DNA from: Chloroflexaceae bacterium
GTDB taxonomy: Bacteria > Chloroflexota > Chloroflexia > Chloroflexales > Chloroflexaceae
DNA length: 38,465 nucleotides
NCBI GenBank assembly: GCA_028282325.1
Contig: JANQID010000035.1
Span: 1-38,465, forward strand
Direction: 5' to 3'
Position numbers and translations under genes: made by a program. Under the pieces are notes generated by a model. That model ran no database searches. It was given only the letters and a program-made list of their open reading frames with translations, and was not told the DNA's origin. Below are positions 1-38,465 of the stretch, piece after piece (position 1 is the stretch's first letter; every line of letters starts with the position of its first letter).

Positions 1-100
1 GCACAGCGAAGAATCTCGGATTCCCAGGCCATCGAGACCCTTCCCCTTCGCTTCGCTCAGGGTCAGGGTGACATGCAGCATACGCATCATCGTTTGGTAG
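1..100. repeat. Possible dispersed intergenic repeat, cut by the window edge
   Basis: This gene-free stretch carries two phrases, one built on GCGAAGAATCTCGG and one on CTTCGCTTCGCTCAGGG. They look like the GAGCG/CGAAG dispersed intergenic repeats I associate with Chloroflexia genomes. No second copy is visible in this window, so the call rests on recognition alone. The rest of the stretch up to tatD shows nothing else I can name. Confidence 0.25.
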
Positions 101-179
101 CGAACAGCGTGAAATCACCGTTGCGACGCGGGAACGTAACTCCCCCGCTCCGGCGTCCAGGCCTTGTTTATTCTCTCGC

Positions 180-956
180 TCAGAATGCGAAGATTCGCTC
201 GGCGTTGAGCCATACCGAAGATGTCAGGTCGAGCAAGGACATATCGCGCAATGCGGCGATGCGCTCGGCGATCAGGCGAACCCGCGCCGGTTCATTACGT
301 TTGCCGCGCATAGGATGCGGGCTGAGGTATGGGCAGTCGGTTTCGGTCAGTATCCGGTCAAGCGGCACACGGCGCACAACGTTGTGGAGCGCCTGCGCTT
401 TTGGGAACGTGACCGGCCCGGAGAACGAGAGCATAAAGCCGATCTCCAGACAAGCTTCGGCATACGCCCAATCCCCGGAAAACGAATGCATAATGCCCGG
501 CTGCCCCTGCGCCGCATCGCGCAGCACGCGAATCGTGTCGGACTGAGCATCGCGACTATGGATGACCGCGGGCAGACGCAACTCGCGGGCCAGCACCAAT
601 TGCGCGCGAAAGAACTGCTCCTGGCGATCCGGCGGCGCTTCGTTCCAATAGTAATCGAAGCCGATCTCACCGATTGCAACGACCTTTGGATGTTGCGCCA
701 ACGCCCGCACCTGATCCAGCCAATCGGGCGGCGCGGCGGCGATGTAGTTGGGCTGGACGCCGACAACTGCGAAGATCTGGCCATAGCGCTCGGCCAGCGC
801 AATCGCTGCGCGACTGGAAGGCAGATCGTAGCCAATCTCGACAATACACCGGACGCCCGCCTCGGCGGCGCAGCTTAGCACATCAACACGATCATCATCA
901 AACTGCGACGCGTGTACGTGGGTGTGCGTATCAATCAATGCGTGCTCGGCTGGCAT
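180..956 (-). CDS. tatD: TatD family metal-dependent hydrolase (DNase)
   Basis: This 258-residue protein is full length for the TatD family, which are cytoplasmic TIM-barrel phosphodiesterases with 3'-5' exonuclease and DNase activity. Residues near the N-terminus give the metal-binding DTHTHVH signature. The central GEIGFDYYW block supplies the metal-ligand glutamate. The C-terminal TETDCPYLSP motif with downstream RGKRNEP is the usual TatD ending. The chosen ATG lies only about six bases after a TACAAT element, so the transcript may be leaderless and no ribosome site is seen. The gene is divergent from ktrA and stands alone on the minus strand. The family assignment is secure; the in vivo substrate (DNA repair, apoptosis-like DNA degradation or RNA) is not known from sequence. 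Confidence 0.93.
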   Translation of the reverse strand: MPAEHALIDTHTHVHASQFDDDRVDVLSCAAEAGVRCIVEIGYDLPSSRAAIALAERYGQIFAVVGVQPNYIAAAPPDWLDQVRALAQHPKVVAIGEIGFDYYWNEAPPDRQEQFFRAQLVLARELRLPAVIHSRDAQSDTIRVLRDAAQGQPGIMHSFSGDWAYAEACLEIGFMLSFSGPVTFPKAQALHNVVRRVPLDRILTETDCPYLSPHPMRGKRNEPARVRLIAERIAALRDMSLLDLTSSVWLNAERIFAF

Positions 957-962
957 AGGGGC

Positions 963-973
963 ATTGTAGCATA
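963..973 (-). promoter_or_regulatory. Extended -10 promoter of tatD
   Basis: On the minus strand the sequence reads TATGCTACAAT, an extended -10 (TGC plus TACAAT). The predicted start of transcription falls at or within a base or two of the tatD ATG. The same eleven bases occur upstream of lpd. Only a weak -35 (GTGGCA-like) is present at 17-base spacing. Confidence 0.5.
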
Positions 974-1216
974 CTCTGTTGCAACTGCCACAGAGTAATT
1001 GCGGCTCAACCTGAGACAGCGCGCGAAACCGGCAGAGAAATCGGTTCTGCTTGTGGTCTGACGTAAGAGCGCCGAAACCGTCGCCAACATGCGGAACCAG
1101 GGCATTGCCCTATCCGTGAAGGGCGGTAAAATATACTATGTACTGGCAAGAATCCACACAATATGGCATCTGTCGCGACAGCGCTGCTCGCGACAACGAC
1201 TGAAATGAGGAGCATT

Positions 1217-1885
1217 ATGGGCCGTCGTGGAAGAAAGCCCGAATTCGCAATCATCGGCCTGGGGCGTTTTGGCACAAGCCTCGCGCTTACCCTGATGGAT
1301 CGCGGATTCCACATTCTCGGCATCGATCGTAGTCCAGAGATTGTCCAGCGTCTGGCCGATCGCATCACGCAGGTCGTGGCGCTTGACGCCACCGACGAGG
1401 AGGCGCTGCGGGCAGTCGATATCGCCTCATTCGACACGGTAGTCGTCGCGATCGGCACCAACTTTGAATGCAACCTGATGACGACCGTCGCCCTCAAGAT
1501 TCTGGGGGTTCGGCACATCATTTGCAAAGCGATGACCCAACGTCAACGCACGATCTTGCTGCGCGTCGGTGCGAATCAGGTGGTGTTGCCCGAACACGAA
1601 GCTGGCCAACGCCTGGCGCGAACGTTGGCCGAGCCCGGCGTGCTCGACCATCTGGAGTTGGGACCAAACTATAGTTTAATCGAGTTGAGCGTTCCGGAAG
1701 CGCTAGTCGGCAAAACGCTCATCGAGGCGAACTTGCGCCGTCGATTCAGCCTCAACATCCTGGCTATCAAACGCGGCCCTAGTCTGATCGTCTCGCCGCC
1801 GCCGGACCACACGTTTTCCAAAGATGATCTGATGGTTGTGATTGGCACTAACGGCAACATTCGCCGATTCTGCGAGACGGCATGA
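1217..1885 (+). CDS. ktrA: Potassium uptake regulator KtrA/TrkA (RCK domain)
   Basis: The product is 222 residues, the usual size of KtrA, the cytoplasmic gating ring of the Ktr potassium channel. The N-terminal Rossmann RCK_N domain shows the nucleotide-binding GLGRFG motif followed by a strand ending in GID. The C-terminal ~80 residues form the TrkA_C (RCK_C) domain. An upstream in-frame ATG at 1163 exists, but the start at 1217 is preceded by GAGGAG at good spacing and places the Rossmann motif near the N-terminus, as in the family. The stop overlaps the start of ktrB by four bases (ATGA), so the two subunits are translationally coupled. KtrA binds ATP/ADP and, in Firmicutes, c-di-AMP; a PgpH-type c-di-AMP hydrolase is encoded later in this window, so that link is plausible but inferred. 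Confidence 0.93.
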   Translation: MGRRGRKPEFAIIGLGRFGTSLALTLMDRGFHILGIDRSPEIVQRLADRITQVVALDATDEEALRAVDIASFDTVVVAIGTNFECNLMTTVALKILGVRHIICKAMTQRQRTILLRVGANQVVLPEHEAGQRLARTLAEPGVLDHLELGPNYSLIELSVPEALVGKTLIEANLRRRFSLNILAIKRGPSLIVSPPPDHTFSKDDLMVVIGTNGNIRRFCETA

Positions 1886-3285
1886 ACCTCAAGTGGATAA
1901 TCCCCAATAAGCAACTGCGCGCTTTTGTGCGCTTGCAGCGATTGCGTTGGCGTCAGCGACGCCGGCCTATGCCCACCGCCGTTCGCCTGGTGTCAGGGCT
2001 AGGCGGACTGATCGTACTCGGCACATTCCTGTTGATGCTGCCATTCGTCGGCGCTGAACGTCCTTTGCATTTCAACGAAGCTATGTTCACCGCCGCGTCC
2101 GCCTTGAGCGTCACCGGCCTGTCGATTATTACCCCGGTTCACGATCTGTCACTCATTGGCCAGATTATTCTCCTGCTCCTGATCCAGGTCGGCGGGGTCG
2201 GCTTTATGGTCGGAGCGGTGCTCATCTTCCGGGTGCTTGGACGACGGATCACGCTTGTCGATCGGCTGACCCTGACCGACTCGCTCGGCCTACTCGTTCC
2301 CGGCGCGATCTTGAACCTGACCCGCCGGGTGTTGATTACCGTGTTTCTGATCGAGAGCGTCGGTGCGATCCTGCTCTGGTTCAACTGGCACGAAGAACTG
2401 GGCGATCGCCGGGCCGCATTCTACGCCATCTTTCACGCAGTTTCGGCATTCTGCAACGCCGGCTTCGATCTCTTCAACGGCTTGCCAGAATATCCCGAAG
2501 GCCTGCCCCGCGATACGTGGACCCTGACGGTCATGGGAGTGCTGATTTTTCTCGGCGGGCTGGGCATTCCCGTGCTCGCCGATCTGATCACCTGGCCGCG
2601 CGGACATCGGTTCACCCTGCACACGCGTATCACCCTGGTCGTGGTGATCGCGCTGATCATCGCCGGGGGCGTGGGCGTGTTCTTCGCCGAACGACGCATC
2701 GATGGCGTGCTGGCCAGCGAGCCCTGGTGGCGGCAACTACTGATGTCGATGTTTCAATCGGTCTCGGCGCGCACCGCCGGGTTCGCCGGGGTCGCAAACT
2801 TTGAACTTCTCTCGCCCGCCAGCCAGCTTTTGCTCATCGTGCTGATGTTTATCGGCTGCGCACCGGCCTCAATGGGCGGCGGCATTACCACCGGCACCTT
2901 AGCCACGCTGATGCTGGCGCTGTGGGGCTACGCACGCGGGCTGCCAACCGCCCAGATCGGCAAACGCAGCCTGGCCGTCGGCACGATGCGCAAAGCCGCC
3001 GCCGTGCTGACCATTTCGCTGTTCGTGGTGTTGCTGGCCTCCTGGCTGATTCTGATGACCCACGACGCACCGCTGAATGTCGTGGTGTTTGAGGTTGTCT
3101 CGGCGTTTGCAACCTGCGGGCTGAGTCTGCAATTTACCGATGAGCTGAATCTCTTCGGGCAGTTGATTATCGCGTTGATGATGTTCTGGGGACGCCTGGG
3201 GGCCTTGACAATCGTGGTGGCAATCGCGCAACAGCGCCGATCGCAGCCGTTCGCCTATCCCGAAGAGCAAATTCTGATCGGATAA
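1882..3285 (+). CDS. ktrB: Potassium uptake membrane subunit KtrB/TrkH
   Basis: This 467-residue integral membrane protein belongs to the TrkH/KtrB/HKT superfamily, whose fold repeats a membrane-pore-membrane unit four times. The recurring selectivity-loop patterns are visible, for example ASALSVTGLS, AFCNAGFDLF, SARTAGF and FATCGLSL, each carrying the expected glycine. The basic N-terminal tail (RLQRLRWRQRRR) precedes the first membrane helix. The length fits KtrB better than the longer TrkH. It acts with KtrA, encoded immediately upstream with a four-base overlap, to import K+ driven by the sodium or membrane potential. There is no sign of truncation. Confidence 0.94.
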   Translation: MNLKWIIPNKQLRAFVRLQRLRWRQRRRPMPTAVRLVSGLGGLIVLGTFLLMLPFVGAERPLHFNEAMFTAASALSVTGLSIITPVHDLSLIGQIILLLLIQVGGVGFMVGAVLIFRVLGRRITLVDRLTLTDSLGLLVPGAILNLTRRVLITVFLIESVGAILLWFNWHEELGDRRAAFYAIFHAVSAFCNAGFDLFNGLPEYPEGLPRDTWTLTVMGVLIFLGGLGIPVLADLITWPRGHRFTLHTRITLVVVIALIIAGGVGVFFAERRIDGVLASEPWWRQLLMSMFQSVSARTAGFAGVANFELLSPASQLLLIVLMFIGCAPASMGGGITTGTLATLMLALWGYARGLPTAQIGKRSLAVGTMRKAAAVLTISLFVVLLASWLILMTHDAPLNVVVFEVVSAFATCGLSLQFTDELNLFGQLIIALMMFWGRLGALTIVVAIAQQRRSQPFAYPEEQILIG

Positions 3286-3336
3286 GGCAGCAGTGCACCA
3301 TCGCTGCCGAGGCATTAGTCGTTCCATTCACATCGC

Positions 3337-3347
3337 TATGCTACAAT
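3337..3347 (+). promoter_or_regulatory. Extended -10 promoter of lpd
   Basis: The stretch reads TATGCTACAAT, with the TGC extension before TACAAT, identical to the element ahead of tatD. No good -35 is seen. It lies about 50 bases before the lpd GTG start and its AAAGAAAGG ribosome site. Confidence 0.45.
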
Positions 3348-3398
3348 ACAGCACAAACCGCACAGCAACGTGTTTCAATAGAAAGAAAGGCAATCAGT

Positions 3399-4811
3399 GT
3401 GAGCGACAGCACCTACGATATTGTCATTATCGGGTCCGGACCGGGCGGCTATGTCGCGGCTATTCGCGCCGGGCAAATCGGTTTGCGGACCGCTATCGTT
3501 GAATTCAGCGCACTGGGCGGGGTCTGCCTGAATGTCGGCTGCATCCCGACCAAGGCCCTGCTGCACAGCGCCGATTTGCTCGAAGAGGTCAAGGGCGGCA
3601 AACGCTTCGGCGTGCTCACGTCCGATGTCTCGTTCGACCTGGGCACCGCGATGAAACACAAAGCCACGGTGATCAAGCAGAGCGTCGAGGGCGTGGCTTT
3701 CCTGATGAAGAAAAACAAGGTCGATGTATATAACGGTCGCGGCGATATTGCCGGTCGCGGCGCGGTGCGCGTTCAGCTCAACGAGGGCGGTGAACAAACC
3801 CTTCAGACTCGGCACATCATTGTGGCGACCGGCGGACGCCCACGCGATCTGCCGGGCATCGCGTTCGACCGCGAGCGCATTCTCTCCTCGACCGATATGC
3901 TCAACCTGTCCGAAACGCCCACAAGCCTGCTCGTCGTCGGCGCGGGCGCGATCGGCATCGAGTTTGCCTCGATGTTTCACGCATTCGGCGCTGAAGTTAC
4001 GGTGATCGAGGCGCTGCCGCGTATCGTGCCCAATGAGGATGAAGAAGTCAGCGCCGAGCTGGCAAAGGCATTCCAGCGCCGCGGCATCAAGACAATGGCC
4101 GGGGCGACCCTGAAGAGCGCCGTGCACAGCGAAACCGGGGTGACGGTAGAGGTCGCCGACAGCAGCGGCAAAACGCACCAGCTCGAATTCGAGCGTATGC
4201 TGTTGGGTATCGGCATTCAGCCCAACACCCTGGGCATCGGCTTGGAAGAAGCCGGCGTCAAACTGAATCCGCGCGGTTTTGTGGAAGTTGACAGTATGAT
4301 GCGCACCGCCGCCGAGGGCGTTTACGCAATCGGCGACTGCTGCACAACCACGCCGTGGCTGGCGCACAAAGCCTCCGCCGAGGGTATTCTCGCGGTCGAG
4401 CACATCGCTGGCCACAATGTGCAGCCGATCGACTACGGGCGCATTGCGGCCTGCACCTACTGCACCCCGGAGATTGCCAGCGTCGGCCTGACCGAAGCCC
4501 AGGCGAAAGAGCAGGGCTATAACGTGAAGGTGGGCAAATTTCCCTTCTCGGCGAACGGCAAAGCACGCGTGTTGGGGCAAAGCCGCGTCGGCTTCATCAA
4601 AATCATCGCCGACACACAATACGATGAAATCCTGGGCGTCCATATGATCGGCCCGCACGTAACCGAGATGATCAGCGAGGGCGGCCTGGCCCTGAGCCAC
4701 GAGGCGACGGGCGAGAGCATGCTCCAGACGATCCACGCCCACCCGACGCTCTACGAAGCGATCGGCGAAGCGGCCCACGCCCTGGTGCATGGCGCGGCGA
4801 TCCACATCTAG
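3399..4811 (+). CDS. lpdA: Dihydrolipoamide dehydrogenase
   Basis: The 470-residue product is a full-length class I flavin disulfide reductase, the E3 subunit that reoxidises dihydrolipoamide with NAD+ in 2-oxoacid dehydrogenase or glycine cleavage complexes. The N-terminal FAD site reads GSGPGGYVAA. The redox-active disulfide is C43 and C48 in GGVCLNVGC. The NAD site is GAGAIGIEFASMF, and the C-terminal dimer-interface pair is H448 and E453 in HPTLYE. The start is a GTG preceded by AAAGAAAGG. No E1, E2 or lipoyl-protein genes are adjacent, so the complex it serves cannot be told from context. A long open frame on the opposite strand is a shadow. Confidence 0.96.
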   Translation: MSDSTYDIVIIGSGPGGYVAAIRAGQIGLRTAIVEFSALGGVCLNVGCIPTKALLHSADLLEEVKGGKRFGVLTSDVSFDLGTAMKHKATVIKQSVEGVAFLMKKNKVDVYNGRGDIAGRGAVRVQLNEGGEQTLQTRHIIVATGGRPRDLPGIAFDRERILSSTDMLNLSETPTSLLVVGAGAIGIEFASMFHAFGAEVTVIEALPRIVPNEDEEVSAELAKAFQRRGIKTMAGATLKSAVHSETGVTVEVADSSGKTHQLEFERMLLGIGIQPNTLGIGLEEAGVKLNPRGFVEVDSMMRTAAEGVYAIGDCCTTTPWLAHKASAEGILAVEHIAGHNVQPIDYGRIAACTYCTPEIASVGLTEAQAKEQGYNVKVGKFPFSANGKARVLGQSRVGFIKIIADTQYDEILGVHMIGPHVTEMISEGGLALSHEATGESMLQTIHAHPTLYEAIGEAAHALVHGAAIHI

Positions 4812-4952
4812 CGTCAAGGCAAACGAATTGTCAGGCGGGGTAAGCTCAGCGCGGGCAGCCGCCGCTCGCCCCGCCTGGCAGGCCTCGATCCCGATTTCTT
4901 GGACAAGCTTATGTAAAGAAGGCAACAACGCCTCTGCTATGCGGCAAGGGGA

Positions 4953-5408
4953 ATGCAGGCGCGGATATTACCGGAGCGTTCAATCCGACTAGCAATTCTG
5001 CCCGCGACAACACATTACACCATTTTGTTCTCGCCGGCGCTAGCATCTGCAGCACCAGAGCCCGTCGCGTGGGATCGGGCGGCGATGCTGAAGCGTATGA
5101 CAGATGACGAGGATTTTGCCCGAACAATCATCGAGATTTTCCTGCTCGACTTCCCGAAACAGATCGAGAAGCTCGAGCAAATGCTGGAAAACGGTAATCT
5201 TCAAGCCATTGAGTGCCAGGCTCACACGATAAAGGGCGAGGCGGCTAATATGAGCGGCGAGGCGCTGCGTGAAGCGGCCTCTACGATGGAGAAGGCGAGC
5301 AAGGCGGGCGATATCGAAGCTGTCAGACTATGTATGCACGATCTCGTGGCGCGCTTCGAGCGTTTGAAGAACGAGATGAACGCCTACCTGGACGGTCAGG
5401 GCATTTGA
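4953..5408 (+). CDS. Stand-alone HPt (histidine phosphotransfer) domain protein
   Basis: Residues ~36-145 form an HPt four-helix bundle. The phospho-accepting histidine is H91 in the canonical AHTIKGEAANM motif. The lead-in (PVAWDRAAML...DDEDFARTIIEIFL) is the phrase usually found at the C-terminal HPt module of hybrid histidine kinases, so this may be a freed phosphorelay module. The first ~35 residues are not family-like. The annotated ATG has AAGGGGA directly against it, so the real start is uncertain and could lie further in. No kinase or response regulator is adjacent; its partner must be encoded elsewhere. The role in a phosphorelay is known for the family, while the pathway is unknown. 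Confidence 0.8.
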   Translation: MQARILPERSIRLAILPATTHYTILFSPALASAAPEPVAWDRAAMLKRMTDDEDFARTIIEIFLLDFPKQIEKLEQMLENGNLQAIECQAHTIKGEAANMSGEALREAASTMEKASKAGDIEAVRLCMHDLVARFERLKNEMNAYLDGQGI

Positions 5409-5461
5409 CTGCAAAGCGCTATGTGTCGCATATGTATCGAAGATATGGTTACAGCCTCAAC

Positions 5462-5490
5462 TTGACGTTTCAGAAAATCGGTGCTAATCT
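5462..5490 (+). promoter_or_regulatory. Promoter of the solitary methyltransferase gene
   Basis: TTGACG at 5462-5467 and TAATCT at 5485-5490 are separated by 17 bases. The -10 is a poor hexamer, but it carries a TGC extension. Transcription would begin about 30 bases before the preferred ATG at 5530, leaving room for the AGGTGAAAG ribosome site. Confidence 0.45.
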
Positions 5491-5529
5491 GAAGCATCAT
5501 TTACACGTAAACAGGTGAAAGACAATGCT

Positions 5530-6843
5530 ATGAGCTATGCGATTGCGCGACAGCGAAACAACAATCTCGACGCTAACAAGCTTTACAACGAGGATCGCGC
5601 AATTCATGAATGGTATCGCTTTGTTTTGTCATTTCCGCCGCACCTCGTTCGCCAATATCTCGAACGTTTCGCCGCAACCCCTGGGAAACGCGTTCTCGAT
5701 CCTTTTTGCGGCACTGGAACAACAGTCGTCGAGTGCAAAAAATTAGGCATTGAGGGCGTTGGCATTGAAGGCAATCCAATAGCGCACTTCGCTAGCGGCG
5801 TAAAAACTGACTGGTCAATTAACCCCGATGCTCTTGTGATCGAGGCGCAGCGCCTTGCCGAAATCGTACGCGAACAACTACTGGCTATTGGCATCCAAGA
5901 TGAAATGCCTTTAATCCAAATGCCTGCTGACCATACGGCGCTTCGCTCTTTACCGCCTGAACAAGCCAATCTCTTACTAACGAACTCAATCAGTCCTCTT
6001 CCGCTGCATAAGGCGCTTGTGCTTCGTGACGCCATTTATGAACAAGCCAGCGCCAGGCATGCAAACCACTTACTGCTTGCGCTGGTGAAAGCGCTGGTAA
6101 TCAGCGCCAGTAATTTACATTTCGGTCCAGAGGTTGGCGTGGGCGCAATCAAGAATGATGCAGTAGTCATCGCTCCCTGGCTTGCCAATGTTCAAGCAAT
6201 GGCGCAAGATATTGCTATGCTTCATGATGAATGCCCGGCGCCGTCAAACATTCATCTAGGAGATGCGCGAAATATCGCGGCAATGCTTCCACAACAATCG
6301 ATTGATATTGTTATTACTTCGCCTCCATATCCTAATGAGAAAGATTACACACGTACCACTCGGTTAGAGTCAGTGTTTCTCAGTTTTGTGCAGAATAAGG
6401 CCGACCTTCGCGCTATGAAGAAAGGGCTTGTACGTTCCAACACACGCGGCGTATACAAAGAAGATAATGATCACGAATCGGTTGAGAATCTTCCAAGCAT
6501 TCAGACGTTAGCTGATAGCATTGAGCAACGTCGCGTTGAACTAGGCAAGACATCCGGTTTTGAGCGACTTTATGCGCGAGTTACGCGCCTGTATTTTGGA
6601 GGCATGGCCCGCCATCTGTCAGAACTACGAAGCCGCCTCGCTCCAGGCGCTCAACTTGCTTACGTCGTAGGAGATCAAGCATCTTATTTCAGAGTGATGA
6701 TCCGCACGGGCGAGATATTCTGTGAAATTGCTGAACACTTAGGCTATAATGTCGTCGGAGTGGATCTCTTCCGTACCCGGCTTGCAACCGCCACGCGAGA
6801 ACAGATGCGCGAGGAGGTGGTCATATTGCAGTGGCAGGGTTAG
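5530..6843 (+). CDS. Solitary site-specific DNA amino-methyltransferase (N6-adenine or N4-cytosine)
   Basis: This 437-residue protein has the SAM-binding motif I DPFCGTGTT at residues 57-65 and the catalytic motif IV TSPPY at 263-267, about 200 residues later. The variable segment between them may include the target recognition region. TSPPY is common in N4-cytosine enzymes, but N6-adenine activity cannot be excluded. I prefer the ATG at 5530, with AGGTGAAAG upstream, to the GTG at 5515, which lacks a ribosome site. The coding sequence is noticeably more AT-rich than its neighbours and its codon choices differ, suggesting horizontal acquisition. No recognisable endonuclease gene is adjacent, so it is either an orphan methylase or the survivor of a lost restriction-modification system. 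Confidence 0.87.
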   Translation: MSYAIARQRNNNLDANKLYNEDRAIHEWYRFVLSFPPHLVRQYLERFAATPGKRVLDPFCGTGTTVVECKKLGIEGVGIEGNPIAHFASGVKTDWSINPDALVIEAQRLAEIVREQLLAIGIQDEMPLIQMPADHTALRSLPPEQANLLLTNSISPLPLHKALVLRDAIYEQASARHANHLLLALVKALVISASNLHFGPEVGVGAIKNDAVVIAPWLANVQAMAQDIAMLHDECPAPSNIHLGDARNIAAMLPQQSIDIVITSPPYPNEKDYTRTTRLESVFLSFVQNKADLRAMKKGLVRSNTRGVYKEDNDHESVENLPSIQTLADSIEQRRVELGKTSGFERLYARVTRLYFGGMARHLSELRSRLAPGAQLAYVVGDQASYFRVMIRTGEIFCEIAEHLGYNVVGVDLFRTRLATATREQMREEVVILQWQG

Positions 6844-6856
6844 AAGCATATGAGCT

Positions 6857-7030
6857 ATGAGCAGAAGCGAGAAAACTGCCATTATCGAAGCATATGGGAA
6901 ACCGGCTAACTCCCCAGTCTTGTTATCACTCCTCTTGTCCCATCTTAACCTCCCCCCCGCCTGTAGCAATGCCTTCCCTCCGAGTAGCGAATTCTCACTA
7001 CTGTCTGCGCAGCTTCGGGTGTATGCTTGA
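6857..7030 (+). CDS. Possible 57-residue ORF or remnant behind the methyltransferase
   Basis: An ATG 13 bases after the methyltransferase stop opens a 57-codon frame ending in TGA. The peptide begins MSRSEKTAIIEAYGKPAN and continues with a leucine-rich stretch. It could be the first codons of a decayed partner gene such as a nuclease, but I recognise no family and see no good ribosome site. The 6844-7146 interval otherwise holds two copies of GAAGCATATG (near 6843 and 6887) and no other structure that I can support. Confidence 0.25.
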   Translation: MSRSEKTAIIEAYGKPANSPVLLSLLLSHLNLPPACSNAFPPSSEFSLLSAQLRVYA

Positions 7031-7146
7031 GGCGAATCGGGCACAAATGCGAGGCGTCATTCTATTGCGGCCCAGGGTCGTTGCTCGCTTGTTGTGTGCT
7101 CGCGACTGACGCAACCCAACCTTTATGATCCAGGGAGATAGACGTA

Positions 7147-7317
7147 ATGAGCAAAACCGAAACCGCACAAGAGCAGCCGAAATGCGCCGATTGCCCGTTG
7201 CGCAAAAAGGCCGAAGCCAAGCCGAAGTCGCTGATCGGTTGGTTCTGGCGCTGGCATACCACCTGGTGCCCAGGCTGGAAAGCCTATCAAAGGCATCTGG
7301 CCGAGCAGGGAAATTAA
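7147..7317 (+). CDS. Small Cys/Trp-rich protein, unknown function
   Basis: A 56-codon gene starts with ATG behind a good AGGGAGA ribosome site. The peptide has a CADC motif at C13-C16, a lysine-rich linker, then a striking aromatic block WFWRWHTTWCPGW that contains a third cysteine at 41. It ends in a helical segment (AYQRHLAEQ). The paired cysteines suggest metal or redox chemistry, while the Trp cluster could be membrane-interfacial or bind RNA; both are inference. It is followed by a strong GC-rich hairpin, which supports an independent transcription unit. I do not recognise the family. Confidence 0.65.
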   Translation: MSKTETAQEQPKCADCPLRKKAEAKPKSLIGWFWRWHTTWCPGWKAYQRHLAEQGN

Positions 7318-7346
7318 CGACTCATACACACTAATCGCTGGTGAAA

Positions 7347-7377
7347 ACGCCGCCGCCTATGCTATGGGCGGCGGCGT
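7347..7377. terminator. Bidirectional hairpin between converging genes
   Basis: An 11-bp perfect GC stem (ACGCCGCCGCC / GGCGGCGGCGT) with a 9-base loop lies between the small Cys/Trp gene (plus) and the GDYXXLXY gene (minus). There is no long T tract, so it may act as a weak or Rho-assisted terminator. Confidence 0.55.
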
Positions 7378-7413
7378 GTATGTTATCCGATTGATGCTGC
7401 TTCACCACGTCTA

Positions 7414-7908
7414 TTACTCTGGCTCGATCGGGCGCAAATCCGCGTCGAGCAGCCTGGACAGCAAGCTCTGGCCGTTTTCGGCGACACGCAACTCGCCATA
7501 GCGTGCCTGCTCATACGCCTCGGCCTGACCTTCCTGGAAGAAGAACGACTCGGCCCCCAGGAGAATCTGACCGTTCCGGGTATGATAGCGCAGCACAACT
7601 TCATTCGCAGCGAGCGGCTGGGAGTCGTCGTGAAAGCGCTGAAAATGGCCGATGTTCCGCTCATCCAGCGCAATGACTAACGCGCCGCTATCAGGCGGAT
7701 CGGCGAGCGTATGCGCGGCGTCGCGCGCCGCCCGATAGCGCAACGCCATATAGTCGCCCTGGATCAGCGAACGCGGATCGACCGGCGTCAGTTCGAGAAT
7801 CACCGGACGGCCCTGCATCACAAGTCGCTCGTGCTGAACAACCAGCAGATTGACCCATCCCAGCGTCAGAATAACCACCGCCCACACAATGATCACACGC
7901 ACATTCAT
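7414..7908 (-). CDS. GDYXXLXY-domain membrane-anchored protein
   Basis: The 164-residue product begins with a hydrophobic segment (about residues 4-25) and then shows the diagnostic GDYMALRY motif of the GDYXXLXY family. The rest is a small extracytoplasmic beta-rich domain. It overlaps the end of the DUF4401 gene by four bases (ATGA) with GGAGG upstream, so it is the last gene of a three-gene coupled operon. The DUF2157-DUF4401-GDYXXLXY order is a recurrent bacterial arrangement. The biochemical role is unknown. Confidence 0.85.
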   Translation of the reverse strand: MNVRVIIVWAVVILTLGWVNLLVVQHERLVMQGRPVILELTPVDPRSLIQGDYMALRYRAARDAAHTLADPPDSGALVIALDERNIGHFQRFHDDSQPLAANEVVLRYHTRNGQILLGAESFFFQEGQAEAYEQARYGELRVAENGQSLLSRLLDADLRPIEPE

Positions 7909-8987
7909 GCTTGCACCTCCTCTCTATGCAACCAGCGCGTCAGGCCCCAGCGGGCGCCGAGAAAGATCACGCCCGTGCCCAGCAAGATGTACGATTTGAC
8001 CAGCAACGAGAACTCTAGATTGTAGTAGAAACCGATCAGGAACACGGCTAGAAATCCGACGGCCAGGCCCATCAGGAGCCAGTTGCTGCGCCGAAAGCCT
8101 AGCAGCGTCGCCATCGTCGCGGCGACGATACCGGGCGTCTGGATGGCAGGAACGAGCAGCAGCGCCGTTACAGCAAACAGCCCGAGCGCCGGGAGCGTGC
8201 GCACATCCACGCCGTGATCGCGCAGCACCACATACTCCAGCGCCAACAGCGCGAGCAACAGACCCGCAGCAGAGATCCACCAGAGCGTGATGAAGTCGTT
8301 TTCGATGAACGAGAGACAGAGCAACCCAAACATCGCCAGCGGCAAGGCATAGCCGATCGGGCGCGTGAAATCCTCTAGTTTCGTTGTCGCCAGCCAGGTC
8401 TCGCGCTCCCAGATCAACAGCGTTCCAACTGCCAGCCCGATCACCAGCAGATGCACGCCTTCCTGCAGATCCTGTTCACCGAGCAGCAGCATCGTCGCAC
8501 CGACAAGCACCACTGTCGAGATGAAACGATGCAAGCGTTCGGGATAGGCTGGGATCAGCGCAACCTCCAGCGCGATAAGAGCCAGCGCAGCGTTAGTGAG
8601 ATTGGATCCGCTCGATGTCCAGATGATCACGCCCATAAATGTTAGGGCTTGCCCGGTCAGGCTGATAGCCAACGCCAATTGTTCGAAGAACACGCCCTTC
8701 CAGAGCAGCCAGCGGATGCCAACCGCCCCGACGCAGAACGTCAGGCCGACAACCAGGGCCGAAGGATTGCCATCGGCGAAACTGATGCCGAAAATGTTCA
8801 TCCCAAAGAGAAAAGCCAGCAGTAGAATCGCGGCGAACCACGCGCTGAGGCCAACAAAAACGCGGATAAACCAGGGAGTTGTAGTCTCGGACTGCGCAGC
8901 TTGCAGCGTCGCGACCATCGCCGCCTGGCGTTCGGCGGAGATGCGCCCCTCGTCGATAAGTTGCGCAAACACCTGTCGCCACGTCAT
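7905..8987 (-). CDS. DUF4401 multi-pass membrane protein
   Basis: This protein of about 360 residues opens with a short cytoplasmic helix region (TWRQVFAQLIDEGRISAERQAAM) and is then almost entirely membrane helices, at least ten by eye. Its position between a DUF2157 protein and a GDYXXLXY protein supports the DUF4401 assignment. I place the start at 8987, where GGAGGAGGTG is at ideal spacing and the ATGA overlaps the stop of the DUF2157 gene. An ATG six codons upstream lacks a ribosome site. The function is unknown; the conserved trio suggests a membrane complex. Confidence 0.83.
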   Translation of the reverse strand: MTWRQVFAQLIDEGRISAERQAAMVATLQAAQSETTTPWFIRVFVGLSAWFAAILLLAFLFGMNIFGISFADGNPSALVVGLTFCVGAVGIRWLLWKGVFFEQLALAISLTGQALTFMGVIIWTSSGSNLTNAALALIALEVALIPAYPERLHRFISTVVLVGATMLLLGEQDLQEGVHLLVIGLAVGTLLIWERETWLATTKLEDFTRPIGYALPLAMFGLLCLSFIENDFITLWWISAAGLLLALLALEYVVLRDHGVDVRTLPALGLFAVTALLLVPAIQTPGIVAATMATLLGFRRSNWLLMGLAVGFLAVFLIGFYYNLEFSLLVKSYILLGTGVIFLGARWGLTRWLHREEVQA

Positions 8988-9976
8988 GGCTGCACCTCCT
9001 CCCACGAGCGAGCGACTCGGCGCAGCAGCGTTAACGCAACACCAGCCTGCAATACCACCAGAGCGCTCAACACGATGAATCCGCCTGCATCGCCGTCAAG
9101 CAATTCGCCAACGGTTGCCGTCACAATGACGACGATGCTGAACGCGCCGACGGTCAGGATCAGCAGATCACGGAGCCAGCGCGCGTAAATCGCGATCATT
9201 ACAGCCACGACGACGACAAACAGCCACGGGGCCAGGGCGAGCGACCATGAGTCGCGCCCGTCCGAATCGAAGATAAATTCTAGCGTCGGGATGGTCAGAA
9301 AGATGAACACCGCCAGCGCTATCAATTGTGCGAACCAGCGTCCGCGCAGCCAGGCCACGCCGCGCCGCCGGGCCCATTCCCATACACCAAGCGCCGCCGC
9401 GTTCATACCGACGAGCAACTCGAACAATGCAGCCTCTCCCAGAACCACGCGCTGCTCCCAAAACAATATCAGCGTTATGTTCGCCAACGCCAGCAGCAAC
9501 AGCCAGAGCGGCTGGAAGGCGCCGACCGCCGCCCAACCGACGATCAGGATGATCCAGGTCAGAAACAGTTGATACGAATCGGCGCCGGTCTGATAGGTCT
9601 GGCCAAACACCGCCAGCAGCGCACCCGTCAAGATCGACGCCGCCATCAGGGAAATCTTGCCGACTAGCGTGTCCAGCCCTTTGAACAGCGCCAGCCCAAC
9701 AGCGGTCAGGATCGCGACCTCGGCCAATCCTAACTTGACAAAGCGATGTAGATCATCCCAATTGAAAGCGAAGAAGAAGATTACGCCGCTTAGCGTAAAC
9801 GCGGCGCCGAGCGCCAGCAATACAACGTTGGCAAATCGCCTCCAGGCCGCACGATCGGGAAGTTGGCCCGTCAAGACGAACGCACGATCAAGGGCGGCGG
9901 CGTCGAGATACCCATACCGCGCCAACCTGCGCAACTGCTCAGGCGTGGCCGGCTGGTCAAGCATATCAGCATTCAT
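8984..9976 (-). CDS. DUF2157 multi-pass membrane protein
   Basis: About 330 residues. The N-terminal soluble part contains the typical DUF2157 helices (PATPEQLRRLARYGYL, then LTGQLPDRAAW). It is followed by roughly ten hydrophobic helices with the family-like FFFAFNWDDLHRFVKLG turn. The ATG at 9976 has AGGAGG a few bases upstream and is preferred over an ATG nine codons earlier. It is the first gene of the coupled DUF2157-DUF4401-GDYXXLXY operon, whose promoter is at 10148-10176. No enzymatic motif is visible. Confidence 0.85.
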   Translation of the reverse strand: MNADMLDQPATPEQLRRLARYGYLDAAALDRAFVLTGQLPDRAAWRRFANVVLLALGAAFTLSGVIFFFAFNWDDLHRFVKLGLAEVAILTAVGLALFKGLDTLVGKISLMAASILTGALLAVFGQTYQTGADSYQLFLTWIILIVGWAAVGAFQPLWLLLLALANITLILFWEQRVVLGEAALFELLVGMNAAALGVWEWARRRGVAWLRGRWFAQLIALAVFIFLTIPTLEFIFDSDGRDSWSLALAPWLFVVVVAVMIAIYARWLRDLLILTVGAFSIVVIVTATVGELLDGDAGGFIVLSALVVLQAGVALTLLRRVARSWEEVQP

Positions 9977-10147
9977 AGCCTGCCTCCTGCAACTCAACCA
10001 CATCTACGCCGTTACCAAACGAGCAAGCCATACCACACCTCGGGAGGCGGGACTCTGGCCCACATGCGCGCAGGACATGCGCTCCCGGCGAGTATGCGGC
10101 ATATTCGATAGTTTGATAGTAATGCGGAATTCTACGTGTCTACTTGT

Positions 10148-10176
10148 AGTATAGCGCTGCGGAAAAGCGCTGTCAG
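10148..10176 (-). promoter_or_regulatory. Promoter of the DUF2157 operon
   Basis: On the minus strand CTGACA and TATACT are separated by exactly 17 bases, five of six matches to each sigma-70 hexamer. Transcription would start near 10141, giving a leader of about 165 bases before the DUF2157 ATG. Confidence 0.6.
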
Positions 10177-10205
10177 CCCCTGTAGGGTGAATGCGCGGGA
10201 GAATT

Positions 10206-10238
10206 TAAGCGGGAGCGCAGAGGTCGTGCTCCCGCTTA
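10206..10238 (-). terminator. Hairpin terminator after the exported repeat protein
   Basis: An 11-bp perfect stem (TAAGCGGGAGC / GCTCCCGCTTA) with an 11-base loop sits 23 bases after the stop of the minus-strand gene at 10261. A short TTAAATT follows in the direction of transcription. It separates this gene from the DUF2157 promoter. Confidence 0.6.
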
Positions 10239-10260
10239 CAAGGCATACCAGGTTGATCGA

Positions 10261-11508
10261 CTAGAATGCAGGTTCCGGCTGCGGATCGAGGACCGGCAGG
10301 GTGGATGGATTGTCACCGGGGCCGAGGGTAAGATTGTCGGTATTCGAGTCGACCACGCGCGGCGCGGGATCGGGATCCGGCGGAGCTGCTGTGACATTCG
10401 GCGAGCCTGCTTCCACAAGCACATCGGTGATCACCAGGCGATTGCTATTCGTGCCCTTGGCCGTAAACTTGTGATAACCGGTTGGAATTCGCTCGTCCAG
10501 GTAGACCACAGCGAAGAACTCACCGAACTCGTTGGCGAACTGCGATGGGATCGCGCGCACGCTGCCATCGGCCAGCGTCATCCAGATGTCAACACGTTCG
10601 TACGGATCAAAACGTTTGCCCTGAATCTCAAATGTTGTACGCTGATCGCCGCTGGCCGGATAGGGGCTGGCCACACGCATCTGCGCCCAACCCTCTGGGG
10701 TCGACGGTCGCGCGCCCAGATTGAAGTAGCCAATGACCTGATACTGGCTGCTGGTTCCCAACGCGGTGAAGGCGTAGCGACCCACCGGGTACGCCTCCAG
10801 GAACTTGAAGGTCGATTCGAAGCTGCCGATGTCGCTGGTCTGTTGCTGCGGATAGTCGATCACCGTGCCATCCGGCGCGGTAATCCACACCGACACAACT
10901 TCCTGAGCACGGAAGCCGCGCCCGAAGATGTTTACCAGCGCGCCATGCAGACCGCTCGGATCGCCGGTGGTATTGTCTTGAATCACCAGCGTCGTCGGGC
11001 CGGCATTCGGCTCAGGGCCGACACGCGGCGAGACCACAAAACTCGCCGCAGCCTCACGATTGCTCCATGCCCCATGCGCCGTAAAAGTATAGCACCCGTA
11101 TGGCCACTTGTTCGATGTATTGAACGTAAAGTAGTAGTCGCCGCCTCGACTGGCATTAAACACCCACGGGAAATTGGCCGGCATATCGATCACGCCATCA
11201 AGGCCCTGGGGCGTATTCACCACGCCACTATCGGTCACGTAGGGGCTGAACACCCGACCATCAGGGAAGGTAAACGAGATATAGACAGGCTCGCTATCCC
11301 AGAACCCCTGCAACTCGGTACCAAACGTGCTATCTTGATAGCCCGCCGCCGTGCCGCCGCCAGTGCGGTCACACACAGCCGTCGTGGGACCAAAGACGTA
11401 GAAACGAGCTCCCGCCGCAGAAGAAACATACGCGAAGGCTCCGATAATCAATGCCAGAACCAACGCAAATGCGACGGCCATTAATTGAATTGGACGTGAT
11501 TGAACCAT
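10261..11508 (-). CDS. Exported protein with three degenerate beta-sandwich repeats
   Basis: The 415-residue product has an N-terminal hydrophobic segment (about residues 9-30, ending SSAAGA), a signal peptide or anchor. The body contains three diverged copies of one unit, at roughly 66-160, 186-264 and 292-366. Each has an (A/P)DG turn after an alternating hydrophobic strand, then a P-x-G-x-Y/H-x-FTA-x-G pattern: PYGCYTFTAHG, PVGRYAFTALG and PTGYHKFTAKG. This resembles Ig-like or IPT-like cell-surface folds. The tail from ~370 is Pro/Asp-rich. AGGAG precedes the ATG. It is probably a surface or envelope protein; I do not know its ligand. A long plus-strand frame over it is a shadow. Confidence 0.78.
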   Translation of the reverse strand: MVQSRPIQLMAVAFALVLALIIGAFAYVSSAAGARFYVFGPTTAVCDRTGGGTAAGYQDSTFGTELQGFWDSEPVYISFTFPDGRVFSPYVTDSGVVNTPQGLDGVIDMPANFPWVFNASRGGDYYFTFNTSNKWPYGCYTFTAHGAWSNREAAASFVVSPRVGPEPNAGPTTLVIQDNTTGDPSGLHGALVNIFGRGFRAQEVVSVWITAPDGTVIDYPQQQTSDIGSFESTFKFLEAYPVGRYAFTALGTSSQYQVIGYFNLGARPSTPEGWAQMRVASPYPASGDQRTTFEIQGKRFDPYERVDIWMTLADGSVRAIPSQFANEFGEFFAVVYLDERIPTGYHKFTAKGTNSNRLVITDVLVEAGSPNVTAAPPDPDPAPRVVDSNTDNLTLGPGDNPSTLPVLDPQPEPAF

Positions 11509-11522
11509 TTTCGTACTCCTGT

Positions 11523-11588
11523 TTACATACCAAGCTGTTGAGACGTTCTTATGTCGCAGACGATACTCACAGCGTCAGATTCTTGCAC
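11523..11588 (-). CDS. Candidate leader peptide ahead of the repeat protein
   Basis: A 21-codon frame opens with GTG on the minus strand and stops with TAA just before the ribosome site of the gene at 11508. Its own ribosome site (11595-11606) reads TAAGGAGGTGAT, a full-length complement of the 16S 3' tail. The peptide (MQESDAVSIVCDIRTSQQLG...) is not recognisable. It could couple or attenuate translation of the downstream gene, or be fortuitous. Confidence 0.3.
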   Translation of the reverse strand: MQESDAVSIVCDIRTSQQLGM

Positions 11589-11795
11589 TGCGCTATCACC
11601 TCCTTATGTGATTTTCAAGGGACGACAAAGCCCGGCGCCTCCAGTCTGAGAGCCGTTCGTCCAGATCTGTAATAAGTTGCTATTGCGGCTAGATTGCGAA
11701 ATGTTGTACAGTTATGGTACTCAGGAGAACCAAAAACGAACAAGATACGTATATTACGACAGAGTGACAGTAGAGATTGAAGGAGGGTTTAATCG

Positions 11796-12221
11796 ATGGC
11801 AACGACGGCGCGAAAACCACAATACACCCTGCTGTACGACGGCAAGTGCAACATTTGCACCAGCCAATCCCGACTGGCCGCCAGCTATGATGATGGCGGG
11901 CGGCTGGAATTGCTCGACATCAATAGTGAGGAAGCGCAGCAACGTTTCCCGCAAATCACACCGGAAGCCGCCCAACGCGAATTACATCTGGCAGCGCCCG
12001 ACGGCGCGCTCTATCGAGGCGTGGAAGCTGTACGCGAGGCGCTGCTGCTACTGCCCACCTTGCGCGCCTTCGGCGAGGTTCTGCGCCTGCCCGGCGCAGT
12101 CGATCTGGCTCGCCCAATATACGAGTGGGTCTCGCGCAATCGCTACTGGCTGGGCGGGCGCAACGACGCAGCGTGCGAGAATGGCACATGCTACAGAAGT
12201 CCCGGTCAAAGCAGCGCATGA
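11796..12221 (+). CDS. DCC-family thiol-disulfide oxidoreductase (DUF393)
   Basis: The 141-residue protein carries the DCC-family opening YDGKCNIC, with the C18-x2-C21 redox pair, within a thioredoxin-like fold. The later RGVEAVREALLLLP and RPIYEWVSRNRYWLGG segments are also typical of the family. The ATG is preceded by GGAGGG. Family members are thought to act as cytoplasmic or membrane-associated thiol-disulfide oxidoreductases, but substrates are generally unknown. It lies upstream of a MarR regulator and a CDGSH iron-sulfur protein on the same strand, which hints at a redox-stress cluster, although the regulator has its own promoter. Confidence 0.88.
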   Translation: MATTARKPQYTLLYDGKCNICTSQSRLAASYDDGGRLELLDINSEEAQQRFPQITPEAAQRELHLAAPDGALYRGVEAVREALLLLPTLRAFGEVLRLPGAVDLARPIYEWVSRNRYWLGGRNDAACENGTCYRSPGQSSA

Positions 12222-12298
12222 CAACATAGGGATGTAACATATTTCATCTCCAACGTCTGATTGATTCAATCACACGTTCAAAGATCAGTCTCACATTC

Positions 12299-12327
12299 TT
12301 GACAAGCCCATGTAACAAGTTTAGACT
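12299..12327 (+). promoter_or_regulatory. Promoter of the marR-type gene
   Basis: TTGACA at 12299-12304 and TAGACT at 12322-12327 are separated by 17 bases. The start of transcription would fall near 12334, about 30 bases before the ATG. Confidence 0.55.
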
Positions 12328-12333
12328 TAAACT
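12318..12333. promoter_or_regulatory. Palindromic operator over the -10, probable MarR autoregulation
   Basis: AGTTTA-GACT-TAAACT is a perfect 6-4-6 inverted repeat covering the whole -10 hexamer of the promoter. Size, symmetry and position are typical of MarR-family operators. A bound dimer would block RNA polymerase, giving ligand-relieved autorepression. That role is inferred. Confidence 0.5.
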
Positions 12334-12363
12334 ATACCGAGTGATTCAAGAGGCACTATCTCT

Positions 12364-12801
12364 ATGAGCGCAACTCGCCATCCGGCGCTTCTTTCGTGGC
12401 TGCACCTCGTGCGCATCTACCACAAGATGCATCGACAAGAGCAAGAGCTCCTCGGCGCATACCACCTGACACTTCCGCAATTCGAGGCGCTTGAGCAATT
12501 GAGTCGCGGGCAAGGCATTACGCAACAGCAACTGGCCGAGCGACTACTGGTCACGAAGGGGAATATCTGCGGCATCATCGACCGCCTCTCCGAGCGCGAA
12601 CTGGTCGAGCGCCGTACGAATCCGAATGATCGGCGCGCCAACTGCCTGTACCTTACCGCAAGCGGCGAGGCGCTGGCGAGGGAGGTGGCGCCGATACATC
12701 AGCAGTTGATCGAAAGCCGGATGGAAGCTCTGAACGCCAGCGATCAGCGCATCTTACACACGTTATTACGCCAATTGGATCGCTCGATTCACACGGAGTA
12801 G
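12364..12801 (+). CDS. MarR family transcriptional regulator
   Basis: The 145-residue product has MarR family length. N-terminal and C-terminal helices for dimerisation flank a winged helix-turn-helix. ITQQQLAERLLVTKGNICGIIDRLSERELVERR forms the HTH and start of the wing, and NPNDRRANCLYLT is the wing tip, with the DRRA signature of the family. No sensory cysteine is conspicuous in the HTH region. A palindrome overlaps its own -10. Neighbouring DCC and CDGSH genes suggest a redox or oxidant-related regulon, as an inference. Confidence 0.92.
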   Translation: MSATRHPALLSWLHLVRIYHKMHRQEQELLGAYHLTLPQFEALEQLSRGQGITQQQLAERLLVTKGNICGIIDRLSERELVERRTNPNDRRANCLYLTASGEALAREVAPIHQQLIESRMEALNASDQRILHTLLRQLDRSIHTE

Positions 12802-12872
12802 TATGAGGGTTGGGCAACGACCCAGATATTACATCGATATGTATGATGTTGCAATATGGAGGTATAACTGCA

Positions 12873-13073
12873 ATGAGCACGGAACAGCCACAGGATACCA
12901 AGATCACTGTGCTGAAAAACGGCCCGCTGTATGTCGAGGGAAATTTTGTTTTGTTTGATGCAGACGGTCAGGAGATTCCGGTTAGCGGCAAGGCTGCGCT
13001 CTGTCGCTGCGGCGTATCCAACAAAAAGCCGTTCTGCGACGGAACACACGCCAAGGTCGATTTTAAGGCGTAA
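12873..13073 (+). CDS. CDGSH iron-sulfur domain protein
   Basis: This 66-residue protein is essentially a single zf-CDGSH module. It binds a [2Fe-2S] cluster through three cysteines and one histidine: C44, C46, C55 and H59 in the pattern CRC...PFCDGTH. GGAGG lies a few bases before the ATG at 12873, which is preferred to a longer in-frame opening at 12810 with no ribosome site. The preceding beta segment (ITVLKNGPLYVEGNFVLF) is typical of bacterial stand-alone members. It probably acts in electron or cluster transfer. A strong terminator follows. Confidence 0.92.
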   Translation: MSTEQPQDTKITVLKNGPLYVEGNFVLFDADGQEIPVSGKAALCRCGVSNKKPFCDGTHAKVDFKA

Positions 13074-13107
13074 ATATCCGCCAATCGCAAGATCGGTATA
13101 CGTATAA

Positions 13108-13157
13108 AGAGCGGTGCTGAAGAGTCGCACGATAGCGTGACTCTTCAGCACCGCTCT
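13108..13157. terminator. Bidirectional terminator between CDGSH gene and folP
   Basis: A perfect 19-bp stem (13108-13126 and 13139-13157) with a 12-base loop lies between the converging CDGSH (plus) and folP (minus) genes. ACTT follows on the plus side and a TTTATACG stretch on the minus side. It is one of the strongest hairpins in the window. Confidence 0.75.
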
Positions 13158-13180
13158 ACTTCGTCAAGAACATTGTCGGT

Positions 13181-14083
13181 TTATGCTGCACGCACACGAC
13201 TCAGCGCATCAGCCATTTTCGCCGCCTGCGCATTTAATCCCACATTATGCACGCGCACGATGTCGATCCCTTGCTGCACTGTCAGCGCCGTTATCGCAGC
13301 AGTGCCTGCATCACGCTGGTCAGGCGGAGCACCGAGCGCCTGACCGATAAACGACTTACGCGACGCACCAAGTAAAACAGGCCGATCAAGCCGACATAGT
13401 TCGCTCAGATTGCGCAACAGTTCGATATTCTGGTCCGGCGTCTTGCCAAACCCGATCCCCGGATCGATGATGATGCGCTCGCGGGCGATGCCGCGCGATT
13501 CGGCGTAGGCAACGCTGATTTGCAACTCGCCGATCACTTCCGATATCAGATCGGCGTAGGCAACTTCGGCATAATATCCGCCGATAGCTCCGATTGTCGC
13601 CGACGCGCGTCGATTGTGCATCAGCACGATCGGCACATCGCACGCCGCCACGAGATCGGCCAACGCCGCGTTCCAGCCGCCATCAGGCGTGCGCAACCCC
13701 CACACGTCGTTGACCATATGCGCGCCGGCTGCGAGCGCCGCCGCAACCGTCTCCGCGTGATAACTATCGATCGAGATCGGGATCGACAGCGTTTCGGTCA
13801 GCGCCGCGATTACGGGAACCACGCGGGCCTGTTCTTCCCGAAGCGACACCGGCGCGGCGCCGGGGCGGGTCGACTCGCCGCCGACATCGAGAATATCTGC
13901 TCCCTGTTCGATAGCCGCCCGAGCCTGAGCCAGCGATGCTGTCACAACATCGCCAACGTCGGCCAATCCATCGCCGCTGAATGAGTCGGGAGTAACATTG
14001 ATAATCGCCATCACATAGGTGCGATCGCCCCACGTGAATACACGATCGGCCATCGACAGATGTTTAAGCGTCATTGGCGCCAT
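13181..14083 (-). CDS. folP: Dihydropteroate synthase
   Basis: The 300-residue TIM-barrel protein joins dihydropterin pyrophosphate to p-aminobenzoate in folate synthesis. The family signatures are INVTPDSFSGDG near the N-terminus, which binds pyrophosphate, and DIGGESTRPGA (seen as DVGGESTRPGA). The central IDSYHAETVAAAL and late DPGIGFGK blocks agree. The start overlaps the end of the poly-proline gene, with two possible ATGs (14083 and 14074); the first is taken. It is the last gene of the rqcH-popT-like cluster on the minus strand. No other folate gene is adjacent. Confidence 0.95.
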   Translation of the reverse strand: MAPMTLKHLSMADRVFTWGDRTYVMAIINVTPDSFSGDGLADVGDVVTASLAQARAAIEQGADILDVGGESTRPGAAPVSLREEQARVVPVIAALTETLSIPISIDSYHAETVAAALAAGAHMVNDVWGLRTPDGGWNAALADLVAACDVPIVLMHNRRASATIGAIGGYYAEVAYADLISEVIGELQISVAYAESRGIARERIIIDPGIGFGKTPDQNIELLRNLSELCRLDRPVLLGASRKSFIGQALGAPPDQRDAGTAAITALTVQQGIDIVRVHNVGLNAQAAKMADALSRVRAA

Positions 14084-14384
14084 CCCAACCCGTCATCGAC
14101 GTCGCATCGGCTGCATCAGATCGGTCATCTCGCGACGCGGCGGCGCGCTCCAATGCTATTGTGCGCTGTTCACCACGATATGCGCGCCAACCAACCCAGG
14201 CCAGAAACGGCAACAGCACCGGCCACCAGCGTCGCTCGGCCTGCAAATCGCTCCAGAAAGCGCGGATTTGCGGAAGATAAGGAATTCGCTCGATAGCGTC
14301 GCGCAAACGCTCACCGAGCGAGGGTGGCGGAGGCGGGGGGGGCGGTTCTTTACGAAAGAACGGCAGACGATCAAAGATAATCAT
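14064..14384 (-). CDS. Small protein with an eight-proline run and one membrane-like segment
   Basis: A 106-residue gene starts at an ATG with AAGGAGAG upstream. A longer in-frame opening to 14789 overlaps the DUF368 gene and is not supported. The N-terminus is hydrophobic (IIFDRLPFF), followed by eight consecutive prolines at residues 14-21. A helical region (GERLRDAIERIPYL) and a hydrophobic block (WWPVLLPFLAWVGWRAY) come next, and the tail is polar. Its end overlaps the start of folP by about 20 bases, so translation is coupled. Eight prolines would stall ribosomes without EF-P. Function is unknown. Confidence 0.65.
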   Translation of the reverse strand: MIIFDRLPFFRKEPPPPPPPPSLGERLRDAIERIPYLPQIRAFWSDLQAERRWWPVLLPFLAWVGWRAYRGEQRTIALERAAASRDDRSDAADATSMTGWDGANDA

Positions 14385-14473
14385 CAATCTCTCCTTGCTC
14401 ACAACATCTCGGCCATCCATCATACCGCATTCTGGCCAAAGCACGAGCGCTAAATCTTGCGATGCCAACGCCA

Positions 14474-15463
14474 TTAATCGGCGGTCGCGACCCCGGCATC
14501 GCGTGGCGAACCCATACCTAGAGCGCGCAGCAGCGGGTTTGACTTCGACTGCATATGATCGAGCGCTGTCACCAGCGCAAACCCGACGATACAAAGCGCC
14601 AGTGCGATCCAGAACTCGCTCGATCCAAAATTCGGCAACACATTCATCTGCTGAATCGGAACCTCTTCGCCGTGACGATCGATCATCGTTGCCAGCACCA
14701 CCTTCCAGGGCCAGATCACGCGCAGCGAGCCAATCATAAAGCCGATTAGCACCGCCACCGTCGCCTGATGATAATGCTTGAGCAGCCAACTCAACAGCCG
14801 CGCAAGCCCAACCAGGCCCACAACCGCGCCGACGCCGACTGCGGCGATGCTCACGATGTCGAATGCTTTGACGGCGTTCAACACGTACTCATATTGCCCC
14901 AGAATCAGCAAGATAAACGACCCCGAAATACCCGGCAGGATCATCGCCATAATCGCCGTCGCGCCGCTGAAGAAGAGCGTCAACGGATCATGCGACATAT
15001 CCAGCGGAACCATGCCAACGAGGAAATAGGCGCCGATCGCACCAATGACCAGCGTTGTGATTGAACGAGGCGTCCAGACGATATGCGCGCCAACCGCGAT
15101 AATCGATGCCAGGATTAGCCCGAAGAAAAACGCAAATAGAAACACCGGCTGATTATCGAGCAACCAGCTCATCAAGTGAGCGAGCGAGAATCCCGCGCCC
15201 AGGATGCCGGCGACCAGAACGATGAGAAATTGCCAGGGGATCAGCGCCAGCGCGTCTTTCAGCTTGAACTGTAGCAGCAGGCGAATAGTTTTGAAGTTGA
15301 CCGACTTGATCGCTTCGAGCAACTCTTCGTAAATGCCCAGAATGAAGGCCATTGTCCCGCCGGACACGCCGGGAATAATATCAGCCGTCCCCATCGCCGC
15401 GCCGATGAAGAATAGGCGCACATATTCCAATGGCGTTCGAGGACGATTTTCCGTTTGCATCAT
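14474..15463 (-). CDS. popT: DUF368 membrane protein, PopT-type undecaprenyl-phosphate translocase
   Basis: The 329-residue polytopic protein has the DUF368 hallmark ADIIPGVSGGTMAFILGIYEELL near the N-terminus and a second, related loop MILPGISGSFILLILGQYEYVL. This reflects the internal inverted duplication of the family. DUF368 proteins such as PopT recycle undecaprenyl phosphate across the membrane for cell wall and glycan synthesis. At least eight hydrophobic helices are visible. The alternative start is the next codon, also ATG. It lies between rqcH and a small poly-proline gene on the same strand. The family assignment is secure; the transported lipid is inferred from characterised members. 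Confidence 0.88.
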   Translation of the reverse strand: MMQTENRPRTPLEYVRLFFIGAAMGTADIIPGVSGGTMAFILGIYEELLEAIKSVNFKTIRLLLQFKLKDALALIPWQFLIVLVAGILGAGFSLAHLMSWLLDNQPVFLFAFFFGLILASIIAVGAHIVWTPRSITTLVIGAIGAYFLVGMVPLDMSHDPLTLFFSGATAIMAMILPGISGSFILLILGQYEYVLNAVKAFDIVSIAAVGVGAVVGLVGLARLLSWLLKHYHQATVAVLIGFMIGSLRVIWPWKVVLATMIDRHGEEVPIQQMNVLPNFGSSEFWIALALCIVGFALVTALDHMQSKSNPLLRALGMGSPRDAGVATAD

Positions 15464-15646
15464 AGTAGAGTGTGTCTCCAGTTGTGAGGCGGCGTTGGTT
15501 CACAGGCGCGTCACGCCGCAACATTGCCGATTCTCTCTTGCGCTCGCAGTCGCGCAAGGCAACGCACAGGCGCAGAATCGACAGGATTTTACCGAAAGCA
15601 TCGGTCAGTGTCAATGAAGAGCGGGTGACAATCTTGCAAACCGGTC

Positions 15647-17431
15647 TCAGGCCCAGGGAGCCCGCGGAGCGACCCGCAACGTGCGTTCCGCCTGATACGT
15701 CGCCAATCCCGGCGGGCCGCCGGAGACCTTGCGCACCTGACTGCGCCGCGACAGATCGATATCAACCACACTCTCGCTTCGAGCCTGGCTGAAATAGGCC
15801 GCCACCCCGGCAGCTTCGAGGATCGTTCGTTCGGGAACCTCACGCCCGCCGCTGCGTATGATCACGTGCGCGCCGTGGATTGTTCGCACGTGCAGCCACA
15901 GATCCTCCATTCGCGCGATGCGGAACGTTACCTCGTCGTTCTGGCTTGCACTGCGCCCGACATAGATGTCAAATCCATCGCTCGACTTCAGCCGGAGCGG
16001 TTTGACCCGCGGCATTCGGCGGGTTTTACCAGGCGTAGCATCGCTCGCAGCGCGCACATAGCCTTGCTCGACGGCCTCGGCCGCAATCTGGTCGATCTGC
16101 AATCGATCATCGGTCAGTTCCAGCAGCGCGATCAGCTGCTCCAGACCGGTTTGCTGCATCTCAACCAACTTGAGACGTTCCGGCAGCTCCGCCAGTGCGC
16201 TGCGGGCTTTGTCGTACGCACGAAAGCGCGCCTGTGCATTTTCGACCGGGGTCATAGCCGGATCTAACGCGATCGTTTCACCCTCGGCTTCTAGCGTCGT
16301 CTGACCGGGAACGAGCGTATGCATAAATGCGAAGATCATCTCGCCTTCCCAGCACAAACGCTCTAGATCGGCAGCGTGATTCAGCTTGGTTTGAATCTGG
16401 TCATGCTGGCGCCGGAGGCGTTCGCGCGCCGCGCCAAGTTGCTGGGCGACTACATCACGGCGCTGACGATGCGAAGTCACTGTCTCGCGGGCAGCGTAGA
16501 ACGCTTCCAGCGCTGCGCTGATGCTCGCCGCAGGCCGTGCGTTGGCGAGGTGGGTCAATGCATAGGGCGCATATGCCTGCAACTCATCGTCGTCACTCGC
16601 CAGCGTCGGCTCCCACGGAGCGCTAAACAAGCCGCGCAAATGCGCAGCCAGGGTATACCAGGGCAATTCTTCATCAGGCGCGGCAGATGTTCGCTCCAAC
16701 GCACGAAAGACAACCTCGCGGGCGGCTTGCGGCGACAGGCCGCGATAGGCGGCCACTAGCGCACGCGCCAGATCACGCTCGCCGGTTTCGCGAAGAGCCT
16801 GCATCTCCGCCGCCGTTGCTATGCGCGGATCGCGCTTGGACTGGCTGGGAGGCGTTTCATAAGCACGCCGCGGAAGGATAACCCGCCGGCTCATCCGCGG
16901 CGTCACCCGCTTGACGCTCTCGATAATGAGATTGTCATCGCCAACAAGAATAATGTTGCTGCGGCGCTCCATCGGCTCGATGATCAGATCATAGCGCACC
17001 GCTTCCGATCTCTCCGCATCGACAAACTCGGCTTCATCGGCATCAACGTCGCTGAGATTTGCACTGACATCAGCATCTGTCTGAAAGGACTGGTTGCGCG
17101 ACAACACATCTTTGACTATACTGAAGACTAACAAACGTTCTAGCGGAGGTTGCTCGATAGCAACAATGCGGCTGCCAAGGACATATTTGCGCAACAGCAG
17201 CAGCAATGGCGTTACCTGATCCAGGCCGCGCGAGAGCTTATTGCGTACGAGATGGACGCGCGCGAAGCGGGAATGCGCCGAAGCCAGCAACTGATAGCGC
17301 TGCTGATGCGCATAGATCTCAAATCCAATGCTCAGTTCGCCAGTTAACAGGACTCGCTGAACTCGACCGCCGAGAATCCGATCACGGAGTTCATCGGCAA
17401 CGGCAGCAAGCGTGAGCGCATCAAAATACAT
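15647..17431 (-). CDS. rqcH: RqcH/NEMF-type ribosome quality control factor (NFACT protein)
   Basis: The 594-residue protein shows the NFACT order: an N-terminal NFACT-N domain (1-~220), a middle region with HhH and coiled-coil (about 310-470, rich in Arg/Glu/Leu), and a C-terminal NFACT-R domain with DGFDIYVGRSASQNDEV and the LWLHVRTIHGAHVIIR block. RqcH binds obstructed 50S subunits and recruits tRNA-Ala to add alanine tails that mark nascent chains for degradation. Two oddities are seen. The Asp-Arg pair important in NFACT-N is Glu-Arg here (E98-R99), and an acidic insertion occupies about residues 107-145. Older annotations call this fibronectin-binding protein. It heads the minus-strand cluster. 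Confidence 0.9.
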   Translation of the reverse strand: MYFDALTLAAVADELRDRILGGRVQRVLLTGELSIGFEIYAHQQRYQLLASAHSRFARVHLVRNKLSRGLDQVTPLLLLLRKYVLGSRIVAIEQPPLERLLVFSIVKDVLSRNQSFQTDADVSANLSDVDADEAEFVDAERSEAVRYDLIIEPMERRSNIILVGDDNLIIESVKRVTPRMSRRVILPRRAYETPPSQSKRDPRIATAAEMQALRETGERDLARALVAAYRGLSPQAAREVVFRALERTSAAPDEELPWYTLAAHLRGLFSAPWEPTLASDDDELQAYAPYALTHLANARPAASISAALEAFYAARETVTSHRQRRDVVAQQLGAARERLRRQHDQIQTKLNHAADLERLCWEGEMIFAFMHTLVPGQTTLEAEGETIALDPAMTPVENAQARFRAYDKARSALAELPERLKLVEMQQTGLEQLIALLELTDDRLQIDQIAAEAVEQGYVRAASDATPGKTRRMPRVKPLRLKSSDGFDIYVGRSASQNDEVTFRIARMEDLWLHVRTIHGAHVIIRSGGREVPERTILEAAGVAAYFSQARSESVVDIDLSRRSQVRKVSGGPPGLATYQAERTLRVAPRAPWA

Positions 17432-17522
17432 CGTGGACTCGCACCCGCGTCAATACAGCTATGGTCGCGTTTGATCGGTCAATTTGGCGCACAATCGATA
17501 CACAACACACAGTACAGAATAG

Positions 17523-18182
17523 ATGACAGAAGGATACCACACCTCTCTACCGGATAAGCCCACGCTTAACCCGATCCTGGCAGATGATTCACCGCAACCC
17601 CTGCTGGTCATCTTCTCCGGCCCATCGGGCGTCGGCAAAGACTCCGTCCTGATGCGGATGCGTGAGCTAGGTTTTCCCTTCCACTTCGTGGTCAACGCAA
17701 ATAGCCGTCCGCAACGTCCAGGCGAGATCGATGGCTTCGACTATCACTTTGTGGATAAAGAGCGCTTTGAAGATCTGATCACGCGCAATGAACTGCTGGA
17801 ATGGGCCGTCGTCTATGGTCACTATCGAGGCATCCTCAAATCCGAAGTACAACGAGCCCTCCAGAGTGGACGCGATGTGATTGTACGAGTTAATGTTGAC
17901 GGCGCCGCAACAATCAAACAAATCGTACCGGATGCGGTTTTTATCTTCATCGCTCCCGGCTCGATCGAAGAACTGCGCAATCGCCTTATCCTCCGCCGCA
18001 CCGAGTCCTCTGAAGATATCGAACGAAGACTTTCGTTAGCACAACACGAACTCGAACAAGTCCCGCTCTTCGACTATGTGGTCATCAATCGTGAAGATCG
18101 TCTCGATGAAGCCGTTGGCCAGATCAGAGCAATTATCGTTGCCGAGAAGCAACGAGTTTTCCCACGACAGATTAGCCTGTAG
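17523..18182 (+). CDS. gmk: Guanylate kinase
   Basis: The 219-residue product phosphorylates GMP (and dGMP) with ATP. It has the P-loop SGPSGVGKDS, with the K-D-S ending seen in some bacterial lineages instead of K-S-T. The GMP-binding region includes NANSRPQRPGEIDGFDYHFV, with the Arg-Pro and Tyr-His-Phe pattern. ELLEWAVVYGHYRGI is the NMP-binding lid neighbour, and RRTESSEDIERRL is the lid arginine segment. The N-terminal ~30 residues are an extension. The ATG has only a weak ribosome site. It is divergent from rqcH across about 90 bases. Confidence 0.93.
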   Translation: MTEGYHTSLPDKPTLNPILADDSPQPLLVIFSGPSGVGKDSVLMRMRELGFPFHFVVNANSRPQRPGEIDGFDYHFVDKERFEDLITRNELLEWAVVYGHYRGILKSEVQRALQSGRDVIVRVNVDGAATIKQIVPDAVFIFIAPGSIEELRNRLILRRTESSEDIERRLSLAQHELEQVPLFDYVVINREDRLDEAVGQIRAIIVAEKQRVFPRQISL

Positions 18183-18274
18183 TCCAGTATCACATATATT
18201 TAAGGTTAGAACTTTCATTGATCATGCTCTGTTTATGAGACTGTAACCACATAGAATGACAGGAAGCACACCCA

Positions 18275-18826
18275 ATGAGCCTTCAAGATCGTCTCCAGGC
18301 CGACCTGAAAACGGCTATGCGCAACGGTGAAAAACTCCGCGTCACCGTCATCCGCGGCGCACGGGCCGCGCTGCAAAATGCCAAACTTGAAGTCGCCAAG
18401 CAAGCATATGATGCAGCGGCGCGCGAGATAGAAACAACCTATGCCAATGATCCTACAGCACGCGAGGAAGCGCTCGCCGCAATCTCTATCAAAGATCAAG
18501 TCGTTTTTGATGACGCGGCGCAGGAAGCCGTCATCGCCAAAGAAATCAAGCGCCGCCGCGACGCTGCTGAAATTTATCGCCAGGCAGGTCAGATCGGACG
18601 CGCCGAAGAGGAAGAATCCGAGGCGGCGATTCTGGCGGAATACTTGCCTCGACAACTCACGCCTGATGAACTGCGTCCCCAGGTTGCCGCAATCATCGCC
18701 AATATGGGGCTCAGCGGAACGGCGGCAATGAGCAAGCTGATGCCAGTTTTGATCGCGCGGTTTAAAGGACAAGCCGAAGGGCGCATCCTCAACCAGATCG
18801 CCCGCGATCTCCTGACGAATGAATAA
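18275..18826 (+). CDS. yqeY: GatB/YqeY domain protein
   Basis: This 183-residue protein is a stand-alone YqeY domain, homologous to the tRNA-binding tail of GatB. The family pattern is visible: an N-terminal SLQDRLQADLKTAMRNGEKLR, a central IKRRRDAAEIYRQAGQIGRAEEEESEAAIL and a C-terminal EYLPRQLTPDEL. It is longer than the usual ~150 residues because of an alanine-rich insertion at about 45-75. The precise role is unsettled; tRNA-dependent amidation or a stress function has been suggested. It lies between gmk and pgpH on the same strand. Confidence 0.9.
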   Translation: MSLQDRLQADLKTAMRNGEKLRVTVIRGARAALQNAKLEVAKQAYDAAAREIETTYANDPTAREEALAAISIKDQVVFDDAAQEAVIAKEIKRRRDAAEIYRQAGQIGRAEEEESEAAILAEYLPRQLTPDELRPQVAAIIANMGLSGTAAMSKLMPVLIARFKGQAEGRILNQIARDLLTNE

Positions 18827-18907
18827 TCTGTGATCCGTGATGGAGCTTGATCCCATTCTAACTCTACGCGCCTGTTTCTCATCGCGGATTCCTGCCAGGT
18901 ATTGCCT

Positions 18908-21091
18908 ATGTACAAAAGACGCTGGCCGATCAATACGTCCTTCTCATGGATCAGAGGCGCTGCCAGGGTTTCCATTCCCAGCTCGCGTCTTCTTTGGATC
19001 ATTGTGCTCGAAGGCATTTTTCTTATGCTCGGTCTGTGGGCGGTGCTTACTTTGCGGCTGCCCGGCGATTACGGCGATCTGGAGATTGGCAAGCCCAGTT
19101 CATTTACTATACAGGCCCCGCACAGTGTAGATTTCACCAGCAAAGTACGCACCGAAGAGCTGCGTAACCAGGCTGAAAAACGTCCGGAGAATCTGGTTTA
19201 TGACACCGATCTGAGCATACCAACAGAACAGCGCGCACAACTGAATGGGCTGCTCAACACTATCAACCATACGCTTACTGATCCGACTCTTGAGCGGGAG
19301 AAGCTTTATCAAAGCTTGATCGATACGCCCAGTGCATCTGTGGAGATCTCTGACGAGATTGCTCGTACGATCATATCGCTCAGTGAGGCGGAATGGAACG
19401 CAGTGAAATCACGAGCGCTGACGCTGTATGATCGCGCACTGGCTGAACACAACTACGAGCTTAATGAAGAAGCCGTTCGCAATCTTCAGAACCGATCATT
19501 GCCGTACTGGATTTTCTCTTCGCAACTTTCCCAATCACAAAAGGATCTGCTGCTATTCTTCACCACATCATTCCTCCGAGTAAATCGCGTATTGGATGAA
19601 GCAGCCACCGAGCAGAAAAAGAATGAGGCACGCGAAGCCGTCGAGCCTGTACAGATCAGCGTCCAACAAGGCGAGAAGATCGTCGGCGTCGGCGAAATTG
19701 TCAGCCCGGAAATGATCGAAAAGCTTGAAGAGACCGGCGCATTGCCCAAACCCCTAAGCTGGCAAGGCGTTATCAGCCGGGGGATACTTTCCGTCATACT
19801 GGCGCTCACATTTATCGCCTACCTCTTTTTCTGCCAAAACTCGATAGTCCGCCAACCACGGCCAATGTTCGTCATCATCATCTTGCAACTCATCGTACTG
19901 CTGGGAGCGCGGCTGCTCCTGCCTTTCTGGAACGGGCACGAATATGCGTTTCCTATGGCGACGATTGCATTGGTGCTGGCGGTTGTCTTCAACGGTCAAC
20001 TTGCTCTGGCAAGCGTGGTTTTGCTCAGCGTCGTGGTTGGCATTATGGAGAGCGAATCACTGCAATTGGCCACAACAATGCTGTTGGGCAGCGCCGCCGC
20101 TGTCTTCGTCTTGCGTGGCACCGATCGGATGCTCGCATTCTTACTCGCCGGCATAAGCGTCGTTACCGTAACGGCGATTACCCAACTCGCCTTCTGGATC
20201 GTCAGCCCGAATGCTTCAACCGATAATATTTTATCAACCGTAATGTCTACAGTGTGGTTTAGTGCTATGCACGGCGGACTCGCGGCGATTTTATCTCTGG
20301 GCTCTTTCAACGCCGTGAGTCGTATAGCCGGAGTCATCACACCACTCCAGCTTATGGAACTGGCCCACCCTGCTCAGCCGTTGCTGCGTAAACTGATGCA
20401 AGAAGCGCCGGGAACGTATTACCACAGTGTAGCGGTTGGAAATCTAGCCGAGGCCGCAGCCGAAGAGATTGGCGCAGACGCATTGCTCTTGCGTGTGGCT
20501 GCCTATTATCACGACATCGGCAAAACGGTCCGCCCATATTTCTTTACCGATAACCAGATGGGGCGCGAGAATGTCCATAACGATCTTGATCCTCGCACCA
20601 GCGCCCAGATCATCGTCGATCACGTACGTGAAGGCGTGAAAATGGCCAGAGGCGCCCGGTTGCCACAACCAATCATCGACTTTATCGCTACACATCATGG
20701 GACGCATTTGATCAAGCATTTTTACCAACTGGCTCTACAGCACGAAGATACTGTCGATATTGAGGATTTTCGCTATCCCGGACCAAAACCTTCCACGCGC
20801 GAGCAAGGCATTCTGATGCTCGCAGACTCTGTGGAAGCGACAGTACGCTCGAAGGCGCAGAATGGAAAACTCTTCCCCAATCATAGTGAGGCTGACAGCA
20901 GAACCAACGGGAATGTTCGACTGCTGGAGGAGTTGGTCGGCTCGATCATTGATGAACGCGTGCGCGATGGTCAACTCGACAATACACCACTGACCTTGCA
21001 TGATCTCACACTGATCCGCAAAACCTTTGTGATTAACTTGCAGAGCATCTATCATCCGCGCGTCGACTATGCACCACAACTTGTGCGCTGA
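18908..21091 (+). CDS. pgpH: 7TM-HD phosphohydrolase, PgpH-type c-di-AMP phosphodiesterase
   Basis: About 727 residues from the ATG at 18908; a TTG two codons earlier is also open. The order is an N-terminal anchor, a ~270-residue extracytoplasmic 7TMR-HDED domain, a seven-helix membrane region (about 290-470) and a cytoplasmic HD domain. The HD domain has the metal-binding pair H535-D536 in YYHDIGK, with further HD-type residues in NVHNDLDPRTSAQIIVDHV and THHGTHLIKHFY. PgpH proteins hydrolyse c-di-AMP to pApA and thus affect potassium and osmotic control. That would connect it with KtrAB here, although no diadenylate cyclase is in the window. The C-terminus is complete. Confidence 0.9.
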   Translation: MYKRRWPINTSFSWIRGAARVSIPSSRLLWIIVLEGIFLMLGLWAVLTLRLPGDYGDLEIGKPSSFTIQAPHSVDFTSKVRTEELRNQAEKRPENLVYDTDLSIPTEQRAQLNGLLNTINHTLTDPTLEREKLYQSLIDTPSASVEISDEIARTIISLSEAEWNAVKSRALTLYDRALAEHNYELNEEAVRNLQNRSLPYWIFSSQLSQSQKDLLLFFTTSFLRVNRVLDEAATEQKKNEAREAVEPVQISVQQGEKIVGVGEIVSPEMIEKLEETGALPKPLSWQGVISRGILSVILALTFIAYLFFCQNSIVRQPRPMFVIIILQLIVLLGARLLLPFWNGHEYAFPMATIALVLAVVFNGQLALASVVLLSVVVGIMESESLQLATTMLLGSAAAVFVLRGTDRMLAFLLAGISVVTVTAITQLAFWIVSPNASTDNILSTVMSTVWFSAMHGGLAAILSLGSFNAVSRIAGVITPLQLMELAHPAQPLLRKLMQEAPGTYYHSVAVGNLAEAAAEEIGADALLLRVAAYYHDIGKTVRPYFFTDNQMGRENVHNDLDPRTSAQIIVDHVREGVKMARGARLPQPIIDFIATHHGTHLIKHFYQLALQHEDTVDIEDFRYPGPKPSTREQGILMLADSVEATVRSKAQNGKLFPNHSEADSRTNGNVRLLEELVGSIIDERVRDGQLDNTPLTLHDLTLIRKTFVINLQSIYHPRVDYAPQLVR

Positions 21092-21130
21092 GACGCTCGC
21101 CCCCGTTTTCAACAAACTGTCTATAGCACC

Positions 21131-21159
21131 TTGACAAATCTCTACGTCTAAGATACAAT
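21131..21159 (+). promoter_or_regulatory. Near-consensus sigma-70 promoter in the gene-free interval
   Basis: TTGACA at 21131-21136 (perfect) and TACAAT at 21154-21159 (five of six) are 17 bases apart. It is the best promoter in the window. It points not at a gene but at a strong hairpin that begins about four bases after the predicted start. Confidence 0.7.
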
Positions 21160-21169
21160 TTACATCCTT

Positions 21170-21206
21170 AACAAAGGGGAGGGGTGTTAACCCCCTCCCC
21201 TTTGTT
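21170..21206 (+). terminator. 15-bp hairpin behind pgpH / at start of the RNA candidate
   Basis: The arms AACAAAGGGGAGGGG and CCCCTCCCCTTTGTT pair perfectly around a 7-base loop. It could terminate pgpH, but a promoter lies between, and there is no T tract after the stem. So it may instead be a protective 5' structure of the RNA candidate. Confidence 0.5.
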
Positions 21207-21449
21207 GCCCTAAAAGAATATTACGATTATACTACGTATACAATTTAGCTGGAAGTGTAAATCGTTTACGTTATTATGTCGTAGGCATACCCCCCATCCG
21301 CGCTGGAGATTGGAGTTGGAGAACCAACAATATGAAACCAAGACGCTGGTACAGTAGTCCAGAAATCAATCCGCATCCGAATCCACCGCCCTTACACCCT
21401 TCAAACTCCACGCTTTACTGGCGTTACACCAGCAAGGTTCGCAGCCAGC

Positions 21450-21491
21450 CCGGCCCAGTCTTACATGTAAAGACTGGGCCGGATCCTTTTT
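21450..21491 (+). terminator. Intrinsic terminator
   Basis: A perfect 13-bp stem (CCGGCCCAGTCTT / AAGACTGGGCCGG) with a 7-base loop is followed by ATCC and TTTTT. No gene ends just upstream, so it terminates whatever starts at the 21131 promoter. Confidence 0.75.
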
Positions 21492-21594
21492 ATGCCTTCA
21501 TACGACCACGAACCAGTCCTCAGCGCCATTGGCGACGCCACACGATACTCAGATACAGTAATGGTATGGTCATACTTTGACAATGCCCAGACAA

Positions 21595-21600
21595 TATAAT
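21595..21600 (+). promoter_or_regulatory. Perfect -10 hexamer ahead of the glycosyltransferase genes
   Basis: TATAAT is preceded by TTGACA at 21577, but the spacing is only 12 bases, too short for a standard promoter. A second TTGACA follows at 21608. This may be a promoter that needs an activator, or chance. It lies about 120 bases before the ATG at 21723. Confidence 0.3.
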
Positions 21601-21722
21601 GACAACATTGACAAAAGATCGCCATCCTCGCTTCACACAGCATTCACGCCCATATTGCAATCTTTCACCCAGAATCCGAGGCATTCGCATATGTGCAAGC
21701 CGTAGGAGAGAGCATAACGCCT

Positions 21723-22832
21723 ATGACGCACTACAGCATTGGCTTTATTATGGAGCAAGCGCTCGGGCATGTTACCCATACCCGAAATCTGCAAGCAAAT
21801 GTTGCGCAGGTTGCCGATATCAACGCCCTCTGGGGGCTGATACCCTGGGAGACCAACGGTCTGGCGGCGCAAATACCCGTTTACAAGAGTAATTGGACCG
21901 TTCGCGCCGGTATGCGCGCACGACGAACAATCGCCGATATGACCCGAAAGAACAAGATCGATGCACTGTTCTTTCACACCCAGGTTCCCGCCATGTTGGC
22001 CGCCAATTGGATCAAGCGCTACCCCAGCGTCATTTCTCTAGACGCAACGCCAATTCAATATGACTCACTGGGAGAGTTTTACGCTCACGCGCAGGGGCCG
22101 GAATGGTTGGAGCACCTGAAGTGGCAACTCAATCGCAATACATTTCGGACCGCTCGCCATATTGTGACCTGGAGCCACTGGGCAAAGCAAGGTCTCATCA
22201 AGGACTATGACGTCGCGGCAGAGAAAGTCACGGTTATTCCGCCGGGCGTCAACACTGCAAGCTGGAAGCGCCCCGAACCACGTGCGTACCACGACGGCCC
22301 AACACGCATTCTGTTCGTCGGCGCCAATCTCGAACGCAAGGGCGGCCTGGTATTGCTTGAAGCCTTCCGTGCGCTGCGAAATCTCAATGTCGAGCTGCAT
22401 CTGGTGACGCGCGATAAAGCGCCCGAAGAGTCAGGGATCTACACATATCACAATATGCAACCAAACAGCCCTGAATTGCGAGCGCTCTATCACAAGTGCG
22501 ACATCTTCTGCTTGCCCACCTACGGCGATTGCTTGCCGATGGTACTCTCAGAAGCCGGTGCGGCTGGTTTGCCATCAGTCACGACCCGCGTCGCAGCGAT
22601 ACCTGAAATTGTGCATGAAGGCGAGACGGGATTTGTTGTTCCCCCCGGCGACGCCGATGCGCTGGCCATTGCGCTGAAGCAACTCATTCAAAACCCCGAT
22701 CTCCGGCTGCGACAAGGAGCGCGCGCGGTTGAAGTAGTGTCTGGAAATTTTGACGGACAACACAACGCCTGCCGACTGCTTGATCTCCTGCGACACGAAG
22801 TCGATGACTCGCGTACAACGCGCAAAGGATAA
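21723..22832 (+). CDS. Glycosyltransferase, GT4 family (first of three)
   Basis: A 369-residue GT-B glycosyltransferase. The acceptor half is N-terminal (IGFIMEQALGHVTHTRNLQ). The donor half has the Group 1 signature: GANLERKGGLVLLEAF for the nucleotide-sugar loop, and PMVLSEAGAAGLPSVTTRVAAIPEIV with the E-x7 type glutamate, followed by VPPGDADALA. I place the start at ATG 21723, behind TAGGAGAG, instead of the upstream GTG. It belongs to a run of three glycosyltransferases, suggesting exopolysaccharide or glycolipid synthesis. Its substrates cannot be told from sequence. Confidence 0.87.
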   Translation: MTHYSIGFIMEQALGHVTHTRNLQANVAQVADINALWGLIPWETNGLAAQIPVYKSNWTVRAGMRARRTIADMTRKNKIDALFFHTQVPAMLAANWIKRYPSVISLDATPIQYDSLGEFYAHAQGPEWLEHLKWQLNRNTFRTARHIVTWSHWAKQGLIKDYDVAAEKVTVIPPGVNTASWKRPEPRAYHDGPTRILFVGANLERKGGLVLLEAFRALRNLNVELHLVTRDKAPEESGIYTYHNMQPNSPELRALYHKCDIFCLPTYGDCLPMVLSEAGAAGLPSVTTRVAAIPEIVHEGETGFVVPPGDADALAIALKQLIQNPDLRLRQGARAVEVVSGNFDGQHNACRLLDLLRHEVDDSRTTRKG

Positions 22833-22836
22833 CGCT

Positions 22837-23952
22837 ATGGCTTCGGTTATGCTCACGGTCTCAGGGACTATCGATCCGAATCGCGCCGATGAGGTCGCCC
22901 GCGGCAATCGCCCGCGCGCCGATTATCTGGAGATGGCGCGCGGGTTCAACGCCGATCTGATCGACTACGCCCAGGCGCGTCAGACTGGCGGCGTTATCGG
23001 CAAACTGTTCGAACGCATTGGCGGCCCGGATTTTCTGCTGGCCTGGGCCTGTTTCAAGTTACGCCGCCGCTATCAGGTTATCCTCACCGACGGCGAACAG
23101 ATTGGTCTGCCCTTCGCGTTGTTGAGCAAGGTCTTCGCGCCGTTCGAACGGTCTCGCCCCCGCCACCTGATGATCACGCACATCATTTCCGTGCGCAAGA
23201 AGATGCTCTTTCTGGATTTTCTGCGTGTGCAGAGTCGCATTGACACCTTCTTAGTCTACGCCACCTGGCAGAAACGTTTTATCGAGCGGCGTTGGAAGAT
23301 CGCGCCTGAACGCGTCGTCTTCACGCACTTTATGGTAGATGCCGACTTCTTCGCGCCGAACAGCGTCACCCCTCAGCCGACAAGCGAGCCCATGGTCTGC
23401 GCAGTCGGGCTAGAAGCGCGTGATTACGCCACCCTGCTGAAGGCCGTACCTAGCATAAACGCCCGGTTTGTCATTGCCGCGGCCAGCCCATGGTCGAAAC
23501 GCGCAGACAAAACCCGAGATGAAACCATTCCGTCCAATGTCACGGTTCAGCGCTTCTCGCAGTATGACCTGCGCCAACTCTACGCGGACAGCAACTTTCT
23601 GGTGATGCCGTTAGACAACGTCAATTTCCAGGCCGGCGTGACGGCCATTCTTGAAGCTATGGCGATGGGCAAAGCAGTAATCTGCTCACGCACGCTCGGT
23701 CAAACCGACGTTATCGTGGAAGGCAAAACCGGTCTGTATGTTCCGCCCGGCGATCCGGAAGCGTTGCGCTCGGCGATCGAACATCTGCTAAACAATCCCG
23801 ACGAAGCGCGGCGAATGGGCGAAGCCGGCCGTCGTTGCGTCGAAGAACTGATGAGCCTGGATGTGTACGTCGAATATTTGAACCGATACGTACACTCAAC
23901 GCATTCGGATAATGCCTGGCAAGAAACGCCTTCATCAATATCTTCACGATGA
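22837..23952 (+). CDS. Glycosyltransferase, GT4 family (second of three)
   Basis: A 371-residue GT-B protein. The C-terminal half has NFQAGVTAILEAMAMGKAVICS, with the ExxE-type donor motif, and TDVIVEGKTGLYVPPGDPEALRSAIEHLL. The N-terminal half is unusual in starting with a polar region (SGTIDPNRADEVARGNRPRADYLEMARGF). The ATG at 22837, with AAAGGAT upstream, begins five bases after the first glycosyltransferase stop; a longer opening from 22750 would overlap that gene. It forms a probable operon with its neighbours. Donor and acceptor are unknown. Confidence 0.87.
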   Translation: MASVMLTVSGTIDPNRADEVARGNRPRADYLEMARGFNADLIDYAQARQTGGVIGKLFERIGGPDFLLAWACFKLRRRYQVILTDGEQIGLPFALLSKVFAPFERSRPRHLMITHIISVRKKMLFLDFLRVQSRIDTFLVYATWQKRFIERRWKIAPERVVFTHFMVDADFFAPNSVTPQPTSEPMVCAVGLEARDYATLLKAVPSINARFVIAAASPWSKRADKTRDETIPSNVTVQRFSQYDLRQLYADSNFLVMPLDNVNFQAGVTAILEAMAMGKAVICSRTLGQTDVIVEGKTGLYVPPGDPEALRSAIEHLLNNPDEARRMGEAGRRCVEELMSLDVYVEYLNRYVHSTHSDNAWQETPSSISSR

Positions 23953-23976
23953 GGCGCTAGAGAGGAACCAGACGTT

Positions 23977-25158
23977 ATGCTGACCTTGTTGGAAATCGCG
24001 ATATTTGTTGTTGACGCCGGCATGGCCTTGATGGTCGGCTATTTGCTCTTGTTGACAATTGCTGCTTTCTTTGCGCCTCGCCGCATCAAGTTGCGCGAAA
24101 CGCCCAGCCACCGCTTTATCTTTCTGATCCCGGCGTATAACGAAGAGCGCCTGATACCGTCAACGCTGGCCAGCTTGCGCCAGCTCGACTATCCGCGTGA
24201 GTTGTTCGAGATGCATGTGGTGGTCGATAACAGCACCGATCGCACCGTGGAACTGGCACTAGAGGGCGGCGCAGTCGTGCATGAGCGCAAAAACACCACG
24301 GAACGCGGCAAGCCATACGCGTTACGCTGGGCGATTCAACGCATCGAACAGAGCCAGACGCCGTACGACGCGCTGATCATCCTGGATGCAGATACGGTTG
24401 TGGATCCGGATTTTCTACGGATTATGGATGCGCGGATGGCGCGGGGCGAGCGGGCGATCCAGGCTTACTACACCGTGCGCGACGCCGAACAATCCTGGAA
24501 CGCAGGCATGCGCGCCATTGCTCTGACCGCCGTCCACTTTTTGCGCCCGCAGGGACGGATGGCGCTCGGCGCATCGGTTGGCTTGAAGGGCAACGGCATG
24601 GTGTTCGCCACCGATATTGTTCGCCGCTACGAATGGCCGGCCTCTTTGACCGAAGACATCGAGTATCACATGATGCTCATCCTCGGCGGCGAGCGGGTCA
24701 CGTTCGCGCCCGACGCGGTAATCCGTGCGGAAATGCCCAACACGCTTGACGCATCGCAAAGCCAGAATGTGCGCTGGGAACGCGGGCGCGTCGAAATGGT
24801 ACGCAACTATGTTCCGCGGCTTCTCGGCGCGGCATTCAAGCGCCGCAGCTTCTTGCTCTTCGACTCGGCGGCTGAACAGATCATCCCGCCGTTCTCGATC
24901 CTCGCGGGCGTCAGTCTGCTCATGTTGATCGCCGCTGCAATAATTCAAAGCGTGCCGGGAATAGCGTTCGGCGCAGCGCTTGTTATTGCGCAAGCGTTCC
25001 ACATTCTGGTCAGCCTGATCCTGGCACGATTGCCGAAACAGGTTTACAAAGCGCTGCTCTACATCCCCATTTTCATTCCCTGGAAGCTGTGGCTCTATTT
25101 CCGGGTTCTAGTCGGACTCGACAAGAAGGGCTGGGTGCGTACCGCACGCAATAAATAA
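23977..25158 (+). CDS. Membrane glycosyltransferase, GT2 family (third of three)
   Basis: The 393-residue protein has an N-terminal membrane helix (about 5-33), then a GT-A domain, and two or three C-terminal helices (about 305-375). The GT2 landmarks are IPAYNEER, VVDNSTDRT, the metal-binding DAD at 137-139, a catalytic-type TEDIEYH, and QNVRWERGR, the QxxRW-like motif of processive enzymes. It therefore resembles beta-glycan or N-acetylglucosaminyl synthases. AGAGGAA precedes the ATG. A terminator hairpin follows. It probably completes the assembly of an envelope or extracellular glycan with the two upstream GT4 enzymes. Confidence 0.88.
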   Translation: MLTLLEIAIFVVDAGMALMVGYLLLLTIAAFFAPRRIKLRETPSHRFIFLIPAYNEERLIPSTLASLRQLDYPRELFEMHVVVDNSTDRTVELALEGGAVVHERKNTTERGKPYALRWAIQRIEQSQTPYDALIILDADTVVDPDFLRIMDARMARGERAIQAYYTVRDAEQSWNAGMRAIALTAVHFLRPQGRMALGASVGLKGNGMVFATDIVRRYEWPASLTEDIEYHMMLILGGERVTFAPDAVIRAEMPNTLDASQSQNVRWERGRVEMVRNYVPRLLGAAFKRRSFLLFDSAAEQIIPPFSILAGVSLLMLIAAAIIQSVPGIAFGAALVIAQAFHILVSLILARLPKQVYKALLYIPIFIPWKLWLYFRVLVGLDKKGWVRTARNK

Positions 25159-25184
25159 GCCCAACCCACAGCACGAAATGATCA

Positions 25185-25217
25185 CCGAGGGATGGTTTGC
25201 AACAAACCATCCCTCGG
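25185..25217. terminator. Bidirectional terminator between GT2 and sucrose phosphorylase
   Basis: A perfect 15-bp stem (25185-25199 with 25203-25217) and a 3-base loop lie exactly between the converging GT2 and sucrose phosphorylase genes, with ATATTATT on the plus side. Confidence 0.75.
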
Positions 25218-25221
25218 CATA

Positions 25222-26706
25222 TTATTCCCCGCAATGTTCAAACAGGTTTAGATAAGCGCTTGTTCCCGCATCGCTGTAGCTGATTTCACAACGCGCAGAC
25301 GGAAAATCGATGACCAGCCGCGCCCAATCGTCGCCGCGCCGCCATTCGATGTCCAGCACGTGATCGGCAGCAGCGTGCAGTGTGAAATCGCCGTTGAACG
25401 CGGGATGCTCACTCCTGAAGCGGATGAGTCGCAGCAGATCTTGCACTACCGGACGGTTCAGGGCACGTGCGATCTCAGCTTGATCATAGCAATGGCGATT
25501 GATATCGCGGCCCACCTGCGTCGCAGCCAGCAGCTCCATATCGTTGCCTCCGGCCAGCAGCCCGACATAGTAGACCTGCGGAATGCCGGGAGCGAAGAAC
25601 TGTATCGCGCGCGCCATCAGATAGCCGCGATCATTGCGCCCCAGCGCATCGTAGTAGGTACAGTTAACCTGATACAGATCGAGGTTGGATGCCGCCGCGC
25701 CCGTCGCCTGGCGACTCTCTCCGCCGCTCTTCGCGTGGATCGTCTCGACCAGTGTGTGGATATCTTCGGGCGGAATAAGCCCCTGACGCGCGTGCGGATC
25801 AGCGTTGTCCGCGCCAATGTCGATCACGCCGATGCCGTCGTGGGTATCAAGCACGGTGATGGCATTGCGCGGACTGATCGCCAACCATTGCTTCAGATAG
25901 CGGGCCGTGTGGTTGAACAACGCATGCAGAATGAGCGGCGGCAGCGCAAAATCGTAGACGCGATCAACGCGCCGAGCGATGTCAATCTGGAGACGATAGT
26001 AGGAGTGGATCTCCACTAGCACTTCGATGCCCAGCGCCTGCGCCTGATGCGTGAGCTCATCGATGAACGCGAACGTCTCCGGCAACATAAAGCAACTGGA
26101 GCCAGGCTTTTTGATCGCATAGCCGGCTGCGTCCAGGCGCACCATCGTGACGCCGTGATCGTGACACGTCTGGAGAATCGTCGCGAGATAGGCCGCGCCC
26201 TGGGGATGGCGAACATCGATATCCACCTGCTGGCTGGTGAATGTGGTCCACAAAATGCGCTTCTGTCCATTTTTCAACGTCACGTAGGTGAACGGCAACC
26301 CCGGTCGCGGCCTATAGATGCGCAGCAGATCGGTCTCGGTCGCCCCATCGGGAAAAACGCTGCCCAATGTCAAAAACATGCCATTGTAGGGCGAGTTATC
26401 GCCGTGTTCAGCGTAGTCTTGAAATTGGGCTGACTGCGCAGAGATGTGATTAACGATCAGATCAGCCATAATACCCACATCCTGGCTCAGATTCTTGACA
26501 TCAGCCCAACTGCCCAGACGCGGATCAACTGCTGTATGGTCGATCGGATCGAATCCGGCATCGGCGCCATCGATCGGATAGAAGAACGGCAAGATATGGA
26601 CGCCGCCGAAAAGACCTTGCAACGGGCCTTGCAAAAGGCGGTGCAAGCCAGACAGGCTGCTGCCGAACCGATTAGCGTATGCGATCAACTGGACACGGTT
26701 GTTCAT
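25222..26706 (-). CDS. Sucrose phosphorylase-type GH13 enzyme
   Basis: The 494-residue protein is a GH13 subfamily 18 type (beta/alpha)8 glucoside phosphorylase. The catalytic residues fall at the same numbers as in the Bifidobacterium enzyme: nucleophile D192 in VRLDAAGYA, acid/base E232 in VEIHSYY and stabiliser D290 in LDTHDGIG. The N-terminal VQLIAYANRFG and LPFFYPIDGADAGFDPIDH are also characteristic. It reversibly converts sucrose and phosphate into glucose 1-phosphate and fructose. Related enzymes accept sucrose 6-phosphate, glucosylglycerol or glucosylglycerate, so the natural substrate is open. The product G1P could feed the glycosyltransferases encoded next door, on the opposite strand. 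Confidence 0.9.
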   Translation of the reverse strand: MNNRVQLIAYANRFGSSLSGLHRLLQGPLQGLFGGVHILPFFYPIDGADAGFDPIDHTAVDPRLGSWADVKNLSQDVGIMADLIVNHISAQSAQFQDYAEHGDNSPYNGMFLTLGSVFPDGATETDLLRIYRPRPGLPFTYVTLKNGQKRILWTTFTSQQVDIDVRHPQGAAYLATILQTCHDHGVTMVRLDAAGYAIKKPGSSCFMLPETFAFIDELTHQAQALGIEVLVEIHSYYRLQIDIARRVDRVYDFALPPLILHALFNHTARYLKQWLAISPRNAITVLDTHDGIGVIDIGADNADPHARQGLIPPEDIHTLVETIHAKSGGESRQATGAAASNLDLYQVNCTYYDALGRNDRGYLMARAIQFFAPGIPQVYYVGLLAGGNDMELLAATQVGRDINRHCYDQAEIARALNRPVVQDLLRLIRFRSEHPAFNGDFTLHAAADHVLDIEWRRGDDWARLVIDFPSARCEISYSDAGTSAYLNLFEHCGE

Positions 26707-26721
26707 AGCATCATCCTTGTT

Positions 26722-27021
26722 CTAGAGTGTGAGAGCCGTGCTGCCGTAAGCGCGAGAGCACGGCTCCTGCACTCTGCCCAACGTGCGTCTATCTTTTGTT
26801 CGATCTCTCCCACTGCGTTGCGTCTCAACGCGCCATACCATTGTCACATCGGTTTCGCTAATGCGCACCTCTTGCAACGTGCTCTTTGCGTTATTCTGGC
26901 CCGCGCGCGACAATCGTTCCGCGATGCGCTGGTTCCACTCATCAATGCGCGCATCATCGAAGGGAGCGCCATCGATCTGAACACCTCTCGATTCGGCAAA
27001 CTCGCTCCATTCAGCACCCAC
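26722..27021 (-). CDS. Small hypothetical protein between lgt-like and sucrose phosphorylase genes
   Basis: A GTG-started 99-codon frame with a weak AAGG site. The first ~65 residues look protein-like (SEFAESRGVQIDGAPFDD, EWNQRIAERL, VRISETDVTMVWRVETQ), with the shape of a small alpha/beta domain. The last ~20 codons overlap a 10-bp hairpin and are not protein-like. It follows the Lgt-like gene by about 20 bases on the same strand. I recognise no family. If it is not a gene, the 26707-27040 interval contains only the hairpin. Confidence 0.35.
   Translation of the reverse strand: MGAEWSEFAESRGVQIDGAPFDDARIDEWNQRIAERLSRAGQNNAKSTLQEVRISETDVTMVWRVETQRSGRDRTKDRRTLGRVQEPCSRAYGSTALTL
26733..26766 (-). 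terminator. Hairpin upstream of the sucrose phosphorylase gene
   Basis: A perfect 10-bp stem (GAGCCGTGCT / AGCACGGCTC) with a 14-base loop lies about 30 bases before the sucrose phosphorylase ATG on the minus strand. There is no T run. It may be a terminator of the upstream transcript or a 5' leader structure. Confidence 0.4.
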
Positions 27022-27040
27022 AGTGTATTGCCTTAAACTA

Positions 27041-27853
27041 TTATCTGGCAGGGGTCCTGCGTCGCGTCGCTAACCACCCTGTCGCCAGCAAAGCGGTCGC
27101 GGCATAGCCCGCTGGATATAGCCAGATTGGCGCACTCAGGCCCATCGACGGCGCGCGAAGGAACTCATTGGCGATGCGGAAGATCGCGTACCACGCCAAC
27201 AACACGGCAAACGCCACGCCATCGGGAGCGCGGTGACGCAACAGCCATGCCGCCGCTACACCCCCGATCAGGGCCGCGCCCACTTCGTACAACTGCGTGG
27301 GATGCACCGGTTTCGGTGCGGCGGCAGAAAACAACCCGCCGCCCTCCAACAACTGATACAGGTGCGCCTCACTCCCTACTGGAAACGTGACGCCCCACGG
27401 CAGATCCGTGACTCTGCCGAAGCAGCAACCAGTCAGAAAGCAACCGATACGCATCAGCGCGATGCCCGCCGCCAGCGCTGGCGCCACACTATCGGCCAGC
27501 CGCAGCACGGGCAAGCGCAGCCAGCGGCAGAGCCAGCCGCCAGCCAACGCCGTCAGCGCCAGCCCGCCAAACAACGCGAAATTATGCAACTCGACGCTGA
27601 ATAGACGAGTCGGGTCTTCGACGTAGCGCGGCATATGCGTCGCTGCGTGCAGCAAACGCGCGCCAACCGGAACGACCACAGCCAGCGCCAGCAGCGCCGC
27701 GAGCGTCCGCCGCGCCGGCAAACCGCGCCGAACGGCGACGATAAAACTCGCGCCGAGCGTTACCGTCGCCGCCAGAAACATAAACAGGCGGTATGCCGAG
27801 ATTGCCCCGACCCAATCGCCAATGTGCCACACAATGATCGGATGCACGTCCAC
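27041..27853 (-). CDS. Divergent prolipoprotein diacylglyceryl transferase-like (Lgt family) membrane protein
   Basis: The 270-residue polytopic protein belongs to the Lgt family by RIGCFLTGCCFG...PWGVTF, HPTQLYE and the late FRIANEFLRAP. The arginines equivalent to E. coli R143 (here R135) and R239 are kept. However, the Asn of the canonical RIGNF is Cys (C138), a GCC follows, and the His-Gly-Gly loop is replaced by NFALFGG. It therefore belongs to the divergent Cys-containing branch and may not carry out standard lipoprotein lipidation. The start is a GTG eight bases after a large lipoprotein gene, with which it is probably co-transcribed. Confidence 0.78.
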   Translation of the reverse strand: MDVHPIIVWHIGDWVGAISAYRLFMFLAATVTLGASFIVAVRRGLPARRTLAALLALAVVVPVGARLLHAATHMPRYVEDPTRLFSVELHNFALFGGLALTALAGGWLCRWLRLPVLRLADSVAPALAAGIALMRIGCFLTGCCFGRVTDLPWGVTFPVGSEAHLYQLLEGGGLFSAAAPKPVHPTQLYEVGAALIGGVAAAWLLRHRAPDGVAFAVLLAWYAIFRIANEFLRAPSMGLSAPIWLYPAGYAATALLATGWLATRRRTPAR

Positions 27854-27861
27854 GCCCCCGG

Positions 27862-29994
27862 CTATGAACGCACGACACTAAACGTGCCATCGACCGAAAT
27901 GCTCATCTCGCCAGGCATGCTCATATTCCAGGTTCCGTCGAACGTTACTGTCTCACCGTCATAAACCAGCGTTCCCTGTAAGGTGAACGTCGCGCCATCC
28001 TGGCTATAGCTGGCCGTCACCTGAGTTCCCGCGCGCCGATATGGGATAGGCTCGGACGGATCTTCATCGTCGCCGGCGCGAAGAACAAACGTACCAGACT
28101 CAGGCGACAACTCGGCGAAAATCATCTCAACCGGGGTCGGGCGACCTTTGGCCTCTTCCAGGCTCGACTCACATTCTTCCTTTGTAATCACCGTCTCGCT
28201 GTCGAACATTTCGATCGTGAGTTCATCAGCTCCGGTCACCTGGGCATCCTGCACAATCAGATCGCCGACCCAGGCCCCCGTCATCGTGAAATCTTCCGGC
28301 AGCTCCGGCGGTCCCAGCGTGATGCCAAAGCGATCTTTGAGCGCCTGCGCATATTTCTCCTCGCCATTCTTGCTCAACAGCAGTTGCGTCAGCGAGACGA
28401 TATCGCCGATACTGATCGCCTTGTCGTTGGAGAAAGCGCCCAGCGTCATCCGTTCACGCCCGGTGTCGTTCAGAATACGTGCGCGCAGATCAAGCAATGC
28501 CCGCATGCGCTGCTCGCGAGTTTGGGCAGTACGGTCATAGCCGTAGCGGCTCCACTCTAGCAAGTTTGCGTCTTCGTAGGCTTGCAACAACTCGGTCAGT
28601 TCGGCCTCCATCGCCGCCTGAGTCTGTTCGTTGGCCAGACGCCGTTTGAACTCTTCTTCCAGACGCGTTTTCGTCTGCTCGCGGATCGCATCGACCTGCG
28701 CGTCGGTCGGCGTCAGGCCGGCCTCCTCGGCAGCTTTGACAAAGCGCTCAACCGCCTCGGACTGGAAACGGGTAGCTGCGCCGCGCATCTGCGTCCAGAC
28801 CGCTTCAAAGTCTTGCGCGTCAACGTTATAGCCCCAGGGGCTTAGGCTATCGGCGCCGTCGCGCCAGGCTTTGTAGGCGGCTTCGACCTCATCTTTCTTC
28901 CATGCGTCGATGCAGTAATCGACGACGACGGCCTCAGCCTCAAAGACTGCAACGATCGAAGGCTTGGGCAGCAAATCAATCACCAGCGCCGCCACCGCCT
29001 TGCCGGCGTCTTTGTAATTGCCCATTCGATACTGGTCGATCGCCTCCGCGCCTTTGTCAAGCGTTTTCAACGCCGGGTTGATCGTTCCGTCATCGGGGTC
29101 AAGCAGCTTGCCGAGTTGCTCTTGCAACGTACCGCCAAGCGCGGTAGCCACCGTTTTTTCGAGCACGGGCATAAAGGCCTGCAAATCGCCGTTGGCAAAG
29201 CGCTGCTGCAACTGCTTGTACGAGGCATCCGCCTTCACCGCCTCGATTAGCAGTGCACGAGTTTCGCCATCTTTCGCGCCCAGTTGATCCATCATCTGAT
29301 TGACCATCTGCTCCGTCACGCGGTCGGTCGCGGCCCGAACCTGCTGCCGCGCAATTTCACCCGCCGCCGCGGATTGGATCATAATCCGGTCGCGTTCTTC
29401 GGGCGTCTGTTTGGCGGGCCAGAACCAGGAAAAGTGGAACGTCTCAAATTCCATCACGCCCGCTTCCGGATCAACCCGCGCGGGGCGCAGCACCTGCCAC
29501 TCCTGGCCATTGTAGAAGGCTACGCCGAGCAATGACGGGTCGATCTCGGCATCGGACGGCAGCGGAACAACCAGCACTGCGGGTGCATCGAGGCGTACAT
29601 GCGCTTGTCCCGCCGTGATCTCCAGCGGCTCGCCGAGCGGTGCAAAGCGTGCCGGATCTGCCTCCGGCGCCGATTCGAGCGGCGCAACGGCAATGGTCGT
29701 ACCGGACGGCAGCGCGCCGGGTTGTATGCGCAACTGCATCTGGTCGTCGTCCAGATTACCCAGCGCCAACTCGTTTGCATCATCGACAACGCCGGTCAGC
29801 GCCGCCGATGATGTTGCCTCGCCGGCGTCAGTCGGCTTGGCAGCATCGGGCACATCGGTCGCAACAATCGACTCGGGGGAAGGCGTCGGCTGGGTCGGCG
29901 ACGTACCGCAGGCGCCGAGCAGCAGTATGACAAGCATAACGAACAACCACCCTCGTATATGTCGGGAGGCAGGAGCAAAACGATACGTAGACAT
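27862..29994 (-). CDS. Large lipoprotein, unknown function
   Basis: This lipoprotein of about 710 residues has a signal peptide and lipobox LLGAC followed by GTSPTQPTPSP, a Thr/Pro-rich linker. Next is a beta-rich region with ...EIDPSLLGVAFYNGQEWQVLRP and FETFHFSWFW, similar in pattern to ZU5-like or autoproteolytic surface domains. A long helical middle (about 215-540, rich in Ala/Glu/Gln) follows, and a C-terminal beta-barrel-like domain (TMTGAWVGDLIVQD to the end) may be lipocalin-like. The ATG at 29994 has AAGGAG at good spacing and is preferred to a GTG three codons upstream. It is placed directly before the Lgt-like gene. No family recognised. Confidence 0.75.
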   Translation of the reverse strand: MSTYRFAPASRHIRGWLFVMLVILLLGACGTSPTQPTPSPESIVATDVPDAAKPTDAGEATSSAALTGVVDDANELALGNLDDDQMQLRIQPGALPSGTTIAVAPLESAPEADPARFAPLGEPLEITAGQAHVRLDAPAVLVVPLPSDAEIDPSLLGVAFYNGQEWQVLRPARVDPEAGVMEFETFHFSWFWPAKQTPEERDRIMIQSAAAGEIARQQVRAATDRVTEQMVNQMMDQLGAKDGETRALLIEAVKADASYKQLQQRFANGDLQAFMPVLEKTVATALGGTLQEQLGKLLDPDDGTINPALKTLDKGAEAIDQYRMGNYKDAGKAVAALVIDLLPKPSIVAVFEAEAVVVDYCIDAWKKDEVEAAYKAWRDGADSLSPWGYNVDAQDFEAVWTQMRGAATRFQSEAVERFVKAAEEAGLTPTDAQVDAIREQTKTRLEEEFKRRLANEQTQAAMEAELTELLQAYEDANLLEWSRYGYDRTAQTREQRMRALLDLRARILNDTGRERMTLGAFSNDKAISIGDIVSLTQLLLSKNGEEKYAQALKDRFGITLGPPELPEDFTMTGAWVGDLIVQDAQVTGADELTIEMFDSETVITKEECESSLEEAKGRPTPVEMIFAELSPESGTFVLRAGDDEDPSEPIPYRRAGTQVTASYSQDGATFTLQGTLVYDGETVTFDGTWNMSMPGEMSISVDGTFSVVRS

Positions 29995-30085
29995 AGATGA
30001 CACTCCTTAGCTGGATTGAGGCGATGATCAAGACATTCGCCAATGCAAAGGGGAGCAAACGCCGCAGCGGACAGGTGGTATTCAA

Positions 30086-30091
30086 ATTATA
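30086..30091 (-). promoter_or_regulatory. -10 of the lipoprotein promoter
   Basis: A perfect TATAAT on the minus strand lies about 90 bases before the lipoprotein ATG. No good -35 is found at 16-18 bases, so it may need an activator. Confidence 0.4.
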
Positions 30092-30206
30092 CTACTCGCC
30101 GCGAAACAATAATATGACAGTTAGCTCAAGTTACGCACCGATCAACGCTTGATCGGCCGCCTATGCATGGGGAGAGCGAGGGGATTGAGTAGCAGAGGAA
30201 AAATTA

Positions 30207-30286
30207 GCGCGAAGCCGGATACACAGCGCCGGAGCGCCGCGCGTAAGCATGGCTCCCATCTTCCGGCGCTCCCGGCTTTTCCGCGC
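30207..30286. repeat. Large imperfect inverted repeat (cruciform) in the 30.0-30.4 kb intergenic interval
   Basis: Three stem segments stack in register: GCGCG/CGCGC (5 bp), AAGCCGG/CCGGCTT (7 bp) and AGCGCCGGA/TCCGGCGCT (9 bp), with small internal bulges and a GC-rich 28-base loop. It may be a terminator for the upstream CBS gene or a dispersed palindromic repeat. Apart from this, the hairpin at 30366 and the -10 at 30086, nothing else is seen in the interval. Confidence 0.5.
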
Positions 30287-30365
30287 AAATGGAATGAAGT
30301 AGCAACGGCGACGTAGAGGGAAGAACGTTTCTATCGTTATGCAAAGTCAGATTCAAGATAACGGC

Positions 30366-30404
30366 GCATAGGGGCGAATCATCTTGCGTCTTTCGCCCCT
30401 ACGC
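30366..30404 (-). terminator. Hairpin overlapping the CBS gene stop codon
   Basis: GCATAGGGGCGAA and TTCGCCCCTACGC pair over 12 of 13 positions around a 13-base loop. The stem includes the stop codon of the CBS gene. It probably serves as its terminator. Confidence 0.5.
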
Positions 30405-30845
30405 ACTAGCATCTGTCTCATCCAACCAGGACTCTACAACCAGTCGAAAAATGTCCGACTCGGTAATGACGCCCACCACTTTGCCATCCTCAACGACCGG
30501 TACGCCGCTGATTTTCCGCGCGATCATTTGCCGGGCAGCATTCTGAATCGGCTCATCGGGCGTGACCGAAACTGGATCGGCGGTCATAATATCCTCCACC
30601 GTACGGCCCGCGAGCGCAAATGCCGCCTCCGTTCGGTTAATATCGCCCCGCACGATAGGAACGGCCTGATACACATCGCTGCGCGTGATGATGCCGCACA
30701 GGCGGCCCATTGGATCCACTACTGGCAGCCGGCGAATCACGCGCGTCTGCATCAATTCAAATGCGCTCAAGAGCGAGGTATCGGCAGAAATCGTCACCGG
30801 GTCCGGCGCCATCCATTCGCGGACCGTCGTTTTAGGCTGGTGCAT
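30399..30845 (-). CDS. Tandem CBS-domain protein
   Basis: The 148-residue protein consists of two CBS motifs forming one Bateman module. The first is VREWMAPDPVTISADTSLLSAFELMQ...GRLCGIITRSDVYQAV, and the second is VEDIMTADPVSVTPDEPIQNAARQM...GKVVGVITESDIFRLVV. Such stand-alone modules bind adenosine nucleotides (AMP, ATP, SAM or cyclic dinucleotides) and regulate partner enzymes or channels. I take the ATG at 30845; a GTG four codons upstream is part of the GAGGTG ribosome site. It is next to a short-chain dehydrogenase on the same strand, but no partner is evident. Confidence 0.92.
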   Translation of the reverse strand: MHQPKTTVREWMAPDPVTISADTSLLSAFELMQTRVIRRLPVVDPMGRLCGIITRSDVYQAVPIVRGDINRTEAAFALAGRTVEDIMTADPVSVTPDEPIQNAARQMIARKISGVPVVEDGKVVGVITESDIFRLVVESWLDETDASA

Positions 30846-30947
30846 CGTACACCTCACAACATCAACAGCGAATCTTCCAACTTCGTACGCTCAGGAACTA
30901 ATGCTCAGTCGCTATTATGCCACAGGACTGTATGAATGTGAAACGCC

Positions 30948-31766
30948 CTAGCGTCGCTTTTCCGGAGCGAAGCGCGCGATCGGCGCCACAATCCACGGCG
31001 CAAAGCGCTGCGTCAGATCGAGCATACGGGCCAGCGCGCCTGGATAGACGTGCAACCGACGGGTCTCGATGCCTTTGATCATCTCATCGATGACAAACTG
31101 CGGATCGTAAATCAGCATATCAGGAATATATTTCTGACCGCGCCCGCCAAATTGCTCGGCGTTCAGAATGTCGGTGCGCGCGAAAAAGGGATAGACCAGT
31201 GTCACCGCGACGCCGTGCGGTCGCACATCGGCGGCCAGCGCCGTTCCAAACCCGCGCATACCAAACTTGGCGGCGGAATACAGACTCAGGCCGGGCGGCG
31301 CGACCAGACCCACCACCGACGACATCAGCACGATATGACCGTTGCGGCGTTCGATCATCGCCGGGAGAAACTTCGCCGTCAAGCGCATCGGCGCGAGCAA
31401 GTTGACCTGCATCAGGCGCTCCCACTTGGCGCGCGGAATATCGGCGATCATCCCGTGCATGCCTATCCCGGCATTGTTAACCAGCACATCGATGCGCGGC
31501 GTGATCGCCATACACTGTTCATACACCGCATCGTCGGCGTCGGGCAGCGACAGATCGGCTTCGATGCAACCGAAGATCTTCTCGGCGTATGCCCCCTCGT
31601 TCAGATCGGCAATCGCCTGCGCAACCGCTTGATCCATCTTCTGCTGCTGACGGCTGGTCAGCACCAGGCGACAACCTGCACGCAGAAACTGGCGGATCAT
31701 CTCCTGACCGAAACCGCCGCCCGCGCCGGTGATCAACACAACTTTGTCACGGAGTGACGACACCAT
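30948..31766 (-). CDS. Short-chain dehydrogenase/reductase (SDR)
   Basis: The 272-residue classical SDR has the NAD(P)-binding TGAGGGFG motif near the N-terminus, the NNAGIG structural motif, and the catalytic triad as S in VLMSSVVG plus YSAAKFG (Y-x3-K). The MVSSLRDKVVLITG start at 31766 has AAGGAAACC upstream and the family's usual N-terminal spacing; a longer opening to 31811 is not supported. The C-terminus (LARMLDLTQRFAPWIVAPIARF) could be membrane-associated, as in SDRs acting on lipids or retinoid-like substrates. The substrate is unknown. Confidence 0.9.
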   Translation of the reverse strand: MVSSLRDKVVLITGAGGGFGQEMIRQFLRAGCRLVLTSRQQQKMDQAVAQAIADLNEGAYAEKIFGCIEADLSLPDADDAVYEQCMAITPRIDVLVNNAGIGMHGMIADIPRAKWERLMQVNLLAPMRLTAKFLPAMIERRNGHIVLMSSVVGLVAPPGLSLYSAAKFGMRGFGTALAADVRPHGVAVTLVYPFFARTDILNAEQFGGRGQKYIPDMLIYDPQFVIDEMIKGIETRRLHVYPGALARMLDLTQRFAPWIVAPIARFAPEKRR

Positions 31767-31969
31767 ATACGGTTTCCTTCGATTACTCGCAGAGGAAAAA
31801 CCTCGCGGCATTATACCATCGAGCGGCGCGCCGATGAATATGATCAGCCCAATTTAACCATAGGTTGCGAACATGCACCGCTAAAGTTACCGTATGACAA
31901 CTCCTGGCAACAAACAAGGGTGGTATAGTGATCATTAAGGAATTTGGTGCAGAAGAAGCAAGTACGAGG

Positions 31970-32060
31970 CCCTCTCAAGAGGGAAGGAACGCTTCCACCA
32001 AGTCGGATTGAGGAGCAAAGTAAGGGTCTCGTGACCGAGATCGCCGAAATGCTCCTCAAT
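31970..32060 (+). ncRNA. Candidate structured RNA upstream of the AmrS gene
   Basis: Three stems follow one another. CCCTC/GAGGG (31970-31983, loop TCAA) is first. Second is GGAAG/CTTCC (31982-31996), which shares two bases with the first. The third is a perfect 10-bp helix ATTGAGGAGC/GCTCCTCAAT (32007-32016 with 32051-32060) enclosing a 7-bp hairpin (32025-32042). A TATAGT -10-like element lies at 31924. The element sits about 120 bases before the AmrS start, and a frame through it is not protein-like. I match it to no known riboswitch. The remainder of the 31767-32181 interval holds nothing else that I can support. Confidence 0.4.
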
Positions 32061-32181
32061 TTGTGTTTGGCGTTATTCGCATACGAATCAGTTCCGCTCA
32101 CCCGCTGCCCCGCCCCAACGTTCGATCCTCCATTGCCGCCTCATCCGCGCCAGCGACGAGCAGGAACGCCAAAGGCTGCAT

Positions 32182-33276
32182 ATGCCCAACATATCTTGTA
32201 CCCAGATTGAACCCGGCGTCGTGGCCGGTCAATGGTGGCATCGACTTGCAGATGGTCGCATTCAATGCGATCTGTGCCCACGAGAATGCAAAATGCACCC
32301 CGGCCAGCGCGGGTTCTGCTTCATACGCCAGGCCCACGCTGATGGCATGGTTCTGACCAGCTATGGGCGCGCATCAGGCTTTTGCATCGACCCGATCGAG
32401 AAAAAACCGCTGAATCATTTCTATCCCGGCTCCAGCGTCCTTTCGTTCGGCACTGCTGGCTGCAACCTCGGCTGCCAGTTTTGCCAGAACTGGGACATCT
32501 CAAAGGCGCGGGAGATGGATCGCCTCGGCGCGTGGGCGCTGCCCGACGTCATCGCCGATATCGCAGCGCGCGAGCATTGCCGGAGCATCGCGTTAACCTA
32601 CAACGATCCAGTGATTTTCGCCGAATACGCGATCGACTGCGCACAGGCGGCGCACGCCCGCGGCATCAAGACGGTCGCCGTCTCCGCCGGTTACATCTCG
32701 CCCGCCGCACGACCGGCGTTCTACGAACATATCGACGCGGCGAACATCGACCTGAAAGCGTTTACCAAGGAGTTCTATCGCAAGCTGTGCCTGGTATCGC
32801 TGGCACCGGTGCTCGACACGTTGCGCTGGCTGCGGCACGAGTCGGATGTCTGGCTAGAGGTGACGACGCTGATCATCCCCGGTCATAACGACTCGCCGGA
32901 CGAAATCGCGCGCTTGTGCGACTGGTTCGTCACGGAACTGGGCCCCGGTGTGCCGCTCCATTTTAGCGCGTTTCACCCGGACTATCGCATGCGCGATACG
33001 CCGCCAACCCCTGCCGCGACGCTCAAGCAGGCCCGACTTCAAGCCCTGGAAGCCGGCATTCGTTATGTCTACACAGGCAATGTGTACGACACCGAAGGCC
33101 AATCGACCTACTGCCACGCCTGCGGCGCATTGCTGATCGAGCGCGACTGGTACACACTGGGACGTTGGAACCTGGACGCGCAAGGATGTTGCTGCAACTG
33201 CGGCGCGCCGCTCGCCGGACATTTCGCGGCGCAGCCCGGCGCGTGGGGCGCGCGCCGCAAACCGATTGCGCTCTAA
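32182..33276 (+). CDS. amrS: AmmeMemoRadiSam system radical SAM enzyme
   Basis: A 364-residue radical SAM protein with the AmrS layout. It has an N-terminal cysteine cluster (C29, C32, C36, C46 in CDLCPREC...GFC) and the SAM-cluster motif C94-x3-C98-x2-C101 in AGCNLGCQFCQNW. The barrel follows, then a C-terminal zinc-ribbon-like tail with two CxxC pairs (CHAC and CNC). AmrS is found with AmrB (Memo-like) and usually AmrA (AMMECR1-like); the reaction is not known, although a modification role has been suggested. It lies 35 bases before amrB. AmrA is not in the window. Confidence 0.9.
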   Translation: MPNISCTQIEPGVVAGQWWHRLADGRIQCDLCPRECKMHPGQRGFCFIRQAHADGMVLTSYGRASGFCIDPIEKKPLNHFYPGSSVLSFGTAGCNLGCQFCQNWDISKAREMDRLGAWALPDVIADIAAREHCRSIALTYNDPVIFAEYAIDCAQAAHARGIKTVAVSAGYISPAARPAFYEHIDAANIDLKAFTKEFYRKLCLVSLAPVLDTLRWLRHESDVWLEVTTLIIPGHNDSPDEIARLCDWFVTELGPGVPLHFSAFHPDYRMRDTPPTPAATLKQARLQALEAGIRYVYTGNVYDTEGQSTYCHACGALLIERDWYTLGRWNLDAQGCCCNCGAPLAGHFAAQPGAWGARRKPIAL

Positions 33277-33311
33277 CAGAGCGAGCAGGCAGACATTTAT
33301 CGAGGCGCGCT

Positions 33312-34148
33312 ATGGATGTACGACCATCACCTATCGCCGGAGCCTGGTACCCCAACGATCCCGCCCGCCTACGCCAGACGCTCGATCGCTACCTGGCCGA
33401 CGTTCGCGTCGAGCTGCCGCCGGGCGACATTGTCGGCATCGTTGCGCCGCACGCCGGGCTGAGCTATTCCGGGCCGGTGGCGGCGTGGGCGTTCGCGTGC
33501 CTGCACGATCAACACCCTGACCTGGTCGTGATCGTTGGGCCGATGCATCGACCCGCGCCGGCGCCGCTGCTCACCACCGCGCACGAGGCCTACGCAACGC
33601 CCCTGGGCGATGCGCCGGTAGATCATGCGGCCATACAGCGCCTGGACGCCGCCCTGCGCGAGCGTTTGGGCTTTGGCTTAACACCGGTGCGCGAAGATCC
33701 CGAACACTCGCTGGAGATCGAGCTGCCATTTTTGCAACATGTGCTTGGCTCGTTCCACCTGCTGCCGGTAATGATCCGCGACCAGCGCCCCGAAACAGCT
33801 GCCGCGTTGGGCCAGGCGCTGGTCGATGCACTGGCCGATCAACGCGTCCTGCTTGTCGCCAGTTCCGACCTCTCGCATTTCTACCCGCAAACCGCCGCCG
33901 CGCAATTTGACCGCGAGCTCCTGCGCCGCGTGGAGGCATTCGACGCCGACGGCGTGCTTGCCGCCGAACACGAAGGCGCAGGGTTCGCCTGCGGAAGTAT
34001 GGCCATCGCCGCGATGCTGTGGGCGGCGCGCCGGCTCGGCGCCGACCGGGCCAGCGTGCTGCGCTACGCCACATCGGGCGACGTGACCGGCGACTACAGC
34101 TCGGTCGTCGGCTATGGCGCGGCGGTAATCTGGCGCTCAGGGACATAA
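33312..34148 (+). CDS. amrB: AmmeMemoRadiSam system protein B (Memo-like)
   Basis: The 278-residue protein is homologous to human MEMO1 and related to extradiol dioxygenases. Opening motif SPIAGAWYP is canonical. Metal- or active-site histidines and partners are seen in APHAGLSYSG, HSLEIELPFLQ, SSDLSHF and the late ACGSMAI with its conserved Cys. I choose the ATG at 33312 (GAGG upstream); the frame runs further back but overlaps amrS. It is probably co-transcribed with amrS. The biochemical function in bacteria is unknown. Confidence 0.9.
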   Translation: MDVRPSPIAGAWYPNDPARLRQTLDRYLADVRVELPPGDIVGIVAPHAGLSYSGPVAAWAFACLHDQHPDLVVIVGPMHRPAPAPLLTTAHEAYATPLGDAPVDHAAIQRLDAALRERLGFGLTPVREDPEHSLEIELPFLQHVLGSFHLLPVMIRDQRPETAAALGQALVDALADQRVLLVASSDLSHFYPQTAAAQFDRELLRRVEAFDADGVLAAEHEGAGFACGSMAIAAMLWAARRLGADRASVLRYATSGDVTGDYSSVVGYGAAVIWRSGT

Positions 34149-34255
34149 CCGGCCATTACGGGCGTCGCGCGAACTCTAGACGGCGTCTGCCTGCTGGTGT
34201 AGAATAACAGCTACATTCATGCCTGAATGACAGCGCCCTACAGCCAGGATCAACA

Positions 34256-35659
34256 ATGCACCAATTGAGTTTGCCAATTGACGAGCAACGACGCGTTTCG
34301 GGCCAGAACTATTACGAACGTCTCGTAGCGTTGCTTGCCGCCGATCTCGATTTTCACGAACAGAACGGGCGCTATGCCTCACACAACTTCCACGCATTCC
34401 CTGCGAAGTTTCCCGCATGGCTGCCGCGCACCTTTATCACGGAACTGACCGAACCCGGCGCTACGGTGCTCGATCCAATGTCCGGCTCAGGCACGACGAT
34501 CCTGGAAGCGTTCCTGCTTGGACGACGCAGCATCGGTTTCGATATTGATCCGTTGGCATTACGCATCATCCAGGCCAAGGTAACGCCGTTGGAAGCGAGA
34601 GAAGCACTTCATCTGATGCACGGGTTAGTGAAGCGCGCCCGCAGCGCCGTCGAAACGCGCCGCACAGCGTTGCAAGAGCGATTGAATCGCCGCTGGGATG
34701 AAGCGACGCGCCAATTTGTTGACTATTGGTTCGCCCAAGAAACCCAGATCGAACTGATCGCGCTCCTGGAAGAAATCGAAGCCATCACGGATGCACCCGC
34801 ACGCGCCTTTTTTGAGCTGGCCCTCTCCGCGATCATCATCACCAAGTCCGGCGGCGTATCACTGGCGCTCGACCTTGCCCATACCCGACCGCATCGCGCC
34901 AAACGCGTGCTCGACAAAGATGGCGCCGTCCGCATTGATGATACGAACGCCGCCGAGTCACGCCGGATAAAAAATGTGACGAAGATCCTTCGTTCGGCGT
35001 TTGACGAATTTGAAAAGCGTGCGTTACTGAATATCCGAGGCTTGCCGCCGACAGACAACGCGCAGATTCCGCCGGCGATCCAATTCGGTAATGCTCAGGC
35101 GCTGCCTTTGGACAACAACGTGATCGATCTGATCGTCACCTCGCCGCCCTACGCTTCAAACGCCATCGACTATATGCGCGCCCACAAATTCGCACTGGTC
35201 TGGCTCGGCCATCCCATCGCGGAGTTGAGTAACGTGCGCCAGGCATATATCGGCGGCGATGCGATCAGCAACCACGAATTCGAAGCGCTGCCGGCTACGC
35301 CTGCCGACATTGTCGCAGCGATCACCCGCGTCGATCCGAAAAAAGGCCGCGTGCTACATCGCTATTACTCAGAGATGAGCCGGACGCTGCGCGAAATGCT
35401 GCGGGTTCTCAAGCCAGGCAAAGCGGCGATCGTCGTCGTAGGCAGTTCGGTTATGCGGAACATCGATACGAACACCGCGGAATGCCTCGCCGCGATCGGG
35501 CGCGCAATCGGCTTTGAAGTTCCCCGCATCGGGGTGCGGCGGCTTGATCGTGATCGGCGAATGATGCCGGCCGGCGCCGTTCGCAATCACGAGTCGCAGA
35601 TTCAGCAGCGTATGCACGAGGAATATGTCATCGGCTTCTATAAGCCGGAAGCATCGTGA
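34256..35659 (+). CDS. DNA amino-methyltransferase of an NgoMIV-like restriction-modification system
   Basis: The 467-residue protein has motif I DPMSGSGTT at residues 73-81 and catalytic motif IV TSPPY at 295-299, followed by the ASNAIDYMRAHKF block seen in this family. The N-terminal FHAFPAKFPAWLP is the motif X-like segment before motif I. The methylase is of the amino (N6-A or N4-C) type, not a 5-methylcytosine enzyme: it has no PC or ENV motif. The gene ends 27 bases before an endonuclease whose relatives recognise a site without adenine, so N4-cytosine methylation is most likely. A weak AGGAT site precedes the ATG. It is distinct from the solitary methylase at 5.5 kb. Confidence 0.9.
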   Translation: MHQLSLPIDEQRRVSGQNYYERLVALLAADLDFHEQNGRYASHNFHAFPAKFPAWLPRTFITELTEPGATVLDPMSGSGTTILEAFLLGRRSIGFDIDPLALRIIQAKVTPLEAREALHLMHGLVKRARSAVETRRTALQERLNRRWDEATRQFVDYWFAQETQIELIALLEEIEAITDAPARAFFELALSAIIITKSGGVSLALDLAHTRPHRAKRVLDKDGAVRIDDTNAAESRRIKNVTKILRSAFDEFEKRALLNIRGLPPTDNAQIPPAIQFGNAQALPLDNNVIDLIVTSPPYASNAIDYMRAHKFALVWLGHPIAELSNVRQAYIGGDAISNHEFEALPATPADIVAAITRVDPKKGRVLHRYYSEMSRTLREMLRVLKPGKAAIVVVGSSVMRNIDTNTAECLAAIGRAIGFEVPRIGVRRLDRDRRMMPAGAVRNHESQIQQRMHEEYVIGFYKPEAS

Positions 35660-35686
35660 TCCGCAATCCTCGCAAGAGATGCCATC

Positions 35687-36544
35687 ATGACCTTCGCCGC
35701 CTATCGACGCGAATACCACGCGCGCATCTTCCAGGAAATCGTGCGCGTCAGCTCGGATGCGCATAAAGAATACCCGAATTTTGCCGATAGCGGCAGCAAA
35801 GTCAGCATCGCTATCGCCTGGGGCGTTGTACATCGGCTAGGCCACGCAATCGGGTCAGATCCGATCAAAGGGCAGACTTCCGGCGGGCGCTTTGAAGAAG
35901 TCACAAAGGATTTTCTTGAGCAGGCTTTTACGCAATTGCAGCACATCCGGCCTGGGATATGGCATTATCGTACGCATCTGGCGATATCCGACTTCGATCA
36001 ATACGAACACCTCGCACACCTCCAGAAGGCTATCAAAAATAATAAAGAACTGGCTTCATCTCTGGGAGGAGACTACATTATCAAGCCAGACATCGTCGTT
36101 GGACGAGATCTCCTTTCTGACGAAGCGATTAATCAGCAACGCGCATTGATTGCCTCGTCGGATCATATTGCGCACTTGACACCGTTGCGTAAAGCAAACT
36201 CGCCGCATCAAAAACCGATATTGCACGCGAGCATTTCGTGTAAATGGACGTTGCGCAGTGACCGAGGTCAGAATGCGCGGACTGAAGCGCTCAACCTCAT
36301 TCGCAACCGCAAAGGCCCATTGCCGCATATCGTTGCAGTAACTGCGGAGCCGCTGCCGACGCGAATCGCCGCGCTGGCCCTGGGAACCGGCGATCTTGAC
36401 TGTGTCTATCACTTTGCCCTAGCTGAGCTTCAAGGAACGCTTCAGCAGCTTGGGAACGAAGATCAGCTAGATATGTTAACCATGCTCATTGAGGGTCGCA
36501 GGTTGCGCGACATCGGCGACCTTCCGTTTGATCTGGCCATATAA
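35687..36544 (+). CDS. Type II restriction endonuclease, NgoMIV family
   Basis: The 285-residue protein matches NgoMIV in length (286) and in active-site positions. E70 sits in GGRFE, D135 in KPD, S184 and K186 in SISCK, and E200 lies 14 residues after the lysine, the spacing of the variant PD...SxK-x13-E site of NgoMIV and Cfr10I. RSDR (190-193) is the core CCGG reader, and QTSG (with Q63) matches the minor-groove contact region, as I recall the structure. The tetrameric enzyme is expected to cut G/CCGGC. It is co-directional with a methyltransferase 27 bases upstream. The family is secure; the exact specificity is an inference. Confidence 0.9.
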   Translation: MTFAAYRREYHARIFQEIVRVSSDAHKEYPNFADSGSKVSIAIAWGVVHRLGHAIGSDPIKGQTSGGRFEEVTKDFLEQAFTQLQHIRPGIWHYRTHLAISDFDQYEHLAHLQKAIKNNKELASSLGGDYIIKPDIVVGRDLLSDEAINQQRALIASSDHIAHLTPLRKANSPHQKPILHASISCKWTLRSDRGQNARTEALNLIRNRKGPLPHIVAVTAEPLPTRIAALALGTGDLDCVYHFALAELQGTLQQLGNEDQLDMLTMLIEGRRLRDIGDLPFDLAI

Positions 36545-36588
36545 GTCGAGCGCCAATCTGCGCGCCCGCATTCGGAATGGAGAAGCGT

Positions 36589-36918
36589 ATGTCACGTCTA
36601 TCCGCGTCCGCACGCGATGCATCCGCGATGGTCGTTCGCAAGCCGCCGCCTCGGCGGCGACGGCCGGTCGGTGTGCTGGTTCTGGTTGCGATGCTGCTGT
36701 TCGTCGGGCAGATCGCGCGCGGCGAGCCCCTGGCGTCACCCGCTGAAAGCCATCCGGCGACGCGCGCCCCCGCCGGGCCCGGCGCAACCGCAACGGCCAA
36801 TGCTTATCTCTCAGCGCGCAGTTGCCGCTGTTCCGCTTCGAGTGAGAAAAAAGCCTGTTCAGGCGGGCGCTTCGTGTGTTATACTGCACGCGTCGCGATC
36901 ATAGCAGACGGTGCATAG
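36589..36918 (+). CDS. Doubtful small ORF with a hydrophobic N-terminal segment
   Basis: A 109-codon frame 45 bases after the endonuclease, with GGAG ahead of its ATG. Residues ~27-44 (VGVLVLVAMLLFVGQIA) follow an arginine-rich stretch, as in a signal or anchor. The later part is low complexity (Ala/Pro/Thr/Arg) and overlaps the CHAT gene's promoter. It may be a truncated or decayed exported protein, or non-coding. Confidence 0.25.
   Translation: MSRLSASARDASAMVVRKPPPRRRRPVGVLVLVAMLLFVGQIARGEPLASPAESHPATRAPAGPGATATANAYLSARSCRCSASSEKKACSGGRFVCYTARVAIIADGA
36877..36885 (+). promoter_or_regulatory. Extended -10 promoter ahead of the CHAT gene
   Basis: TGT-TATACT is an extended -10 with five of six consensus bases, about 80 bases before the CHAT ATG. 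No good -35 is seen at 17 bases. Confidence 0.4.
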
Positions 36919-36965
36919 TGCACCCGCCTGAGCGCGCGCCGCAAACAATTCGTTGAGGCAGGCCG

Positions 36966-38465
36966 ATGACCCAACCGTACGATTTCGATCTGTACATCAC
37001 CGCGAGCGACGCCGCCTACAGCGTGCAGGCCCGATCGGCGCGCGGGGGCGAATCACCGCCCCAGCCGCTGGCGCTGCCCTTCGACCCGGCGCGCCTGCCC
37101 GACAAGCGGCGCGATGTGGCCGAGTGGATCAAGGCGGTACGAAACACGCGCCTACGCGGGCCGGAAGAGCTGCGCGCGGCGCGGGCGTTCGGCACAACCC
37201 TCTTCGACGCCCTTTTCCCCGCCGAGCTGCTGGCCGCCTTCCGCACCGGCCGCAGCAGCCTCGCTCCCGGCGAGCGTTTGCGGTTGCGCCTGCGTCTGCC
37301 CCCCGCGCTGGTGATGTTGCCCTGGGAATTGCTCTACGACCAGACCTACGACCAGTTTCTGGCCCTCGCCTCCGACCTGACCCTGGTGCGCTACCCGGAG
37401 ATGCCCGCCGCCGATCGCCCCTCCGGCCCGTTGCGCATCGACGGGCCGGTGCAGATCGTCGCGGTGCTGGCCAGCCCACAGAGTGACGACTATCCGCCCC
37501 TCCGGCTTGACCGCGAACTAAGCCGCCTGGAGCTGGCTCTCAAGCGGCTGCGCGACCAGAACCGGGTGCAGCTCGATGTCATTCGCGGCCCCGGCACGCT
37601 TGACCAGCTCCGCGAACGGTTGCGCCGCCCCACGCATATCCTGCATATTCTCAGCCACGGCGACCTGAACCGCGAGACCGGCGAGGGCGAACTGCTCTTC
37701 GAGGACGCCGACGGCGCCGCCGAGCCGATCAACGCCGACCTGCTACGGGTTTACCTGGAGCGCTGGCACGGGCAGGTGCAACTGGTAACATTGAACGCCT
37801 GTCTGGGGGCGCTGCCGGTGGGCGACGATCCCTCCAGCAGCGTGGGGCTGGCGCTGGTGCGCAGCGGCGCGCCGGCGGTTGTGGCGATGCAGTTCGAGAT
37901 TATGGAGGACGTGGCGGCGGAACTGACGCGGGTGCTCTACGCCGAACTGGCGGCGGGCGCGCCGGTGGACCGGGCGCTGAGCGAGGCGCGGCTGGAGATC
38001 CCCAGGCGCCATCGCACCCGGCTGGACTGGGCCATCCCGGTGCTCTTCTCGCGGGCCGAGACGGGCGTGCTGATAGAAAAGAAATCGCAGTCCGCCGACG
38101 TGAGCCAGCTCTGGCTTCAAGCGCTGGACGCCTACCTGACCCAGCGCTGGGAAGAGGCCGCCGACCTGCTGGGACAGGTCGCGGCGCTCGATCCGGACCA
38201 TCAAGACGTGCAACAACGCCTGACCGAGGCGCGCCGCCAGGTCGGGCTGGCCGAGTTCTACGCCGCGCTATGCGCCTTGCGTGAGGATGACAAGTGGCAA
38301 GCGGTGTTGAGTGGGTTGGACGAATGGGAGCGCCAGAAGCCAGATCCGCCCGATGACCCGCAGGGACTGCGCGCCTGGGCCGAAGGCCGCAAACGGCGCG
38401 AGGAGCGCTTTGCTGCCGCGTTGGCCGCCGCCGAACGCAACGCCTGGGCCGAGGCGATCCCGGCG
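36966..38465 (+). CDS. CHAT-domain (caspase-like) protease, C-terminus beyond the window
   Basis: The frame is open for exactly 500 codons to the window edge. Residues ~1-370 form a CHAT domain. MLPWELLYD at 117-125 is the usual entry motif. The catalytic dyad is H231 in HILSHGD and C279 in LNACLGA, with AVVAMQF and DWAIPVLFS as the late strands. Residues ~381-425 look like a TPR hairpin (ALDAYLTQRWEEAADLL...DPDH), and ~428-500 continue in a charged helical module. GAGGCAGG precedes the ATG. CHAT proteases act in bacterial defence and regulated cell death, and in Chloroflexia often carry C-terminal repeat sensors. The codon use is more GC-rich than in the restriction genes upstream. Confidence 0.88.
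   Translation, partial: MTQPYDFDLYITASDAAYSVQARSARGGESPPQPLALPFDPARLPDKRRDVAEWIKAVRNTRLRGPEELRAARAFGTTLFDALFPAELLAAFRTGRSSLAPGERLRLRLRLPPALVMLPWELLYDQTYDQFLALASDLTLVRYPEMPAADRPSGPLRIDGPVQIVAVLASPQSDDYPPLRLDRELSRLELALKRLRDQNRVQLDVIRGPGTLDQLRERLRRPTHILHILSHGDLNRETGEGELLFEDADGAAEPINADLLRVYLERWHGQVQLVTLNACLGALPVGDDPSSSVGLALVRSGAPAVVAMQFEIMEDVAAELTRVLYAELAAGAPVDRALSEARLEIPRRHRTRLDWAIPVLFSRAETGVLIEKKSQSADVSQLWLQALDAYLTQRWEEAADLLGQVAALDPDHQDVQQRLTEARRQVGLAEFYAALCALREDDKWQAVLSGLDEWERQKPDPPDDPQGLRAWAEGRKRREERFAAALAAAERNAWAEAIPA

Follow-up and report, generated by a model that had tools for sequence, protein, structure and literature searches.

An NgoMIV-type restriction endonuclease paired with a predicted N4-cytosine methyltransferase in Chloroflexota, and the varied methylase partners of its family

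On the nuclease side, the described restriction-modification system closest to the locus reported here is NgoMIV/NgoAIV of Neisseria gonorrhoeae (G/CCGGC), with which it shares the nuclease family, the catalytic and specificity residues, and the order of the genes, methylase before nuclease. The partners differ: that of Neisseria is a PF00145 methylase producing 5-methylcytosine (m5C; PMC6789123, the assignment being from REBASE), as a preliminary description of this DNA had stated, whereas the partner found here is an amino-methyltransferase. On the methylase side, the DraI system of Deinococcus radiodurans (M.DraR1, producing C-m4C-GCGG, with the Eco29kI-like R.DraR1) provides an alpha-class SPPY enzyme that is a colinear homologue, and its nuclease is likewise of a type normally partnered by m5C methylases (PMC10855626); it departs from the present locus in its GIY-YIG nuclease, its CCGCGG site, the ten ORFs lying between methylase and nuclease genes, and a methylase identity of about 24%. 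The CbeI/M.CbeI system of Caldicellulosiruptor bescii (GGCC) also employs an alpha-class N4-cytosine methylase, its isoschizomer HaeIII having an m5C partner (PMC3425538); M.CbeI, likened to our enzyme by its published description, carries DPPY rather than SPPY and acts on another site. The methylase of an MvaI/BcnI-family system on plasmid pL11827-3 of Liquorilactobacillus nagelii aligns with the family described below over 393 columns (hhalign Prob 99.9), but that system, whose function is known by annotation only, has a nuclease of another family, divergently oriented genes and an HTH regulator. The principle of an m5C-to-m4C exchange around one specificity is already known from R.DraR1/Eco29kI and CbeI/HaeIII (PMC10855626, PMC3425538). 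A literature search found no paper on an NgoMIV-type nuclease with an N4-cytosine methylase; REBASE, which lay outside that search, may list such pairs. What is added here is that the exchange is family-wide, and that two differently built amino-methylases serve one nuclease family.

The window (the whole 38,465-nucleotide stretch of Chloroflexota DNA that was analysed) carries the methylase gene at 34256-35659 (+; 467 aa) and the endonuclease gene at 35687-36544 (+; 285 aa), coordinates which the preliminary description had given correctly, with a gap of 27 nt between them. Neither a C-protein gene nor another nuclease was seen between or directly beside the two, and scans for promoters and terminators remained at chance level. 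The assignment of the downstream product to the NgoMIV type was borne out far beyond chance: the protein matches the PF09015 profile end to end (1-275 of 275, E 9.6e-113), scoring 376.4 bits against a gathering score of 23.2, and its residues 3-285 match crystallised NgoMIV (1fiu; phmmer E 2.1e-80). Its permuted active site (E70, D135, S184, K186 and E200) aligns with E70, D140, S185, K187 and E201 of NgoMIV. The "exact pattern" claimed earlier holds for these residues and for the lysine-to-glutamate spacing, which is 14 in both proteins, but not for the distance from D135 to K186, which is 51 residues here and 47 in NgoMIV.

Specificity in NgoMIV is well mapped onto individual side chains, the CCGG core being read by R191, D193 and R194 (PMC4652773; PMC6344858) and the outer G:C pair by Q63, S192, D34 and R227 (PMC4652773). 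By alignment, the corresponding elements of the window protein are RSDR (residues 190-193, 36254-36265, +; NgoMIV R191-S192-D193-R194), QTSG (residues 63-66, 35873-35884, +), in which Q63 of NgoMIV makes its outer G:C contact in the minor groove, D34 (codon at 35786-35788, +) and R226 (codon at 36362-36364, +; NgoMIV R227); the first two of these motifs had been recognised previously. An alignment of 43 nucleases places every published GCCGGC-reading and catalytic residue of NgoMIV in the window protein, and the same residues are kept in 23 of 23 nucleases paired with a methylase of the window type, bar one S192N and one change of E to G at position 70. The gene encodes an intact NgoMIV-family member and, because the published readout residues for both CCGG and the outer G:C are kept, GCCGGC is the site to be expected of it.

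The upstream product is a DNA amino-methyltransferase. It matches PF01555 (N6_N4_Mtase, E 5e-21) in two stretches, the C-terminal part of the profile lying at the N-terminus of the protein, and PADLOC MTase_II (E 1.7e-37); a profile search gave no match to PF00145. Both motifs named in the preliminary description are present: DPMSGSGTT (motif I, AdoMet binding; residues 73-81, 34472-34498, +) and the catalytic TSPPY (motif IV; residues 295-299, 35138-35152, +). Their arrangement, X-I followed by a TRD-like region and then IV, with about 210 residues between I and IV, is the alpha order. LDPM-GSGT and TSPPY are invariant in a 20-sequence alignment of this methylase family; across the wider survey (see below), TSPPY never varies, either in the 28 alpha loci whose sequence extends that far or in the four beta loci. 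The predicted structure (mean pLDDT 81.5) matches Rossmann methylases in linear order. In a PDB fold comparison the top-ranking matches were tRNA methylases (Trm11/Trm14 kind), an outcome that indicates a Rossmann methylase in linear order and nothing more.

With regard to the base modified, SPP(Y/F) has been taken as a hallmark of N4-cytosine methylases (PMC3425538, PMC6712171, PMC10855626). M.CbeI, however, makes m4C with a DPPY motif (PMC3425538), and the SPPY/DPPY distinction is best regarded as a strong indicator of the base chosen rather than an infallible one. A further pointer is M.DraR1, established by SMRT sequencing and mass spectrometry as an alpha-class m4C enzyme acting on CCGCGG (PMC6712171). 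This is the nearest experimentally proven full-length relative that we found, being 24.5% identical to the window methylase (tblastn E 2e-12) and colinear with its family nearly end to end (hhalign Prob 99.7 over 374 columns). The record compared was A2G07_RS15995 on plasmid CP1, the paper naming A2G07_16000/DR_C0020 on the small plasmid; as the site-specific methylase of that plasmid it is very likely, if not certainly, M.DraR1. Since GCCGGC contains no adenine, cytosine would be the target; that the methylase recognizes this sequence is assumed from the nuclease, the TRD of the methylase being unreadable. Protection of GCCGGC by N4-methylcytosine is the best reading and one that we hold to be highly probable. 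The exchange of chemistry proposed in the preliminary description is supported by the kept specificity residues, the adenine-free site, a host without PF00145, the TSPPY motif and the kinship with M.DraR1.

The same observations bear on an alternative in which the nuclease has drifted to a CCGG site flanked by an outer A:T pair (e.g. ACCGGT or RCCGGY), where the methylase would produce N6-methyladenine. Amino-methylases of PF01555 act on either adenine N6 or cytosine N4, and other CCGG-family nucleases read an outer A:T with the same fold (PMC4652773); however, the window protein and nearly all relatives retain the outer G:C determinants D34, Q63, S192 and R227, and both the TSPPY form and the homology to M.DraR1 favour cytosine N4. 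We consider such a drift improbable.

A survey of GTDB contigs, plasmids and genomes searched with PF09015 (400 genomes from the window's phylum and 82 from its order, together with 294 around a centre in Planctomycetota and 395 around one in Pseudomonadota) yielded 52 NgoMIV loci, 50 of which could be typed by partner. In 29 of these 50, spread over at least six phyla, the partner is homologous to the window methylase (43-65% identity). An m5C methylase occupies the position in 17, comprising two kinds that are about 26-32% alike; five of these partners were checked and match PF00145 (E 1e-64 to 4e-81). The remaining four loci carry a third partner, a beta-order methylase (284-292 aa) in which TSPPY stands near residue 40 and DPFSGSG near 243, of which the one checked matches PF01555 (E 2e-49); they (L046, L047, L048 and L049) belong to a single Chloroflexota family (f18, genus g42). 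Beyond the earlier claim, then, the pairing represents a widespread subfamily and is not peculiar to the window genome; elsewhere, a second amino-methylase of different build has been recruited. Every typed locus has both genes on one strand, the methylase gene being the upstream one. Among the 29 loci with the window pairing the gaps are short, and distances among methylases co-vary with those among nucleases (Mantel r 0.89, p 0.0002), a correlation that in part reflects joint inheritance rather than specificity. Stops or frameshifts break the nuclease gene in L012, L049, L052, L055, L062, L110 and L116, the methylase being mostly kept, and L054 is a nuclease 3' remnant without methylase; restriction by this family seems often to be lost. 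Pattern-based scans of viral contigs revealed no homologue of either protein.

The methylase and nuclease of the window could also be neighbours that are not cognate, with the former acting on another site and the latter silent or inactive. Several related nuclease genes are broken, loss of restriction being common, and the host shows no special depletion of GCCGGC; yet the window nuclease is of full length with all active-site residues present, and 29 loci from many phyla retain the pairing, with both genes on one strand and short gaps between them, leaving this arrangement very unlikely. Within the window GCCGGC occurs 30 times against 30.0 expected from shuffling, and is neither avoided nor enriched; the sites listed earlier at 4251, 28717, 35566 and 35570 were all confirmed. 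A 311 kb sample of the host contains 292 occurrences, and at that frequency protection is needed. Avoidance was considered as a sign of nuclease activity and set aside: the site stands at 0.77 of its Markov estimate in the host (311 kb), ranking 22 of 58 palindromes, a value that does not discriminate. In G012, a relative with an m5C-type NgoMIV pair, it stands at 0.12 of expectation and many palindromes are depleted; avoidance has no discriminating power because it is a host-wide habit there. The depletion of 6-bp palindromes in 354 kb of that genome (L147-L166) is extreme, CCGCGG and CGTACG each occurring 0 times and GGGCCC once. A deamination signature, sought as an excess of GCTGGC/GCCAGC, showed no clear difference.

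The host genome has a completeness rating of 99.98%. PF00145 found 0 matches in it, the same control search being positive in 10 of 14 genomes, Vsr was likewise without a match, and nine loci match PF01555. With GCCGGC frequent and an m5C methylase lacking by this search, an active nuclease would require protection by an amino-methylase, and the enzyme encoded next to it is the obvious candidate for the protector of host sites. That an unseen m5C methylase elsewhere fills this role, the adjacent enzyme being an extra, is conceivable for a draft in 140 contigs but exceedingly improbable, given the empty PF00145 and Vsr searches of so complete a genome and the conservation of the adjacent methylase together with the nuclease.

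Under N4-cytosine protection, the two genes would constitute a type II restriction-modification system in which the downstream product cleaves unmarked G/CCGGC, while the alpha-class methylase would place a methyl group on the exocyclic N4 of one GCCGGC cytosine, on both strands, and so protect host DNA. Because the aspartate of R-S-D-R recognises the CCGG cytosines through their N4 amino groups, N4-methylation of such a cytosine would be expected to perturb this interaction and directly prevent the nuclease from binding or cutting. R.DraR1 still cuts m5C-marked DNA but does not cut DNA marked with m4C (PMC10855626).

The distribution of partners on an unrooted tree of the nucleases requires at least four changes of partner kind and at least one change of chemistry. 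A modestly supported branch (60/84) separates the rows paired with m5C methylases from the others, and an m5C clade of 13 rows has strong support (100/99). The host's own family holds both chemistries, m5C in G012, G375, G214 and G811, and amino in the window genome and G134. Vsr repairs the T:G mismatches that arise by deamination of m5C. It lies beside 8 of 17 m5C loci as against 0 of 33 amino loci, some of the latter having short flanks (Fisher p 4.5e-5); this p value is overstated because the contrast is a single phylogenetic split: in an independent-pairs test of Vsr with chemistry, the latter changes once on the unrooted tree, so that the association is without independent replicates. 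We lean toward the view that on at least three occasions NgoMIV nucleases acquired a new, unrelated methylase partner, the partners representing two chemistries (two m5C kinds, and the alpha-order and beta-order amino kinds) and all serving GCCGGC, and that the most widespread branch of the family, found in many phyla, is an m4C system, the Neisseria m5C system forming a side branch.

A nuclease type of solved structure, with a single site guarded by four kinds of methylase, constitutes a clean natural set. It allows one to ask how a methylase can be replaced without death of the cell, whether the nuclease has adapted to m4C as opposed to m5C, and whether m4C is preferred in hot or mutation-sensitive hosts. 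As a practical rule, a Vsr gene beside an NgoMIV gene predicts m5C, and a TSPPY gene predicts m4C; cloned pairs would yield reagents for m4C in GCCGGC.

Other features of the window may be recorded. Directly upstream of the pair, at 32182-34148 (+), lie genes for a radical SAM protein and a Memo-like protein (PF01875), as in the AmmeMemoRadiSam set. About 420 bases past the nuclease gene begins another (36966-38465, +), running off the window end, whose product displays by eye the CHAT-like caspase motifs HILSHGD and LNACLG. A second alpha-order TSPPY amino-methylase (442 aa; DPFCGTGTT, then TSPPY) is encoded at 5515-6843 (+); no nuclease was recognised beside it, so that it may be solitary, and it is 51% identical to a plasmid protein of Leptolyngbya boryana.
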